Positions 1-64,000 of a stretch of 64,000 nucleotides of DNA are shown here, one piece after another. The stretch is from Staphylococcus sp. NRL 16/872 (GTDB taxonomy: Bacteria > Bacillota > Bacilli > Staphylococcales > Staphylococcaceae). Position 1 is the stretch's first letter. The number at the start of each line of letters is the position of its first letter. The stretch lies in NCBI RefSeq assembly GCF_022815905.2, contig NZ_CP119327.1, positions 1,054,001 to 1,118,000 of the forward strand, read 5' to 3'. The position numbers were made by a program, and so were the translations under genes. A model generated the notes under the pieces. That model saw only the letters and a program-made list of their open reading frames with translations, was not told the origin of the DNA and made no database searches.

Positions 1-24
1 AAAGAGTATTTAACGTAAAGGCGT

Positions 25-417
25 GTGATAGATGACATGACAAAAATGCTAAACAATGCTAATTTTGACGACTTTTTAAAGTTGAGTGAAAAACAGCAGA
101 AGTATATAGAAATAAAGAACGAAACAGGGCAAACAGATAAAACTATCGCTAAAAAAATCGGCATTGACACTACTACGATTAGCAGATGGAAGAAAAAAGA
201 AGAGTATCAGCTAGGTTTGAAAGGTTATCAAGCTTACTATCTTAGTGAGAAAACGCCACAAGCACTTTTAACCATGACAAAGTTGCTAAATGCCAGAAGT
301 GAATTAGTGAGGTTCCAAGCCGCAAAAGATATACTTGACCGTTCTGGTTATAATCCTGTTGATAAGCAACAAATCGAAACGAATGCGACGGTGCAATTCA
401 ATGACGACATCACTTAA
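25..417 (+). CDS. terS: Terminase small subunit (TerS)
   Basis: A 130-aa protein that would recognise the phage pac site and recruit the large terminase to start headful packaging. Residues about 20-60 form a helix-turn-helix (TDKTIAKKIGIDTTTISRWK), as in phage small terminases. The C-terminal part would form the oligomerisation region. The ORF opens with GTG at 25; an ATG at 37 is an alternative start, and no spacing to the AAAGG at 17-21 is ideal for either. It overlaps terL by 17 nt, which suggests coupled translation. The family call rests on size, HTH and position directly before terL. Confidence 0.85.
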   Translation: MIDDMTKMLNNANFDDFLKLSEKQQKYIEIKNETGQTDKTIAKKIGIDTTTISRWKKKEEYQLGLKGYQAYYLSEKTPQALLTMTKLLNARSELVRFQAAKDILDRSGYNPVDKQQIETNATVQFNDDIT

Positions 418-1882
418 CTTATCTGAATTGATACCAAAGCACTTTCATGGTTTATGGCGAGCAACAAAAGACCCTAACATACTAAACGTTGTGGCAAAAG
501 GTGGGCGTGGTAGTGGTAAGTCGTCTGATATATCCATTATCATTACTCAACTGATTATGCGTTATCCGATGAATGCAGTAGTTGTGCGTAAGACAGATAA
601 CACGTTAGCAACGTCTGTGTTCGAGCAAATAAAGTGGGCGATTGAGGAACAGAAAGTATCGCACTTATTCAAAGTTAAAGTGTCGCCTATGGAATTAACA
701 TATATACCGAGAGGGAACAGAATTATCTTCAGGGGTGCGCAGAACCCAGAACGATTAAAGTCGTTAAAAGATAGTCGGTTCCCTTTTTCTATTATGTGGA
801 TAGAAGAATTAGGCGAGTTCAAAACGGAAGATGAAGTGACTACGATTACTAACTCAATGTTACGTGGAGAGTTAGACGAAGGTCTATTCTACAAATTCTA
901 TTTCTCATACAACCCGGCTAAGCGTAAGCAACACTGGGCAAACAAGAAATATGAAACGTCATTCCAACCAGATAATACATTCGTACATCACTCAACGTAC
1001 TTAAATAACCCTTTTATATCTAAACAATTTATACAAGAGGCAGAGAGTGCTAAACAACGTAACGAATTAAGATATCGCTGGGAGTATTTAGGTGAGGCAA
1101 TTGGTAGTGGCGTTGTACCATTTAATAATTTACGTATAGAACCTATACCAGATGAGTTATACAACACATTTGATAACATTCGCAACGGTTGCGACTTTGG
1201 TTATGCTACTGACCCTTTAGCATTTGTACGTTGGCATTATGATAAAAAGAAACGTATTATCTACGCAGTTGATGAACATTATGGTGTGCAGATAAGTAAT
1301 AGAGAGTTTGCTAACTGGTTGAAGAAGAAAGGCTATCAGTCTGACGAGATATATTGTGACTCCGCCGAACCCAAGTCAATTGCAGAACTTAAACAAGAAC
1401 ATGGTATCAAAAGAGTTAAAGGTGTGAAAAAAGGTCCTGACAGTGTTGAACACGGCGAGCAATGGCTTGATGATTTAGATGCTATTGTGATTGACCCTAA
1501 GAGAACACCAAATGTTGCAAGAGAATTTGAGAATATTGATTACGAAACAGATAAAGACGGCAATGTTAAGCCGAGATTAGAAGATAAAGATAACCACTGT
1601 GTAACAGGCGATACACTAATTGATACATCAAAAGGACAAATACCTATTAAAGATTTAGTGGGTACTACCGGATTAGTAAAGTGTTTTAACGAAGATAAAC
1701 AAATCGCTACTGAATCAACATACTTTGATGTAAGGCTAACTAGAGAAAATGCTGAGGTGTTTGAAATCGAAACAGAAAGTGGGCGTAAAATCAAAGCGAC
1801 AAGTGACCATTTAGTATTAACCACAAGTGGTTGGAAAATGGTTGAAGAACTCAATAATGACGATGAAATAATTAGTATATAA
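401..1882 (+). CDS. terL: Terminase large subunit N-part fused to split-intein N-half
   Basis: A 493-aa product in two parts. Residues 1-399 are a Terminase_3/SPP1-type large terminase: Walker A GGRGSGKS at residues 34-41, a Walker B-like strand ending IMWIEELGEF, and nuclease acids D265 (GCDFGY) and D320 (YCDSAEP). Residues 400-493 are an intein N-half. It opens with Cys1 (CVTGDTLIDT, block A), carries the block B TxxH motif (TSDH) and ends in VEELNNDDEI just before a TAA. The third nuclease Asp is missing here and is encoded at 2644-2646. ATG 401 is preferred over upstream in-frame codons because it gives a normal TerL N-terminus and overlaps terS. Alone, this gene should give an active ATPase but an incomplete nuclease; trans-splicing with the 2449-2706 product would give 421 aa, about the length of SPP1 G2P. 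That splicing occurs is inferred. Confidence 0.93.
   Translation: MTTSLNLSELIPKHFHGLWRATKDPNILNVVAKGGRGSGKSSDISIIITQLIMRYPMNAVVVRKTDNTLATSVFEQIKWAIEEQKVSHLFKVKVSPMELTYIPRGNRIIFRGAQNPERLKSLKDSRFPFSIMWIEELGEFKTEDEVTTITNSMLRGELDEGLFYKFYFSYNPAKRKQHWANKKYETSFQPDNTFVHHSTYLNNPFISKQFIQEAESAKQRNELRYRWEYLGEAIGSGVVPFNNLRIEPIPDELYNTFDNIRNGCDFGYATDPLAFVRWHYDKKKRIIYAVDEHYGVQISNREFANWLKKKGYQSDEIYCDSAEPKSIAELKQEHGIKRVKGVKKGPDSVEHGEQWLDDLDAIVIDPKRTPNVAREFENIDYETDKDGNVKPRLEDKDNHCVTGDTLIDTSKGQIPIKDLVGTTGLVKCFNEDKQIATESTYFDVRLTRENAEVFEIETESGRKIKATSDHLVLTTSGWKMVEELNNDDEIISI
1598..1879 (+). other. Intein N-half (IntN, 94 residues)
   Basis: This segment inside the terL-N gene begins with Cys codon TGT at 1598 right after DNH of the terminase and runs to the natural stop. 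It has block A (CVTGDTLI) and block B (ATSDHLVLTTSG) of the Hedgehog/intein fold and no endonuclease insert. Its counted charge is about -8 (18 acidic, 10 basic residues), typical of natural split-intein N-halves that pair with a basic C-half. Confidence 0.92.
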
Positions 1883-1905
1883 GTAGATACTTCTCGTTAT
1901 TCTTT

Positions 1906-1914
1906 TGATATAAT
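1906..1914 (+). promoter_or_regulatory. Extended -10 promoter candidate for the HNH gene
   Basis: TGATATAAT is a TG-N-TATAAT extended -10 in the 52-nt gap between the IntN stop and the endonuclease start. Transcription would begin close to 1921, at or just before the ribosome site AAGGAG (1921-1926). No good -35 is visible. It could let the endonuclease be made independently of the late operon. Confidence 0.45.
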
Positions 1915-1934
1915 AGAATTAAGGAGATGATACT

Positions 1935-2561
1935 ATGAAATACGTGTTTTTTAACGGTTTGAAATTCACTAGAGATGACAAAACTGGATATTATCTAAAT
2001 TCTACTAAGCATAAGAGATTACATCGATATGTTTGGGAATACCACAATGGGCCAATACCTGATGGTTGCCATATACATCATTTAGATCATGATAAGAGTA
2101 ATAACGATATTACGAACTTACAACTAATGAAACATGGCGAACATGCCACGTTACATGGATTAGAACGAGCAAAGTTGCAAAGAAAAGAAATCATAAGAAA
2201 TTTAGATGAAAACGCTCGGCCAGCCGCGAATAAGTGGCACAAATCAGATGAAGGACGTAAATGGCACAAAAAACATTATGAAAATACCAAAGGCAAATTA
2301 CATCAAATTAAAAAGTTTGAATGTAAAGAGTGTGGAAAAGAATTTGAAGCGCAAGATACAGGTGTTAACAGATTTTGTTCTAATAAGTGTAAATCTAAGT
2401 GGCGAAGAAAAAGTGGTTTAGATGATGTGACAAGGGAGTGCGTATATTGTGGAAAAGAATTTAAAATCAACAAGTATAAAAAAACAAAAACATGTTCCAG
2501 AAGTTGTACAAACAGGCAAAGAGCCAAAGAGGGAAAAGATAAAATCAATAAGATTTCATAG
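1935..2561 (+). CDS. Free-standing HNH homing endonuclease
   Basis: A 208-aa HNH_3-type endonuclease lying between the two intein halves and in a third reading frame. The nuclease module is at residues about 30-75 (HRYVWEYHNGPIPDGC, then HIHHLDHDKSNNDITNLQ). It is followed by a basic linker and two Cys4 zinc ribbons (CKECGKEF..CSNKC and CVYCGKEF..CSRSC) that probably bind DNA. It has its own ribosome site AAGGAG at 1921 and ATG at 1935 with 8-nt spacing, so it is a separate gene rather than part of an intein polypeptide. Its expected role, by analogy with homing endonucleases in inteins and introns, is to cut intein-free terL alleles and spread the whole cassette. The target site is inferred to be the terL sequence coding for DNH-C-IDA. 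Confidence 0.93.
   Translation: MKYVFFNGLKFTRDDKTGYYLNSTKHKRLHRYVWEYHNGPIPDGCHIHHLDHDKSNNDITNLQLMKHGEHATLHGLERAKLQRKEIIRNLDENARPAANKWHKSDEGRKWHKKHYENTKGKLHQIKKFECKECGKEFEAQDTGVNRFCSNKCKSKWRRKSGLDDVTRECVYCGKEFKINKYKKTKTCSRSCTNRQRAKEGKDKINKIS
2432..2451 (+). promoter_or_regulatory. Ribosome site and GTG start of the IntC-TerL gene
   Basis: AAGGGAG at 2432-2438 lies 10 nt before the in-frame GTG at 2449, inside the endonuclease gene. It is the only plausible start giving a complete intein C-half: the next in-frame ATG (2581) would remove the first part of block F. Confidence 0.55.
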
Positions 2562-2706
2562 TATTCAAAACGTTTATAATATGGAAGTTGAAGACCACCA
2601 CAACTATTCAGTTGATGGCGGTTTAATTATACACAATTGTATCGACGCTACACGTTACGCTTTAGAACGGGATATGCGTCAAAATCATATGAATATATTA
2701 AGGTAG
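2449..2706 (+). CDS. terL: Split-intein C-half fused to terminase C-terminus
   Basis: An 85-aa product. Residues 1-63 are the intein C-half, with block F (VYNMEVEDHHNYSVDGG) and block G ending LIIHN, then Cys+1 (TGT at 2638-2640). Residues 64-85 are the terminase C-terminus (CIDATRYALE...NILR), including the third RNase H-fold nuclease Asp (GAC 2644-2646). The penultimate His, terminal Asn and +1 Cys needed for splicing are all present. The gene starts at a GTG within the endonuclease gene in another frame. The first 30 or so residues are Lys-rich and overlap the zinc-ribbon coding sequence. It stops at TAG 2704, immediately before the portal gene. The start codon is inferred; the intein and extein assignment is firm. 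Confidence 0.9.
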   Translation: MEKNLKSTSIKKQKHVPEVVQTGKEPKREKIKSIRFHSIQNVYNMEVEDHHNYSVDGGLIIHNCIDATRYALERDMRQNHMNILR

Positions 2707-4122
2707 GTGATTTTTATTCGTTGGCCGTGGGAGAAACCATATTATGAAGAAATAACAGAACAGTTAGCGCCTAAAGTTGAGACGCAAGAAGAAATGATTG
2801 TGCGTTTAGTACAAAATCATCAGAAAGATATTGAGCGTATTTCAACAGGGCAACGCTACTACGATAAAGATAATGATATATACAGACAAAAGTATAAATA
2901 CGACCTAGACGGTAATCTTGACATAGATAAACCAGATTGGCGTATTACTACTAACTATCATCAAAACTTAGTTGACCAGAAAGTAGCTTATCTTGTTACT
3001 AACCCAGTGAGTTATTCTTGTGAGAATGAAAAAGTGCTAGATACTATCCATGAAGTGCTAGATAATCGTTGGGATAACGAGTTAATCGATGTACTCACTG
3101 CTGCAAGTAACAAAGGTATTGAGTGGGTACAGCCATACATTGACGAGAATGGCGATTTTAAGCTATTTAGAGTACCTGCTGAGCAATCTATTCCGATTTG
3201 GAAAGATAGTAAAAGAGATGCACTACAAGCGTTTATACGTGTGTTCAAATTAAACGATGAAACCAAAGTAGAATACTGGACTGAAACCGATGTTACATAC
3301 TATGTGTATGATAACGGTTCATTAATCAACGATTACTACTATGGTGAAAACAACAAACAAACACACTTCTCAACTGGTAGTTGGAATAGAGTTCCGTTTA
3401 TACCATTCAAAAACAACCCAGAAGAGGTATCGGATATTTGGCAATATAAAACAATTATAGATGCTATTGATAAGCGTTTATCTGACACACAAAATATGTT
3501 TGATGAGAGTGCAGAGTTGATTTATATCTTGCGTGGATATGAGGGAGAGAATCTCAAAGAGTTTATGCAAGGCTTAAAATACTACAAAGCAATCAATGTA
3601 GATAGTGAAGGTGGCGTTGAAACGATACAAGTTGAAGTGCCAGTCGCTAGTACAAAAGAATATCTCGATATGATGCGTCAGAACATTATGGAGTTCGGGC
3701 AAGGTGTGGACTTTCAAACAGATAAATTTGGCTCTGCGCCTAGTGGTATAGCACTCAAATTCTTATACGGTAACTTAGATTTAAAAGCGAATAAGCTAAA
3801 GAATAAAGCTACTGTTGCTATACAAGAATTAATTGAGTTTATTATCGATTTCTACAAATTAAAAGTAGATCCGAAAGATATTGAAATCACATTCAATTTC
3901 AACAGAATGATGAACGATTTAGAACAATCACAAATCGCTGCACAATCTCAATATCTATCTAAAGAAACAATTGTGAGACATCACCCGTGGGTTGACGACC
4001 CAACGGCAGAAATGGAACGTATCGAGCAAGAACAACTCGAACTCAATACACAGTTACCAGATATCGATACTGGAGGTGCTGTGAATGAACAAAGACAATC
4101 CGAAGATAAACAACCAGAATGA
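2707..4122 (+). CDS. Portal protein (SPP1 gp6-like)
   Basis: A 471-aa portal protein of the SPP1 gp6 family: the dodecameric ring at one capsid vertex through which DNA is pumped by the terminase and to which the tail connectors attach. Support comes from length, position after terL, the conserved stretch NYHQNLVDQKVAYLVTNPV near residue 85, and an acidic Gln-rich C-terminus. GTG at 2707 follows the terminase TAG directly with AAGG just upstream, so translation is probably coupled. An ATT at 2716 is the only other candidate. It overlaps the minor head gene by 38 nt. Confidence 0.88.
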   Translation: MIFIRWPWEKPYYEEITEQLAPKVETQEEMIVRLVQNHQKDIERISTGQRYYDKDNDIYRQKYKYDLDGNLDIDKPDWRITTNYHQNLVDQKVAYLVTNPVSYSCENEKVLDTIHEVLDNRWDNELIDVLTAASNKGIEWVQPYIDENGDFKLFRVPAEQSIPIWKDSKRDALQAFIRVFKLNDETKVEYWTETDVTYYVYDNGSLINDYYYGENNKQTHFSTGSWNRVPFIPFKNNPEEVSDIWQYKTIIDAIDKRLSDTQNMFDESAELIYILRGYEGENLKEFMQGLKYYKAINVDSEGGVETIQVEVPVASTKEYLDMMRQNIMEFGQGVDFQTDKFGSAPSGIALKFLYGNLDLKANKLKNKATVAIQELIEFIIDFYKLKVDPKDIEITFNFNRMMNDLEQSQIAAQSQYLSKETIVRHHPWVDDPTAEMERIEQEQLELNTQLPDIDTGGAVNEQRQSEDKQPE

Positions 4123-5035
4123 CATTGATAACTATATCGACCAATTCATCAAACAAGCAGAAAGTGAATTAGAAATACTATTCTCACGTAGATTAAAGCA
4201 AATACAACAAGAAATAGCAGATATGTTTGAAAAGTACCAGTCTGATGACGTATATGTCACATGGACTGAATTTAATAAGTACAACAGGCTCAATAAAGAA
4301 CTTATCAGAATAGGTGAGATGTTGACGGAAGATTACAGAGAAGTTGCTAAAACTATCCGTCAGACACAACAAAACACTTATATTGAAAAGTTTTTGATGA
4401 GCCTTTATTTGTATGAAATGGCAAGTCAAACATCTATGCAGTTTGATGTACCTACTGCATCTGTAATCAATAATGCAATCGAGCAACCGATTGAGTTTAT
4501 TAAATTGGTTCCTACATTACAAAAGCATCGCGATGAAGTGCTTAAAAAGATACGTATACACATCACGCAAGGCATTATGAGTGGTGAAGGTTATTCTAAG
4601 ATAGCAAAAGCGTTACGTGATGATATAGGTATGACAAAAGCACAATCACAACGTGTAGCACGTACAGAAGCAGGTAGAGCAATGTCACAAGCAGGGCTTG
4701 ATAGTGCAAAAGTTGCTAAAGATAATGGTTTAACTGGAATGAAAAAACGTTGGTTAGCCACTAAAGATAATAGAACGCGTGATACACATCGTCATTTAGA
4801 TGGGAAAGCGATTGATATCGATGATAACTTTCATTCATCTGGTTGTGTCGGACAAGCGCCTAAATTGTTTGTAGGTGTGGCTAGTGGAAAAGAGAACATC
4901 AATTGTCGATGCAAATTATTATATTACTTCGATGAAGATGAGTTACCTACTGTCATGAGAACAAAAGATGACGGCATTATACCGTTCGTGACATATCGTG
5001 AGTGGGAGAAACAGAAACGTAAAGCTAGTGCTTAA
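4085..5035 (+). CDS. Minor head protein (SPP1 gp7 / Mu gpF family)
   Basis: A 316-aa capsid-associated protein of the Phage_Mu_F family, found next to the portal in phi11, 80alpha and SPP1, where it is carried in few copies and affects DNA ejection. The C-terminal half has the family signature ARTEAGRAMSQAG followed by RTRDTHRHLDGKAI and a closing NCRCKL. The N-terminal half is helical and charged. The ATG at 4085 is preceded by GGAGGTG, inside the portal gene. Confidence 0.85.
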   Translation: MNKDNPKINNQNDIDNYIDQFIKQAESELEILFSRRLKQIQQEIADMFEKYQSDDVYVTWTEFNKYNRLNKELIRIGEMLTEDYREVAKTIRQTQQNTYIEKFLMSLYLYEMASQTSMQFDVPTASVINNAIEQPIEFIKLVPTLQKHRDEVLKKIRIHITQGIMSGEGYSKIAKALRDDIGMTKAQSQRVARTEAGRAMSQAGLDSAKVAKDNGLTGMKKRWLATKDNRTRDTHRHLDGKAIDIDDNFHSSGCVGQAPKLFVGVASGKENINCRCKLLYYFDEDELPTVMRTKDDGIIPFVTYREWEKQKRKASA

Positions 5036-5053
5036 TGCACTGGCTATTTTTTA
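5023..5053 (+). terminator. Mini-terminator after minor head gene
   Basis: AGCTAGTGC and GCACTGGCT form a 9-position stem with one mismatch around a TTAAT loop that holds the stop codon, followed by ATTTTTTA. It separates packaging genes from the scaffold/capsid genes. The rest of the gap to 5138 is a short leader with a GAGGAG ribosome site and no recognised gene. Confidence 0.6.
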
Positions 5054-5138
5054 TGCCCAAATTATGCTCAAGGCGTTAAAAGGTGCAAACTCGTGCTGGA
5101 TAAGACCAGTGTTATCAAAAATGTGAGGAGAAATGTAA

Positions 5139-5666
5139 ATGAAACGCGAATTTTTAAGAGGCTTAGGTTTAGAAGAAGAAACTGTTCAAAAGATTGTAGA
5201 CGAACATCACGATAGTTTACGTCAATACAAAGACAAAGCTGAAAAAGTTGAAAGCTTACAAGAGCAACTCGATACTGCTAACAAAGAAATCGCTACTCGT
5301 GATAGTCGAATCAAAGAATTGCAGTCTAAAGCTGGCGATAATGAAGAACTAAATAATCAGTTAGAAAGTTATAAGCAAGAAAACGCCAACTACGAGCAAA
5401 AAATCAAAGACGTTCGATTAAACAAAGCGATTGAGGTTGCGCTTGCTAAAGAAAATGCAATTAAACCAGAACAAGTTATTAAGTTGATTGACACTGACAA
5501 ATTAGAAGTTGACGACAACGGCAATGTTAATGGTTTAGATGATTATATGGGCAATTTCAAAGAAGAAAATAGTCATTTGTTCGAACAACCTAAGCCAACG
5601 GGAACAACGCCACAAGATGGTAATACGCCTCAAAAAACGGAGGCATGGACAGAATTTTTACAATAG
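5139..5666 (+). CDS. Capsid scaffolding protein (DUF4355-like)
   Basis: A 175-aa protein, highly charged and coiled-coil from residue about 25 to 95 (repeats of KAEKVESLQEQLDTANKE type), with a Pro/Thr-rich tail. This is the pattern of internal scaffolds that guide HK97-fold capsid assembly and are then lost. It sits directly before the capsid gene, as in phi11 and 80alpha. The start is ATG after TGAGGAG. Family assignment is from architecture and position. Confidence 0.8.
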   Translation: MKREFLRGLGLEEETVQKIVDEHHDSLRQYKDKAEKVESLQEQLDTANKEIATRDSRIKELQSKAGDNEELNNQLESYKQENANYEQKIKDVRLNKAIEVALAKENAIKPEQVIKLIDTDKLEVDDNGNVNGLDDYMGNFKEENSHLFEQPKPTGTTPQDGNTPQKTEAWTEFLQ

Positions 5667-5677
5667 GAGTGATATAA

Positions 5678-6595
5678 ATGGCACAAGCTACAAATAAGTC
5701 TGTTGAACCAGGCGATACTTTATTAAAACACAAACACGTTGGGATTTTAGAAAAAGTTACTGCTGCGAATTCTTATTCTACACCTGCAGTGATTAGTAAT
5801 GACGCAATCTTTATGCAAGGTCGTTCATTTACAGTAATGAAAGGTGACGTTACAGAGTTGAAAGACTACAAACGTAACGCTACGAATGAATTTGACCACC
5901 CACAAATCCAAGAAACAACTTATTTCCTTGACCAAGAAAAATACTGGGGACGTTTTGTTGACGCATTAGATAAGCGTGACACAGAAGGTAATATCGATAT
6001 TAATTATGTTGTTGCTAAACAAGCGTCAGAAGTAGTAGCACCTTATTTAGACAATTTACGTTTCGCTACTTTAGCACGTAATAAAGCTAAACACTTAACT
6101 GTCGGTAGTGGTACAGACGCTCAATATGATTCAGTGTTAGACGTATCTGTTGAATTAGATGAAATCAATGCTGGTCCATCACGTATTTTATTCGTTACAC
6201 CTAAATTCTACAAAGGTATCAAAAAATTTGTTGTTGCTTTACCTCAAGGCGATACTAATCAAAGAGTATTAGGTAAAGGTGTACAAGGTGAATTAGATGG
6301 TTTCCGTATTGTCAAAGTACCATCTAAAATGCTACAAGGTGTTGACGCAATGGCGGTAATCGGTGAAGTTATGGCGTCACCTATTCAAGCTAATGAAGCG
6401 AAAACTAATTCTAACGTACCTGGCATGTTCGGTACATTAGCAGAGCAAATGTTATACACTGGCGCATTTGTACCAGAACACTTACAAAAATTCATCTTCA
6501 CTATTGGCGGTACAGAAGTGCCTACTAAACAAGATGGTGTAGATGCACACGCTGCCACAACTGCTGACACTGAAACTTCAGGTACTGGCGCATAA
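5678..6595 (+). CDS. Major capsid protein (HK97 fold)
   Basis: A 305-aa major head protein, the shell subunit of the icosahedral capsid. Position after the scaffold, a strong ribosome site (AGGAGTG) and length support the call. The N-terminal 60 residues are polar and flexible. The body (EFDHPQIQETTYFLDQEKYW, then DINYVVAKQASEVVAPYLD) resembles staphylococcal siphovirus capsids. The final 30 residues are low-complexity Ala/Thr/Asp and are probably disordered or surface-exposed. Confidence 0.85.
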   Translation: MAQATNKSVEPGDTLLKHKHVGILEKVTAANSYSTPAVISNDAIFMQGRSFTVMKGDVTELKDYKRNATNEFDHPQIQETTYFLDQEKYWGRFVDALDKRDTEGNIDINYVVAKQASEVVAPYLDNLRFATLARNKAKHLTVGSGTDAQYDSVLDVSVELDEINAGPSRILFVTPKFYKGIKKFVVALPQGDTNQRVLGKGVQGELDGFRIVKVPSKMLQGVDAMAVIGEVMASPIQANEAKTNSNVPGMFGTLAEQMLYTGAFVPEHLQKFIFTIGGTEVPTKQDGVDAHAATTADTETSGTGA

Positions 6596-6611
6596 CAGGA
6601 GGTAGTGACGT

Positions 6612-6902
6612 ATGTATAAAGTAATCGAATATTTTACTGACTTACAAGACGATAATCACGCGTATAATGTAGGCGATACATTCCCTCGTAAAGATTTAAC
6701 TGTAAGCGAAGAACGATTAACTGAATTATCCACTGAAAACAACCGTCAAAACAAGCCTTTAATTGAGCGTGTAGAAGAGCAAACTGACTATTCTGGTATG
6801 AAAGTATCAGAGTTGAAAGAGTTGGCTAAAGAGCGTGATATTGAAGGCTTTTCTGATATGAAAAAAGCTGAATTAGTCGAGGCGCTAGGAAGTGGTAAAT
6901 AA
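6612..6902 (+). CDS. Small head protein with Rho-N/SAP-like C-terminus
   Basis: A 96-aa protein following the capsid gene. The C-terminal 36 residues (MKVSELKELAKERDIEGFSD) match the Rho_N/SAP-type helix-extension-helix found in a small gene at this position in phi11-like phages. Function is uncertain: perhaps nucleic-acid contact or head decoration. It has a GGAGG ribosome site and its stop overlaps the next ATG by 1 nt, so the two are translationally coupled. Confidence 0.65.
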   Translation: MYKVIEYFTDLQDDNHAYNVGDTFPRKDLTVSEERLTELSTENNRQNKPLIERVEEQTDYSGMKVSELKELAKERDIEGFSDMKKAELVEALGSGK

Positions 6903-7213
6903 TGGACGCACAAGACGTCAAACTAATTAACCAATTGCCACTCGATAACTTCGATAATGACGATGCAATCGACAAACTTATTGAAATGTACAAAGGTGTA
7001 GCACAAGATTATTGCAATCAAACTTTTGACGCGCCATTACCTACTGGCGTTCAGAAATTTATCTCAGAGAGTATCAAGTTTGGCTCAAGTGGTAACATTT
7101 CTGCTCGCACAATGGGAACGGTAAGCTATACGTTTGTAACAGACCTACCTGCATCAACGTATAATTATCTTAAACCTTATCGAAAGTTAAGATGGAGTGG
7201 TTATCATGTTTAA
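6902..7213 (+). CDS. Head-tail connector (adaptor, gp6/gp15-like)
   Basis: A 103-aa protein in the position of the adaptor that docks beneath the portal (HK97 gp6 / SPP1 gp15 type). The helical N-terminus (DDAIDKLIEMYKGVAQDYCN) and the phrase FDAPLPTGVQKFISESIKFG are typical of DNA-packaging connector proteins. It overlaps the following gene by 8 nt. Confidence 0.7.
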   Translation: MDAQDVKLINQLPLDNFDNDDAIDKLIEMYKGVAQDYCNQTFDAPLPTGVQKFISESIKFGSSGNISARTMGTVSYTFVTDLPASTYNYLKPYRKLRWSGYHV

Positions 7214-7535
7214 CCCATACGATGAGTTTCCACACGCTATTTCGAAAGGCCGAATTGAAGTGATAGGCGATTTCAAGTTTAAAAAAGAGCGCTACAAGAG
7301 CGAAAAAATTATAAAAGGCTTTATGGATACGCCTACGACTTCAGAACAACTTAAATATCATCAAATGTCATCTGAATACGACAGGAACCTATATGTACCT
7401 TATGACCTACCAATAAACGATAACGATTACTTTAAATACGAGGGTAAAATCTTTGGCATTGTAGGTGAGCCTGTAGATCAAGGTGGCCAACATGAAATTA
7501 AGTTGATTCGACTGAAAGAGGCACCTTATGGCTAA
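7206..7535 (+). CDS. Head-closure / head-tail joining protein
   Basis: A 109-aa protein in the stopper (SPP1 gp16-like) position. It would plug the portal after packaging. It is beta-rich, with a conserved-looking end (KIFGIVGEPVDQGGQHEIKL) common to head-tail joining proteins. ATG 7206 lies 9 nt after an in-frame ATG at 7197; the later one is chosen because GGAGTGG at 7193-7199 is then spaced well. It overlaps the next gene by 8 nt. Confidence 0.65.
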   Translation: MFNPYDEFPHAISKGRIEVIGDFKFKKERYKSEKIIKGFMDTPTTSEQLKYHQMSSEYDRNLYVPYDLPINDNDYFKYEGKIFGIVGEPVDQGGQHEIKLIRLKEAPYG

Positions 7536-7941
7536 AGTGAAATATGGTGCGGATAGTTTAGTTGTTGAGTTGGAACGGTACCAAAAAGATGTAGAAAAGC
7601 GGGCAAAAAAAGGTATAGCTAAAACCACAATGAAGATATATAACACTGCAATTGATCTTATGCCAGTAGATACTGGTTACTTGAGAGAAAGCACTTCCGT
7701 AGATTTTAGAAACGGAGGTTTGACTGGTGTTATAAGTATAGGCAGTGAGTATGCCGTGTACGTAAATTATGGTACAGGAATTTATGCAGTCGGTCCTGGT
7801 GGTAGTCGTGCTAAAAAGATACCGTGGCACTATAAAGATGCAGACGGTAAATGGCATACTACTAAAGGCCAACATGCTCAACCTTTTTGGGAGCCTGCTA
7901 TTGACGCAGGTAGAGAAACATTCAATAAGTATTTTTCATAA
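7528..7941 (+). CDS. Tail-completion protein, HK97 gp10 family
   Basis: A 137-aa HK97-gp10-type protein. The hallmark is the segment PVDTGYLRESTSVDF and, further on, GSEYAVYVNYGTGIYAVG, with an aromatic C-terminus (HAQPFWEPAIDAGRETF). Members of this family complete the tail end that joins the head. It is part of the overlapping connector cluster, which suggests stoichiometric expression. Confidence 0.85.
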   Translation: MAKVKYGADSLVVELERYQKDVEKRAKKGIAKTTMKIYNTAIDLMPVDTGYLRESTSVDFRNGGLTGVISIGSEYAVYVNYGTGIYAVGPGGSRAKKIPWHYKDADGKWHTTKGQHAQPFWEPAIDAGRETFNKYFS

Positions 7942-7956
7942 AGGACGGTAAAAAAT

Positions 7957-8379
7957 ATGTGGGTATCGGTTGAACCTGAACTTACAAGTAGATTATACGA
8001 AACATTAAAAGCAGACCCTATCATTAACAAATTAGTTGGTGATAGGGTTTTTGATGTCGTTCAAGATGATGTGCGATACCCATATATTGTTGTGGGTGAG
8101 AGCAACGTCACTAATAACGAAAGTAGTGCAAATATGCGTGAAACGGTAGGTATCGTTTTTCACGTGTATTCACAATATCCAACACAGTACGAGGCCAAGC
8201 TATTAATTAGCGCTATTGGTTATGTACTGAACAAACCAATCGAGATAGATAATTATGAATTTAGACACAGTCGAATTGATAGCCAAGCAGTATTTCCAGA
8301 TGTAGATAGGTTTACTAAGCATGGCACAATTCGGCTTTTATTTAATTTCAGACATAAAACTAAGAGAGAGGAAGTGTAA
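7957..8379 (+). CDS. Tail terminator / DUF3168 protein
   Basis: A 140-aa protein of the DUF3168 (gp17-like) type, the ring protein that ends tail tube growth and contacts the head connector. Evidence is the DDVRYPYIVVGES motif, the pattern VGIVFHVYSQYPTQYEAK and position between gp10 and the major tail protein. ATG 7957 follows AAGGACGG. Confidence 0.75.
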   Translation: MWVSVEPELTSRLYETLKADPIINKLVGDRVFDVVQDDVRYPYIVVGESNVTNNESSANMRETVGIVFHVYSQYPTQYEAKLLISAIGYVLNKPIEIDNYEFRHSRIDSQAVFPDVDRFTKHGTIRLLFNFRHKTKREEV

Positions 8380-8381
8380 GC

Positions 8382-8909
8382 ATGGCTCAAAAGAATTACT
8401 TAGCAGTAGTTAGACCAGCTAAAGATAAATTAGATCCAACTGATGCTTTACTATTAGCCGACTTACAAGAAGGTGGACACACTATTGAGAATGACTTAGC
8501 TGAAATCATTCGTGGTGGTAAAACTGATTATGGCGTAAATGCAGTTTCTGAAGAGTTTAAACTTACTATCGGTAATATTCCTGGTGATAAAGGTATCGAA
8601 CAAGTTAAAACAGCAATTAAAAACGGCGAACAATTACGTGTATGGTTGTATGAACGCAATAAACGCGATGACGGTAAATATCATGGCGTGTTTGCTTATA
8701 CAGTGCCAGAAAGCTACGAAATGTCGTTCGACGATGAAGATAACAAAATTGAATTAACGTTAAAAGTTAAGTGGAACTCTGCAGAGGGAACTGAAGCTAA
8801 TCTACCACCAGAATGGTTTGAGGCAGCAGGCGCACCTACTGTTGAATACGAAAGTTTTGCGGAAAAAGTGGGTAGCTTTGAGGACCAAGCTAAAGCAACA
8901 GGTGCTTAA
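8382..8909 (+). CDS. Major tail tube protein
   Basis: A 175-aa tail tube protein. Residues such as DLAEIIRGGKTDYGVNAVSE and the ending of the tube domain VKWNSAEGTEANLPPEWF are typical of staphylococcal siphovirus major tail proteins. It starts 2 nt after the previous stop with a GAGGAAG ribosome site. A terminator directly downstream and its likely high demand fit a transcript rich in this gene. Confidence 0.82.
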   Translation: MAQKNYLAVVRPAKDKLDPTDALLLADLQEGGHTIENDLAEIIRGGKTDYGVNAVSEEFKLTIGNIPGDKGIEQVKTAIKNGEQLRVWLYERNKRDDGKYHGVFAYTVPESYEMSFDDEDNKIELTLKVKWNSAEGTEANLPPEWFEAAGAPTVEYESFAEKVGSFEDQAKATGA

Positions 8910-8914
8910 TAATT

Positions 8915-8941
8915 GGGGACAGATGTCCCCTTATTTTTTTA
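8915..8941 (+). terminator. Terminator after the major tail gene
   Basis: A perfect GGGGACA/TGTCCCC stem with a 2-nt GA spacer (in practice a tighter stem with a 4-nt loop) is followed by TTATTTTTTT. It may reduce read-through into the chaperone and tape measure genes, so that the tube protein is made in excess. Confidence 0.75.
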
Positions 8942-8968
8942 TATAAAATTTGAAATGAGGTATATATT

Positions 8969-9472
8969 TTGACTGAATTTAAACCAATTACAACACTTAC
9001 AATCAATGATAACGAAGTAAAAGCTAAAGCGTTATTTGCGTTTGACCTAAAAGCGAAGAAGTTTGCCGAAGATACAAAAGATAAGGATGGCAAAACTGTT
9101 ACTACACCTGGTTTTAATGTGATTTACAACGGTATTTTAGAACGTGACACTGTTGCTATTGCTAATTTTTGGGAATGTGCTACTGCATATTTAGGTAAAA
9201 ACGCACCTTCAAGAGATGAAATTGAATTGGCTTTAATTGAAATCATTGAAGAGAAAGAAGACACAATCGAATTATTACAAGGTGCCTTAGATGTATTGAA
9301 TAATAGCGGTTTTTTCAAGCAAAAATCTCGAGGGTTCTGGACGCAAATGAACAAAGCGCCACAAATGGCGAAGGGCGAGGACAAAGAAACAACGAAAGCC
9401 GGCATCGAGTTTATGAAAGAGAATTACAAAGAAATCATGAACGCGGAACCTTACTTAACTATTCAGAAATAA
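8969..9472 (+). CDS. Tail assembly chaperone (gpG-like)
   Basis: A 167-aa protein between tail tube and tape measure genes, the position of lambda gpG. The start is TTG at 8969 after GAGG, giving MTEFKPITTLTINDNEVKAK. The middle segment ELLQGALDVLNNSGFFKQKS is a recognisable staphylococcal phage chaperone motif. These proteins coat the tape measure while the tube polymerises and are absent from virions. The downstream ORF in the -1 frame is probably its frameshift extension. Confidence 0.8.
   Translation: MTEFKPITTLTINDNEVKAKALFAFDLKAKKFAEDTKDKDGKTVTTPGFNVIYNGILERDTVAIANFWECATAYLGKNAPSRDEIELALIEIIEEKEDTIELLQGALDVLNNSGFFKQKSRGFWTQMNKAPQMAKGEDKETTKAGIEFMKENYKEIMNAEPYLTIQK
9310..9316 (+). promoter_or_regulatory. 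Candidate -1 slippery heptamer T TTT TTC
   Basis: In the chaperone frame the codons are GGT TTT TTC, giving the canonical heptamer T TTT TTC. The -1 frame is closed just upstream (TAA TAG at 9301-9306) and then open from 9307 to 9810, so a slip here would create a gpGT fusion. The site is early relative to the gpG stop, so this assignment is tentative. Confidence 0.4.
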
Positions 9473-9519
9473 GACAATTAACGAGCAGGTACATAGGTTA
9501 TCTGTCTGAAAATGAGTTA

Positions 9520-9810
9520 ATGATGATGTCACCTAATGAATGGAAAGATTGGATAATTGGTGGCCAAGATAAGATTTTAGATCAGAAAGAATTAATGATA
9601 CAGGTCGCTCAAGCGAATGGACTTGTACAAGCTGGCAAGTCATTAAAACGTATGACTAGAGAAATTGAGCGTCAACGTTTTGAAATACGTAACCCTGGTA
9701 GTTATGAACGTATTAAACGTGCAGAACTTGAACATGAAAAACGTAGACGAGAGTTATTCAAATCAGGTACTAAGCGTTGGTTAGAACAACAAAAACAGAA
9801 AGGAGAGTGA
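9520..9810 (+). CDS. Tail assembly chaperone T-part (gpT-like)
   Basis: A 96-aa ORF from ATG 9520 in the -1 frame relative to the preceding chaperone gene. It is helical and very basic/charged (REIERQRFEIRNPGSYERIK), as in T-domains that bind the tape measure. There is no clear ribosome site before the ATG triplet 9520-9528, and the frame is open back to 9307. Production as a -1 frameshift fusion with the upstream chaperone is therefore more likely than independent initiation. It ends 4 nt before the tape measure start. Confidence 0.65.
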   Translation: MMMSPNEWKDWIIGGQDKILDQKELMIQVAQANGLVQAGKSLKRMTREIERQRFEIRNPGSYERIKRAELEHEKRRRELFKSGTKRWLEQQKQKGE

Positions 9811-9814
9811 ATAC

Positions 9815-12800
9815 GTGGAAAAGAACTTCATGGCTAAGATCATGGCTAATATACGCGACTTTCAAAGTAATGTAAGAAAAGCGCAAAGTTTAGCTAAAAC
9901 ATCTATTCCAGATGAAATTGAAACTGATGTGAAAGCTAATATTAGCCAATTCCAACGTAATCTCCAAAGAGCCAAAGCTATGGCGCAACGTTGGCGAGAG
10001 CATAAAGTGGATATAGACGGAGACACCAACCCTATTAAACGTGCGATATCTTTTGCTAAAGCAGAATTGCAACGTATTCGTGATAAACGAGTAGATATTA
10101 AAGGTGACAACGATAATTTAAAGCGTTCTGTGATTAGCGCTAAAGCAATGTTAGCGTTACTGCATGATAAAACAGTACACGTAAATTTTGACACTAGAGG
10201 AATGACTAGAACACAAGTGTTAACAAGAGCTTTAGGTCAATCTTTAGACGAATATGGCGATAAAATGGACGCTTTAGCTACTAAAATTAGAACGTTTGGT
10301 ACTATTTTTAGCCAACATGTTAAAGGTTTAATGATAGCAAGCATTCAAGGCTTGATACCAGTTATCGCAGGTTTAGTACCTGCAATTATGGCAGTATTGA
10401 ATGCGGTTGGTGTATTAGCAGGTGACGTAGTTGGTTTAGCCGGAGCGTTTGCTATTGCAGGAGCAGGTGCGTTCGGCTTTGGTGTAATGGCTGCAAGTGC
10501 TATAAAAATGCTTAATGATGGTACATTACAAGCAACAGCTGAAACTAGACGTTATCAATCTGCATTAGAACAAGTAAAATCAACGTGGGCAGGCATTATC
10601 AAACAAAACCAATCCCAAATATTTAATACGTTGGCTAATGGTTTAAATACTGTAAATGTGGCGCTACAACGCATGACACCATTCTTGAGTGGAGTTGCAG
10701 CAGGAATGGAAAAAGCGAGCGCTAGCGTGCTTAAATGGGCGCAAAATAGTCAAACTGCTTCTAAATTCTTTAATATGATGAACACAACAGGCGTTAAAAT
10801 ATTTAATACTTTATTAAGTGCTGCTGGTAGATTTGGCGACGGTTTAATCAATGTATTTACCCAATTAGCACCATTATTCTTATGGGTAGCACAAGGTTTA
10901 GATAGTCTAGGTAAAAAGTTTCAAAACTGGGCTAATAGCGTAGCTGGTCAAAATGCTATCAAAGCATTTATCGAGTATACAAAAACCAATCTACCTAAAA
11001 TAGGTCAGATATTTGGCAATGTGTTTGCCGGTATTGGTAATTTAATGGGCGCATTTGCACAAAATAGTGCCGGTATATTTGATTGGTTAGTTAAATTAAC
11101 TAGTCAATTTAGAACATGGTCCGAACAAGTCGGAAAATCAGAAGGCTTTAAGAAGTTTATTAGCTATGTGCAACAAAATGGACCAGTGATTATGCAATTA
11201 ATCGGCAATATTGTACGTGCTTTAGTAGCGTTTGGCGTTGCAATGGCGCCAATAGCAAGCGTTATCTTACGTGTTGTTACTGCTTTTGCAGGTTTTATTG
11301 CTAAATTGTTTGAAACACATCCGGCAGTCGCTAAAATCATGGGCGTACTTATGATTTTAAGTGGTATATTCTGGGCGTTAATGGCACCAGTGATAGCAAT
11401 TAGCACAGTACTATCCAATGTATTTGGTACTAGTTTAATTAAAGTTATCGGTAGTATATTACGTTTCGTTTCATCTAGTGGCATTTTAAGAGGTATTTTA
11501 ACTATGCTACAAGGTGCGTTTAGATTGTTAATGAGTCCGATTGCTAATATATCTAAACTACTACCTATTTTAGGTACTGCGTTTGAAGTGCTTACTGGTC
11601 CAATCGGTATTGTAATTGGGATAATCATGGCTTTAGTCGGCGTTATTATCTATTTGTGGAAAACGAACGAGAATTTCAGAAATATGATAACAAGCGCGTG
11701 GAATGGCATAGTTTCGGCGATTTCAGGTGCGATAAGCTCAATTGTTAACTGGTTTATGCAATTGTGGGCTTCAATCCAACAAACCTTGCAACCGATAATG
11801 CCATTACTTCAACAAGTTGGCCAAATTTTTATGCAAGTACTAGGCGGCTTAGTCATGGGCGCTATTCAATTATTGATAGGTGCGTTCCAATCTTTATGGC
11901 TAGCCGTATCAGTCGTATTTACTGCCATTGGTGGTATTATTTCGGCTGTCGTCCAATTAATCGTCGGTTTATTCACGGCATTTATCCAATTGCTAACTGG
12001 CGATTTTTCAGGTGCTTGGCTAACCTTACAAACTACGATTTCAAATGTGCTAAATACAATTTGGAATACGATACTCTCAATTTTTACTCAAATTTCTAAT
12101 TTTATTTTCACATCTCTAAACTCTATTTTAGGTACTAGTATTAGTAGTTGGGGTCAAATTTGGTCGTCCACAGTACAATTTGTCACTCAAATCTGGTCTA
12201 GTGTGTCACAATGGTTCGGCCAAATGGCACAGTCTGTTTGGAACAAAATGGTACAAGCGTATAACTATGTTGTATCTACAGGTGCGCAATGGGTGAGTTC
12301 TATCGGTTCAACTGTTTCTAATTTCTTCAGTCGAGTTGCAAATGGTTTTATGCGAGTTGTCAATTCTGTTTGGCAACATATGCAACAAGCGTACAGTAGG
12401 ATTGTTTCTGGTGGATCGCAATGGGTATCTTCAATTGTTAGTGCTATGTCTAGGTTTGTTCAAAGTGTGATAAGTGGTTTTATGAATGTTGTTAGCCAAG
12501 TGCAATCAGGAATGAGTAGAGCAGTTAATACAGTTAGAAACTTTGTAAGTCAATTTGTTTCTGCTGGACTGGATTTGATGCGCGGTTTAGTAAACGGCAT
12601 CAAAAAAGGCTTATCATGGGTGGTAAACGCAGCTAAGAACGTAGCACAAAGTGCCGTTAATGCCGCAAAAAGCGTCTTACACATACATTCCCCATCTCGT
12701 GTGTTTAGAGGAATTGGTGAATATATTTCACAAGGCTTAGGAATGGGTATCTTAGCAGACCAACACAAAGCGGTGAATGCAGTTCGTAGTGTAGCTAGTA

Positions 12801-13027
12801 ATTTAACTGACGCGTTTAAACCGGAATTATCTACAGACTTAACAGACGGTTTAGGTGGTTCATTGAATGGTAGCGTCGACGCTCACATGACTAAAGATGT
12901 GAGACACAGTATGCAAGAGAACAATCGTCCAATCGTAAACGTAACTGTTCGTAACGAGGGCGATGTAGATTACATTAAATCTTACATTGAAGAACAAAAC
13001 GGTAAAAACAGCAGTATGGGCTTGTAA
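9815..13027 (+). CDS. Tape measure protein
   Basis: A 1070-aa tail length ruler that also enters the host envelope during DNA injection. The N-terminal 130 residues are coiled and contain degenerate repeats (FQSNVRKAQSLAKT, FQRNLQRAKAMAQRW). Several long hydrophobic stretches lie at about 180-230, 460-530 and 590-640, and Trp-rich repeats (IWSSVSQWFGQMAQSVWN) at 750-900. The C-terminal part has HSPSRVFRGIGEYISQGLGM, common in TP901-type tape measures. The GTG start follows AAAGGAGAG. Confidence 0.92.
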   Translation: MEKNFMAKIMANIRDFQSNVRKAQSLAKTSIPDEIETDVKANISQFQRNLQRAKAMAQRWREHKVDIDGDTNPIKRAISFAKAELQRIRDKRVDIKGDNDNLKRSVISAKAMLALLHDKTVHVNFDTRGMTRTQVLTRALGQSLDEYGDKMDALATKIRTFGTIFSQHVKGLMIASIQGLIPVIAGLVPAIMAVLNAVGVLAGDVVGLAGAFAIAGAGAFGFGVMAASAIKMLNDGTLQATAETRRYQSALEQVKSTWAGIIKQNQSQIFNTLANGLNTVNVALQRMTPFLSGVAAGMEKASASVLKWAQNSQTASKFFNMMNTTGVKIFNTLLSAAGRFGDGLINVFTQLAPLFLWVAQGLDSLGKKFQNWANSVAGQNAIKAFIEYTKTNLPKIGQIFGNVFAGIGNLMGAFAQNSAGIFDWLVKLTSQFRTWSEQVGKSEGFKKFISYVQQNGPVIMQLIGNIVRALVAFGVAMAPIASVILRVVTAFAGFIAKLFETHPAVAKIMGVLMILSGIFWALMAPVIAISTVLSNVFGTSLIKVIGSILRFVSSSGILRGILTMLQGAFRLLMSPIANISKLLPILGTAFEVLTGPIGIVIGIIMALVGVIIYLWKTNENFRNMITSAWNGIVSAISGAISSIVNWFMQLWASIQQTLQPIMPLLQQVGQIFMQVLGGLVMGAIQLLIGAFQSLWLAVSVVFTAIGGIISAVVQLIVGLFTAFIQLLTGDFSGAWLTLQTTISNVLNTIWNTILSIFTQISNFIFTSLNSILGTSISSWGQIWSSTVQFVTQIWSSVSQWFGQMAQSVWNKMVQAYNYVVSTGAQWVSSIGSTVSNFFSRVANGFMRVVNSVWQHMQQAYSRIVSGGSQWVSSIVSAMSRFVQSVISGFMNVVSQVQSGMSRAVNTVRNFVSQFVSAGLDLMRGLVNGIKKGLSWVVNAAKNVAQSAVNAAKSVLHIHSPSRVFRGIGEYISQGLGMGILADQHKAVNAVRSVASNLTDAFKPELSTDLTDGLGGSLNGSVDAHMTKDVRHSMQENNRPIVNVTVRNEGDVDYIKSYIEEQNGKNSSMGL

Positions 13028-13040
13028 AGGAGTGTTATTA

Positions 13041-13982
13041 TTGATTGCTCACGACATAGAAATAATTAAAGATAATAAAAAGTATAAAGTCAGTAATAAC
13101 ACTTTTACTGGCTCAGTTTTAGAAGTAGTATCCTATGATGTCAAAGGCTCAGGATATGATCGTGAATACAGTACAGTTAATGGTGCGAAAGGAAGGTTTT
13201 TTAACTCTGTTTATGAAGAAAAGAAGATAGTTAGTCTTAGATTGAGATATCAAGTAGAAAAAATGGCTCAAGTAACACATCTTAAATCAAATTTACAAGC
13301 ATTATTACGTGGTCAATATTATTTACGTGAATTATCTACACCTGATGCATCTATTAAATATGAAGATATATTCAACACAAAACCTCAAGAGTTTGAACTA
13401 GATTATGTAGACGGTAGACAAATATTTGTTGGTCTAGTTAATGCAATTTCAATCGATACCACACAAACGGCTGGTGAGTTTGAACTTGAATTTGAAACTG
13501 TTGAATTGCCTTATTTCGAAAGTATTGCTTATAGCACTGATTTAGAGAGCGAAAGTGCAAGTATTGAAAAGTGGGCGATATCTGATGATTTACCTTTCAA
13601 TGTTAACGATAATAAACGTAAATACACATTCCACGATACAAAAATATGTAATGTTTACTATGCTGGTACTGTTGAAATTAACCAAATTAATCAAGATAGT
13701 ACGGTTGAAGTGACATTGGCAGAAAACGTATCTAAAGATGATAAAAACGGTGCTACTTTTTATATGGTTGAAAGTGGCGATGTTATTAACATCAAAGGTT
13801 TAGAGTTGAAATCAGGTGATACTATTAAGTTTGATGGTGTCCACACTTTCAGAAACGGCTTAAATATTGATGCTTATAATGTGAGCCGACGCAACCCTAC
13901 TTTAATACCTGGTTGGAACACGTTTAGAAGTACCAAGTTGATGCAAAAAGTCGTGTTCAAACACAAAGAATATTATATGTAG
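13041..13982 (+). CDS. Distal tail protein (Dit)
   Basis: A 313-aa Sipho_tail (Dit) protein that forms the hexameric hub at the tail tip connecting tube, tape measure and baseplate. The start is TTG 13041, 8 nt after AAGGAG (13027-13032); a longer in-frame reading into the tape measure gene is rejected. The N-terminal belt domain includes VLEVVSYDVKGSGYDREYST. The C-terminal galectin-like part holds NPTLIPGWNTFRS. It is followed by Tal, as in TP901-1 and phi11. Confidence 0.82.
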   Translation: MIAHDIEIIKDNKKYKVSNNTFTGSVLEVVSYDVKGSGYDREYSTVNGAKGRFFNSVYEEKKIVSLRLRYQVEKMAQVTHLKSNLQALLRGQYYLRELSTPDASIKYEDIFNTKPQEFELDYVDGRQIFVGLVNAISIDTTQTAGEFELEFETVELPYFESIAYSTDLESESASIEKWAISDDLPFNVNDNKRKYTFHDTKICNVYYAGTVEINQINQDSTVEVTLAENVSKDDKNGATFYMVESGDVINIKGLELKSGDTIKFDGVHTFRNGLNIDAYNVSRRNPTLIPGWNTFRSTKLMQKVVFKHKEYYM

Positions 13983-13992
13983 GGGTGACGAT

Positions 13993-15831
13993 ATGACGGT
14001 ATTATTAAAAACATTACAAGGTTACGGTCAAAATTTACCAGTTGAAACTGAACTGAACACTAAATTATCTGATACAGATAATGCGTTAACAATTGTAATT
14101 GACGAAAATAAAGGTACATTTGATGCTATCGGTGCAATTACAAAGATGTGGACGATAACAGGCGTTGCTGGTCCAGAAGATGAAAATGAGTATCGTATTG
14201 TAATGCTAGATAAAGAAACTCGAGGTCAAAAAAGTAGATTAACAATAAAAGCTAGACCAGTAGAAATCGACGACTTAAACAATAATCGTATTTACGAAGT
14301 TTATAATGGTAGTTTTACTGGCAAAGCATATTTCGATTTAGTTTTTAAAGGTACAGGTTACAAATACAAATTGCATGCTAAAGTATCATCTTCGAAATTT
14401 GAAAATCTTGGTAATTGCGACACAAACCTCGATTTATTTAAAAAAGGTTTGGAACGATATTCACTAGAGTATGAATATGATGCAAAAACTAAAACATTTC
14501 ACTTATACGATTATATCGAATATAAACCAGAATATTGGATAAAAGCAGGCGTAAATGCTAACAATATCAAAATACAAGAAGATGCTACTAAATGTTTTAC
14601 ATTTATAAAGGGCTTTGGTGGTTATACAGATCAACAAACTTATAATGAGGCAAGTTTGCAATTTGAATATACATCACCGTTAGCTGATGTTATTGGTAAA
14701 AGGCATGCGCCACCTGTTCAAGACGGAAGAATTACCAAAGAAGATACTTTAAAAAAGAGCATGGAAAAGGTTATCAACGATAGTATCAAAACATCAGTAA
14801 CACTCGACTTCGTGTTATTGAAAAAGTATTTTAAAAACGCCATACCTAGGGTCGGCGATGTTGTTAAAGTAATTGATGATTTAATGGGCTTGAACGTTGA
14901 TTTAAGAATTATCGAAATCACAACCAAGCGTGATATAAATGGAGATATCATAAAAATGGACTTGGTATTAGGTGAGTTTAGATTGCAAGATAGATATGTA
15001 AAAGCAGTTGGTAAAGCTGCTAAATATGTTACTAACTTAAAAACAAACAACCCTGCTAAAACACAACAAGAAATGCAATCACAGGCAAACGCCAACACAA
15101 AAACCACACAAGATTTATTGGGTAAAACAGATGATTTACAAGCAAAACTTGATAAAGCAAACGCTAAAAGCGTTACTACTTCAAACGGAACAATTGTACA
15201 TGATTTCTCAAGTAAATCTAGTATCAAAAAGGTTAAAACCATAGGTACAATTGGCGATAGTATTGCTAAAGGGTCATTAGCTAAAAACAATTTTACTCAA
15301 CAATTAGCTAAAAAGATTAAAGCAAAATATACTAATCTTGCTGAAAGTGGGACTACCATGAGTGATATTTACCAACAAGCTTCTAAAATTAAAGGCGATT
15401 TAATCATCATACAAGGTACTGATGGTGATTGGGTCAAAAACGTAGATATAGGCACTGATAAAACGGATATAAAAACGTTTTACGGTGCCTTTTATAGTGC
15501 GATTGAAGTCATCAAAAAGAATAACCCTAAAGCAAAATTATTGGTAATGACACCTGCAAGACAGTGCTATATGGAAGGTTCTAAGGTTAAACGCAAAGAT
15601 ACTGATAAGAACGATAAAGGTAAAACTTTGATTGATTACGTAAACGTACAAATAGATATTTGTAACGACTTGGATATACCTGTGTTTGATGCGTATCGAT
15701 ATGAAAGTTTCAAACCATACAGTCCAGCTTTTAGAAAATCTAGTATGCCAGACGGCCTTCATTTTAACGATAAAGGACACGAAGTCATCATGTATGAATT
15801 AATTAAAGATTATTATCAATTTTATGACTAA
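13993..15831 (+). CDS. Tail-associated protein Tal with SGNH hydrolase domain
   Basis: A 612-aa tail-tip protein. Residues 1-340 are the Prophage_tail (gp44/Tal) structural domain closing the tail tube. Residues 345-400 are a Lys/Gln-rich linker. From about 412 to the end is a GDSL/SGNH-type esterase: GTIGDSIAKGS (nucleophile Ser), the QGTDGDW block, and the C-terminal DGLHFNDKGHE carrying the Asp/His pair. Such domains are usual in staphylococcal phage Tal proteins and may de-esterify surface glycopolymers during adsorption. The oxyanion Asn of block III is not obvious. Confidence 0.85.
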   Translation: MTVLLKTLQGYGQNLPVETELNTKLSDTDNALTIVIDENKGTFDAIGAITKMWTITGVAGPEDENEYRIVMLDKETRGQKSRLTIKARPVEIDDLNNNRIYEVYNGSFTGKAYFDLVFKGTGYKYKLHAKVSSSKFENLGNCDTNLDLFKKGLERYSLEYEYDAKTKTFHLYDYIEYKPEYWIKAGVNANNIKIQEDATKCFTFIKGFGGYTDQQTYNEASLQFEYTSPLADVIGKRHAPPVQDGRITKEDTLKKSMEKVINDSIKTSVTLDFVLLKKYFKNAIPRVGDVVKVIDDLMGLNVDLRIIEITTKRDINGDIIKMDLVLGEFRLQDRYVKAVGKAAKYVTNLKTNNPAKTQQEMQSQANANTKTTQDLLGKTDDLQAKLDKANAKSVTTSNGTIVHDFSSKSSIKKVKTIGTIGDSIAKGSLAKNNFTQQLAKKIKAKYTNLAESGTTMSDIYQQASKIKGDLIIIQGTDGDWVKNVDIGTDKTDIKTFYGAFYSAIEVIKKNNPKAKLLVMTPARQCYMEGSKVKRKDTDKNDKGKTLIDYVNVQIDICNDLDIPVFDAYRYESFKPYSPAFRKSSMPDGLHFNDKGHEVIMYELIKDYYQFYD

Positions 15832-15844
15832 AAGGAGGCAAAAT

Positions 15845-18499
15845 ATGATAAAAGATATTGTTACAAAATTGCATTCTTACTTCGGTGAAAAATTCATTAA
15901 TCAAGTTGAAAGTAATTTTGAAAATATCACTAGTTGGTCTAACAATGTAGAAGATAACATCAAAGCACATAAAACAAGCGACAAAGTAGCACACAATTCA
16001 TCTCAAATCACATATGCTGACACAACAGTAAGTGAATTTTTAACCTATTTGAAAGGTCAGCAATCAGCATTGGTTTTAGGACATAATGGCGACGGTGTTG
16101 CGGAATTAAAAGCATCACGCACTGCTATTGACGGTACAAATCACGATGTACTCTCAGATAGATTATTTTATGACTTTAATAAAACTAAAAATGATATGGA
16201 TAAATTACGAGATGAGTTTACAACGAAGCTTAGACGTAATGTACATGTAGATGATTTTGGTGGTGATCCAACAGGTAAAAACGATAGTACAAAAGCTTTT
16301 GAACAAGCGTTAGGCAATGGTAATGTAACAGTTAATATGAGTGCAGGTGCTTATATCGTTACTGGCATTAAAATACCTAATAACACAAGATTGATTGGAC
16401 AAGGCAAAGATATTACCACAATTAAACTTGCTAATAATACACCTGCCGAAAATTGTGGTATTACCAACCTAAAAACAAGCGGTAATGCAGAAAATATATC
16501 AATCGAAAACTTCACTTTTGATGGTAATAAATTTAGACAGGGTGGAGGTTTAAAACCGTCTGGTGGCTCACGTTCTTCTAATATACGTTTTGCAGGTGTT
16601 AAAGGTGGTTTTATTTATAACGTCAAATCACATCATTCATTATTACATGGTATTGATGTAACGTTTGCGAGTGATGATTATTATTACCAAGGTGACGGTA
16701 ATAGAGTGCCACAATCATTAGAAAGTCAGTTTGTACACATAGATAAATGTGAAGTTCATGATTTTGGTGACGACGGTATTACTACCCACCATTCACGCAA
16801 TATAACAATATCTAACTGTTACGCTCATCACCCTACAATTAGTGGCGGTAATAATAACGGTATTGAAATTGATGACGGTTCTCAACAAATTTATTTATCA
16901 GATAATAAAACAGAACGTAACTTTGGTGGTTTAGAAATCAAAGCACATGCAACTGCTAGTGCTGCAAGAGCCGTATTTGTTAACAATCATCAATCATATG
17001 AAGATATACGATCATATAACATCAGACATATCGGCCACCACAGAAAGAAAACAGATACCCTTACTAAAACGGCAGATACAATTGTTCTAAACAACTGTGC
17101 TGCCCTTTATCCTAAATATAATGGTGTTTATCCAGACACAACGCCTAGAGCGTTAGTGGTAAGTGCTTATCGCAACGTAACAATTAATAACTTTACTGCT
17201 ATTGGTGATGATGACTTTGGTAAACTCGCTAGTGGTAAATTTGACGATAACTTACCGGCCATAGCACTACAATTTATGAGTGCCAATATAACTTTGAATA
17301 ACATTAATATCATGGACTTTAAAAACGCGGGTGCTGATATACAGATTTACGGTGGAGATAATAGAGGTTATCGTCATGTTATCAGTAACTTCAACATTTT
17401 AAATTCATCTAAAAAAGTGGGAATTCAAAGTGGTGGTGGAATTTACGAGTTAAAAATCATCAATGGAAATATGAAAGGTAACGGTACTGGAAATGCTATT
17501 GTTGCTTATAACAATACAACTGAAATAAGTGGTGTTAGCGTTGATTACTACGATTACGCAGCAGTTATTGCAGATGAAAAGTATAAAGTTGCACCGACTG
17601 TATTAAAGGGGCCGTTAAGTGCAAGTACAACTGGCTCGGCAGCAGTTGCAGAAAAAAGTGCGGTTATCGCATCGAGTGGCGGTACTAAAGCGTATAGTCC
17701 ACGTTCTTTTGCATTAGGTGCAGGTATGAGTTCAAAAGCTATGGGTTCGAGAAGTGGAGTTATCAACTCGTTGAGTTCGGAAACGGATAGATATAGCCAC
17801 GCTCAAACAATTTTGAACAGTCGTAACGTTAAATCACCTGGAAGTTACCATATTGTTGCTGGTTACAGTGATAAAGGTAAACCCTCTACATCGAATATTA
17901 AAATTGACTTTAATGTATTGAAAGGCGATCTAACTTTAGATGGTAAGTTGAAACAAAACAATGCAGATATTGCTGAGTATTTCGAAAGCCAAAGTGGTCA
18001 AGCCATTGATTTGGGGACTATTGTAACTTTAGACGGTGATAAAATCAGAAAAGCACAACCGAGTGATAGACCTATTGGTGTTATATCTGGTACTGCAGCT
18101 TTAATAGCAAACGACAAAACCTATCAACATAAAGATAGATATCTTAAAAATGAGTATGGTGTAACTATTACAAATCGTGTTCAAAAAGAATTTATAGATG
18201 ATGACGGCAACTCTCATTTCGAATGGCGTGACATTCCTGTCGAAAACCCAGATTATGACGAGAAATTGGACTATGTATCACGCGAAGATAGACCAGAATG
18301 GAATGTAGTTGGTTTGTTAGGTCAAATCTATACAAATGTTGAGCAGTATGTTGCGCCTGGTGATTATATAAGTGGCAGAGCAGGCATAGGGTATAAAGAT
18401 GATGTTAATGGTGTAGGTCGTGTAATGTCTATCACTACGCCATATACGCAAGAAAGAGGATATGCAATTGCTAAAGTATTGTGGGGTGTTAAACGATGA
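15845..18499 (+). CDS. Tail spike: beta-helix with Peptidase_G2 autocleavage domain
   Basis: An 884-aa host-contact protein. ATG 15845 follows AGGAGG. The N-terminal 120 residues attach to the baseplate. Residues about 135-600 are a pectate-lyase-like right-handed beta-helix starting at DDFGGDPTGKNDSTKAFEQA. From about 610 there is a Peptidase_G2/IMC-type C-terminus like that of phi29 gp12 (ALGAGMSSKAMGSRSGV, NADIAEYFES, PIGVISGTAALIAND), expected to act as an intramolecular trimerisation chaperone and cleave itself off. It overlaps the next gene by 4 nt. Confidence 0.82.
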   Translation: MIKDIVTKLHSYFGEKFINQVESNFENITSWSNNVEDNIKAHKTSDKVAHNSSQITYADTTVSEFLTYLKGQQSALVLGHNGDGVAELKASRTAIDGTNHDVLSDRLFYDFNKTKNDMDKLRDEFTTKLRRNVHVDDFGGDPTGKNDSTKAFEQALGNGNVTVNMSAGAYIVTGIKIPNNTRLIGQGKDITTIKLANNTPAENCGITNLKTSGNAENISIENFTFDGNKFRQGGGLKPSGGSRSSNIRFAGVKGGFIYNVKSHHSLLHGIDVTFASDDYYYQGDGNRVPQSLESQFVHIDKCEVHDFGDDGITTHHSRNITISNCYAHHPTISGGNNNGIEIDDGSQQIYLSDNKTERNFGGLEIKAHATASAARAVFVNNHQSYEDIRSYNIRHIGHHRKKTDTLTKTADTIVLNNCAALYPKYNGVYPDTTPRALVVSAYRNVTINNFTAIGDDDFGKLASGKFDDNLPAIALQFMSANITLNNINIMDFKNAGADIQIYGGDNRGYRHVISNFNILNSSKKVGIQSGGGIYELKIINGNMKGNGTGNAIVAYNNTTEISGVSVDYYDYAAVIADEKYKVAPTVLKGPLSASTTGSAAVAEKSAVIASSGGTKAYSPRSFALGAGMSSKAMGSRSGVINSLSSETDRYSHAQTILNSRNVKSPGSYHIVAGYSDKGKPSTSNIKIDFNVLKGDLTLDGKLKQNNADIAEYFESQSGQAIDLGTIVTLDGDKIRKAQPSDRPIGVISGTAALIANDKTYQHKDRYLKNEYGVTITNRVQKEFIDDDGNSHFEWRDIPVENPDYDEKLDYVSREDRPEWNVVGLLGQIYTNVEQYVAPGDYISGRAGIGYKDDVNGVGRVMSITTPYTQERGYAIAKVLWGVKR

Positions 18500-20019
18500 G
18501 TGATGTATTTGAGTTGAATAAAGTTGCAACTATCGATTTAGAAGAAACGCCATATTTGAGACCGATATCTAATAGAGGTATCGGTTTTTACAATATGGAT
18601 AAAAATACAGCGCAATTTCAATTTATAGTTAAAAAGAATGACAAACCTTTGTTGATATCTGGTAACAACGTTAAAGGTTACGCGTTTTTTAAAGCTAAAA
18701 ATAGAACGCAAACGGAAAAAGCTAGTACATCTGGCGTGTTAGATATCGATTACATTAACCCGATGAAAGGTATTGTTGGCGTATCCGTTCCACAATGGTT
18801 TCTAAAAAATGTGGTAAACAGTGAAGTTTTAGGAGAGATTTATTTATCACTTAACGATGTGTCTAAAAAAGGAAAAGATGACACTGTTGTTTTAGGTACA
18901 TTCACATTTGAAGTTAAAGATGCTTTAATTAATCAACTAGAAAGCGATATAAAAGTAAGTTACATTCGAATGTTTGATGATTTAAAAAATACTATTGAAA
19001 GTAAAGTAGAAAGCTTAGTTAATGATATTCAATCAACTACTAGCATGGTTGATGAGGTCAAACAAATCATCACAAATGCAGTTAAAACTATTAATCAAAC
19101 TACAGATGATAGCATTAAATTAATAGATGATAGAAAAGTTAGTATCTTGCAAGATATTAACAAACAAAGCGAAATGGCAATTACTCAAATTAATTCGAGT
19201 AAAGATGATGTTGATAGCAAATTTAAGTTAGCACAATCTTCTATGCAAAATGATGCCGATTTAATCATTGAAGAATTAGAGGGTACTATTGCAGATGCAA
19301 ATAACGTTATCGATGAAAAGGTAAACGCCTTTAAAAATAATGGTGCTTTAACTAAAGATGATGTTGATAGCGTGATGAGTAGCTACGATTTACAAAAAGC
19401 CAAATTAACAGATAGCAATGGTATGGCAATTCCGATTGTTGATTTAGATTTCAATGATCCGTTAAAACTTATCACTAAAAGTGGTTTATATTACCTATAC
19501 AATTCTTTAAACGGACCAGTAACTAGCGCTAGAAACGGTATACTATGGGCTATGTTTATGGGTAGCAATTACATTAAACTCATATTCCTACCTTACAATT
19601 CAAATGAAATATATGTACGCAGTAAAAATGGTGCAGATAATTGGTTGAATTGGAGAAGGGTTGACGGTTTTACTGATACTGGTTGGAACGACTTAACAGT
19701 TGTAAATGGTACTGTACCTAACCCAGCATATAAAGATAGTGAAGGTTTTACGAGTGCGTTCAGAATAGTAAATCAAAACGATGTTATGACGACGTATATC
19801 AGATTGAATGTAGGTAATGTGTTAAATGGTCAAGTAATCGCAACGCTACCTAAAAATGTAGTTAACAAAGTACAATCATTTCCAGTTGCAACAAATGGTA
19901 AATCTGGTTGCCGTGTAGTGGTTTTAACAACTGGAGATATTGTTTTTTACACATCGGGTATTACAGGTGAGTGGACGAGCGAAGATTATATTTACAGTGA
20001 ATTGAGATTTACGAATTAG
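18496..20019 (+). CDS. BppU-type baseplate/receptor-binding protein
   Basis: A 507-aa protein with a BppU N-terminal beta-domain (residues 1-160, with FQFIVKKNDKPLLISGNNVK). A long coiled coil follows at 170-290 (LESDIKVSYIRMFDDL and onward). The C-terminal region resembles pyocin-knob folds (SGLYYLYNSL, WLNWRRVDG). It is probably the baseplate upper protein carrying a receptor-contacting head. ATGA overlap with the preceding spike gene implies coupling and similar stoichiometry. Confidence 0.75.
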   Translation: MSDVFELNKVATIDLEETPYLRPISNRGIGFYNMDKNTAQFQFIVKKNDKPLLISGNNVKGYAFFKAKNRTQTEKASTSGVLDIDYINPMKGIVGVSVPQWFLKNVVNSEVLGEIYLSLNDVSKKGKDDTVVLGTFTFEVKDALINQLESDIKVSYIRMFDDLKNTIESKVESLVNDIQSTTSMVDEVKQIITNAVKTINQTTDDSIKLIDDRKVSILQDINKQSEMAITQINSSKDDVDSKFKLAQSSMQNDADLIIEELEGTIADANNVIDEKVNAFKNNGALTKDDVDSVMSSYDLQKAKLTDSNGMAIPIVDLDFNDPLKLITKSGLYYLYNSLNGPVTSARNGILWAMFMGSNYIKLIFLPYNSNEIYVRSKNGADNWLNWRRVDGFTDTGWNDLTVVNGTVPNPAYKDSEGFTSAFRIVNQNDVMTTYIRLNVGNVLNGQVIATLPKNVVNKVQSFPVATNGKSGCRVVVLTTGDIVFYTSGITGEWTSEDYIYSELRFTN

Positions 20020-20029
20020 GAGGGGCCTT

Positions 20030-20374
20030 ATGAAAATAGTTTATTTGTGTAACAATGGTCAACCTGTACTTGTTTTTGAAAATGAAGATGGAGAATTTAT
20101 TTATCCTGATGATAAATGGACTGATGTAAAACCACCTAATGGTTTATACGCACCTATTTATTATGACGGTCAGAAGTGGGTGGGACAAGAAAAAGAAGAG
20201 TTTGAACAAACATTACCAGAACCACCAATCGATGATAAAGATTTAGTTATTACTAATCTATCACAACAATTACTAGATACTCAATCGGAAGTCGAAAACG
20301 TTAAAAAGGATATGGCTACCGTATTAGAATTATTAACGACAAAAGGAAGTGCTGATGATGTACAGAGTAGTTAA
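20030..20374 (+). CDS. Small tail-region protein, unknown
   Basis: A 114-aa protein with a beta-rich N-terminus (MKIVYLCNNGQPVLVFENED), an aromatic centre and a C-terminal coiled coil of about 35 residues (SQQLLDTQSEVENVKKDM). It resembles short accessory proteins encoded between baseplate genes and XkdX in staphylococcal phages. I cannot assign a function. A strong AGGAGGGG ribosome site precedes it, and the last 20 nt overlap the next small gene. Confidence 0.6.
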   Translation: MKIVYLCNNGQPVLVFENEDGEFIYPDDKWTDVKPPNGLYAPIYYDGQKWVGQEKEEFEQTLPEPPIDDKDLVITNLSQQLLDTQSEVENVKKDMATVLELLTTKGSADDVQSS

Positions 20375-20498
20375 ACGATATTACAACATGAAATTATTTC
20401 CACTCGAAAAAGTAAAACAAGCCGTCACAGTAAAATGGATAACTGAAGATGAATATAAAGAAATTACTGGTTTAGATTACGAACCACTAGCTGAATAG
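20355..20498 (+). CDS. XkdX family small protein
   Basis: A 47-aa protein (MMYRVVKRYYNMKLFPLEKV...EYKEITGLDYEP) matching the XkdX family found after tail fibre genes in Gram-positive phages. Function is unknown. The start is ATG 20355 (an ATG also at 20358), 7 nt after AGGA. The C-terminal codons form one arm of a terminator hairpin. Confidence 0.8.
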   Translation: MMYRVVKRYYNMKLFPLEKVKQAVTVKWITEDEYKEITGLDYEPLAE

Positions 20499-20512
20499 CT
20501 GGTGGTTTTTAT
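20483..20512 (+). terminator. Terminator overlapping the XkdX stop
   Basis: ACCACTAGCT pairs with AGCTGGTGGT (10 bp, one G-T) around GAAT and is followed by TTTTTATT. The stop codon TAG spans the loop and the start of the right arm. Confidence 0.65.
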
Positions 20513-20534
20513 TATGGGAAAAAGTAGGTGTTAT

Positions 20535-20969
20535 ATGAAAAACAATATGAAAGATTTGACACTGGCTGAAACCATAGCATCAATAATGGTTTTTAGTTAT
20601 GGTTTTAGAGAGTTTTTAAGGGGTTTCTTTTGGTTCAAAGAGCAAGATGACGTATTAGATGATAGTTCTTTTTATTTAGCGTTACATCATATTATGCCTA
20701 TTTGGTGTTGGGGTATCATTGTGATGCTTGCAGGTTTAATCGTAATGATTTCATCTATATTTATTGCATCAAGTGATCAAAATACTAAATTCAGCAAACT
20801 TATTACATTGGGTGGTTTTTTGTCAGCTATTCTTTATTTTTTAATGACCAGTGCAAGTATTTATCATTCAATCAACTGGCTAACCACTGTACACATGGGG
20901 CTAATGTCAGCAACAGGTTTTGTTGCGTCCTTTGTTGGAGGTGCTGACTTATATGCCAGACGAAAATAA
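20535..20969 (+). CDS. Phage membrane protein, unknown
   Basis: A 144-aa protein with about four hydrophobic segments (around 18-35, 50-80, 90-115 and 120-137) and an amphipathic N-terminus. ATG 20535 with GTAGGTG upstream is preferred over the longer reading from 20502. It lies just before the tail hydrolase and a DUF2951-like gene, a position where staphylococcal phages carry small membrane proteins. A lysis-related or immunity role is possible but not shown. Confidence 0.6.
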   Translation: MKNNMKDLTLAETIASIMVFSYGFREFLRGFFWFKEQDDVLDDSSFYLALHHIMPIWCWGIIVMLAGLIVMISSIFIASSDQNTKFSKLITLGGFLSAILYFLMTSASIYHSINWLTTVHMGLMSATGFVASFVGGADLYARRK

Positions 20970-21348
20970 GTATGTACTACGCCACGAATGGGTTAAATCA
21001 AACGGCGATATTTACAAAAAGATTAACGAAAATGATAAAAAGAACATCAAAGAAATAGGCGAATTAAAAACGAAAATTGAGATACAAACTACATTACAAC
21101 AGCAAACATATGAAGCTCAAAAAGAGACTAATCACAACATCAAAGATTTAACTAAAGTTATGACAAACGTAGGTAATGAAATGACTGATATTAAGTACAA
21201 AGTCATGTCTCATGACGAAAAAATAGAAAGTATTCAAGGGACAATAGAAACAAAACAAAAAGGTAGTGTTCAAATCATTGTAGCACTCATAGGCTTGGCC
21301 GGTACTTTAGTGGGTGCTGCCTTTGCGTTTGCACAAGTCTTTTTTTAA
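20953..21348 (+). CDS. DUF2951-like phage protein
   Basis: A 131-aa protein of a staphylococcal phage family (DUF2951-like). It has a charged N-terminal half with coiled coil (ENDKKNIKEIGELKTKIEI), then QKETNHNIKDL repeats and one C-terminal transmembrane helix (IIVALIGLAGTLVGAAFAF). Such an architecture suggests a membrane-anchored helper, perhaps haemolysin-XhlA-like. ATG 20953 lies within the previous gene, after GGAGG. Confidence 0.65.
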   Translation: MPDENKYVLRHEWVKSNGDIYKKINENDKKNIKEIGELKTKIEIQTTLQQQTYEAQKETNHNIKDLTKVMTNVGNEMTDIKYKVMSHDEKIESIQGTIETKQKGSVQIIVALIGLAGTLVGAAFAFAQVFF

Positions 21349-21377
21349 GTCGACTTTAATTAGTCGGCTTTTTATTT
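21347..21377 (+). terminator. Mini-terminator before the virion hydrolase gene
   Basis: AAGTCGACT and AGTCGGCTT pair over 9 bp (one G-T), followed by TTTATTTT. The stop TAA of the preceding gene lies in the left arm. Confidence 0.6.
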
Positions 21378-21390
21378 TGGAGGTGGATAA

Positions 21391-23358
21391 ATGGGACTAC
21401 CAAACCCGAAAAAACGAAAACCTACAGCGTCAGAGGTTGCAGCATGGGCAAAAGCAAGTATAGGAAAAAGAATAGATTTGCCTGGCTCTGGAGGAGGACC
21501 ACAATGTTGGGACTTGCCTAATTATATATTTGAAAGATATTGGGGTTTTAGAACATGGGGTAATGCAGTTGATATGGCTTATTACAAATATCCTAAAGGT
21601 TTCAGGTTTATCAAAAATACGCCTGATTTTGTTCCTTTGCCTGGAGATATCGCAGTTTGGCATCCTGGTAACGGCATCGGATGGGCAGGGCATACAGGTA
21701 TTGTAGTAGGCCCTAGTAATAAAAAAACATTTAGATGCGTGGATCAAAATTGGGTACATAAAGAATACCCACCAAACTACAACTGGGGAAGTGCCGCAGC
21801 ATATGTAACACATAGCTATACAAGTGTAACAGGTTTTGTGCGTCCAGCTTACCAAAAAGAAGTTAGAAAGACTGGAACTAAACACGAAACAAACAAACCC
21901 AAAACACCAACAAATGTTAAACCAGAAGTTAAGCCACAAGATAGTTCTAAAGATGTTACGTCAACTGGCGAGGCTAAAAAGCCTCACTTCAAAGAAATTA
22001 AAAAAGTCCAATACACCGACTTTCAATACTCTCTAGATAAAGAGTTAGAATATAACGACCATTTAATAGTGGATGACGGTAATTTGATGACCAAGCCTAA
22101 AGGTATATACATCAAAGAGTGTCCTCATTTGAGAGATGTCGAAGAATTGTATCTACAACGTAATCGGTTTGTTAGCAAAGATGAATATCCACACGTTTAT
22201 ATTGACCGTGAACAAATATGGACCCCTAGACCACCTGATACAGAGGCACCCTCACATCCAGGTTGGTTAGTGTTAGAAGTTTGTGGCGCGCAAACAGAAA
22301 GTAAACGTCAATTCATGCTAAATCAATTACAAGCACTTATATATGGTGTGTGGTTAATGAGTTGGTCAAAAATCAAATTGTCTGAAAGTACAATCAAAGC
22401 AGACCCTAACATTTGGCGTTCGATGAAAGATTTAATCGACTACGATATGATTAAAAACGGCATTCCTGACGGAAGCAAGTACAAAGAAGTCGAAAGTAAA
22501 ATCATTGAGATGTATCTTAAAAAAGATGACCTGTTGAAAGAGAAAATTGTAACAACAACAAGTGCAAAAATAATCAAAATTAAATCCGATAAAGAGGTTA
22601 AAACAGCTAAACCAACAGTTTCAACGCCAGCTACCTCTACAAGTAAAAAACCTACGCCACCAAAACAAACTAAAGCTAAAGTCACAGTAGAGAAGAGTGG
22701 TTTTACATTTGCTCAAGCACTCAACTTACAAATGAATAGAGGGTATCCACAAAAAAGTAATGGTTATTCATGGTACTTCCCTAGCCGTTCAGCTGTAAGT
22801 GCAGCGATGAACCCTACAAGTATATGGAACAGCGCATCGCAACGGTACCAAATGCTTAATTTAGGTAAGTATCAAGGTATTAGCGTGTCGAAATTGAACG
22901 TTATCTTAAAAGGGCGCGGAACGTTATCAGGTCAAGGTAAGGCGTTCGCAGACGGTTGTAAAAAATATAACATCAACGAGATATATTTGATTGCTCATGC
23001 GTTGCTAGAAAGTGGCAATGGTAAAAGTAATTTTGCTAGTGGTCGTTATGGTATGTACAACTACTTTGGAATAGGCGCGTATGATAACAACCCTAACAAC
23101 GCGATAGCTTTCGCTAAAAATCGTGGCTGGACGACACCGGCAAAAGCGATTATCGGTGGTGCTAAATTTGTTAGACAAGATTATATCAACAAAGGTCAAA
23201 ACACACTATATCGTATGCGTTGGAACCCTAAAAACCCAGCTACGCATCAATATGCAACGGATATACGTTGGTGTGAACATCAAGCAAGTACAATTTATAG
23301 TTATTACAAAAAGATAGGTTTAAAAGGTTTGTACTTTATACAAGATAAATATAGATAA
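21391..23358 (+). CDS. Virion-associated peptidoglycan hydrolase (CHAP + glucosaminidase)
   Basis: A 655-aa two-enzyme protein resembling HydH5 of phage phiIPLA88 and phi11 gp49. The N-terminal CHAP domain has catalytic Cys39 (GPQCWDLPNY) and His101 (GHTGIV). The middle part (about 200-390) is a linker region with an amidase-like appearance but no clear motif. The C-terminal glucosaminidase (about 455-655) includes IYLIAHALLESGNGKSNFA, with the catalytic Glu, and TLYRMRWNPKNPATHQYA. It would be carried in the virion tail and cut the wall locally during infection. The glucosaminidase is clearly related to host SagB encoded at 43.4 kb. Confidence 0.9.
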   Translation: MGLPNPKKRKPTASEVAAWAKASIGKRIDLPGSGGGPQCWDLPNYIFERYWGFRTWGNAVDMAYYKYPKGFRFIKNTPDFVPLPGDIAVWHPGNGIGWAGHTGIVVGPSNKKTFRCVDQNWVHKEYPPNYNWGSAAAYVTHSYTSVTGFVRPAYQKEVRKTGTKHETNKPKTPTNVKPEVKPQDSSKDVTSTGEAKKPHFKEIKKVQYTDFQYSLDKELEYNDHLIVDDGNLMTKPKGIYIKECPHLRDVEELYLQRNRFVSKDEYPHVYIDREQIWTPRPPDTEAPSHPGWLVLEVCGAQTESKRQFMLNQLQALIYGVWLMSWSKIKLSESTIKADPNIWRSMKDLIDYDMIKNGIPDGSKYKEVESKIIEMYLKKDDLLKEKIVTTTSAKIIKIKSDKEVKTAKPTVSTPATSTSKKPTPPKQTKAKVTVEKSGFTFAQALNLQMNRGYPQKSNGYSWYFPSRSAVSAAMNPTSIWNSASQRYQMLNLGKYQGISVSKLNVILKGRGTLSGQGKAFADGCKKYNINEIYLIAHALLESGNGKSNFASGRYGMYNYFGIGAYDNNPNNAIAFAKNRGWTTPAKAIIGGAKFVRQDYINKGQNTLYRMRWNPKNPATHQYATDIRWCEHQASTIYSYYKKIGLKGLYFIQDKYR

Positions 23359-23392
23359 GGCTATTCACTGTGAGTGGGTAGCCTTAATTTTA
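23357..23392 (+). terminator. Mini-terminator after the virion hydrolase gene
   Basis: AAGGCTATTCACT and AGTGGGTAGCCTT pair around GTG, followed by AATTTTAT. It sits directly on the stop codon of the hydrolase gene. Confidence 0.6.
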
Positions 23393-23408
23393 TAAATGAG
23401 GTGTATAT

Positions 23409-25421
23409 ATGATAGGTAAAGTGAGTGATATTGAAACTAATATCAATGTTGGTACCGCCGAAAACGGTAATATCAACGCGAATTTTTACACAGAAGATGA
23501 CGGTAGTGCTTATATTCGAATTACAGTGACTGATAACAACGTTAATGTAGATTTTACTGACACAAATTTAAAACCTAGATTAGATCTATTTAGTCAAGAT
23601 GGTTCAATTTTTACAAATGAACCGTTAGATATTGTATCTCCAAAAGACGGTGTAATTATTTATAAGGTCTCAGATAACGTGATTAAACATGCTGGTCGAG
23701 TAGATGCTAAATTATTTTTAGAATATAAAACGCAAAGTGTACATGTAGCCAATTTCTATTTTACTATTCAAGATAGTGGTATTGACGGTCCAATTGGTAA
23801 AGAGGTCAATGTATCATCTTTGCAAAGATTGGTTAGAAACGTCATGTCCGAAAACGCTATGGGGTTACTTACTGATGAATATACTCAAGAATTGAAAGAT
23901 GATATTCATATGTATTTAGTAGAGAACCCAGATGAATTTAAAGGTGAAAAAGGCGACGTTGGTCCACAAGGGCCACAAGGACCAATCGGTAATAGTGGTT
24001 CGTCTTTAATTTTCGAAAACGCACCAGCAAAAGACGGTACTTTATTACGTGTTTATGATAGTTTAGATGATAAAAAAGGCGAGTTGAAATATGAAACACT
24101 TATAAAAAGTGACATAAACAATAACAAAACAACAGTAGATATTACTACTTTAGGTGTTGTAGGAGATGGCAAAACAGACGATACAGATGCGTTACAAAAA
24201 GCATTAGATTATTGTGCTAATAATAACATTGCAGCTCAATTTAACGGTACAGCGTTAGTTACAGATACAATTAATATTAATTGCGTGGTTGATATGCCAT
24301 TAGGTTCAATTTTATCTGATGTAGGTAGTAAACCAACGATAGTATACGGTAATGAAGATACTTATATAAGAGGACATATTTCCACATTACCTAGTGTTAT
24401 TGCAAAAGATAGAGCGTGGGATATTACAGGCTCAACAGGCATTAAAGTATTAAACGTGATTGAAAGTCGTTTGACATTCGGTCGTATCGAAAACTTTAGC
24501 ATTGGGTTGCGTATATCAGCAACAAAAAGCACAGTTTACAATACATTTAACATCGGTACATTAGCCAACAACAAAGTTAATTTAGTTGTTAGACAAGAAA
24601 ACGATATCAGTTGGATCAACGAGAATGTATTTGACGGTGGGCGTTATTATCACTTTTCTAGTGAAGGTACCAATGTAGAAAGTGTATATCAAATTGTTGT
24701 ATCTAAACCAGATACTAACCCTTATTTAATCAATAATAACTTGTGGGTTAAACCCAGTGTTGAAGGAGAAGTTGCTAAAATTGGCATTCGATTGCAAGGT
24801 GTATATAATACATTTTTCAATGCTCGATTTGAGAAGAATAAATCACCTAAATACACAATATCATTCTTTTCAAATTCTAAAGATAAACCTACACAATTTA
24901 ACACAGTGTTATTAGGTTACCAATCAGCCAATGTTGTTTTTAACGAAGATGAATTTTCATCTAAAAACATCTTGCAGGGGCAAGGTTTTACTCGAGTTGC
25001 CACTTCATCTTCTAACGGTGCATTCAGATATCAGAACACTTATAGTGATGCAGCGCCGTTGTTCAAGTTGATTAGTGCATCTCAAAAAATTGATGATACA
25101 TCAGAAAGTAACTACAACGTATCTTTGTCGCCAAATTCTATGAATATGAAACGGCCAACTGATTTATTCCCACGATTAAAATTTGATTTTGTGACAGGTG
25201 CTTTAAAAATGGGTGACGGTACAAAAGAACCTAACGGATTTATGCAGGGTACTTCAACGGGTATAGGCGTTGACGGTGATTTTTCAATCAAAAACCATGC
25301 ATGGAATAACAATATTATTCAATTAGGTAATAAGTGTATTTGGGTCGATAGCAACAACGATATACGAGTTAAAACAGGTAAGCCTACATCAGAGTTTGAC
25401 GGAAAAATAACAGGAAGATAA
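23409..25421 (+). CDS. BppU/collagen-like/beta-helix tail spike
   Basis: A 670-aa host-adhesion protein. Residues 1-130 are a BppU-type N-terminal domain. At about 178-197 is a short collagen-like stretch of six G-X-Y triplets (GEKGDVGPQGPQGPIGNSG), a common trimerising element in phage fibres. From about 240 a pectate-lyase-type beta-helix begins (TLGVVGDGKTDDTDALQKA) and runs to about 560, followed by a beta-rich tip. No catalytic residues are evident, so it may bind or cleave wall teichoic acid or capsule. It is the second beta-helix spike of this phage. Confidence 0.78.
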   Translation: MIGKVSDIETNINVGTAENGNINANFYTEDDGSAYIRITVTDNNVNVDFTDTNLKPRLDLFSQDGSIFTNEPLDIVSPKDGVIIYKVSDNVIKHAGRVDAKLFLEYKTQSVHVANFYFTIQDSGIDGPIGKEVNVSSLQRLVRNVMSENAMGLLTDEYTQELKDDIHMYLVENPDEFKGEKGDVGPQGPQGPIGNSGSSLIFENAPAKDGTLLRVYDSLDDKKGELKYETLIKSDINNNKTTVDITTLGVVGDGKTDDTDALQKALDYCANNNIAAQFNGTALVTDTININCVVDMPLGSILSDVGSKPTIVYGNEDTYIRGHISTLPSVIAKDRAWDITGSTGIKVLNVIESRLTFGRIENFSIGLRISATKSTVYNTFNIGTLANNKVNLVVRQENDISWINENVFDGGRYYHFSSEGTNVESVYQIVVSKPDTNPYLINNNLWVKPSVEGEVAKIGIRLQGVYNTFFNARFEKNKSPKYTISFFSNSKDKPTQFNTVLLGYQSANVVFNEDEFSSKNILQGQGFTRVATSSSNGAFRYQNTYSDAAPLFKLISASQKIDDTSESNYNVSLSPNSMNMKRPTDLFPRLKFDFVTGALKMGDGTKEPNGFMQGTSTGIGVDGDFSIKNHAWNNNIIQLGNKCIWVDSNNDIRVKTGKPTSEFDGKITGR

Positions 25422-25423
25422 AC

Positions 25424-25449
25424 AAAGGTTAGCTACGGCTAGCCTTTTT
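25424..25449 (+). terminator. Mini-terminator after the second spike gene
   Basis: AAAGGTTAGC and GCTAGCCTTT form a 10-bp stem (one G-T) around a TACG tetraloop, followed by TTATATT. Confidence 0.65.
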
Positions 25450-25465
25450 ATATTGGAGTGATTAA

Positions 25466-25957
25466 ATGTTAACGAATGTATTAAATGTGCTTGAAAGTAC
25501 TGACGGTAACCGTATTAAACAGGGTGATAAATCAATCATGCGTTATGTGTTACAAGATGCGAATAACGATAACTTAGATTTAAACGAACTAAGTGCTAAA
25601 GCGTTTTTCAGTTTAAACGACAAAGTTGAGTATACGTATGCAACGGTAGTTAAAGATAACGCAGTTGAGATTGTAATCGACGATGTCATACCAGCTGGTC
25701 TTTATACACTTGAAATTTGGGTTGATAACAAATATTCGTTTCCTAGCGATAACAAAGCAAAAATCGAAGTGGTACCTAGCATTATTGGTAAAGGCATTGA
25801 AGATATTAAGAGTAAGAATATTTGGGACGAAGTGCTTAAATATGGTATCGACAAAGGCCTTATCAAACAAGACGGTGGCAGTGATTTTGTCGTAAGTGCA
25901 GAACCGCCTAAAGATACAAATAAAATCTGGATAGATACAAACGGAGGTCAAAAATAA
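25466..25957 (+). CDS. Short BppU-family baseplate protein
   Basis: A 163-aa protein equivalent to a BppU N-terminal domain alone (SIMRYVLQDANNDNLDLNE; IPAGLYTLEIWVDNKYSFPS), ending in a motif frequent at the junction to phage fibre tips (EPPKDTNKIWIDTNGG). It could be a truncated fibre, or a connector to which another tip protein binds. It overlaps the next gene by 1 nt (AATGG). Confidence 0.65.
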   Translation: MLTNVLNVLESTDGNRIKQGDKSIMRYVLQDANNDNLDLNELSAKAFFSLNDKVEYTYATVVKDNAVEIVIDDVIPAGLYTLEIWVDNKYSFPSDNKAKIEVVPSIIGKGIEDIKSKNIWDEVLKYGIDKGLIKQDGGSDFVVSAEPPKDTNKIWIDTNGGQK

Positions 25958-26493
25958 TGGCAAACGCAATTCCTAAAATATATAATGAGCAAACTAATGA
26001 ATGGATTGAATTAATGGCAAAACCTATTGCTGAAGAAGTAGTGCGAATAATGAAAGAAGATTTTATGCGTAATAAAGAAGATATTAAATTATCAGAACTT
26101 AGTTATGGTAACGAGAACGAGTTTAGATATTATATTGCTTATCAAGCTGATGTAAATCAATCAGCGATTTTCAATTTAGAAGGTTCACTACCCTTTTTTT
26201 TGAATGAGATTCTTAATAAAAAAGATAATTACTCTGCATTATCAAATAAAGATGTATTAAACGACGCTGATGCACTATCTTTTATCGAGCCGTTAAATGT
26301 TTTTGATGTAGTATACAAAGACACATTCGGCAATGAAGTTACAACGAGAAGTAACGAACTTCCACAAGATTTAATGATGGCAACTTCACGTGTCATAAAA
26401 AACAATAAGTCAGGTAATTTTACTATCTCATACACATTTAATGATAATCCTATTGAAGATAAACAATATAATTTTGAAAAGGCTAGCGAGTAA
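25957..26493 (+). CDS. Phage protein of unknown function before the holin
   Basis: A 178-aa protein not recognised by me. The N-terminus (IPKIYNEQTNEWIELMAKPI) resembles a short attachment motif seen after BppU-type genes. The remainder is mixed alpha/beta with no transmembrane segment. Coupling to the preceding BppU-like gene suggests it is a baseplate or fibre accessory. Confidence 0.5.
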   Translation: MANAIPKIYNEQTNEWIELMAKPIAEEVVRIMKEDFMRNKEDIKLSELSYGNENEFRYYIAYQADVNQSAIFNLEGSLPFFLNEILNKKDNYSALSNKDVLNDADALSFIEPLNVFDVVYKDTFGNEVTTRSNELPQDLMMATSRVIKNNKSGNFTISYTFNDNPIEDKQYNFEKASE

Positions 26494-26509
26494 TCGCTGG
26501 TCTTTTTTT
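26480..26509 (+). terminator. Terminator before the holin gene
   Basis: A stem centred on AGCGA/TCGCT around GTAA, extended by weaker pairs, is followed by CTTTTTTT. It lies at the end of the tail genes and directly before the lysis pair. Confidence 0.6.
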
Positions 26510-26521
26510 GGAGGAATGAAG

Positions 26522-26773
26522 ATGACATCAGATAAATTAAAACAATATATTGGCTTATTCGGTGGTATGTTAAGCGCTTTATACCTTGCGTTAAAAGCAA
26601 GTGGTATAGAAGTGCCATTTTTAATGCCAGATAAATTAACAGCTTGGGAAAACTTTGCAACGTCCACTGTACCGTTTTTAATCGCCATATATGGCGTGTA
26701 CAAAAATTCATATGTATTACATCAAAAATCTAAAGCACAAGAAGAATACTTGAAAGAAAATAACTTAAAATAG
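26522..26773 (+). CDS. Holin
   Basis: An 83-aa membrane protein directly before the endolysin, with two hydrophobic helices (IGLFGGMLSALYLALKASGI and VPFLIAIYGVYKNSYVL) and a charged C-terminal tail (KAQEEYLKEN). This is the layout of small class II holins that time lysis by forming membrane holes. ATG 26522 follows GGAGGAATGAAG; the longer upstream reading overlaps the terminator and is rejected. The exact holin family is not certain. Confidence 0.82.
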   Translation: MTSDKLKQYIGLFGGMLSALYLALKASGIEVPFLMPDKLTAWENFATSTVPFLIAIYGVYKNSYVLHQKSKAQEEYLKENNLK

Positions 26774-26784
26774 GGGTGTTATAA

Positions 26785-28197
26785 ATGGCTACTGAAAATT
26801 GGAAAGGCGTAAAAGTACGCTATGATCTATTAACTAAAGGTACACGACGATATGGCGAGAAATTAGATGGTGGTAAACCACAATTTATTGTTGCACATGA
26901 TACAGGTAACCCTAATACATCAGCACAAACTAATGTTAATTATTACGAGAATACTTATAATATACCTTGGAACAGTGTAGCTAGCGCGCATATATTCGTT
27001 GATGATAAAGAATGTGTCGTATGTATACCGACAACAGAAAAAGCATGGCATGTATTATATGACGCGCCTACTGATAACCTTTGGTATAACAAAGATGCAA
27101 ACGACGTAGCGATTGGTGTAGAGATTTGTTACTTTAGCGATAAAGAGCGTTCTCGTAAAGCTTTAGATAACGGCGCTCGTGTGTTAGCATATTTGGCAGA
27201 ATACTGGAATATTGACTATAAAACTCGCATGCCGGGACATCAAGATATCCAATCTGATAAACAAGATCCAGGCAATCTTTTGCAAGCGTGCGGATATGGT
27301 CGTAACACAAGCAACTTAGATAAACAAGTAGCTAAATACTACAAAAAAGATGTTAAAGTCAAAGTGACACCTACATCAGCCAAAAAAGGTGCTACTACAC
27401 TCACACGTGACGAATTCGTGAAGTGGCTTAAAGCTACTGAGGGAAAACAATATGATTATGATATGTATGCAGCATTCCAATGTTTTGATTATGCTAACGT
27501 TGGTTGGAATAAATTATTTGGTCACGGACTAAAAGGTGACGGAGCTAAAGATATTCCATTTAACGCTTGGAATTTAGAAAAGTTTAAAGAAGAGGCAAAG
27601 GTTTATAAAAACACACCTAAATTCTTAGCAAAACCTGGTGACCTAGTTGTTTGGGGTGCTCAACTCGGTGGTGGTTGGGGTCACGTTGCTTGGGTAGTTG
27701 AGGCTACTTTAGATTATATAGTTGTAATCGAGCAGAACTGGTTAGGCGGTGGTTGGACTTCTGGACCAATCAATAATGGTACTGGTTGGGAAACGGCTAC
27801 ACGCAGAAAGCACAATTATGAAACTGAAATGTGGTTCATTCGACCTAACTTTGCTACTAAAGCCACAACTAATACATTGTCTAATAAGCTAAAAGATAAA
27901 AAAGAAGAGAAGAAAATCACGTGGAACTGGAAAGGTCGCTTTGTTGCTAATACAACTATTAAAGTTAGACGTTCAGCTGGTTTACATGGATCAGTTGTAG
28001 ATAGCAACTCATGGTTACTTAAAAATCAATGGGTAGACTTTGTATCTGTGACTAAACGCAATGGATATTGGTGGGCTAAGTTTAAATATCCGACTAACCC
28101 TAGCGCCGGTTACTTCTATTGTGCTTTATGTAAAATCACAGATAAACAAGAACGTATTAAGAAAGAGAAGTATTTTGGCAAGATAAATTGGAAGTAA
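26785..28197 (+). CDS. Endolysin: amidase_2 - CHAP - SH3b
   Basis: A 470-aa lysin. Residues 25-165 are an N-acetylmuramoyl-L-alanine amidase_2 domain with Zn ligands (FIVAHDTGN, His38; a second His in [15 protein letters not shown]). Residues 205-350 are a CHAP peptidase (Cys233 in [11 protein letters not shown]; His in [12 protein letters not shown]). Residues 370-460 are a C-terminal SH3_5 wall-binding domain ([20 protein letters not shown]). The gene is uninterrupted and complete. It is the last gene of the late operon, followed by a strong terminator. Confidence 0.93.
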
Positions 28198-28199
28198 TA

Positions 28200-28208
28200 T
28201 GATATAAT
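28200..28208 (+). promoter_or_regulatory. Extended -10 promoter 1 (TGATATAAT)
   Basis: TG-A-TATAAT, directly after the endolysin stop. With the terminator ending near 28281 it would give an RNA of about 65-70 nt. Confidence 0.5.
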
Positions 28209-28245
28209 ATACTCAGATGACATTTCACTATATACTCGTTCGTAT

Positions 28246-28281
28246 AGGGATAAGCATAACGGTGCTTGTCCCTTATTTTTT
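28246..28281 (+). terminator. Main terminator after the endolysin / end of sRNA unit 1
   Basis: AGGGATAAGCA and TGCTTGTCCCT make an 11-bp stem with one G-T and loop TAACGG, followed by TATTTTTTAT. It can end both late-operon transcripts and RNA starting from the promoter at 28200. Confidence 0.8.
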
Positions 28282-28282
28282 A

Positions 28283-28350
28283 TGTTATAATTAAATAGAT
28301 TTTAACGCTAAACGATCTAGCCATATCTCTATTCGGGGTATGGCTATTTT
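28283..28350 (+). ncRNA. Putative small RNA unit 2
   Basis: The promoter TGTTATAAT (28283-28291, TG-N-TATAAT) has TGCTTG 17 nt upstream as a possible -35. The transcript would start near 28297 and end at the hairpin TAGCCATATC/GGTATGGCTA followed by TTTTAT (28318-28350). A second perfect 8-bp hairpin (GCGACCGA/TCGGTCGC, 28353-28376) lies just downstream. No ORF is present. The RNA is a prediction from sequence only. Confidence 0.45.
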
Positions 28351-28381
28351 ATGCGACCGACATCAATATCGGTCGCAAATA

Positions 28382-28463
28382 TGCTATAATTGAATAGAAA
28401 TTGCGGTACACATCTGCGGAGTGTATCTGAGGTCAACTGTTGCGACGGTTGGCCTATTTTTTT
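28382..28463 (+). ncRNA. Putative small RNA unit 3
   Basis: The promoter TGCTATAAT (28382-28390) has the same TG-N-TATAAT form as units 1 and 2, and the same following TNAATAG. The RNA would start near 28396 and end at the stem AGGTCAAC/GTTGGCCT (28430-28455) with ATTTTTTTA. An upstream weak stem (GGTACAC/GTGTATC) could fold in the same RNA. No ORF is present. Confidence 0.45.
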
Positions 28464-28491
28464 ATGCCTAAAAATAAAAATATTGTTGATT

Positions 28492-28514
28492 TTATAGTTC
28501 ATATGAACTATAAT
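28492..28514 (+). promoter_or_regulatory. Palindromic operator overlapping a -10 box
   Basis: A perfect 22-bp palindrome (28492-28513), half-site TTATAGTTCAT, ends within the -10 TATAAT (28509-28514). It lies just before the ribosome site of the first micropeptide. Its position suggests a repressor that blocks this promoter. Confidence 0.55.
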
Positions 28515-28534
28515 ATATTTAGGAGGTGAAGGGA

Positions 28535-28648
28535 ATGAGGCGAAAAGAAAGATTAGAAAAAAAGCGTCACGATAAAAGAATGATGTTAATAGCTCTGGCA
28601 GGAGTCGTACTACAAATCATTTCAATCATCGTAACGCTACTAAAATAG
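28535..28648 (+). CDS. Phage micropeptide 1 (37 aa, basic plus membrane helix)
   Basis: A 37-aa ORF: a very basic N-terminus (MRRKERLEKKRHDKRMM) and one hydrophobic helix (LIALAGVVLQIISIIVTLLK). An ideal AGGAGG at 28521-28526 with 8-nt spacing and a promoter with a palindromic operator support real translation. The size and charge pattern resemble small membrane toxins and holin-like toxins of Gram-positive prophages, but I recognise no specific family. Confidence 0.6.
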   Translation: MRRKERLEKKRHDKRMMLIALAGVVLQIISIIVTLLK

Positions 28649-28649
28649 G

Positions 28650-28667
28650 AAAGGGCGAAAGCCCTTT
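28650..28667 (+). other. GAAA-tetraloop hairpin between the two micropeptide genes
   Basis: AAAGGGC-GAAA-GCCCTTT is a perfect 7-bp stem with a GNRA loop. There is no T-run after it, so it is more likely an RNA stability or processing element than a terminator. Confidence 0.55.
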
Positions 28668-28695
28668 ACCTCATTATATTATGGAGGTGCTAAAA

Positions 28696-28791
28696 ATGAC
28701 AAGCAAAACTATGAGAAGATTAACAACAGTATTTATGGTTACAACTATTGTGTTAGCTATAATTAATGTAGTACTAATAATTTTAAAATAA
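28696..28791 (+). CDS. Phage micropeptide 2 (31 aa, membrane helix)
   Basis: A 31-aa ORF with ATG 28696 after GGAGGTG (28683-28689). The N-terminus is basic (MTSKTMRRLTT) and is followed by one hydrophobic helix (VFMVTTIVLAIINVVLIILK). It mirrors micropeptide 1 in layout and ends in the same LLK/ILK. Function is unknown; a tandem toxin-like or membrane-modulating pair is an inference. Confidence 0.55.
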   Translation: MTSKTMRRLTTVFMVTTIVLAIINVVLIILK

Positions 28792-28815
28792 TATAAACGC
28801 CTCATTCTTAATAAA

Positions 28816-29253
28816 ATGAATATATACGATGAATTAATCAACACAATCAAAAGACTTATATTAGACGACAAAGTTTCAAGTTATCAAATAAACAAAGAGA
28901 CTGGTGTGAGTTACGGCAACATAAATTCTATGCGTCGTGGTGAGAGAAGTATTGAAAATCTGACATTAAAAAATGCTGAAAAACTTTATAATTATCAAAA
29001 GGGGATAGAAGCAATGACTAACAAAACTTATATAGTAGATATGAATAAACAAGATAAAGCAGTTGAAATCATTACTAATGAATACGGTAGTTTTTACTTA
29101 TATGAGATTAGCCCTGAATGGTTAAAAGACACTGACTATATTTTAGACTTGATTAAGAATGAAGATTTAAACAGTAAATTTACTGGCGAAGAAATCGAAG
29201 AACCTACTCAATTTGAATATACATTGCAGGAAGTAAAAGACTTTTTAGAATAA
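28816..29253 (+). CDS. HTH protein at the prophage end
   Basis: A 145-aa protein. Residues 10-62 form a helix-turn-helix of phage/plasmid type (VSSYQINKETGVSYGNINSM, then RRGERSIENLTLKNAEKLYN). The C-terminal 80 residues are acidic (EYGSFYLYEISPEWLKDTD). There is no clear ribosome site before ATG 28816, whereas AAAAGGGGA precedes an in-frame ATG at 29014, which would give the 79-aa acidic part alone. It is a good candidate to bind the palindrome at 28492, but this is inference. It is the last phage gene before the host junction. Confidence 0.65.
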   Translation: MNIYDELINTIKRLILDDKVSSYQINKETGVSYGNINSMRRGERSIENLTLKNAEKLYNYQKGIEAMTNKTYIVDMNKQDKAVEIITNEYGSFYLYEISPEWLKDTDYILDLIKNEDLNSKFTGEEIEEPTQFEYTLQEVKDFLE

Positions 29254-29258
29254 AACAA

Positions 29259-29286
29259 AACCGGGATAAATTCCCGGTTATTTTTG
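29259..29286 (+). terminator. Terminator after the HTH gene
   Basis: AACCGGGA and TCCCGGTT pair around TAAAT, followed by ATTTTTG. Confidence 0.8.
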
Positions 29287-29437
29287 TGTCGAAAGTGTCA
29301 AGCGCGTGTCAAAATAGTTCTATTTAGTTCAGTTTTGTTCGAAAGATAATTCGATATAAATGCGATAAATAAGCATTTTTCTAGCTAGTTCTATATTTAT
29401 AAAAATCCCTTACTTCCCGTTTGATTACTCAGATAGT
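29287..29437. other. Probable prophage right end (attR region)
   Basis: This non-coding stretch follows the last phage gene and precedes a terminator that probably belongs to the host side. It holds three GTGTC repeats (gtgtcgaaa, gtgtcaagc, gtgtcaaaa, 29286-29311), which could be arm-type recombinase sites, and AT-rich sequence. The core cannot be fixed because attL is outside the window. Confidence 0.4.
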
Positions 29438-29469
29438 AAAGAAGACAATTTGAATTGTCTTCTTTTTTT
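29438..29469 (+). terminator. Strong terminator before menE
   Basis: AAAGAAGACAATT and AATTGTCTTCTTT pair perfectly around TG, with a T-run on the + strand (and an A-run on the other side, so it can work both ways). About 100 nt of promoter region for menE follow, with TATAAT at 29541-29546. Confidence 0.75.
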
Positions 29470-29577
29470 GATTTATAGAAATTTAAAAAACCAATCGCAT
29501 ATATTTTAATCATAACCACTGCTAACTCTTATAAAAATCGTTATAATTGATATGTATAGTGTATGGAGGAATGAATA

Positions 29578-30984
29578 TTGGATTTTTGGTTAAAAGAACA
29601 AAGTATAAATAATAAAAATAAAATAGCAGTTACAGATGGTGAAACTGCAATAACATTTGAAGATTTATATCATCGTGCTTTCAAATTATCGCAACGCTTA
29701 CTTTCTTTGAATGAAAATAGAGTGGGGCTATATATTCATAATAATATTGAATCAGTAATACTAGTGAATGCATGCTGGTTAGCTAATATTGAAGTGGCCA
29801 TGATAAATACACGGTTAACACAACAAGAAATGATTAATCAAATGCGTTCTGTAGATATTTCTACAATTATTTCTACTACGAATTTTGATTTACCTTCTTT
29901 TAAAATTGTAAATTTCAATGATTTAAACACTTTTGAACCATCTTCAAACACACAATCATTCGATATAACACGTATTGCTTCAATTATGTTTACTTCTGGA
30001 ACTACAGGTCCACAAAAGGCTGTACCACAAACCTTTGAAAATCATTATGCGAGTGCCATAGGATGTAAACAGAGTTTAGGCTTTGATCAAGATACGACAT
30101 GGCTATCTGTATTGCCTATCTATCACATTTCAGGTTTAAGTGTGATTTTACGTGCAATGATTCAAGGCTTTACAGTTCGTATTTTAAAAAAATATGAAAC
30201 TCAAACAATGCTTAATATTATAAAAGAAGAGAAACCTACCCATGTGTCACTCGTGCCACAAACATTAAAATGGCTTATGGATGCAGGGTTAAATCAACCA
30301 TTTTCAATAGAAAAAATATTACTAGGTGGCGCGAAATTATCATCAACATTAATAGATCAAGCACTTACTTATCATTTACCTATCTATAATTCGTTTGGAA
30401 TGACAGAAACGTGTTCTCAATTCTTAACTGCAACACCAGAAATGCTTGCACAACGTTATGATACTGTTGGAAAACCAAGTGAGAATGTGAAAGTAAAAAT
30501 TAAAAATCCAAATGAAGAAGGGCATGGAGAACTTCTAATTAAAGGCAACAATGTCATGAATGGCTATTTATACCCTGAGCAACTGGATGATACGTTTGAA
30601 GATGGTTACTTCAAAACAGGTGATATTGCAGAAATAGATAACGAAGGTTATGTTATGGTTTATGATCGTCGTAAAGATTTAATCATAAGTGGTGGGGAGA
30701 ATATTTATCCATATGAAATTGAAACGATAGCTAAGAAATTTGAAGGTATAGAAGATGCAGTATGTGTTCCACAGGAAGACGAAACTTGGGGCCAAATTCC
30801 AGTGCTTTATTATGTTTCTGAAAATGAAATTTCACATGATGCACTTACCCAATTTTTACAAAATAATTTAGCTAAGTATAAAACACCTAAACATTATTAT
30901 CGTATGGAATCATTACCTTATACTTCTACTGGAAAGTTACAACGAAATAAAATCATTTCACAGGTAAATCAACATGAAAATTAA
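29578..30984 (+). CDS. menE: o-Succinylbenzoate-CoA ligase
   Basis: A 468-aa AMP-forming acyl-CoA ligase of menaquinone synthesis: it activates o-succinylbenzoate to its CoA ester before ring closure by MenB. The P-loop is [15 protein letters not shown], the A5 motif is [12 protein letters not shown], and the C-terminal region has [10 protein letters not shown] and the catalytic Lys in STGKLQRNK. The start is TTG 29578, 7 nt after GGAGGA; the ATG at 29571 is in another frame that soon closes. It overlaps menC by 11 nt, so the pair is an operon. Confidence 0.93.
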
Positions 30985-31981
30985 AGGGATCAATTTTTAT
31001 TATTACAATGCAGCATTTCATTCTCCGATTATTACTCCTAAAGTTGAAATGACGCATAGAAAAGCACTTATAGTAGAATTCATTACTGATAATAATCAGT
31101 CTTATTTTGGAGAAAGCAACGCGTTTGAAACAAATTGGTATGATAAAGAAACCATTTATTCGGTAAAAAATGTTTTAGAAGAATGGACGGCCCACGTCAA
31201 AAATGTCACGTTTAATACGTTTGCGGATTGGGAGCCATATTTGCGTCAACTTGAGTCTTATCCTGCTGCACGTTGTACAGCAGTGATGGCAATCTACCAA
31301 ATGTATCATCAGTTACCTAGTTTCACTGTAGGATATGGAGCTACTGCTAGTGGTTTAACGGAAGCACAATTACAAACACTTCAAACGACGCAACCGCCTC
31401 GTATTAAGCTTAAATGGTCTAATCAGTTGAATGAGGACATATTTAAGTTGAATACACATCTTAATCACAAATATTATTTAGCGCTAGATGCTAATGAATC
31501 GTTATCTATTCAAGATTTGGAAAAGGTAAAACAACTTACGTCGCAACATATTATATATATCGAAGAACCCTTTAAATCATTATCTCTACTTAATGAAGTA
31601 GATCTAAATAATTATCCACCCATTGCTATAGATGAAAAAGCACTCAACGAGGAAGCGATTATTTCAATAATTGATCAATATCCAATCGACGTGGTGATTA
31701 TAAAACCATTTAGAGTAGGTGGGATTGATAAAGCGCAACAATTAATTCAAACTTTACATCAACATCAAGTTAAAGTGGTAGTTGGTGGAATGTATGAGTA
31801 TGGTTTGAGCCGTTACTTTACAGCGTTGTTAGCAAACGAAGGGGATTATCCAGGAGATATTACGCCGGATGGGTATTATTTTAAAGAAGATTATACGCAA
31901 AGCATAGGTAAATTAAAAGAGGGATTGATACATTTTAATCCCCCAATTATTAATAAAGCACAATTAACACCTTATGAGTGA
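30974..31981 (+). CDS. menC: o-Succinylbenzoate synthase
   Basis: A 335-aa enolase-superfamily enzyme that dehydrates SHCHC to o-succinylbenzoate, the step before MenE. Expected catalytic elements are visible: the KxK motif (RIKLKW), metal ligands LALDAN, YIEEPF and AIDEK, and the opposite Lys in [14 protein letters not shown] 30974 lies inside the menE 3' end. Its last 10 nt overlap the end of the convergent yidD gene. Confidence 0.93.
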
Positions 31982-32223
31982 TGGTGTTCGTGATTATTTT
32001 TATCTTTTTTTAAAGGGACAGGGTCGAAACCACCTTTATGAAGTGGATGACATTTTAAAATACGACGTACGCCCATATAGCCACCTTTAAAGGCACCATA
32101 GACTTCAATTGCTTCTCTAGTATATTCTGAACAAGTAGGATAAAAGCGACAAGTCGGTGGTGTCATTGGTGAGATATAATGTTGATATATATGAATGATG
32201 CCTAAAAATATTTTTTTAAACAT
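31972..32223 (-). CDS. yidD: Membrane protein insertion efficiency factor YidD
   Basis: An 83-aa YidD/DUF37 protein that assists YidC-dependent membrane insertion. The family core is clear: [20 protein letters not shown], then [20 protein letters not shown] and [17 protein letters not shown]. The N-terminus is an amphipathic helix and the C-terminus is His-rich. ATG 32223 follows GGAGG; a longer upstream reading is rejected. It is convergent with menC and divergent from ytkD. Confidence 0.92.
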
Positions 32224-32287
32224 GGAAATCCTCCAACATAGATTAATTATTAAATAGTTTAACACATTCAAAGGAGTAGTGAAGAAC

Positions 32288-32761
32288 GTGGAGTTTATAG
32301 ATAAAGATGATAGACGTGTCACAATGCAGTTTAAAACAAATAATGATGATCCGAATGGCAATCACGTTTTAGCTATTCCCATTTTCCAGAAACAATTATT
32401 ATTTACACAACACAAACAAAGAGGTATTGAATTTCCTGGTGGCAAAGTTGAACAAGGAGAATCTAGTCGAGAAGCCGTTGAGAGAGAGTTGTTTGAAGAA
32501 ACAGGTGCGATTGCTAGTAATATAAATTATATTGCGCAATATCAAGTGCATACGAATAATGGTTCTAAGTTTGCTAAAGATGTTTATGTCATTGAGGTCA
32601 AAGAGGTTCAAAATAAAAAGGACTATTTAGAAACTGAAGGTCCTCAGTTATTCAAACGAATTGATGATATTTCTGAAGCACATCAAAGTTATTTAATTCA
32701 GGATGATGCTATTCTCAAATGTTTGGAGAGGGTGATTGAGCTTGGGTATTATAGCTACTAA
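32288..32761 (+). CDS. ytkD: Nudix nucleoside triphosphatase (YtkD-like)
   Basis: A 157-aa Nudix hydrolase. The Nudix box reads [20 protein letters not shown] followed by TGA. B. subtilis YtkD hydrolyses (d)NTPs, including oxidised ones, and its gene likewise lies near pckA. GTG 32288 is preferred to GTG 32279 because the latter is only 2 nt from AAGGAG. It overlaps the next gene by 20-26 nt. Confidence 0.85.
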
Positions 32762-33533
32762 AAAAATGCCGATTGAGTCAAACACGCACCGTTTTGAAGA
32801 AATCACTTATGAGGTTGATAGTCTTAAAGTTAAAGCATTACAAATGACGCCTTATGAGGAAAGTGTAAAACGCATAGTGATTTATTTACGCGGAGGTAAA
32901 GGTCAAGTTGGACGTGTTCGTGCAGCAAGATTAATGCAGTTTGCAAATTTAAATACCTTAGTGGTAGGACCATATTATAGAGGAAGTAATGGTAGTGAAG
33001 GTCGAGATGAATTTTGTCGTGCTGATTTAAACGATGTGACAGAACTAGTGCGCATTGTAAAAAAGAAATATTCAAATGCTTATGTGCATATGATTGGATT
33101 CTCAAGAGGGGGATTGCAAGGGTTACTTACGTTCCAAGATTATCCAGTTGATAGTTACATTGCATGGGGAGGGGTTTCTGATGTGCGATTAATGTACGAA
33201 GAACGCGTGGACTTGCGTGGAATGTTGCGACGAATGGTTGGTCATCCTAAGAAAGATAAAGAAGAGTATGAGAAACGTGATGCGATTAAGGATATAGATC
33301 ATACGAGCCCTCCCATATTAATTGTGCATGGAGGCAAAGATTGGCAAGTTGGCATTCATCAAGCTTATTATTTAGAAGAACAGTTGCAGAAAAAGAAAGC
33401 TCAATATGACACATTCTATCAATTAGAAGAAGGCCATGTACCACGCCCTAAAGCAATGAAAGATGTATTGAATTACGTTCATCTTTGGATGAATAAAATT
33501 GAAAAGCAAAAAGAAAATGCCCATTCTCACTAA
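32742..33533 (+). CDS. Alpha/beta hydrolase (S9-like)
   Basis: A protein of about 263 aa with an alpha/beta-hydrolase fold. The nucleophile elbow is GFSRGGLQG, the acid lies in IVHGGKDWQVG and the base in EEGHVPRP, so a full catalytic triad is present. Similarity is to prolyl-oligopeptidase-like hydrolases; the substrate is unknown. The start is uncertain: TTG 32742 is better spaced from GGAGAGG than TTG 32736, and ATG 32766 is a third option. It is coupled to ytkD by overlap and ends at a bidirectional terminator shared with pckA. Confidence 0.8.
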   Translation: MGIIATKKMPIESNTHRFEEITYEVDSLKVKALQMTPYEESVKRIVIYLRGGKGQVGRVRAARLMQFANLNTLVVGPYYRGSNGSEGRDEFCRADLNDVTELVRIVKKKYSNAYVHMIGFSRGGLQGLLTFQDYPVDSYIAWGGVSDVRLMYEERVDLRGMLRRMVGHPKKDKEEYEKRDAIKDIDHTSPPILIVHGGKDWQVGIHQAYYLEEQLQKKKAQYDTFYQLEEGHVPRPKAMKDVLNYVHLWMNKIEKQKENAHSH

Positions 33534-33569
33534 CACATCAATAAGGTGTCAGTGGAGTGGGCATTTTTA
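33514..33569. terminator. Bidirectional terminator between hydrolase and pckA
   Basis: AAAATGCCCA and TGGGCATTTT form the base of a long hairpin, with an inner stem using CACT/AGTG. T-runs lie on both outer sides, serving the hydrolase (+) and pckA (-). Confidence 0.75.
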
Positions 33570-33584
33570 TTCAACGATTAAGTA

Positions 33585-35177
33585 TTATTTATTGAATCCG
33601 CCAGATTTAGCAATTTCTTCAACTTCTGGACCGAATTTTTTGAAGTTTTCTTCAAATCGTTTAATTAAGTCATCAGCTTGTTCACGATATTTATCTGAAT
33701 CGCTCCATGCATTGATTGGGTTCAAGATTGTTTTAGGAACATCTTCCATTTCAGTAGGTATGCTTAAGCCAAATTTTTCATCTTTAGTAAATTCAGCATT
33801 TTTTAATTTACCAGTGATAGCTTGGTCAACCATGTAGCGTGTGTAGTGTAAGCTAATACGACGACCTACACCGTATTTACCACCAGTCCATCCTGTGTTT
33901 ACTAAATAAACATCTACATCATGTTCATCAATTAATTCACCTAATAAATTAGCATATTTAATAGGATTTAATGGTAAGAATGGTGCACCGAAACATGTTG
34001 AGAATGATGGTTCAGGTTCTGTTACACCACGTTCTGTTCCAGCTAATTTAGAAGTGAAACCACTTAAGAAATGATACATAGCCTGTTGTTTAGATAATTT
34101 GGCGATTGGAGGAAGGACTCCGAATGCATCTGCAGTTAAGAAGATAATTGTATTAGGGTGTGCTGCTTTTGATGGTAATACAATATTATCAATATGGTGA
34201 ATAGGGTACGCTGCACGTGTATTTTCAGTGTTAGTATTATCGTCGAAATCCACACGACCACGTTCGTCAACTACAGTATTTTCTAAAATAGTACCGTATT
34301 TAATAGCATTAAAGATTTGAGGTTCTTTCTCTTTTGAAAGATTAATTGCTTTAGCATAGCATCCGCCTTCAATATTAAAGACACCATTTTTATTCCAACC
34401 GTGTTCATCATCACCGATTAATTTGCGGTCTGGTGCAGCAGATAATGTTGTTTTACCAGTTCCTGATAAACCGAAGAATAAAGCTACATCGCCTTTATTT
34501 CCTACGTTTGCAGAGCAGTGCATACTCATAATATCTTGCATTGGTAATAAATAGTTCATTACTGAGAAGATACCTTTTTTCATTTCTCCAGCGTATTCAG
34601 TACCACCGATTAAAATTGTTTTATGTTTGAATGAAATGATGACAAATGTTTCAGATTTAGTACCATCTACTTCTGGATCTGCTTTAAAATGAGGTGCTGA
34701 AACAATTGTGAAGTTAGCTTTAATATCTTTAGCTTCGTCTAATGAATCAGGTCTGATAAACATGTTTTGTGCGAATAGGTTATGCCATGCTAATTCGTTG
34801 ATAACCGTTAATTTAAGTTGAGTATCTTTGTCACTTCCAGCATAACCGTTGAAAACGTAGAGTTCATCTTTTTTATCAAGATAGTCTAAAACTTTATTGT
34901 AGAGATTTAAGAAAGTTTCTTCATCAATAGGTTGGTTAATATCTCCCCAGTGGATATTATCTTTATAAGAAGGTTCAGTTACGATGAATTTATCTTTAGG
35001 TGAACGTCCAGTATATTTACCAGTACTTGCGTTGATTGCTCCTAGTTCAGTTAATTCACCTTCGTTGTTATCTAAAATTTTATTGTAAAGTTGTGTAGTA
35101 GAAAGTTGGAACAGTGAACTTTCTTTCTCTAATAAGTGTTTAATTTTAGGTGTTTCGCTGTATGTATCTACTGACAT
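33585..35177 (-). CDS. pckA: Phosphoenolpyruvate carboxykinase (ATP)
   Basis: A 530-aa ATP-dependent PEPCK converting oxaloacetate to PEP, the entry to gluconeogenesis. Motifs: the substrate site [17 protein letters not shown]-loop [10 protein letters not shown], metal Asp in LIGDDEHGW and C-terminal [13 protein letters not shown]. The start is ATG 35177 after GGAGGG (an upstream ATG at 35195 lacks a ribosome site); this gives the same length as I recall for S. aureus PckA. One oddity: the residue after the P-loop in TLSAAPDR is Ala where many homologues have Asp (TLSADP). A cre-like palindrome lies 39 nt upstream. Confidence 0.95.
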
Positions 35178-35215
35178 ACCCAATCCCTCCAGCATCTAAT
35201 TATTAATATATTTCG

Positions 35216-35229
35216 TGTAAGCCTTTACA
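35216..35229 (-). promoter_or_regulatory. cre-like operator upstream of pckA
   Basis: TGTAAGCCTTTACA matches the catabolite-responsive consensus TGWAANCGNTNWCA except for CC in place of the central CG. It lies 39 nt before the pckA start, where CcpA binding would repress gluconeogenesis in glucose. Confidence 0.5.
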
Positions 35230-35297
35230 TTAAATTAGTATAACATAATGGTTTAATTATTCCACCTGGTAAAGACAAAAACTTTTAAAAATCGAAA

Positions 35298-35326
35298 TTG
35301 ACATTGTTAAGGGGATTCGATAGTAT
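35298..35326 (+). promoter_or_regulatory. metK promoter
   Basis: TTGACA (35298-35303) and TAGTAT (35321-35326) are separated by 17 nt, directly before the SAM riboswitch. Confidence 0.65.
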
Positions 35327-35340
35327 AGTTAGTAACGGAT

Positions 35341-35453
35341 TCTCTTATCCTGAGTGGTGGAGGGACATGGACCCAATGAAACCCAGCAACCTCTTTTATA
35401 AAAAGAAAGGTGCCAAACCGTTTGCAGACATATAAGGTCTGAACGATAAGAGC
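35341..35453 (+). ncRNA. SAM-I (S-box) riboswitch controlling metK
   Basis: P1 pairs TCTCTTATC with GATAAGAG. The conserved core reads GTGGTGGAGGGAC, CCAATGAAACCCAGCAACC and AAAGGTGCCAAA. With SAM bound, P1 forms and the downstream terminator stops transcription; without it, metK is read. Confidence 0.95.
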
Positions 35454-35465
35454 GAATGGACGTTT

Positions 35466-35509
35466 AAGAGCCTTCTCTCTATCTTATATAGTGAAGAGGG
35501 CTCTTTTAT
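35466..35509 (+). terminator. Riboswitch-controlled terminator of metK
   Basis: AAGAGCCTTCT pairs with the AGAGGGCTCTT arm (11 bp, one G-T) and is followed by TTATTTT. Its left arm follows the aptamer and can be captured by an antiterminator. Confidence 0.85.
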
Positions 35510-35569
35510 TTTGAGCTCACAATTTAAAAGAGAATTTTCGTAAATATAAAATATATAAAGGAGCAAAAC

Positions 35570-36766
35570 ATGACTTATAATAAACGTTTATTTACTTCAG
35601 AATCAGTGACAGAAGGACACCCTGATAAGATTGCTGACCAAGTTTCTGATGCCATTTTAGACGAAATCTTAAAAGATGATCCAAACGCACGTGTTGCTTG
35701 TGAAACAGCAGTTACTACAGGCATGGCTTTAATTGCAGGAGAAATTTCTACTACTACATATGTTGATATTCCTAAAGTAGTGCGAGAAACGATTAAAAAT
35801 ATTGGTTATACACGCGCAAAATATGGTTATGATTATCAAACAATGGCAGTATTAACTGCGATTGATGAACAATCTCCAGATATTGCTCAAGGTGTAGATA
35901 AAGCATTAGAGTACCGTGAAGATATTTCAGAAGAAGAAATCGAAGCAACTGGTGCTGGAGACCAAGGTCTAATGTTTGGCTATGCAACAAATGAAACAGA
36001 AACATATATGCCTTTACCAATCTTCTTATCGCATCAACTTGCTAAACGTTTATCAGATGTACGTAAAGATGGCATTCTAGACTACTTACGTCCAGATGGC
36101 AAAGTTCAAGTAACAGTTGAATATGATGAAGATGATAAACCAAAACGTATTGATACAATCGTTGTGTCATCTCAACACGCAGATAATGTTGAACTAGAAC
36201 AAATTCAAAGTGATATTAAAGAACATGTTATTTATCCTACAGTACCAGAAGGTTTAATTGACGAAGAAACTAAATTCTTTATCAATCCTACAGGTCGTTT
36301 CGTAATCGGTGGTCCTCAAGGAGATGCTGGTTTAACAGGTCGCAAAATTATTGTTGATACTTACGGTGGTTATGCACGTCATGGTGGGGGTTGCTTCAGT
36401 GGGAAAGATCCAACTAAAGTAGACCGTTCAGCAGCGTATGCAGCAAGATATGTAGCTAAAAATATTGTTGCAGCTGAGTTAGCTGATCAGTGTGAAGTTC
36501 AATTAGCTTATGCGATTGGCGTAGCTGAACCAGTTTCAATTTCTATTGATACATTTAACACTGGTAAAGTCTCAGAAGCGCAATTAGTTGAAGCAGTTAG
36601 AGCGCACTTCGACTTAAGACCAGCAGGTATTATTAAAATGTTAGATTTAAAACAACCTATTTACAAACAAACTGCAGCTTATGGTCATTTCGGACGTACT
36701 GATGTCTTATTACCATGGGAGAAATTAGACAAAGTTAATGTCCTAAAAGATGCTGTACAAGCATAG
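35570..36766 (+). CDS. metK: S-adenosylmethionine synthetase
   Basis: A 398-aa methionine adenosyltransferase making SAM from Met and ATP. Motifs: [33 protein letters not shown] and the P-loop-like [17 protein letters not shown]. Full length with an AAAGGAG ribosome site. Transcription is controlled by the SAM riboswitch upstream, giving product feedback. It is divergent from pckA, the conserved arrangement in Firmicutes. Confidence 0.97.
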
Positions 36767-36923
36767 CAGCCTTTATTGAAGTTTTGATGATTTATATCGA
36801 AATTATTAATCATTTCTATTATAATGAAGATTATTGATAGTATAAAAGGAAGTTTGTTGACAAAGTCATTTTAAGTTTAAAGACTGAAAAGCTTTGTCCA
36901 AAGTCTGAAGGAGCGTTGTTTTA

Positions 36924-37832
36924 ATGAATTCATTAGGGCCAATTGAAATTGGTTTGATTGTAGCGATCATAGTTGCAATAATATGTTTAATATTATTCTT
37001 AGTTACCTTGAAAAGTAAAAATAATATTAAACAGAAAACGAAAGAAGAATATAGTTTAAAAGAAAAGCAAATGTTGGAGTCACATGAAGAAGCATTAGAA
37101 AAAGAACGTATCGAAAATAAGAAACAAGTCACTAGACAAAAAGAAGATTTCGATACGGCTATAAGCGGTAAAAACCGTGAAATTGATGCTTTAAAACTTT
37201 TCTCTAAAAATAAAAGTGAATATGTAACGGATATGCGATTAATAGGTATTCGTGACCGATTAGTTAATGAAAAACGTATCCGACGTGATGACATGCACAT
37301 TATGGCGAATATCTTTTTACCGAGTAATGAGTTTAATGATATTCAACGCATTAGTCATTTAGTATTAACACGTACTGGTCTTTATATCATTGATTCTCAA
37401 TTGTTAAAAGGACATGTTTACAATGGTATTAGTGGTAATCAATTCCAAGAGTTACCGATGATGGAGCAAGTATTTAATACGCTTGATTTAGATGCGAAAT
37501 CACCTCAGACATTAGTATTAGATCAGAATGATGATGAATCTTCTTTATCATTTATTAATTATTCTGATCAACTTAAAGCAATTGAAAAGTTAGCGACTGA
37601 TTTACAAACTGAATTAGGTACGAAATATACACCAACTTCTATTATGTATTTCAATCCAAAACGTGATGGAGATGTAACGATTTCAAATTACGCGCAAAGT
37701 TCAAGTGTTAAAGTGTTAGTAGGTCCTGAACAATTAGATGAGTTCTTTAATAAGTTTGTGTTCCATGGACGAATTCAATTTAATGTTGAAGAATTACAAT
37801 CTATCATGGATAAAATTGAAACGTTTAATTAA
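36924..37832 (+). CDS. Membrane-anchored coiled-coil protein with NERD-like domain
   Basis: A 302-aa protein conserved next to metK in staphylococci. There is one N-terminal transmembrane helix (IGLIVAIIVAIICLILFLV), then a charged coiled coil (about 35-95). The C-terminal alpha/beta domain resembles NERD (nuclease-related) modules: RRDDMHIMANIFLPSNEFND, followed by LVLTRTGLYIIDSQLLKG. Catalytic residues are not certain. Function is unknown. ATG 36924 follows GAAGGAG. It ends at a perfect terminator. Confidence 0.7.
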   Translation: MNSLGPIEIGLIVAIIVAIICLILFLVTLKSKNNIKQKTKEEYSLKEKQMLESHEEALEKERIENKKQVTRQKEDFDTAISGKNREIDALKLFSKNKSEYVTDMRLIGIRDRLVNEKRIRRDDMHIMANIFLPSNEFNDIQRISHLVLTRTGLYIIDSQLLKGHVYNGISGNQFQELPMMEQVFNTLDLDAKSPQTLVLDQNDDESSLSFINYSDQLKAIEKLATDLQTELGTKYTPTSIMYFNPKRDGDVTISNYAQSSSVKVLVGPEQLDEFFNKFVFHGRIQFNVEELQSIMDKIETFN

Positions 37833-37837
37833 TATTC

Positions 37838-37872
37838 AAACGCTAGGAAGATTAATCTTCCTAGCGTTTTTT
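37838..37872 (+). terminator. Terminator after the NERD-like gene
   Basis: AAACGCTAGGAAGAT and ATCTTCCTAGCGTTT are perfectly complementary, followed by TTT. Confidence 0.85.
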
Positions 37873-37884
37873 GTGCTTGAATGG

Positions 37885-38010
37885 TTCTAAGATAGATGTT
37901 CACTCACTTAAGTTGCTGCGCGTTCCTGGGGTGCCGTCTCAGCCTCGGTCTTCGACAGGCACTGTTCCCTTAGGAGTCTACGCAACTACGTTTCGTTATC
38001 TATCTTAGAA
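37885..38010. repeat. Inverted-repeat-bounded intergenic element, copy 1
   Basis: A 126-bp element bounded by TTCTAAGATAGAT (37885-37897) and its exact inverse ATCTATCTTAGAA (37998-38010). Inside lie a second inverted pair (TTGCTGCGC with GCAACTACG-type sequence) and GC-rich sequence unlike the AT-rich surroundings. There is no ORF. Related arms recur at 50.03-50.49 kb. The remaining gap to 38,282 is AT-rich promoter sequence with no recognisable gene. Confidence 0.75.
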
Positions 38011-38282
38011 CTCCTGACACAAGTTCACTCGCAATTGTTTTCAATAATATTTTTAACATAGTCATTATAACTACAATCAATAACTACTTATTTTAGAATT
38101 TTTTAACTAAGTTTGTATTGATGTTCATTTTTACAATGCTTTAAATTCTCTCAGGTGCGCACATTGTCATTATTAATATATTTTTGTATTAAGGTAAGAG
38201 GTTTTAGGGAATAAAATAATATCATCTTATACATAATACATGTTATAAATAAAGCATATGATAAATAGTGGGAGGTTCTACA

Positions 38283-39119
38283 ATGGAAACAATTGAATTT
38301 TATAATGGGCATCACATGCCAAAATTAGGGCTTGGTACGTTTAGAGTTGAAAATGATGAAACATGTAAAGAAGCAGTGAAGCATGCAATTAAATCGGGAT
38401 ATCGTAGTATCGATACAGCTAAAGTGTATGGTAATGAAGAACAAGTTGGTTTAGGTATTAAAGAAGGACTTGAAGCAACTGGTTTAAGTCGTGAAGATAT
38501 CTTTGTCACATCTAAGCTATATTTCGAAGACTTTGGTCGTGAAAATGTGGCTCAAGCGTATGAAACTAGTATTAAAAAACTAGGTCTAGATTATTTAGAT
38601 TTATACTTAGTGCACTGGCCAGGTACGAACGAAGCAGTGATGATTGATACGTGGAAAGGTATGGAAGATTTATATAAAGATAGCAAAGTGAAAAATATTG
38701 GTGTAAGTAACTTCCAACCGGAACATCTTGAAGCGTTATTAGCTCAAGTGTCAATTAAACCTGTAATCAATCAAGTTGAATTTCATCCTTATTTTACGCA
38801 AAATGAATTAAGAAAATATTTGAATGCGCAAAAAATTTATATGGAATCATGGTCACCATTAATGAACGCTCAAATTTTAGATGATGAAACTTTAGTAGAG
38901 ATTGGGAAAGAAATAGGCAAATCACCAGCGCAAATTATTATTCGTTGGAACATTCAACACGGTGTAGTCGTGATTCCTAAATCAATTACACCTAGTAGAA
39001 TAGAAGAAAATATTGAGGTATTTGATTTTGAATTATCTGAAGATCAGATGACACGTATTGATCATTTAAATAAAGATAAAAGAGTAGGACCAGATCCAAA
39101 TACATTTGAAGGTCACTAA
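38283..39119 (+). CDS. Aldo/keto reductase
   Basis: A 278-aa NADPH-dependent aldo/keto reductase with the catalytic tetrad in place: Asp and Tyr in YRSIDTAKVYGNE, Lys in FVTSKLYFED and His in LYLVHWPG. The cofactor region is IPKSITPSRIEENI. It is close to B. subtilis YtbE/YvgN-type enzymes that reduce methylglyoxal and other aldehydes; the substrate here is inferred. ATG 38283 follows GGGAGG. It ends at a hairpin facing the crcB genes. Confidence 0.88.
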   Translation: METIEFYNGHHMPKLGLGTFRVENDETCKEAVKHAIKSGYRSIDTAKVYGNEEQVGLGIKEGLEATGLSREDIFVTSKLYFEDFGRENVAQAYETSIKKLGLDYLDLYLVHWPGTNEAVMIDTWKGMEDLYKDSKVKNIGVSNFQPEHLEALLAQVSIKPVINQVEFHPYFTQNELRKYLNAQKIYMESWSPLMNAQILDDETLVEIGKEIGKSPAQIIIRWNIQHGVVVIPKSITPSRIEENIEVFDFELSEDQMTRIDHLNKDKRVGPDPNTFEGH

Positions 39120-39127
39120 ATGAAAAA

Positions 39128-39171
39128 TAGCTACACATTGACTGTTTCGCGATATAGTCGATGTGTAGCTA
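39128..39171. terminator. Bidirectional terminator between aldo/keto reductase and crcB2
   Basis: TAGCTACACATTGACT pairs with AGTCGATGTGTAGCTA, with short A/T runs on both sides. Confidence 0.65.
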
Positions 39172-39176
39172 CTTGT

Positions 39177-39530
39177 TTAAATTAAATAACCTATATAACA
39201 TGCTAAAAATCCTACAATAAATTGTAAAATTGTATAACCAATAAAATGTAGTGGTTTAAACTTAGGAGTTATAAAATTGACTAATTCATATGATAATGTT
39301 GAGAAAGTCGTTAAGCCACCTAAGAAACCAGTAGTAAAGAATAGGCTAAATGATGGATGATTAAGTGTAACGCCAAGTGTTAATCCTATTAAAAAACTTC
39401 CAACGATATTTACTATTAGTGTTGCTAGGGGTAGTGGGGAAGACCATTTACTTTTTGTAAAGTCCGTTAACCAAGCTCTTACTACTGCGCCTAAACCGCC
39501 ACCTAGCATAATTAATAAACCATTAATCAT
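39177..39530 (-). CDS. crcB2: Fluoride exporter Fluc/CrcB, second subunit
   Basis: A 117-aa four-helix membrane protein of the Fluc/CrcB family. Family marks are [28 protein letters not shown] and [18 protein letters not shown] with the conserved Asn and Phe residues. Fluc channels are dual-topology dimers; tandem genes like this pair usually encode an obligate heterodimer. It starts within the last 4 nt of crcB1 (ATGA-type overlap). Confidence 0.92.
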
Positions 39531-39892
39531 TTAGAACGCCCTCCTAATTTCACCCCTATACCACATACTATAATTCCTACAATATAACTAACTAAAGCGT
39601 AAATGAATAATAATGTAAAGGAATGATGATGAAACATTTTAACAAGTTCTAATTGAAATGTTGAAAATGTAGTTAAGGCACCTAAAAATCCGGTAGTAAG
39701 ACCTTTTTTTAATATAGGATGGTCTTTAAAGTACTGAATAACTATAGTTGAAAGGTATCCCATTAGAATGGCACCAACTAAATTAGCTATTAAAGTACCT
39801 ATTGGAAAGGCAGTGCCATCATTTAAAAAAGATATGAGATATCTAAGCAATGCACCTACCATTCCACCTATAAAGACAAAAATATATTGCAT
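39527..39892 (-). CDS. crcB1: Fluoride exporter Fluc/CrcB, first subunit
   Basis: A 121-aa Fluc/CrcB protein with [29 protein letters not shown] and [17 protein letters not shown]. It is the upstream gene of the pair; with crcB2 it should form the fluoride channel. AAAGGTG precedes ATG 39892. I searched the upstream sequence by eye and saw no fluoride riboswitch. Confidence 0.92.
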
Positions 39893-39954
39893 GAACTTTC
39901 ACCTTTAATTTGAAAATATTTTAATTTTTGAATGCTTAAAATTTTCGCTAAAAA

Positions 39955-40260
39955 TTAAGAAAAAACACCAAATGTTGTAATTGAGGCGAAAATATGGAAC
40001 AGGATAACGACTAAAATAATAAAAGGTAAAATTTTAGTTGCAGTTCTTAGCTTATCTTTTTTGGAACCAAGATGTTTAATTGCTTTATCTGAAAATATAA
40101 TTGAAGTAATTAAAATAATTACATTGAGAATACTACAAGCAATTAATAAATATTTTATTGATGTAATTTGTTTACTTAATAATGGATTAAATGTATTAAA
40201 ATAAAAACTTATAATTAATAATACAACTGAAATAACAAAGTACTTATTAGATTTCGACAT
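39955..40260 (-). CDS. Small membrane protein, unknown
   Basis: A 101-aa protein with three hydrophobic segments (FVISVVLLIISFYF, YLLIACSILNVIILITSIIF, ILPFIILVVILFHIFASIT) and a basic loop (SKKDKLRTATK). ATG 40260 follows AGGAGG; the longer reading has no ribosome site. I do not recognise the family. It may share transcription with the crcB genes downstream. The 270-nt gap to 40,531 is AT-rich with no gene or clear structure. Confidence 0.7.
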   Translation of the reverse strand: MSKSNKYFVISVVLLIISFYFNTFNPLLSKQITSIKYLLIACSILNVIILITSIIFSDKAIKHLGSKKDKLRTATKILPFIILVVILFHIFASITTFGVFS

Positions 40261-40531
40261 ATTGAACCTCCTGTGCGACATCATTACATTATATTACCAT
40301 ATTTATAGAATTGGATACTAGCACGTTATAGTAGGGGGGATTCATTTTCAAAAATAAGCAAAACATTCGCGAACTATCACTAAGAATGATATAAATAGTT
40401 TATAATCATTTAACTTTACGAAATTGAAAATATCATATAAAGTTCATAATAAAATATACATATTTGAAATTTAAGTTCATACTATCAGTATATTTCTAGA
40501 TTCGTAAAAATTAATTTGGAGGAATAGTAAG

Positions 40532-41245
40532 ATGGCTAAACTAAATGTAGAAGTATTTGCGGATGGCGCAGATATCGAACAAATGAAAGCAGCATATAAA
40601 AATAAAGAAGTGGATGGTTTCACAACTAACCCTAGTTTAATGGCAAAAGCAGGTGTTACTGATTATAAAGCATTTGCTGAAGAAGCGGTTCGCGAAATTC
40701 CTGATGCATCTATTTCATTTGAAGTGTTCTCAGATGATTTAGAAACTATGGAAAAAGAAGCTGAAATCTTAAAACAATATGGTGAGAATGTATTTGTTAA
40801 AATTCCAATTGTAAATTCTAAAGGTGAATCAACAATTTCATTAATTAAAAAATTATCAGCAGATAACGTTCGTTTAAATGTAACTGCAGTTTATACAATT
40901 GAACAAGTAAAAGAAATTACTGAAGCGGTAACTGCTGGAGTACCTACTTATATTTCAGTATTTGCTGGACGTATTGCAGATACAGGTGTAGATCCACTTC
41001 CATTAGTGAAAGAATCTGTTGAAGTTGCACATAGTAAAGAAGGCGTTAAATTATTATGGGCAAGCTGCCGTGAAACATTTAACGTAATTCAAGCTGACCA
41101 ACTTGGTGTCGATATTATTACATGTCCTGCTGACGTTGTGAAAAAAGTAAACACTAACCTAGGTCGTGACATTAATGAATTATCAGTAGATACTGTTAAA
41201 GGTTTCGCTAAAGATATTCAAAGTTCAGGATTATCTATCTTATAA
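40532..41245 (+). CDS. Transaldolase-family protein
   Basis: A 237-aa protein of the small transaldolase/fructose-6-phosphate aldolase family. TTNPSLMAKAG and the Schiff-base Lys in VFVKIPIVNSKG are visible, as is YISVFAGRIADTGVDP. It may serve the non-oxidative pentose phosphate pathway in staphylococci; the precise substrate is inferred. A strong GGAGG precedes ATG 40532, and codon use is that of a highly expressed gene. Confidence 0.88.
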   Translation: MAKLNVEVFADGADIEQMKAAYKNKEVDGFTTNPSLMAKAGVTDYKAFAEEAVREIPDASISFEVFSDDLETMEKEAEILKQYGENVFVKIPIVNSKGESTISLIKKLSADNVRLNVTAVYTIEQVKEITEAVTAGVPTYISVFAGRIADTGVDPLPLVKESVEVAHSKEGVKLLWASCRETFNVIQADQLGVDIITCPADVVKKVNTNLGRDINELSVDTVKGFAKDIQSSGLSIL

Positions 41246-41260
41246 TTTTAAAATAAATGA

Positions 41261-41316
41261 AAAAGAGCGAATCAGAAATCTTTTTGGTTAAAATGGATTT
41301 CTGGTTCGCTTCTTTT
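41261..41316 (+). terminator. Terminator after transaldolase gene
   Basis: AGAGCGAATCAGAAATC and GATTTCTGGTTCGCTTCT form a long stem with one or two mismatches, followed by TTTATTTTT. Confidence 0.8.
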
Positions 41317-41402
41317 ATTTTTAGAGCATAACATCTTGCTACTCTTCATAAACTCCGATAAGATTTATGAGTAAGAGAGGAAAAGGAGAGAAACAACTAA
41401 GT

Positions 41403-41852
41403 ATGAAACAAACAGCCTTTGAACAAAAAGTTAAAAAGCAATTATGGTTTTTAAACAAAAAAGAGAAAAAATTACTTGAAGATAAATTGACTATGCATCA
41501 TCAAAAAAATGATGAATATAATTATCATAAACCAGTTACCTTTGCTAACGCCTTTTTAAAACAATATATTTTTAAAGAAAAAAGTACTTCAAGCACGAGT
41601 TTATTTATAATGTTAATCGTGATGGTCATCATTTATGCATTGTTATTAGGTTTATTCTTAGCCGGATTTATCACGAGTTTAACGGCAGTAAATTATTTCG
41701 TTAATCCTCAAGTTGCTATGCCAGTTATAAATGTTCTTTTAATTTTAATAGGTGCAATCCTATTAGCTTTAGTCAGTTTATTATTAATTAAATCGGTGAC
41801 AGCGCTATTTACTAAAAAATTGTTAGAGTACAAATTTAATAAAACGTCGTAG
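41403..41852 (+). CDS. HAAS-like membrane protein
   Basis: A 149-aa protein. The N-terminal soluble helices (KQLWFLNKKEKKLLEDKLTM) resemble HAAS/DUF1129-type signalling domains. Two transmembrane helices follow (IMLIVMVIIYALLLGLFLAG; VLLILIGAILLALVSLLLI). ATG 41403 lies 12 nt from AGGAGAG; ATG 41367 has no ribosome site but is possible. Its 3' end overlaps the convergent ComK-like gene by 17 nt. Function is unknown. Confidence 0.65.
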   Translation: MKQTAFEQKVKKQLWFLNKKEKKLLEDKLTMHHQKNDEYNYHKPVTFANAFLKQYIFKEKSTSSTSLFIMLIVMVIIYALLLGLFLAGFITSLTAVNYFVNPQVAMPVINVLLILIGAILLALVSLLLIKSVTALFTKKLLEYKFNKTS

Positions 41853-42282
41853 ATTTTTGTACTAAATGAAATAATAATAGGCTTTCTTGCCATTTCTTAT
41901 AGATCAACGTATAAGGTTCGTCAATTTTAAATTGAATTGAATTATCGAACGTTACGATAGTTCCAGTGCTGTTAGACGTTAAGCCTACAATCGCTTGTGC
42001 ATTTAAATAAACTTGTAATGGAGCGCGTTGTTGCTTCACTGGGAAGAGAATCACTTTATTAGAAATATATAATGGTACTAATTTATTAATTGCCAACAGA
42101 CGTTTCGCTAACTTTACTTGCTGTGAATAAGAACGTTGATATTGCTCTAAATAATAAATCAGTACCTTTTTTATTGGAAAAGGCAGTACCATGTCATAGG
42201 TCGTAAAGCAACACTTTGTCTTAAGCGAACTACCTGACATAGTTTGAATATATAATAAATTGTATGAATTATGTGGTAGCAT
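41836..42282 (-). CDS. ComK-like protein downstream of sigS (EcfX-type)
   Basis: A 148-aa protein with ComK-family features: LPLYISN-type strand before KVILFPVKQQRAPLQVYLN, then GTIVTFDNSIQFKIDEPYT. It is shorter than ComK (192 aa in B. subtilis). In S. aureus a gene named ecfX occupies this place after sigS. It overlaps the sigma gene, so the two are co-transcribed. It may act with the sigma factor as a regulator; this is inference. ATG 42282 follows AGGTG, with a GTG at 42291 as alternative. Confidence 0.65.
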   Translation of the reverse strand: MLPHNSYNLLYIQTMSGSSLKTKCCFTTYDMVLPFPIKKVLIYYLEQYQRSYSQQVKLAKRLLAINKLVPLYISNKVILFPVKQQRAPLQVYLNAQAIVGLTSNSTGTIVTFDNSIQFKIDEPYTLIYKKWQESLLLFHLVQKSTTFY

Positions 42283-42283
42283 G

Positions 42284-42763
42284 TTATACACCTACTTGAT
42301 AATAAGTTTGTAATTTATTAAACGCTGAGGATTTATATTTTTTAATAGTAGTGGTTGAGACACCCATTAACTTAGCAATTTCATATTGTTTATAACCTTT
42401 TACATAATATGAAAGCCATGTATATTCATGGACTAGAAGAAGGTGTTCAACATCTTGGAGCCAACTATAAAGTTGAGGATAATGGGAAAATTTTAATGAA
42501 GAATTCATAATAGGGGTATCAATATTGACAGTTTCAGGTTTAAATTTTTCCCGTCTAAACAAGTCGATAAGATAGAATTTCAGACGGGTATAAAGAAAAG
42601 AGTTAAGACTTATTGAAGAATTTGAATCATAGACAAGTGACAATTGCCATAATTTAATTAAAAGTAGTTGGTAAAATTCATCATAATTATACTTTATATG
42701 GTATTGTTTTAACAAATAATGAATAATTTTATAATGATTAGTATAGATTTCTTCAAAACTCAA
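42284..42763 (-). CDS. sigS: ECF-type sigma factor SigS
   Basis: A 159-aa sigma factor matching the S. aureus SigS pattern: region 2 (HYKIIHYLLKQYHIKYNYDE, then FYQLLLIKLWQ and TRLKFYLIDLFRRE) and region 4 HTH (YEIAKLMGVSTTTIKKYKSS). SigS is a stress-response sigma factor. The start chosen is TTG 42763, whose product begins MSFEEIYTNHY as in SigS. AAAGGAGG lies 14 nt upstream, a long spacing. ATG 42796 would add 11 residues but has a poor ribosome site and would place the AGGAGG inside the coding sequence. Confidence 0.8.
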   Translation of the reverse strand: MSFEEIYTNHYKIIHYLLKQYHIKYNYDEFYQLLLIKLWQLSLVYDSNSSISLNSFLYTRLKFYLIDLFRREKFKPETVNIDTPIMNSSLKFSHYPQLYSWLQDVEHLLLVHEYTWLSYYVKGYKQYEIAKLMGVSTTTIKKYKSSAFNKLQTYYQVGV

Positions 42764-42968
42764 TGTATTCGAGCTAACCTCCTTTGTTATGTACATAACT
42801 TAATTTTCCGGATAAATAAATATTAATATAGCAACCATGAATTATCATTTGCGTAATTTAAAAAATAGGTGTTAAATAGTAAACATAGAATGACAAAAAC
42901 TATCTATTTATTACATTAAAAGGTTTGTTAGAATAAAATTCTACATTTAATCAGTGGGAGGTATGAAG

Positions 42969-43193
42969 TTGGATTACGCACATTTAAATCTTGAACATTT
43001 CTTTGCGAGAAATGATGATTTAGATATTATTAGAGATCGTTCTGAATTTGTGATGATTAACAATTTCACTAATGAAATGATGTATCGTGATGGCGAAGTT
43101 GAAGGTACAATTGATTTGAACCAATATTATTATAAGAATAGATCACAAGCTGCGAGTTTCATTATGATGGATTACCGCAATGAGAGTAAATAA
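42969..43193 (+). CDS. Small conserved staphylococcal protein, unknown
   Basis: A 74-aa acidic/aromatic protein (MDYAHLNLEHFFARNDDLDI, ending QAASFIMMDYRNESK). TTG 42969 lies 7 nt after GGGAGG; ATG 42963 is only 1 nt from it. It is divergent from sigS, so they share a 200-nt promoter region. No family is recognised; a small regulatory or enzyme-accessory role cannot be told. The 43,194-43,423 gap has only AT-rich promoter sequence for sagB. Confidence 0.6.
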   Translation: MDYAHLNLEHFFARNDDLDIIRDRSEFVMINNFTNEMMYRDGEVEGTIDLNQYYYKNRSQAASFIMMDYRNESK

Positions 43194-43423
43194 TTTTTAT
43201 ATTTCTTAATCTAGATAGCAAATAAATTAAATATAGATATGCAAGTAATGAAATTCCGCTTATTTCATTACTTTTTATTTTGTTAAGTTTCATTTTGATT
43301 ACTGTTATTTTATGAATTTGTAACATTGCAATTATAAAATTGTTTAACCTTAGTAATAATGTTAAACTTTTTATCATGATATAGTTTATTAAAGATTACA
43401 AGAATGACCTAAGAGGTGTGAAT

Positions 43424-44275
43424 ATGACGAAGCACAAGAAGGGCTCTATAATAGGACTTGTAGGGTTGCTCATTGTTTTAGTGGTAGCTGGTTTCGTCTT
43501 CTTTTCAATGATTTCTGATCAAATTTTTTTCAAAAATGTTGATGAAGAAGAAAGTGTAGAGCATTTAAATGTTACATTAAATAAAGCTGCAGAAAAGCAA
43601 ATCGATAATTATACAAGTCAACAAGTGTCTAATAAAAGTAATAATGCTTGGAGAGATGCTTCAGCAAGTGAAATAAAAGCTGCAATGGATAGTAGTAAAT
43701 TCATTGAGGATGACAAACAAAAATATCAATTTTTAGATTTATCAAAATATCAAGGTATTGATGAAAAGCGTATCAAACGTATGTTATTTGATAGACCTAC
43801 TTTATTAGAACATACGGATGCATTCGTTAATGCCGCTAAAGAAAAACACGTAAATGAAGTATATTTAATTTCTCATGCATTATTAGAAACAGGCTCTGTC
43901 AAAAGTGATTTAGCTAAAGGTGTTGAAATTGACGGTAAAAAGTATTATAACTTTTACGGTGTTGGAGCTTTAGATGAAGACCCTATTAAAACAGGTTCAG
44001 AATACGCTAAAAAACATGGTTGGGATACACCTGAGAAAGCAATTAAAGGTGGAGCGGATTTCATTCACCAACATTATTTATCACACAGTGACCAAAATAC
44101 ACTTTATAGTATGAGATGGAATCCTAAAAATCCTGGCGAACATCAATATGCGACAGATATTAAATGGGCAGAAAATAATGCCGAAATTATCGCAGATTTC
44201 TATAAAGAAATGAAAACAGAAGGTAAATATTTTAAACTTTATGTATATAAAGACGATACGAAACATCAAAAATAA
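43424..44275 (+). CDS. sagB: Membrane-bound N-acetylglucosaminidase SagB
   Basis: A 283-aa protein with a basic N-terminus and one transmembrane anchor (SIIGLVGLLIVLVVAGFVFF), then an extracellular glucosaminidase: VYLISHALLETGSVKSDLA with catalytic Glu, YYNFYGVGALDEDPI and TLYSMRWNPKNPGEHQYA. In S. aureus SagB works with SpdC to trim nascent peptidoglycan strands. ATG 43424 follows AGAGGTG. The C-terminal domain is closely related to that of the prophage virion hydrolase at 21.4-23.4 kb. Confidence 0.9.
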   Translation: MTKHKKGSIIGLVGLLIVLVVAGFVFFSMISDQIFFKNVDEEESVEHLNVTLNKAAEKQIDNYTSQQVSNKSNNAWRDASASEIKAAMDSSKFIEDDKQKYQFLDLSKYQGIDEKRIKRMLFDRPTLLEHTDAFVNAAKEKHVNEVYLISHALLETGSVKSDLAKGVEIDGKKYYNFYGVGALDEDPIKTGSEYAKKHGWDTPEKAIKGGADFIHQHYLSHSDQNTLYSMRWNPKNPGEHQYATDIKWAENNAEIIADFYKEMKTEGKYFKLYVYKDDTKHQK

Positions 44276-44284
44276 TAAAAAATT

Positions 44285-44329
44285 AACCAGCGTACACAAA
44301 GGTTTTAAAGATTGTGTACGCTGGTTTTC
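44285..44329 (+). terminator. Terminator after sagB
   Basis: AACCAGCGTACACAA and TTGTGTACGCTGGTT pair perfectly, followed by TTCTAT. Confidence 0.85.
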
Positions 44330-44416
44330 TATAATGTAGAAAAACACATAAAGTTATTTAGCTTGCTTCCCAAATAATTTTAGTATGAAGACGGAAAGGG
44401 TTATCAATAGGTTGAA

Positions 44417-44494
44417 TTATTCGGCTTTATTTTTTCTATTCAACCAAGAGAACGCAATAACAAATACGATGACAACTTTAAGTAAAAATTTCAT
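44417..44494 (-). CDS. 25-aa membrane peptide
   Basis: ATG 44494 (- strand) is preceded by GAGGTGA with good spacing. The peptide MKFLLKVVIVFVIAFSWLNR continues KNKAE: a single hydrophobic helix with a basic tail. It lies alone between sagB and the FAD-protein gene. The strong ribosome site argues it is real; function is unknown. Confidence 0.5.
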   Translation of the reverse strand: MKFLLKVVIVFVIAFSWLNRKNKAE

Positions 44495-44642
44495 ATTAAT
44501 TCACCTCAAATAGATTCTATCATATCTTATAATGGTTAAAAGTAATTATTAATGGCTATACTTGAATAAGACTATATTTTTAAGGGCATTGATATAATAC
44601 TATTATGATATAAATGAGATAGACAGAAGGATGATGTTAAAA

Positions 44643-46127
44643 ATGCGTGTAGCAATAATTGGAATGGGAACCGCTGGCGTAAGTGTATTACGACAATTAG
44701 TTAAAAATGAAGATTTTAAAAAGTTAAAGGTAGATGTATATGATAATGAAGTGAATATGGGACAAGGCGTACCTTTTCAAAACGATAGTAGCCAACTATT
44801 AATTAATTTGCCTACAAAAAATATGAGTTTAAATTTAGATGATGATGAAGAATTCTGGAAATGGTATCAAAATCAGAATGAATTCAAATTTGACAACCCT
44901 AACTATTTGCCAAGATTCGTCTTCGGTCATTATATGAAATCATATTTATCAGATTACGTAGCTATGTATGACAATTTGAATGTTATTAACAAACAAGTAT
45001 ATGAAATATTTACTAACTCTGATGTCGATGAAACGACGTTGAAATATTATGTTTGTACGTCTGAGGATATGACGCAATGGAAAGAATACGATTATATTTT
45101 CTTAACAATTGGAACATTCTCTTATCATGATCCCTATCATTTGAAAGGCAAGAAAGGATACATACAAACACCATATCCTACATATCATACATTAGATGAA
45201 GTTGAACAAACAGATAGTATTGCCATCATTGGCACAGGCTTAGCGAGTTTAGATGTAGTACGTTATGTCGCTACGCATCATGCTAAATTGCCAATAACAA
45301 TGACAAGTAGATCTGCTAACTTACCAAGCGTAAGAGGTAATATGATAGATATTGATTTTAAATATTTAACGAAAGAAAAATTCAATGAAATTAAGACACA
45401 ACATTATGGGAATGTACCACTTGAAAAAGCATTCGAATTATTTAAATTAGAATGTGATTTATATGATGTTAAGTTAGATAAAATGGTTCATCGTAGAACA
45501 GGCGATACTATTAAAGATCTACAATTCGACTTAAATCGACCTGATGAATTAGGTGTCTTTCAAAGTATCATTGAAAACGTTAAAGAAAACCTAAATTGGA
45601 TATGGAATAGTTTCAGTCGTAGTGATCAAAAAGAATTTGATAAACGTTTTACTAAAATAATTCAATTAAATTCTAATCCGATGCCTCCTCGTACAGCTCG
45701 TTTAATTATTGATTTAATTAATGATGGGTCTTTAATCATAAAAAAAGGCTTAGAAGATATTAAATATGAGGATAATTTATTTAATTTGAAATTTAAAGAT
45801 GAAGCGAAAGTACATCAATATAATGTAGTGATTAATTCTACTGGTTCTAAAACCCATTTATCAGATTTAGATGAAGATGATCAACTTGTATTAAATCTTG
45901 AGAATCGTCAAATTGTTCAGGCTCATCCTATGGGTGGTATTCAAATTATTCCAGAAACCAATCAAGTGATTAGTCCACGATATGGCACATTGCATAATAT
46001 GATTGCGATTGGACAAGTCACAAATGGCGTTAATAAATTACGTAATGGGGTTAAAATGATTGTCACTCAAGCGGTAAGTTCTGTGAATTACCTGTATGAA
46101 ATTCAAAGTGAATTTGATCATGAATAA
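44643..46127 (+). CDS. FAD/NAD(P)-binding protein
   Basis: A 494-aa protein of the FAD-NAD(P)-binding (PF13454) family. The dinucleotide fold is at the N-terminus (MRVAIIGMGTAGVSVLRQL), with GQGVPFQNDSSQLLINLPT typical of this family and a second motif IAIIGTGLASLDVVRYVA. Substrate and partners are unknown. ATG 44643 places the Rossmann strand at the start; ATGs at 44631/44634 are too close to AGAAGG. It is monocistronic, with AT-rich promoter sequence upstream. Confidence 0.8.
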   Translation: MRVAIIGMGTAGVSVLRQLVKNEDFKKLKVDVYDNEVNMGQGVPFQNDSSQLLINLPTKNMSLNLDDDEEFWKWYQNQNEFKFDNPNYLPRFVFGHYMKSYLSDYVAMYDNLNVINKQVYEIFTNSDVDETTLKYYVCTSEDMTQWKEYDYIFLTIGTFSYHDPYHLKGKKGYIQTPYPTYHTLDEVEQTDSIAIIGTGLASLDVVRYVATHHAKLPITMTSRSANLPSVRGNMIDIDFKYLTKEKFNEIKTQHYGNVPLEKAFELFKLECDLYDVKLDKMVHRRTGDTIKDLQFDLNRPDELGVFQSIIENVKENLNWIWNSFSRSDQKEFDKRFTKIIQLNSNPMPPRTARLIIDLINDGSLIIKKGLEDIKYEDNLFNLKFKDEAKVHQYNVVINSTGSKTHLSDLDEDDQLVLNLENRQIVQAHPMGGIQIIPETNQVISPRYGTLHNMIAIGQVTNGVNKLRNGVKMIVTQAVSSVNYLYEIQSEFDHE

Positions 46128-46201
46128 ACATAGGGTTACACCGAATGTTGAAAAAGGCTACATTTAGTGACTAAATCGTCTATATTACTGTATTTCTTTG
46201 T

Positions 46202-46230
46202 TTGTAATTTTCTAAAAATAAGCGTATGAT
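46202..46230 (+). promoter_or_regulatory. Riboflavin operon promoter
   Basis: TTGTAA (46202-46207) and TATGAT (46225-46230) are separated by 17 nt, upstream of the FMN aptamer. Confidence 0.5.
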
Positions 46231-46284
46231 TAATTGTGTAGTAATTAACTACATTAACTCTAAAGTTATCACAATTTCATAGTA

Positions 46285-46418
46285 ATTCTTTCGGGGCAGG
46301 GTGTGATTCCCAACCGGCAGTAATTTAAGCCTGCGACCTGCTTGTAGCTAAGAAGTACAGGTGGCTGATCTAGTGAGAATCTAGAGCCGACAGTAATAGT
46401 CTGGATGGGAGAAAGAAT
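46285..46418 (+). ncRNA. FMN riboswitch (RFN element)
   Basis: P1 is ATTCTTTC paired with GAAAGAAT. The conserved core includes GGGGCAGGGTGTGATTCCC, CCGGCAGTAA, AAGCCTGCGACC and GATCTAGTGAGAATCTAGAG, with CCGACAGTAATAGTCTGGA near the 3' side. FMN binding would favour the terminator before ribD. Confidence 0.96.
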
Positions 46419-46507
46419 GAAGACGCGCTATTGATAGAATAGACGTTTATTTAAATATGGATAGTTTACTAATCGTAGTAAGCTTATTTAACTATACATG
46501 TAACTCC

Positions 46508-46543
46508 CTATGCCTGAATGAAGATTTTAGGCATAGTTTTTTT
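46508..46543 (+). terminator. FMN-controlled terminator before ribD
   Basis: CTATGCCT and AGGCATAG form the stem, followed by TTTTTTT. It lies 90 nt after the aptamer and 15 nt before ribD. Confidence 0.85.
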
Positions 46544-46557
46544 ATTGAGGTGATAAT

Positions 46558-47601
46558 TTGAGTAATTATATGCAATATGCAATTCAACTTGCACAAATGG
46601 TGGACGGACAAACTGGAGTTAATCCTCCAGTAGGCTCAGTGGTAGTAAATGATGGTCGCATAGTAGGTCTTGGTGCACATCTCAAGCAAGGCGATAAACA
46701 TGCTGAAGTTCAAGCTTTAGATATGGCGCAAGAAAAGGCAAAAGGCGGCACCATTTACATTTCTTTAGAGCCTTGTACACATTATGGTTCAACGCCACCT
46801 TGTGTAAATAAAATTATAGAATTTGGACTAAGTAAAGTCATTTATGCAGTTAAAGATACTACATTACCTTCTGAAGGAGACAAGATTTTACAAGAGGCTG
46901 GTATTGAAGTTGAATATCAACCTTCAGATGAAGCTACGATTCTTTATAAAGACTTTTTCAAAGCGAAAGAAAATAAAGTTCCTGAAATTACAGTAAAAGT
47001 TTCCACATCTTTGGATGGCAAACAAGCCACAGATAATGGTCAAAGCCAATGGATAACGAATAAATATGTGAAACAAGATGTTTATCAATTGAGACATACA
47101 CATGATGCTGTGTTAACAGGTAATGGAACGGTTGAAGCAGATAACCCACAATATACAACGCGAATTCAAGATGGCAAACATCCAGTTCGAATCGTATTAT
47201 CGAAAAGTGGGGAGATCGATTTCTCAAAACAAATGTTTCAAGATAACTTTAGTGATATTTGGATTTATACCGAAAATCAATCGCTTAGTAGTTCATCTGA
47301 ACATATTAAAATTATAAAATTAACTGAATGCAAATTAGCAAACATCTTAGCTGATATATATGATAAAGGTGTTGGAAAGCTACTTGTAGAGGCAGGTCCT
47401 CGTGTTACTTCAGAATTTCTCCAAACTAATTATGTTAATCAACTTATTATTTATTATGCCCCGATAATAATAGGTGGTTCCGGTCAATATCAATTCTATC
47501 AAACAGATGAAGTGATTGATTTAAACGAAGCCACTCAATTTGAAATTATTTCTACAGAGTTAATTCATCAAAATATTAAAATGACATTGCGAAAGAAGTG
47601 A
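46558..47601 (+). CDS. ribD: Riboflavin biosynthesis deaminase/reductase RibD
   Basis: A 347-aa bifunctional enzyme. The N-terminal deaminase has HAEVQALDMA and EPCTHYGSTPPC (zinc ligands). The C-terminal reductase has TVKVSTSLDGKQA and LLVEAGPRVTSEF. It converts the GTP-cyclohydrolase product to the 5-amino-6-ribitylamino-uracil phosphate stage. The start is TTG 46558 after GAGGTG. It is the first gene of ribD-ribE-ribBA-ribH, under the FMN riboswitch. Confidence 0.95.
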   Translation: MSNYMQYAIQLAQMVDGQTGVNPPVGSVVVNDGRIVGLGAHLKQGDKHAEVQALDMAQEKAKGGTIYISLEPCTHYGSTPPCVNKIIEFGLSKVIYAVKDTTLPSEGDKILQEAGIEVEYQPSDEATILYKDFFKAKENKVPEITVKVSTSLDGKQATDNGQSQWITNKYVKQDVYQLRHTHDAVLTGNGTVEADNPQYTTRIQDGKHPVRIVLSKSGEIDFSKQMFQDNFSDIWIYTENQSLSSSSEHIKIIKLTECKLANILADIYDKGVGKLLVEAGPRVTSEFLQTNYVNQLIIYYAPIIIGGSGQYQFYQTDEVIDLNEATQFEIISTELIHQNIKMTLRKK

Positions 47602-47608
47602 ACTAAGA

Positions 47609-48241
47609 ATGTTTACAGGTATCGTTGAAGAGATAGGTACTATAAAAAATATTCGTACGCAACAATCTGTTAAAACGCTAGATATCGCCTGTCAACGCAT
47701 TTTAGAAGATATGCATATCGGCGATTCGATTAGTGTCAATGGCGCATGTTTAACAGTTATCGATTTTCACAGTAATTATTTTTCTGTGCAAGTGATTAAA
47801 GGTACTGAAAACAAGACCTATTTATCCAATATAAAACTAAATGACGTAGTGAATTTAGAACGTGCTATGGCAGGGAATGGACGCTTTGGCGGACATTTCG
47901 TCTTAGGTCATGTAGATGAGGTAGGTACGATTATGAATGTAAAAGAAACACCTAACTCACGTATCGTGAATATTAAAGCCCCACCGCACACTATCAAACA
48001 AATGGTGAAACAAGGTTCTATAACAGTTGATGGTGTTAGTCTTACAGTTTTTGATTTGCATAGTAATAGTTTCGATATACATTTAATTCCTGAAACAAGA
48101 CGTTCTACAATTCTTTCCTCAAAAAAGATTGGCGATTACGTTCATTTAGAAACAGATGTACTTTTCAAATATGTAGAGAATATCGTGAAAGCAAATGATT
48201 CGGATTTAACAATTGATAAATTAAAAGCATTTGGTTTTTAG
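47609..48241 (+). CDS. ribE: Riboflavin synthase alpha subunit
   Basis: A 210-aa protein with two lumazine-binding repeats: MFTGIVEEIGTIKNI with SVNGACLTVIDFHSNYF, and RFGGHFVLGHVDEVGTI with VDGVSLTVFDLHSNSFD. It dismutates two dimethyl-ribityllumazine molecules into riboflavin and the pyrimidine. ATG 47609 lies 7 nt after ribD. Confidence 0.95.
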   Translation: MFTGIVEEIGTIKNIRTQQSVKTLDIACQRILEDMHIGDSISVNGACLTVIDFHSNYFSVQVIKGTENKTYLSNIKLNDVVNLERAMAGNGRFGGHFVLGHVDEVGTIMNVKETPNSRIVNIKAPPHTIKQMVKQGSITVDGVSLTVFDLHSNSFDIHLIPETRRSTILSSKKIGDYVHLETDVLFKYVENIVKANDSDLTIDKLKAFGF

Positions 48242-48260
48242 GAGTTTAGGAGGGCATAAT

Positions 48261-49442
48261 ATGAAGTTTGATGACATCAATGTAGCACTTGAAGCTTTAA
48301 AACATGGTAAAAGTATTATCGTGGTAGATGATGAAGATCGTGAAAATGAAGGCGACTTAATTGCAGTTACTGAATGGATGGAAGATGATACGATTAATTT
48401 CATGGCACAACATGGCCGAGGGTTAATATGTGCACCTATAAGTAAAGAAATTGCGAATCGTTTAAATCTTGTATCAATGGTTAAAAATAACACTGATGAT
48501 TATGGAACGAACTTTACTGTAAGTGTGGACCATGTCTCAACATCAACAGGTATCAGCGCATTTGATCGCATGGCTACTGCACGCGCTTTAATTAATCCAG
48601 AATCTACACCGGAAAGTTTTAACAGACCTGGTCATCTTTTTCCACTAATTGCTAAAGATAATGGTGTATTAGAAAGAATGGGCCATACAGAAGCGGCTGT
48701 AGATTTAGCTATTTTAACTGGTGCGCAACCAGCAGGTGTTATCTGTGAGATTATGAACGACGATGGCACTATGGCGAAGGGTCAAGACTTAGTAGCGTTC
48801 AAGGAGAAGCATCAATTAAAAATGATTACAATTCAAAGTTTAATTGAATATCGTAAAAAAAGAGCGAATGATGTGGAACTAAAAGCACGTGTTAATATGC
48901 CAACAGATAATGGCGACTTCGAGATGTATGGTTTTCAATCTTCATTAACTGATGAAGAAATCGTTGTTCTTGCGAAAGGAGAACCACGTAGTACTGAAAA
49001 TGTAAGAATTCATTCTGCTTGTTTAACGGGAGATATCTTCCATAGTCAGCGATGTGATTGTGGTGCGCAATTAGAAGCGGCTATGAATTACATTAATGAA
49101 CATGGTGGTTTAATTATTTATCTTCCTCAAGAAGGAAGAGGGATTGGCTTGATTAATAAATTACGAGCTTATGAATTAATTGAACGTGGTCATGATACAG
49201 TAACTGCCAATTTAGCATTAGGCTTCGATGAAGATTTACGCGATTATCATATTGCAGCTCGTATTCTTAATTATTTTAATGTACAACAAGTTAATTTGTT
49301 AAGTAACAATCCTAAGAAATTTGAAGGATTAGAAGAGTATGGGATTAAAGTAGCTGATCGTACGGAAATTATAGTTCCGGAAACAGCACATAATCACGAT
49401 TATATGACAACGAAAAAACTTAAAATGGGACATTTAATTTAG
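48261..49442 (+). CDS. ribBA: DHBP synthase / GTP cyclohydrolase II (RibBA)
   Basis: A 393-aa bifunctional enzyme. The N-terminal half is 3,4-dihydroxy-2-butanone-4-phosphate synthase ([29 protein letters not shown]). The C-terminal half is GTP cyclohydrolase II with zinc site [20 protein letters not shown] and [11 protein letters not shown]. It feeds both branches of the riboflavin pathway. ATG 48261 follows AGGAGGG. Confidence 0.95.
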
Positions 49443-49455
49443 GAGGAGATTTAAC

Positions 49456-49914
49456 ATGAACTTTGAAGGTAAATTAGTAGGTACAGATTTAAAAATTGCG
49501 GTAGTAGTTAGTAGATTTAATGATTTTATTACAGGTCGTCTTTTGGATGGTGCACAAGATACATTAATTAGACACGGGGTGGATGAAAATAATATCGACG
49601 TGGCTTATGTACCAGGTGCATTTGAAATACCTTTAGTAGCTAAAAAATTAGCTCAAAAAGGTGAATATGATGCTGTTATTACACTTGGTTGTGTAATTAG
49701 AGGCGCTACATCACATTATGACTATGTATGTAACGAAGTGGCTAAAGGCGTATCTAAAGCGAATGATGTTACTGACACGCCAGTTATTTTTGGTATATTA
49801 ACAACAGAAAGTATTGAACAAGCTGTTGAACGTGCAGGTACTAAAGCGGGTAATAAAGGTGCTGAAGCGGCGGTTAGTGCAATTGAAATGGCTAACTTAC
49901 TTAAACAATTTTAA
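49456..49914 (+). CDS. ribH: Lumazine synthase
   Basis: A 152-aa 6,7-dimethyl-8-ribityllumazine synthase, the penultimate step of riboflavin synthesis. Motifs: [55 protein letters not shown]. It is the last gene of the operon; no canonical terminator is seen directly after it, but the repeat cluster that follows has strong hairpins. Confidence 0.96.
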
Positions 49915-50190
49915 GTACTTGCGAGAAAGGCTTAAGCCTGTAGTCTTGTAAAGCAGTTCTTAAATGGATTGACATTACACTTAAGTTGAGACGCTTGCCT
50001 AGGGGGCTGGGTCGAGCCTTGGTCTTGTAAAGTAGTTCTTAGATGAATGTTACTCATTTTGTTGCGACGCTTTCTTGCGAGAAAGGCTTAAGCCTGTAGT
50101 CTTAAGCTCTTTCTTTTCCGCCAAGAGTCGCGCAACATCATTCGTTATTCATCTTAGAACTTCTTACGTAAGTGTTTGAACACTTACGTT

Positions 50191-50259
50191 CCTTCCCCAG
50201 CTTGCTTTGTTTGTAGACTTTCTATGCGAAAGTCTCTTTGCTGGGGCCCCGCGCTCAAC
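50191..50259. repeat. GC-rich hairpin repeat unit A1 (STAR-like)
   Basis: This unit differs at only a few positions from 50401-50469. It folds as CCCAGC...GCTGGG, with an inner hairpin GACTTTC/GAAAGTC, and contains TTTGCTGGGGCCCC, close to the staphylococcal STAR core (TTGTTGGGGCCCC-like). An 11-bp inverted repeat ACGTAAGTGTT/AACACTTACGT precedes it. Confidence 0.6.
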
Positions 50260-50400
50260 TACGTTCCATTATCCATTTTAGAACTACTTACCTATGTGCT
50301 ATAGCACTTATGTTCATTAATAATTAGCATAGGAGTCTTCACAACTACACTTCGTTATCTATCTTAGAACGACTTACGCAAGTGTTAGAACACTTACGTT

Positions 50401-50469
50401 CCTTCCCCAGCTTGCTTTGTTTGTAGACTTTCTATGCGAAAGTCTTTGTGCTGGGGCCCCGCGCGCAAC
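50401..50469. repeat. GC-rich hairpin repeat unit A2 (STAR-like)
   Basis: The second copy of unit A, exactly 210 bp after the first, with TGTGCTGGGGCCCC at its centre-right and the same inner hairpin. The same AAGTGTT/AACACTT inverted repeat lies just before it. Confidence 0.6.
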
Positions 50470-50557
50470 CCATTCGTTATTCATCTTAGAACTACTTACG
50501 TAAGTGTATGAACATTTACGTTCATTTATATTTTATAATTAAATATTAAAAAAATAG

Positions 50558-50603
50558 GGCACTTCGTTCGATTTAATGAATATTATTAAATCAACGAAGT
50601 GCC
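50558..50603 (-). terminator. Terminator of putA
   Basis: GGCACTTCGTT-GATTTAAT and its complement pair with one bulged base. The T-run lies on the - strand side (AAAAAAATA on +), so it ends transcription from putA. Confidence 0.75.
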
Positions 50604-50661
50604 TTATGTATTCACTCTATTTTAGAATATCTATTTCAATTCTTAATCTTCATTCACCCAT

Positions 50662-51663
50662 TTATTTTCTTAGTAGTTTGGTAGCTCCTGAAAAGATAGC
50701 TAAGCTTCCAATTCCAATTGCACTAGCTAGACCGACTTTTTTCAATGTTTCTGTTGAAACAAATTCTTGATATGCCAATGCTAAGTTTTGTGGGCGTTCT
50801 GCAAGGCGACGCATGAAGTAAGCAAACCAGTCATTACCATATGGTACATACTCAGTGAAATGATAGCCTTCTCTAGCAATTTCTTCAGCTAATTCACTGC
50901 GGAAACCATATAACATTTGGAATTCAAAATTATCCTTATCAATATGATGATCTTTTGCAAATTGTTTAACGTGATTGATAATTTTATCATCATGCGTAGC
51001 GATAGATGTGAAGTTTTTAGCATTAAGTAAACGTTTTTCAATAAGTCTAATATAATTCGCATCAATTTCTTCTTTAGTTTGATATGCAATGTTTGCTTCT
51101 TCTTTATATGCACCTTTAACCAATCGTAGACGTAAGTCAGGATATTTATCAAGTAAATCACTAGCATCATATAAGTATGCTTGAATCACTGTACCTACAT
51201 TTTTAAATTCACCTTTTAATCTATCAAGAACTTCGATAATTTGTTGTAAGCTTTGATATTTTTCAGTATCAATATTGATATGCATTTTATCAAATTCGTC
51301 TGCTTTTAAAAGGATTTCTCTTAAATTTTCATAAGCTAAATCTAAATCAAATTCTGCGCCTAATGAACTTATTTTAACAGACATGTGAGCGTCAACATTA
51401 TAATCTTTAACTGCTTGCATAACTTCAAGAATTTCATTTTTAGCTTGAGTTGCTTCAGCTTCTGTACCCACAAATTCTCCTAAGTTATCTACAGTAACTT
51501 CGATATTTTTGTCATTTAATCTTTCAATTGTATCAATAAGTTGTTCAATAGTATTGCCTGCAACGACTTTATCCGCGCCCATGCGAGGTCCAATTCTTTT
51601 TGCTGTTTCATTTAAATATGTGCTGTTAGATAAAGCGATAAAAAAATCTTTGAAAAGTGACAT
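50662..51663 (-). CDS. putA: Proline dehydrogenase
   Basis: A 333-aa FAD-dependent monofunctional proline dehydrogenase (oxidation of proline to pyrroline-5-carboxylate). The barrel motifs include VDAHMSVKISSLGAEFD, LRLVKGAYKEEANIAYQ and FEFQMLYGFRSELAEEI; the C-terminus is hydrophobic/basic. It feeds proline carbon to glutamate through a separate RocA-type enzyme elsewhere. ATG 51663 follows GGAGGAATT. A cre-like site and TTGACA lie just upstream, suggesting glucose repression. Confidence 0.92.
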   Translation of the reverse strand: MSLFKDFFIALSNSTYLNETAKRIGPRMGADKVVAGNTIEQLIDTIERLNDKNIEVTVDNLGEFVGTEAEATQAKNEILEVMQAVKDYNVDAHMSVKISSLGAEFDLDLAYENLREILLKADEFDKMHINIDTEKYQSLQQIIEVLDRLKGEFKNVGTVIQAYLYDASDLLDKYPDLRLRLVKGAYKEEANIAYQTKEEIDANYIRLIEKRLLNAKNFTSIATHDDKIINHVKQFAKDHHIDKDNFEFQMLYGFRSELAEEIAREGYHFTEYVPYGNDWFAYFMRRLAERPQNLALAYQEFVSTETLKKVGLASAIGIGSLAIFSGATKLLRK

Positions 51664-51728
51664 TTATAATTCCTCCATTACACACAAATCGTTTACTTAT
51701 ATATAGTTTAGCATGAAATACGTTGTCA

Positions 51729-51742
51729 AGAAAGCGTTTTCA
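51729..51742 (-). promoter_or_regulatory. cre-like site at the putA promoter
   Basis: AGAAAGCGTTTTCA (on +) matches TGWAANCGNTNWCA except at the first base. On the - strand the site is followed by TTGACA and, after 17-18 nt, a TATATA-type -10, so CcpA bound here would sit on the -35. Confidence 0.55.
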
Positions 51743-51904
51743 ATTATCAGAATAGTTTTTATAATGTATAAATACACTTATTTAATTTAATAACAAAATT
51801 GTTTAAATTAAAGTTACTTCAATGATTGCTAGTAAACTCCAATCCTAATGAATTATCTGATATAATATTAATGTTGGAATTTAAGTATGAAAGGATTAAT
51901 AGAT

Positions 51905-52732
51905 ATGTGGAAGTGGGAAACTGAACAAGACGCGAAAGGCGTAGTAGTCATAGTTCATAATATTCTTGAGCATACCGGACGTTATGCTTACGTTATTACA
52001 ATGTTAAGACGTAATGGCTATCATGTTATTATGGGAGATCTGCCTGGTCAAGGACAAACTTCTCGCATAAATAAGGGACATTTAAAAAGTTTTAATGTTT
52101 ATCATGAGAGTGTCTTAGAATGGATTAGAATTGCAAATGAATATAAAATACCTACATTTGTAATGGGGGTAGGTTTAGGTGGACTTATCTTGCTAAATCT
52201 CCTTGAAAAAACTGTGGTCCCTATTGAAGGAATATTATTGTTGTCTCCAATGCTTGAATTACAAAAAAACAATAAGACACGTAAAAATATGTTTATTTCT
52301 AATATAGGTAAAGGCTCTAAGGATGCTCGTTTTAAACTCGGCATTAATTATAATGATTTGACACGTAATAATGAAGTCATTGAAGAAGCTAAACAAGATG
52401 GATTAATATTAAAAAAAGTAACTTATAAATGGTATAACATTATTATCGAAACAATGAAAGAAACTTTACAACATATTCAAGATATCAAACCACTTCCAAC
52501 ATTATTAATGTATGGTACAGAAGATAAGTTATTAGATTTGCACTCGATTATAGAAGTTAAACATCAACTTCCAACTACTGAATTTTATTTTAAAGCTTGG
52601 AAAGGACTTTACCATGAGATCCATAATGAACCAGAACGTGATCAAGTGATGCGTTATGTCTTAACTTTCTTAAACAATAGCGTGAATACTATGGGATTTA
52701 TAGTTAAAGAAGAAGAGATTGAAGAAATTTAA
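51905..52732 (+). CDS. Alpha/beta hydrolase-fold protein lacking the usual Ser
   Basis: A 275-aa protein resembling monoacylglycerol lipase/lysophospholipase (Hydrolase_4): VVIVHNILEHTGRYAYVITM, GDLPGQGQTSR and a C-terminal acid/base pair (MYGTEDKLLD, LYHEIHNEPERD). The nucleophile elbow reads GVGLGG, where active members have GHSxG, so the catalytic serine is replaced by Gly. Either another nucleophile is used or it is a non-catalytic homologue. ATG 51905 follows AAAGGA. It is divergent from putA. Confidence 0.78.
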   Translation: MWKWETEQDAKGVVVIVHNILEHTGRYAYVITMLRRNGYHVIMGDLPGQGQTSRINKGHLKSFNVYHESVLEWIRIANEYKIPTFVMGVGLGGLILLNLLEKTVVPIEGILLLSPMLELQKNNKTRKNMFISNIGKGSKDARFKLGINYNDLTRNNEVIEEAKQDGLILKKVTYKWYNIIIETMKETLQHIQDIKPLPTLLMYGTEDKLLDLHSIIEVKHQLPTTEFYFKAWKGLYHEIHNEPERDQVMRYVLTFLNNSVNTMGFIVKEEEIEEI

Positions 52733-52744
52733 AATACTATTAAG

Positions 52745-52796
52745 AATCAGGACACCCAAACTTTGTATATCAAAGAAGGCGTTTCCTGATTTTTTA
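52745..52796 (+). terminator. Terminator after the hydrolase-like gene
   Basis: AATCAGGA and TCCTGATT bracket a 31-nt loop with internal pairing, followed by TTTTTA. The next 290 nt up to rot are very AT-rich with no ORF; they should hold the rot promoter and leader. Confidence 0.65.
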
Positions 52797-53083
52797 TTGT
52801 ATAGATTTTCATATTTTATATGATTAAAACTTTCTCGGGAAAGTTGATTAAAATTTAAAGAATTGGTATATTTTATTTGGATAAATTTATAAATTTTTAT
52901 TGTAATTGCATGTTTAAAAGTTTGTAGTTTTATATAAAAAACAAACATTTTTTACATATAGGTTTAATTGTCTTAATAGTAATAATTTAAGAGTATTATG
53001 GTTATTTTTCAGGGTAAGAAATGTCGAAAATCATATCATGAATTTATTTAGATAAGGTTAAAAACATGAAGGAGGGGGCTCCA

Positions 53084-53485
53084 TTGAGTAATCAAGCTAA
53101 TGAGAATGTAACGATGATTTTGCAATTAGAAGAATTGTGTAAAGAAATTAATTCTGTTTTTAAAGTGATTTATGAAAATTATGATTTAACGAAAGAAGAA
53201 GTTTTAATTTTATTAACGTTATGGGATAAGGGACCTATGACATTAAAAGAAATGGATAGTTACGTGAGTATAAAAGCTTATAAAAGAACACGTACTTACA
53301 ATAATCTAGTTCACTCTGAATGGATATACAAAGAACGACCTTTAGATGATGAACGCACAGTAATTATTCACTTTAATAAAAATAAAAAAGACGACAAACA
53401 AGAATTACTTAATTTTATAACTAATATTATTAAGAAAAGATATCAATTATTCGAAGAAAATTTAAAATCATTAATGGAAATTTAA
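53084..53485 (+). CDS. rot: SarA-family regulator Rot
   Basis: A 133-aa winged-helix protein of the SarA/MarR family. The core [21 protein letters not shown] and [20 protein letters not shown], then [11 protein letters not shown], match S. aureus Rot, also 133 aa. Rot represses secreted toxins and activates surface proteins, and its mRNA is a target of RNAIII. The start is TTG 53084, about 6-8 nt after a G-rich AAGGAGGGGG (53069-53078); ATG 53066 lies upstream of that site and is rejected. Confidence 0.88.
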
Positions 53486-53491
53486 TTAAAT

Positions 53492-53540
53492 AAACGAGCT
53501 TAACACTTGGGAATGATAATGTGTTAGGCTCGTTTTAATT
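53492..53540. terminator. Bidirectional terminator between rot and mnmM
   Basis: AAACGAGC-TTAACAC pairs with GTGTTAGGCTCGTTT (one mismatch); T-rich on the + side, A-rich on the other. Confidence 0.75.
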
Positions 53541-53557
53541 TAACAATTTGATTAAAG

Positions 53558-55074
<1,517 letters not shown>

Positions 55075-55183
55075 AATACATTATCCTTTCTATCTAACTT
55101 AGTTCTAAGTAAAGATTTTAACATATTTTAATGTTATAGTGTTTAATGTGGTTCTACAAATATATAAAGAGGGGACTAGAAAT

Positions 55184-56374
55184 ATGAATATACCTAAATC
55201 AGTATGGTGGCTAGTTATTGGCATGGCGCTAAATATAACTGGTGCCAGCTTTTTATGGCCTTTAAACACAATTTATATGAAAGAAGAACTTGGTAAGAGT
55301 TTAACAACAGCTACGCTCGTTCTAATGGTTAACTCATTTGGCATGGTAGTTGGTAACTTACTAGGTGGTTCATTATTTGATAAATTGGGTGGTTATCGCA
55401 CAATTTTGATAGGTGCCTTTACATGCTTGACTAGTACTACACTTTTAAACTTCTTCCATGGATGGCCATGGTATGCGGTTTGGCTAGTATTACTAGGATT
55501 TGGTGGTGGAATGATAGTTCCCACAATATTTGCGATGGCAGGTGCCGTTTGGCCTAACGGAGGTAGAACGACATTTAATGCCATTTATTTAGCACAAAAT
55601 ATGGGTGTTGCGCTTGGTGCTGCTTTAGGTGGTTTCGTAGCAGAATTGAGCTTTAATTATATCTTTATAGCAAACTTAATTATGTATGTTCTATTTACAT
55701 TAATAGCAGTGACTCAATTCAATCTTGAATATCATGCTAAGATGAAAACACCTGACAGTATTGATATTAAAAGTAAAGAAAATAAAAAACGCTTCATGGC
55801 TTTACTTGCTTTATGTGGAATGTTTGCTATTTGTTGGATAGCCTATATTCAATGGGAAACAACTATCGCATCATATACACAAGAACTGAATATTTCATTA
55901 TCTCAATACAGTATTCTTTGGACTGTTAATGGCATCATGATTTTAGTTGCGCAACCATTAATTAGACCTGTGATTGTTCTATTAAAAGGTAACTTAAAAG
56001 CACAAATGTTCGTTGGAATTTTAATCTTTATGCTTGCATTCTTTGTTACAAGCTTTGCTCAACAATTTACTGTGTTCTTAATTGGTATGATTATTCTAAC
56101 GTTTGGTGAAATGTTTGTGTGGCCAGCAGTTCCTACTATTGCTAATTACTTGGCGCCTGAAGGTAAACAAGGTCAATACCAAGGTGTTGTTAATTCAGCC
56201 TCTACTGTAGGTAAAACATTCGGCCCATTCATCGGTGGTGTGTTGGTAGATACCTTTAATATGAGTGCAATGTTCATAGGAATTATGCTTCTTTTAATTG
56301 TTGCTATGATTTTCCTTGCTGTTTTTGACAAAGGGTTACCAAAAGGCAAACACCCTAGAAATACTCGTCAATGA
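55184..56374 (+). CDS. Major facilitator superfamily transporter
   Basis: A 396-aa MFS transporter with about 12 transmembrane helices. The loop 2-3 motif is GGSLFDKLGGYRTI, and a hydrophilic central loop lies around 185-205. It belongs to the DHA1-like group near leuS, as B. subtilis YttB does; the substrate is unknown. ATG 55184 follows GAGGGGA; a longer reading from 55139 is rejected. Confidence 0.82.
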   Translation: MNIPKSVWWLVIGMALNITGASFLWPLNTIYMKEELGKSLTTATLVLMVNSFGMVVGNLLGGSLFDKLGGYRTILIGAFTCLTSTTLLNFFHGWPWYAVWLVLLGFGGGMIVPTIFAMAGAVWPNGGRTTFNAIYLAQNMGVALGAALGGFVAELSFNYIFIANLIMYVLFTLIAVTQFNLEYHAKMKTPDSIDIKSKENKKRFMALLALCGMFAICWIAYIQWETTIASYTQELNISLSQYSILWTVNGIMILVAQPLIRPVIVLLKGNLKAQMFVGILIFMLAFFVTSFAQQFTVFLIGMIILTFGEMFVWPAVPTIANYLAPEGKQGQYQGVVNSASTVGKTFGPFIGGVLVDTFNMSAMFIGIMLLLIVAMIFLAVFDKGLPKGKHPRNTRQ

Positions 56375-56414
56375 TTTCAAGAGTAAATCACTTTTAAAAA
56401 AATAAATTAACCAC

Positions 56415-56443
56415 TTGCAAATACGTCGCGAATCTCATAATAT
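56415..56443 (+). promoter_or_regulatory. leuS promoter
   Basis: TTGCAA (56415-56420) and TAATAT (56438-56443) with 17-nt spacing, just before the T-box leader. Confidence 0.45.
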
Positions 56444-56449
56444 TAAATT

Positions 56450-56655
56450 GTATTGGAGTAGTAGCTTAAAGACTTTTCAACAGAGAGCTAGTGGTGGTGT
56501 AAACTAGTGTTAAGAATTAAGTGAACTTACCGTTAAATAATTAAATTTAAAACATCTCTTACTATTATAAAGTGCACATAATTATGTGAATTAGGGTGGT
56601 ACCGCGGCTTATAGTCGTCCCTTTAAAATGTAATAGTTAGAGATGTTTTTTATTT
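56450..56655 (+). ncRNA. T-box leader controlling leuS
   Basis: The T-box sequence AGGGTGGTACCGCGG is at 56593-56607, preceded by stem I with the AGAGAGC...GGTGGTG elements. A likely specifier is CTT (Leu) at 56526-56528 in GAACTTACC. The terminator joins ACATCTCTTACTATTA (56552-56567) with TAATAGTTAGAGATGT (56631-56646) plus the T-box/CGTCCCT arm and ends TTTTTTATTT. Uncharged tRNA-Leu would allow read-through. Confidence 0.92.
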
Positions 56656-56673
56656 ATCTTAGGAGGAGAAACT

Positions 56674-59088
56674 TTGGGTTACAATCACAAAGAGATCGAA
56701 AAGAAATGGCAAAATTATTGGGCTGATAACAAAACTTTCAAAGCTAGCGATAATTTAGGTCAGAAGAAATTTTATGCATTAGATATGTTCCCATATCCAT
56801 CAGGGGCAGGACTTCACGTAGGTCATCCAGAAGGATATACAGCAACAGATATTATTTCACGTTGTAAACGTATGCAAGGCTATAATGTATTACATCCAAT
56901 GGGTTGGGATGCGTTCGGTTTACCAGCTGAACAATATGCTTTAGATACAGGTAACGATCCGAGAGAATTTACTAAACAGAATGTCCAAACGTTTAAACGT
57001 CAAATTCAAGAATTAGGTTTCAGTTACGATTGGGATAGAGAAGTAAATACGACTGACCCTGAATATTACAAATGGACACAATGGATTTTCATCCAACTTT
57101 ATAACAAAGGTCTTGCTTATGTAGATGAAGTAGCAGTTAACTGGTGTCCGGCTTTAGGTACAGTGTTATCAAATGAAGAAGTTGTTGATGGTGTATCTGA
57201 ACGTGGTGGTCATCCAGTATACCGTCGTCCTATGAAACAATGGGTATTAAAAATCACTGAATATGCTGATCGCTTATTAGAAGATTTAGACGAATTAGAC
57301 TGGCCTGAATCAATTAAAGATATGCAACGTAACTGGATTGGTCGTTCTGAAGGTGCGCGTGTTACTTTTGAAATTGAAGATAAAAAGGACTCAATCGACG
57401 TTTTCACAACACGTCCAGATACAATTTATGGCACTACATTCTTAGTATTAAGTCCTGAACACGCATTAGTAGATGACATTACTTCAGAAGATAAAAAAGA
57501 AGAAGTGAAACGTTACCAAGATGAAGCATCTAAAAAATCTGACTTAGAACGTACAGATTTGGCTAAAGATAAATCAGGTGTATTCACAGGTGCTTATGCA
57601 ATTAATCCATTATCTGGTGAAAAATTACCTATTTGGATCGCCGATTATGTATTATCAAGTTACGGTACAGGTGCAGTAATGGCGGTACCAGCTCATGACG
57701 AACGTGATCATGAATTTGCTACTAAATTTGATTTACCAATTATTGAAGTCATTGAAGGTGGCGACGTTCAAAAAGAAGCTTATACAGGTGCAGGTGCACA
57801 TGTTAACTCTGGCGACTTAGATGGTTTAGATAATGAAGCGGCTATCACAAAAGCAATCGAGTTACTTGAAGCTAAAGGCGCTGGAGAAAAGAAAGTTAAT
57901 TACAAATTAAGAGACTGGTTATTCAGTAGACAACGTTATTGGGGTGAACCTATTCCAATTATCCATTGGGAAGATGGCACAATGACAACCGTTCCAGAAG
58001 ATGAACTACCATTATTACTTCCAGAAACAGACGAAATTAAGCCATCGGGTACTGGTGAATCTCCATTAGCGAATATCGATGAGTTTGTGAATGTTGTAGA
58101 TGAAAAAACAGGCATGAAAGGCCGTCGTGAAACAAATACAATGCCACAATGGGCAGGTAGTTGCTGGTACTACTTACGTTACATCGACCCTCATAATGAT
58201 AAAATGTTAGCTGATCCAGAGAAGTTAAAACATTGGTTACCAGTTGACTTATATATTGGTGGGGTAGAACATGCAGTGCTTCACTTATTATATGCTCGTT
58301 TCTGGCACAAAGTATTATATGATTTAGGTGTTGTACCGACTAAAGAGCCTTTCCAAAAATTATTTAACCAGGGTATGATTCTTGGTGAAGGTAATGAAAA
58401 AATGAGTAAATCTAAAGGTAATGTAGTTAACCCTGATGATATCGTAGCATCACATGGTGCTGATACATTACGTCTTTACGAAATGTTCATGGGACCTTTA
58501 GATGCTGCTATCGCATGGAGCGAAAATGGTTTAGATGGTTCTAGACGTTTCTTAGATAGAGTATGGCGTTTATTCATTAATGAAGATGGTTCACTTTCTG
58601 ATAAAATTGTGGAAAGCAACGACAATTCATTAGATAAAGTGTACAATCAAACTGTTAAAAAAGTGACAGAAGACTTTAATACACTTAACTTCAACACTGC
58701 TATCAGTCAGTTAATGGTATTTATTAACGATTGCTATAAAGTTAACGAAATTTATAAACCATACGCAGAAGGTTTTGTTAAAATGTTAGCTCCAATTGCG
58801 CCACACATTGGTGAAGAATTATGGAACCGTTTAGGTAATGCGGATACAATTACGTACCAACCATGGCCTACTTACGATGAATCATTACTTGTGGATGCAG
58901 AAGTAGAAATCGTTGTACAAGTTAACGGAAAAGTTAGAGCTAAATTAAACATTCCTAAAGATTTATCTAAAGAAGAAATGCAAGATTTAGCATTACAAGA
59001 TGAAAATGTTAAACTATCTATTGAAGGTAAAGATATTAAGAAAATTATTGCTGTACCTCAAAAACTAGTTAACATCGTTGCTAAATAA
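56674..59088 (+). CDS. leuS: Leucyl-tRNA synthetase
   Basis: An 804-aa class Ia synthetase. The HIGH-type motif is in [20 protein letters not shown] and the KMSKS motif in [13 protein letters not shown]. The editing domain lies between (about 220-400: [15 protein letters not shown]). The start is TTG 56674 after AGGAGGAG. Expression is controlled by the T-box leader. Confidence 0.97.
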
Positions 59089-59107
59089 AATTAAAGGAGT
59101 TTTACAA

Positions 59108-59419
59108 ATGGAATCTATTAGTGTAGATCAATTAAAAGAGAAAGTACTAGACGCTAATCCAGTGAATATTGTGGATGTAAGAACTGACGAAGAAACTGCA
59201 TTAGGAATTATTCCTGGAGCTAAAACAATTCCAATGGATCAAATTCCTGATAACTTAAATCAATTTAATAAAGATGAAACATACTACATTATTTGTGCTG
59301 CTGGTATGCGTAGTGCAAAAGTAGTGAAATATTTAGAAGACCAAGGTATCCATGCTGTAAACGTTGAAGGTGGCATGAATGAATGGGGTACTGAAGGAAC
59401 AGATATTGAAAGTATCTAA
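59108..59419 (+). CDS. Single-domain rhodanese-like protein
   Basis: A 103-aa rhodanese domain. NIVDVRTDEETALGIIPGA is the N-terminal signature, and the active-site loop is YYIICAAGMRSAKV with Cys as the sulfur carrier. It could shuttle persulfide sulfur, but no partner is evident. ATG 59108 follows AAAGGAG, 19 nt after leuS, so the two are probably co-transcribed. Confidence 0.9.
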   Translation: MESISVDQLKEKVLDANPVNIVDVRTDEETALGIIPGAKTIPMDQIPDNLNQFNKDETYYIICAAGMRSAKVVKYLEDQGIHAVNVEGGMNEWGTEGTDIESI

Positions 59420-59448
59420 ATAAAAGTGAAATTTTATTAATAAATATA

Positions 59449-59496
59449 AAACTAGCTCGAAAGAAGGGATTTAAGTCTTTCGAGCTAGTTTTTTAG
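59449..59496. terminator. Terminator between rhodanese gene and flavoprotein gene
   Basis: AACTAGCTCGAAAGA and TCTTTCGAGCTAGTT pair perfectly and are followed by TTTTTA. Confidence 0.85.
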
Positions 59497-59552
59497 TATT
59501 AAAATAAGTGAATTTTATAATTGAATATAAAGTCAAATGAATGAGATCTGAT

Positions 59553-60821
59553 TTATTCCTCTACTTCTGGTTCAAATCGACCTGCTTCATACCCAGCAAC
59601 ATGGCCAGTCACCAAGGCGCTCGTGATATTATAGCCACCTGTATAACCATGAATATCTAATACTTCACCACATAAAAACAAGCCGGGTTGTAGCTTAGAC
59701 ATCATTGTTTTCGGCCAAATTTCTTTCAAACTTACGCCGCCACCTGTAACAAATGCTTTATCGATAGGCAGTGTACCATTAACTGTAAAGGTAAAACCTT
59801 TTAAACCTTCAACAAAACGCGTGAGTTGTTGATTAGATAAATGATGATACGTAGTTTTATCATCAATATCCGCTTGTTCTAACATGAATAATAGATAACG
59901 TTCTTCTATTAAACCTCTTAAACTATTTTTTACATATTTATCAGGAACTTCATTAAGCATTTTTTTAATTTTTTGTTCTAATTCATTTTGTTTAATATCT
60001 GGAAAGACATCAAGTTGCATCATGATATCTTGTTTCTTTTGATTCTTTTGTTCTTTATATACAAATTGGCTACAGCGTAGGGCAGCTGGACCACTTATAC
60101 CGAAATGTGTGAATATCATATCCATTTGATGACTTATGCGTTTCTTGCCATTCTTTTTCAAAACAGATAATTCAACATCTTTAAGGCTTAAACCTTTTAA
60201 TTGTTTAGATTTAATAAATGATTCTGGAGAAGTAATAGGAACTTCGGTAGGGAAAAGTTCAGTGATGGTATGACCAAAATGTTCAGCAAATTTATAACCG
60301 TCCCCAGTTGAACCAGTTTGAGGAACGCTAGTCCCACCGGTTGCAATAACAACAGTTTTAGAAAGAAATTCCTCATTTTGTGTTGTCACTTTAAAATGAT
60401 AATCCTCTGTTAATTTAATACTATTCACGATTGTTTCTTCTCTAATTTCAACGTGGTTATCTTTAATCGTATTGACTAAAGTATCGACCACATCTTGTGC
60501 TTTGTTTGATACCGGAAACATACGTCCGTGATCTTCTTCCTTTAATTTAACACCGCGATTTTCGAAAAATTCAATAATTGATTCGTTATCAAAAATTGAA
60601 AAAGGACTATATAAAAACTTCCCATTTCCAGGTATGTTTTTTATAATTTCTGCGTAGGGGAGACGATTAGTAACATTGCAACGTCCACCTCCAGAAATTT
60701 TTAACTTACGTCCTAGACCTTTCTTTTTTTCTAATAAAAGAATTTGGTTATTAGACTTACTAGCGGCGACCGCCGCCATTAGTCCACTTGGCCCTCCACC
60801 GATAATAATAGTTTGGTACAT
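59553..60821 (-). CDS. HI0933-type flavoprotein (YtfP-like)
   Basis: A 422-aa NAD(P)/FAD-dependent protein of the HI0933/BaiN family. The N-terminal FAD fold is IIIGGGPSGLMAAVAASKS, with KKKGLGRKLKISGGGRCNVT after it. The second FAD segment near the C-terminus is FVTGGGVSLKEIWPKTMMS with GLFLCGEVLDIHGYTGGYN. The enzymatic role is unknown. The gene lies near murJ, as in B. subtilis, where ytfP is near ytgP. Confidence 0.88.
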   Translation of the reverse strand: MYQTIIIGGGPSGLMAAVAASKSNNQILLLEKKKGLGRKLKISGGGRCNVTNRLPYAEIIKNIPGNGKFLYSPFSIFDNESIIEFFENRGVKLKEEDHGRMFPVSNKAQDVVDTLVNTIKDNHVEIREETIVNSIKLTEDYHFKVTTQNEEFLSKTVVIATGGTSVPQTGSTGDGYKFAEHFGHTITELFPTEVPITSPESFIKSKQLKGLSLKDVELSVLKKNGKKRISHQMDMIFTHFGISGPAALRCSQFVYKEQKNQKKQDIMMQLDVFPDIKQNELEQKIKKMLNEVPDKYVKNSLRGLIEERYLLFMLEQADIDDKTTYHHLSNQQLTRFVEGLKGFTFTVNGTLPIDKAFVTGGGVSLKEIWPKTMMSKLQPGLFLCGEVLDIHGYTGGYNITSALVTGHVAGYEAGRFEPEVEE

Positions 60822-61131
60822 GTTTTAACCCCCATTTTGATTCGTTAATATTTTATCTAGAATTATCATTTTTTACTATGGATGTCATAAGAATTTACAA
60901 AATATAGATGACAAGTTACGCTAAACAAAGTATTTATACTTCTAAATTTTTGAAATATGTTTCATAAATAAATTTATTATTATAAGAATAATTCTTAAAA
61001 ACTTGAAAAGATACAGGAAACAATAAGTATTTTGTGATATATTTTATATTAATGCAAGTCTAGAAAACATGCAGAAATAAAAAGTATATCAATCAAATCA
61101 ATGATTAATTTTAAAGGTAGGAAGATTAAAT

Positions 61132-62769
61132 ATGAGTGAAAATAAGGAAATGGTACGAGGCACCTTCCTAATAACCTTAAGTATTTTAATTACTAAAATA
61201 TTAGGAGTCCTTTTTGTAATTCCATTTTACGCAATTATGGGTGCAAATGCAGAAGAAAAATTAGCACCTTTCAACTATGCTTATGTTCCTTATAACATCG
61301 CTATTGCCGTCGCAACAGCCGGTGTACCTTTAGCAGCCTCTAAATTTGTAGCGAAATATAATGCATTAGGCGCCTATAGGGTAGGACAAAAGCTGTACAA
61401 ATCTAGCTTTATTGTAATGACAATTTCTGGGATTATTGGATTTTTAATTTTATTCTTTTTAGCTCCTGAAATTGCGAGTATAACGCTTGGGCAAAAAGAA
61501 GGGAAAATTGGTTGGTCAATAGCAGAGATTACTTGGATTATACGAATTATTAGTATGGTAGTAGTATTTATACCATTACTTGCTACATGGCGTGGTGTCT
61601 TCCAAGGTTATGAATCAATGGGACCTACTGCTGTGTCAGAAGTTACTGAACAACTTGCAAGAATTATTTTTATTTTAATAGGTAGTTACTTAGTTCTTAA
61701 TGTCTTCCATGGTACATATTTACAGGCGAATGGTGTCGCAACTTTTGCAGCAGCTATAGGAGCCATTGCAGGTCTATTAACACTCTGGTATTACTGGCGA
61801 AAACGTAAACCATTTATTGAAGACATGGTGGCTTCTGATAATACCGGATTAGATGTATCTTATACAAAAATGTATAAAGAAATTATTTCTTATAGTATTC
61901 CATTTGTTATTGTAAGTCTTAACTTTCCGTTATTTAATTTAGTAGACCAATTTACACATAATAATGCACTGGATGCTGCCGGAATGCATGCAAACAAAGA
62001 CTATTTCTTTACAATTTTAAACTTTACGACAAATAAAATTGTCATGATACCTACATCATTAGCTGCAGGTTTTGCTGTAAGTTTAATACCTTATATTACT
62101 AGAACATTTGCTGAAGGACGTTTAACTGAAATGCATCGTCAAATTAAAACTTCAATTGGCGTATTAATGTATATTACAGTACCAGCAAGTTTAGGAATTA
62201 TGGCCCTATCATCACCATTATATACAGTGTTCTATCAATATAATCCTGATGGTAACAAAATATTATTTTACTATGCGCCAGTTGCAATATTAATTTCTTT
62301 ATTAAGCGTAACTGCTTCAATGTTGCAAGGTATTAATAAGCAGAAATTAACAGTTTTTGTTATTTTAGGTTCAGTACTTTTAAAATTAATTTTAAACTTC
62401 CCACTCATCATGATGTTCCATACTGCCGGGGCAGTGTTAAGTACAGCTATCGCTTTATTAGCAGCGAATATAGCAAATCTAATGATTTTAAAAGTTTATG
62501 CGAAATATCATTTTACTGATACATTTGTTCAAGTTGCGAAGATCTTTATCTATAGTTTAATTATGATGATAGGAGTAGAGGTTGTGTACTTCATATTAAG
62601 TCTCTTTATTCCTGTAGATCGCAAAATTGGCGCATTAATTATTTTAATCGTAGGTGTCATTGTGGGTGCATTAATTTACGGCACAATAACTATTAAAAAT
62701 CGCTTAGCCGATGAGTTCTTAGGAGATTTACCTGGTAAAATTCGTCGGAAAGTTGGTTTCTTAAGATGA
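61132..62769 (+). CDS. murJ: MurJ-type lipid II flippase (YtgP)
   Basis: A 545-aa MATE/MOP-superfamily membrane protein with about 14 helices, homologous to B. subtilis YtgP and S. aureus SAV1754, both shown to serve as MurJ. Arg/Lys residues in the first helices (MVRGTFLITLSILITKILG) and FKVAKYNALGAYR-type loops fit the family. It exports lipid II for peptidoglycan synthesis. A GGTAGGAAG ribosome site precedes ATG 61132. The 300-nt region upstream is AT-rich with no clear structure. Confidence 0.88.
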   Translation: MSENKEMVRGTFLITLSILITKILGVLFVIPFYAIMGANAEEKLAPFNYAYVPYNIAIAVATAGVPLAASKFVAKYNALGAYRVGQKLYKSSFIVMTISGIIGFLILFFLAPEIASITLGQKEGKIGWSIAEITWIIRIISMVVVFIPLLATWRGVFQGYESMGPTAVSEVTEQLARIIFILIGSYLVLNVFHGTYLQANGVATFAAAIGAIAGLLTLWYYWRKRKPFIEDMVASDNTGLDVSYTKMYKEIISYSIPFVIVSLNFPLFNLVDQFTHNNALDAAGMHANKDYFFTILNFTTNKIVMIPTSLAAGFAVSLIPYITRTFAEGRLTEMHRQIKTSIGVLMYITVPASLGIMALSSPLYTVFYQYNPDGNKILFYYAPVAILISLLSVTASMLQGINKQKLTVFVILGSVLLKLILNFPLIMMFHTAGAVLSTAIALLAANIANLMILKVYAKYHFTDTFVQVAKIFIYSLIMMIGVEVVYFILSLFIPVDRKIGALIILIVGVIVGALIYGTITIKNRLADEFLGDLPGKIRRKVGFLR

Positions 62770-63458
62770 GATTAGATAAATTTTTAGCCAATATGGGCGT
62801 GGGCACACGAACTGAAGTTAAACAGTTATTGAAAAAAGGAAATATAGAAGTTAATCAAACAGTTGAAAAGTCTCCTAAAACTCAAATTAAACCTGAGCAA
62901 GATGAAATTTCGATAAACGGAGAAAAAATTATATATATTGATAAAATTTATATTATGCTCAATAAGCCTAAAGGTTACATCTCAGCTACTCACGATGATT
63001 CAGCTCAGACAGTAATAGATTTGATACCAGAATATCAACACCTTGATATTTTTCCTGTAGGTAGACTTGATAAAGATACAGAAGGATTGCTCCTCATTAC
63101 TAATGACGGCCAATTTAATCATAATCTTATGAGCCCTACTAAACACGTTTCTAAGACATATGAAGTTATATCGAAATTTCCTATTAAAGAAAGCGATATT
63201 TTAGCTTTTGAAAATGGAATCGAACTATCCGACGGGCCAGTTAAACCAGCCCAATTAGTTAAAGTTAACGAGACAATTTCACATGTGACAATTTACGAAG
63301 GAAAGTATCATCAAGTAAAAAGGATGTTTCATGCCATCGAAAATGAGGTATTAGAATTAAAACGTCTTAAAATCGCTAATTTAGCGATAGATGGTAATCT
63401 TCAATCAGGAGAGTATCGATTACTTACTGATGAAGAAATACAACTTTTACAACAATAA
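62766..63458 (+). CDS. RsuA-family 16S rRNA pseudouridine synthase
   Basis: A 230-aa protein with an N-terminal S4 RNA-binding domain (MRLDKFLANMGVGTRTEVKQ) and the RsuA catalytic motif GRLDKDTEGLLLITNDGQF, where Asp is the nucleophile. It is like B. subtilis YtzG/RluB-type enzymes; the exact rRNA site is not known from the sequence. It starts in the last 4 nt of murJ (ATGA), so it is co-translated with it. Confidence 0.9.
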   Translation: MRLDKFLANMGVGTRTEVKQLLKKGNIEVNQTVEKSPKTQIKPEQDEISINGEKIIYIDKIYIMLNKPKGYISATHDDSAQTVIDLIPEYQHLDIFPVGRLDKDTEGLLLITNDGQFNHNLMSPTKHVSKTYEVISKFPIKESDILAFENGIELSDGPVKPAQLVKVNETISHVTIYEGKYHQVKRMFHAIENEVLELKRLKIANLAIDGNLQSGEYRLLTDEEIQLLQQ

Positions 63459-63479
63459 CAAAAGGAGAAGGTGTTAACT

Positions 63480-63905
63480 ATGGCTAAAAGAGCAGGTTTA
63501 TTCAGAATTCTAGCTGGAATTGGTGTTGCAAGTGCTGCAGTTGTATTATCTCGTAAAGAAAGCAGAGATAAATTAAAAGAACAATATAATAAATATAAAC
63601 AAGACCCAGAGGGTTATAAAGAAAATGCAAAAGATTTAGCGAACCAATTTGGTGCTAAAGCAAACGAAAAAATTCAAGACGTAAGAAATAATCCTCAAGA
63701 TTATGCAAATCGTTTAAAAAATGATCCTAAAGCGTTTCTTGAAGAAGAAAAATCTAAATTCACAGGTCAAAATTCAAATAAAGAAGATTCTTTACAAGAA
63801 GGAAAATTTGATGATGAAGGTGGCGCAACAGTAGATAATAATTTACGTGTTGTAAGTGAAGAAGATTTAAAAAATAATAAAAATGCGTTAGAAGATAAAG
63901 ACTAA
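63480..63905 (+). CDS. YtxH-domain general stress protein
   Basis: A 141-aa protein. A short hydrophobic N-terminus (FRILAGIGVASAAVVLSRKE) is followed by a charged repeat region with an YtxH pattern (RDKLKEQYNKYKQDPEGYKE, then KANEKIQDVRNNPQDYANRL). The C-terminus is acidic. Function is unknown. It follows the pseudouridine synthase by 22 nt with AAAGGAGAAGG, so it is in the same operon. No terminator is seen before the window ends. Confidence 0.75.
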   Translation: MAKRAGLFRILAGIGVASAAVVLSRKESRDKLKEQYNKYKQDPEGYKENAKDLANQFGAKANEKIQDVRNNPQDYANRLKNDPKAFLEEEKSKFTGQNSNKEDSLQEGKFDDEGGATVDNNLRVVSEEDLKNNKNALEDKD

Positions 63906-64000
63906 AAAATATATTTTAATTAAGTAGTTAAAATGATATAGACTGATAGATTTTGTCGACAGTCTAGACTAATATTGATTTTCTAAGATGTTTTTAGGAG

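Follow-up and report, generated by a model that had tools for sequence, protein, structure and literature searches.

A staphylococcal prophage terminase gene interrupted by a predicted split intein and a free-standing HNH endonuclease gene

The gene for the terminase large subunit (terL) of a prophage in Staphylococcus sp. NRL 16/872 is broken by a 1040-bp element carrying both halves of a class-1-type intein around an HNH endonuclease gene. Judged from the sequence, this is very probably a split intein that splices in trans to yield a 421-residue TerL, accompanied by a free-standing HNH endonuclease that drives homing of the element. The window, i.e., the whole stretch of DNA that was analysed, comprises 64,000 nucleotides, and the broken gene lies at 401-2706: TerL residues 1-399 are followed by the intein N-half, a separate HNH gene, and the intein C-half with the last 22 TerL residues. 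The features are as follows.

401..1597, forward strand: N-extein of TerL (residues 1-399), comprising the ATPase domain and the greater part of the nuclease domain (ATG at 401; the His399 codon ends at 1597)
1598..1882, forward strand: intein N-half, 94 amino acids, with Cys1 at 1598 and TSDH at intein residues 68-71 (stop at 1880-1882)
1920..1927, forward strand: Shine-Dalgarno site, TAAGGAGA, 7 nt upstream of the HNH gene's ATG at 1935 (duplex energy -9.0 kcal/mol)
1935..2561, forward strand: free-standing HNH endonuclease gene, 208 amino acids, with CxxC motifs (Pfam HNH_3 64.3 bits, 7.5e-18; PHROG_15471 3.1e-52)
2432..2439, forward strand: Shine-Dalgarno-like site, AAGGGAGT, 9 nt before the GTG at 2449 (duplex energy -7.9 kcal/mol)
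2449..2535, forward strand: proposed start codon (GTG) of the C-half ORF and its leader, which overlaps the HNH gene out of frame
2536..2637, forward strand: intein C-half core, 34 amino acids, with blocks F and G and ending in HN, mostly beyond the HNH stop
2638..2706, forward strand: TerL C-extein, from Cys+1 (residue 400) to the stop, 22 amino acids (61 of 69 nt identical to the uninterrupted gene L009)
1598..2637, forward strand: the whole element, 1040 bp, as compared between phages for identity with its flanks

The N-extein, read from 404, matched Pfam Terminase_3 (162 bits) and Terminase_3C (67.6 bits), and 1037 of 1194 nucleotides are identical to the uninterrupted terL of L009. The intein N-half scored 43.4 bits against TIGR01445 intein_Nterm (cut-off 24.5) and 32.6 bits against Pfam Intein_splicing, slightly below the cut-off of 35.8; its closest solved sequences are DnaB helicase inteins, the best being 4o1r (E 1.2e-9). 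The C-half exceeded the cut-off of TIGR01443 intein_Cterm (19.6 bits against 15.6), scored 23.4 bits against Intein_splicing, which is below the cut-off, and ends LIIHN/C, with HN at 2632-2637 and Cys at 2638-2640 (the slash marks the junction). A preliminary description had claimed a TerL fragment ending in an intein N-half with Cys1, TxxH and a stop, an HNH gene with its own ribosome site, and an ORF joining an intein C-half to Cys+1 and the last 22 TerL residues, and all three parts were recovered where it had placed them. Its argument that the use of three frames excludes a continuous intein was also borne out. The TerL-IntN, HNH and IntC-TerL-C ORFs lie in frames 2, 0 and 1, and the C-half frame contains 11 stops across the HNH gene (11.6 expected from synonymous shuffling), so a continuous intein is impossible in the window.

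The intein residues expected of class 1 (Cys1, TxxH, HN and Cys+1) form a complete set in the window. Each half has an ORF of its own, and the two cannot be joined into a single reading frame, as in naturally split class-1 inteins, and a free-standing endonuclease gene with its own Shine-Dalgarno site stands between them, as in fractured genes. The insertion point falls between TerL His399 and residue 400, in the nuclease motif NH/xDAxRY, and the C-extein holds the Asp of the NHxIDATRY motif. The predicted spliced product (399 + 22 = 421 amino acids) has the length given in the preliminary description and equals that of TerL in Staphylococcus phages IME1365_01 and EW (L009, L010), where the gene is uninterrupted; these are two of the related phages with an intact terL at this site for which that description had suggested a search. 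The HNH protein has the His and Asn positions of HNH_3 homing endonucleases, with a Pfam score above the cut-off; residues H48, H49, N56, N57, N61, H70 and H74 are invariant among 11 aligned relatives, as are Cys columns. A sequence search of this protein against solved structures returned no match.

The split layout recurs in S. borealis (L074), in IMG/VR contigs, in Brochothrix phage BL3, in Lactobacillus phage CL2 and in a Fructilactobacillus plasmid. Phage CL2 (L003, a complete phage record) and the plasmid (L011) have the layout of the window, and BL3 (L002, also complete) has its HNH gene reduced to a remnant and its C-half annotated as gp3. There are 22 further distinct split loci, with 4-12 stops across the HNH gene; TxxH was not detectable in two of 25 distinct split rows (L078 and L097). 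At 50 distinct loci the intein is instead a single unbroken ORF within which the HNH gene is nested at intein frame +2. This nested continuous state is the commoner state of the TerL element, and the nesting of the same HNH family out of frame within continuous inteins is a more unusual fact than the split layout. The 11 stops rule out the nested state for the window, which is a relative of those loci and not a member. The TerL-specific element family spans at least nine bacterial phyla, judged by the genomes that carry it, and also occurs in archaeal MAGs. In nested loci the lack of stops is true by definition, both halves being on a single ORF, and the pooled count was used instead: of the 74 loci in which both halves are present, 51 are free of stops across the HNH gene, against 7.7 expected, a difference that is not a P value since the loci are mutually related.

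Two readings in which no functional splicing takes place can be weighed against the conservation of the parts. If the prophage were a decaying remnant, the three frames would reflect a continuous intein broken by frameshifts and stops, leaving TerL dead; the C-half start, which is not ATG, and the greater frequency of the continuous ORF in other phages fit with this. However, dN/dS was well below 1 in the N-half (0.12-0.15 against L013, L019 and L020, up to 0.37 against the distant L023 and 0.45 in the farthest pair), in the HNH gene (0.09-0.11 against the same three loci) and in the C-half core (0 to 0.07, again against these three), although in short parts these ratios are based on few changes. 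The overlapping leader (2449..2535) gave 0 to 1.0 in four close pairs, with few changes, and 1.2-1.7 in three distant pairs; it was 0 in L013/L019, where drift would predict otherwise. These estimates indicate purifying selection on the HNH gene and on each intein half. The relatives do not show the decay that the preliminary description had said would refute it. The persistence of the split layout at long range, including in the BL3 and CL2 records, the open state of eight more prophage ORFs for structural and lysis functions, all matching PHROGs, and the Shine-Dalgarno site before the HNH gene with the Shine-Dalgarno-like site before the C-half also argue against decay, which is very unlikely. 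It is equally improbable that terL simply works in pieces, its two fragments acting as non-covalent chains with the intein halves as passengers. Friedrich et al., as cited in PMC10448857, provide a precedent, a homing endonuclease that splits a phage ribonucleotide reductase, but the C-fragment here holds only 22 TerL residues, and passengers would lose Cys1, TxxH, HN and Cys+1, which are kept under purifying selection. Moreover, the window and the staphylococcal-type relatives L013, L018-L020 and L022 have Cys at the +1 position, whereas Thr occupies it in all six uninterrupted staphylococcal TerLs examined.

RNA splicing of a group I intron within the intein gene, which would restore a continuous intein, is exceedingly unlikely. 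Exiguobacterium phage EauM-23 (L004) carries the same HNH family at the same terL motif with intein halves undetected, and gave a sub-threshold group I match (11.9 bits, E 4.2). In the window, however, the HNH gene starts only 52 nt after the N-half stop and its 3' end runs into the C-half, and positions 1580-2720 had no Rfam Intron_gpI match at E 10. Rfam searches of the insert at E 5 and E 10 had no intron among their matches, and seven HNH loci without an intein had no Rfam match at E 0.5; the sensitivity of such searches is limited, as the terL insert of PH15, where the gene is annotated as joined, reached only a sub-threshold group I match of 20.2 bits.

The start of the C-half ORF was sought upstream of the intein core, where there is no ATG and where GTG 2449, inside the HNH gene in another frame, is the only usual start. 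The C-half would be translated from this codon, as the preceding AAGGGAGT suggests, although those letters also encode HNH residues R-E-C, so the likeness to a ribosome site may be incidental. The corresponding site is weaker at the same GTG in relatives (-4.1 in L021 and L011, -2.5 in CL2 and -0.9 in L024). A +1 ribosomal frameshift near the HNH end, producing an HNH-IntC-TerL-C fusion that then splices in trans, would also explain a C-half ORF with no ATG before its core, and in 22 of 24 distinct split loci the C-half does lie at +1 relative to the HNH gene (L027 and L116 are at +2). However, such a constant offset is explained by the coding sequence that the HNH 3' end shares with the first C-half residues. 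The C-half of L027 has an ATG and a strong Shine-Dalgarno site (-10.2) at its +2 offset, and that of BL3 survives behind a TAG-ATG though most of the HNH gene is gone. A frameshift is unlikely.

Movement of the element was examined by comparing its 1040 bp with its two 1-kb flanks in six phage pairs. The element was clearly more similar than the flanks in four: window/L019 (91.7% against 78.2/66.0%), window/L020 (91.2% against 73.9/59.3%), L019/L020 (98.1% against 75.5/57.3%) and L018/L019 (89.7% against 78.7/66.2%). The excess was slight in L019/L022 (100% against 93.8/92.9%), two contigs with one IMG/VR genome number. There was none in window/L018 (88.9% against 91.4/93.5%), where the N-half is divergent, and homing is not shown by that pair. 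As identity of the element exceeded that of the flanks in five of the six pairs, the element likely passes between phages as a unit, i.e., it homes as a whole. The HNH protein would cut an uninterrupted terL, whereupon the whole element would be copied in; the intein halves made from it would then associate and splice in trans to give a seamless 421-residue TerL. The complete splice residues, purifying selection, Thr/Cys contrast, lack of an intron match and element identity together support the fractured-gene reading proposed in the preliminary description.

The split form may have arisen from a continuous intein with an HNH gene nested at frame +2, in which the linker codons were kept stop-free. 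A stop or frame change after the N-half, together with a new start within the HNH 3' end, would have produced the split form, and the split would release the HNH gene from the overlap, so that a ribosome site of its own became possible. The split form is probably an escape from the overlap of HNH gene and intein. As a return to the nested form would require the removal of about ten stops, the split step is probably one-way. On balance it seems likely that the TerL element carries HNH in one frame and a stop-free, meaningless linker one frame over, and that this overlap breaks one-way to give natural split inteins. GC content was considered as the cause of the split or nested state and rejected: the median HNH GC is 0.39 in nested loci, which reach down to 0.30, and 0.36 in split loci. 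In a tree of 96 HNH proteins built by a quick method, split and nested loci were each clustered yet mixed, and 43 of the 93 inner branches were unsupported. For this tree, four loci having stops and a single intein half were classed as split by hand, and L086 was labelled 'A?'; as the tree has no known root, the direction of change between split and nested states is not read from it.

Fractured genes, which pair a split intein with a free-standing homing endonuclease, were reportedly described by Dassa and colleagues in 2009, along with a Vsr-like endonuclease family. The window resembles them in its broken host gene, the intein halves at the break and the endonuclease gene between. It differs in its HNH_3/PHROG_15471 endonuclease, its terL host, a C-half that starts inside the endonuclease gene, and the existence of a nested continuous sister state. 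A published HNH gene, like those of the nested relatives, overlaps an uninterrupted host ORF in a different frame; its authors found no intein or intron domain there, whereas the nested HNH genes here are enclosed by inteins that have splice blocks, and the window represents the split form. Gosselin and colleagues (2025) may describe inteins with endonucleases in another frame, and their work may foreshadow the nested state, less probably the split state in staphylococci. PMC11855218 cites Gosselin et al. 2025 for overlapping frames. AceL-TerL and GOS-TerL, in the available text of PMC11766414, are naturally split TerL inteins of a trans-splicing type with Cys+1, as is predicted for the window. 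They are split after 25 or 37 residues with C-parts of 104 or 115, and the 94-residue N-part and 34-residue C-core of the window exclude it from this atypically split type; that text makes no mention of an endonuclease gene, which the window has. Mycobacteriophage TerL inteins are common and reported in the ATPase domain, with no alternate-frame HNH described in the sections of PMC5050341 available, unlike the window element in the nuclease motif. A different layout, with two overlapping terL ORFs and a homing endonuclease upstream, is given for an S. warneri prophage in an excerpt of PMC11512304. The portion of the literature searched contained no report of the TerL layout of the window, nor of an HNH gene nested in another frame of an intein that has splice blocks. 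The preliminary description knew of no such layout in a staphylococcal prophage terminase; the layout is not limited to this prophage, as it recurs in S. borealis and elsewhere.

The relatives offer four natural states (a continuous intein with nested HNH, a split intein with HNH, a split intein whose HNH is lost, as in BL3, and HNH with no intein), a series in which the origin of split inteins is testable. The split halves may find use as new tools for protein ligation, and the fixed frame of the nested HNH genes provides an annotation rule for endonucleases hidden in inteins. Packaging requires TerL, and the insert interrupts its nuclease motif; every virion would therefore depend on trans-splicing if the reading proposed here is right. 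If the nested origin is also true, the element shows how split inteins are born.

Across window positions 401-2706 the terL locus is carried by three ORFs in three different frames.

Features of the split terL locus (window coordinates)
ATG 401 through TerL His399 to a stop at 1880-1882, + strand: ORF of the TerL N-extein and intein N-half (IntN), the latter 94 residues starting with Cys
1935-2561, + strand: HNH protein of 208 aa (Pfam HNH_3; PHROG_15471)
ending at 2706, + strand: ORF of the intein C-half (IntC) and TerL C-terminus, comprising IntC and HN, followed by the 22 C-terminal TerL residues, of which Cys+1 is the first

Both NCBIfam profiles exceeded their cut-offs (intein_Nterm on IntN, intein_Cterm on IntC), and Pfam Intein_splicing fell below its own on either half alone; a search against solved structures placed DnaB helicase inteins nearest to IntN. 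The terL gene split by two intein halves around a separate HNH gene, as proposed in the preliminary description, was confirmed. Eleven stops interrupt the C-half frame across the HNH gene, where synonymous shuffling expects 11.6, and a one-piece intein is thereby excluded, bearing out the earlier claim that no continuous intein is possible. By every testable residue the element is a natural split intein, for which splicing is predicted. The IntC/TerL-C ORF was also matched (82 bits) by phrog_28563, a family of 98 positions with no assigned function, which probably groups C-fragments of this kind and could be given a new name.

Intact relatives of the gene were sought at the insertion point. 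In all six uninterrupted terL genes compared (IME1365_01, L009; EW, L010; and L014-L017, drawn from four genomes within the genus) this stretch is ...DKDNH T IDATRY, against ...DKDNH | C IDATRY in the invaded gene; the same Thr occurs in Staphylococcus phage PH15 and in the solved SPP1 nuclease chain 2wbn. The spliced product, predicted beforehand at 421 aa, would equal the IME1365_01 and EW proteins in length. The His and Asp of the motif (H400 and D403 of SPP1) are active-site residues, so either TerL half by itself should have an incomplete nuclease site.

The HNH gene starts at ATG 1935, preceded by TAAGGAGA at 7 nt spacing. The C-half ORF has no ATG ahead of the intein core; its GTG 2449 lies inside the HNH gene with AAGGGAGT 9 nt upstream. 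A GTG is present at the corresponding position in L013, L018-L021, L024, Lactobacillus phage CL2 (L003) and a Fructilactobacillus plasmid (L011). The Shine-Dalgarno energy there is the same (-7.9 kcal/mol) in L013 and L018-L020, and weaker in L021 and L011 (-4.1), CL2 (-2.5) and L024 (-0.9). In L027 the C-half starts at an ATG with a strong site (-10.2). As the same letters also encode HNH residues, GTG 2449 and its ribosome site are a putative C-half start.

With the C-half ORF as query (E 0.001), 6 of 84 genomes of the genus gave a match, namely that of the window itself, another with the full layout (G008, L013) and four with an uninterrupted TerL end only. The contig of Staphylococcus borealis 51-48 (L074) is equal to L013 in its match. 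Similarity to window 401-2720 was found in 101 phage records, of which 42 are from Staphylococcus; none covered 80% of that interval in one place, in a comparison that may omit records very close to the window's genome. One of them, OR842880.1, labelled Xanthomonas phage SU1, shared 83.9% identity over 54% of the staphylococcal terL query and is possibly mislabelled. The C-half query found six phage records, four of which (Brochothrix phage BL3 and CL2, two accessions each) carry an intein C-half. In BL3 only the C-terminal piece of the HNH gene remains.

Reduced locus of phage BL3 (L002)
2196-2607: reduced HNH locus; intein halves share a frame, separated by TGA and TAG, with the ATG of the C-half directly 3' of the TAG

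By its sequence, the BL3 locus holds a split intein whose endonuclease has been lost.

Searching with the HNH protein recovered 42 loci from viral contigs and 77 from genome contigs; the loci were classed by profiles of the HNH protein and of each intein half. When all loci collected were reduced to distinct HNH spans 140 aa or longer, which leaves out copies and shorter loci (BL3, L054, L056, L134 and L148, for example), 96 loci comprised 50 nested ones, in which one continuous intein ORF is overprinted by the HNH gene in another frame, 24 split ones, with the two halves in different ORFs, including the window, and 22 with one half or none. The reading as a split intein with a free-standing endonuclease was supported and widened, splicing and cleavage being predicted. 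Frame offsets were identical in 50/50 nested loci (HNH at intein +2, C-half at HNH +1), and an HNH match in the intein's own frame was seen in L148 alone among all rows. Over the HNH spans, stops in the intein frame summed to 0 in nested loci, by definition, versus 97 from shuffled codons, to 200 versus 188 expected in split loci and to 138 versus 133 in the remainder. Nested and split loci pooled, 51 of 74 with both halves were stop-free (7.7 expected); so were all 27 nested loci whose GC is 0.40 or less (1.7 expected). The fifty-first is L090, from a Prevotellaceae MAG, called split for an IntN frame break beside a G run (3290-3335) with no stop over its HNH gene; the break may stem from a sequencing error or mark a split of very recent origin.

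Among distinct rows with both halves (the 26 split rows include one truncated copy of the window), Cys1 was present in 51/51 nested and 25/26 split rows, Cys+1 in 45/51 and 23/26 (most of the rest Ser or Thr) and TxxH in 49/51 and 23/25. In 20 loci chosen for test, TerL exteins, of several terminase families, were recognised in 9/10 by PHROGs and 8/10 by Pfam, where one of the eight, L089, was just under cut-off. Nested-locus contigs were assigned to nine named bacterial phyla, candidate phyla and Thermoplasmatota, labels that may reflect binning errors since many contigs are MAGs.

In nine nested pairs dN/dS was 0.10-0.30 in the HNH frame versus 0.63-1.55 in the intein frame, indicating that selection sees the HNH protein and that the linker need only stay open. 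Between the window and L013, L019 and L020, dN/dS was 0.12-0.15 for IntN, 0.09-0.11 for HNH and 0-0.07 for the IntC core; that of the HNH-overlapping C-half leader was 0.17, 0.49 and 1.02 in these pairs (0 in L013/L019, on three changes in total). Three far pairs gave 1.2-1.7 for the leader, 0.22-0.45 for IntN and 0.06-0.18 for the IntC core. The 1040-bp element was 91.7% identical between the window and L019 (1-kb flanks 78.2 and 66.0%), 91.2% for window/L020 (73.9, 59.3%), 98.1% for L019/L020 (75.5, 57.3%), 89.7% for L018/L019 (78.7, 66.2%) and 100% for L019/L022, of the same IMG/VR genome number (93.8, 92.9%). Window/L018 is the exception, at 88.9% versus flanks of 91.4 and 93.5%, with a divergent IntN. 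Against the window, the S. borealis-type element (L013/L018/L074) had an IntN dS of 0.99 versus an HNH dS of 0.31; judged by these values it is a mosaic within the element.

Two further terL inserts were encountered. Exiguobacterium phage vB_EauM-23 (L004, 2740-3740) carries the same HNH family at the same terL motif, with no intein halves detected; TerL is interrupted after NNH.. and continues from DATRY. By eye, parts of the insert resemble a group I intron, and Intron_gpI matches it weakly (11.9 bits). Here an intron, inserted at almost the same position, probably carries an endonuclease of the same kind. In PH15 (L152) terL is broken elsewhere, at the DFG motif: the pieces end near 1480 and resume near 2334, the insert encodes a SegB-like endonuclease and matches Intron_gpI weakly (20.2 bits), and the gene is annotated as a joined CDS.

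The window layout would work like the fractured genes reportedly described by Dassa et al.

Its split type differs from AceL/GOS-TerL (PMC11766414). The ShiLan domain (PMC11855218) resembles the nested sister state, with HNH in another frame, and its authors found no intein blocks there. Neither the split TerL layout nor the nested state was found reported in those passages of the literature that the search covered.

The element is, on its sequence, an intein of the TerL nuclease site with an HNH gene predicted to act in homing. Its nested state, in which intein and HNH genes are overprinted, is the commoner. Split loci have their own N-half stop, an N-half-to-HNH offset of 0, 1 or 2 and stops at chance level; their HNH-to-C-half offset, held by the overlap of these two coding regions, stays at +1 in 22 of the 24 distinct loci. 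Ribosome sites of -5 or better at the HNH start were found in 19/24 split versus 20/50 nested loci, which fits the distinction of nested from split. The HNH tree leaves the direction between the two unsettled; a change from nested to split is proposed, and we infer this direction because the reverse would require the simultaneous removal of many stops.
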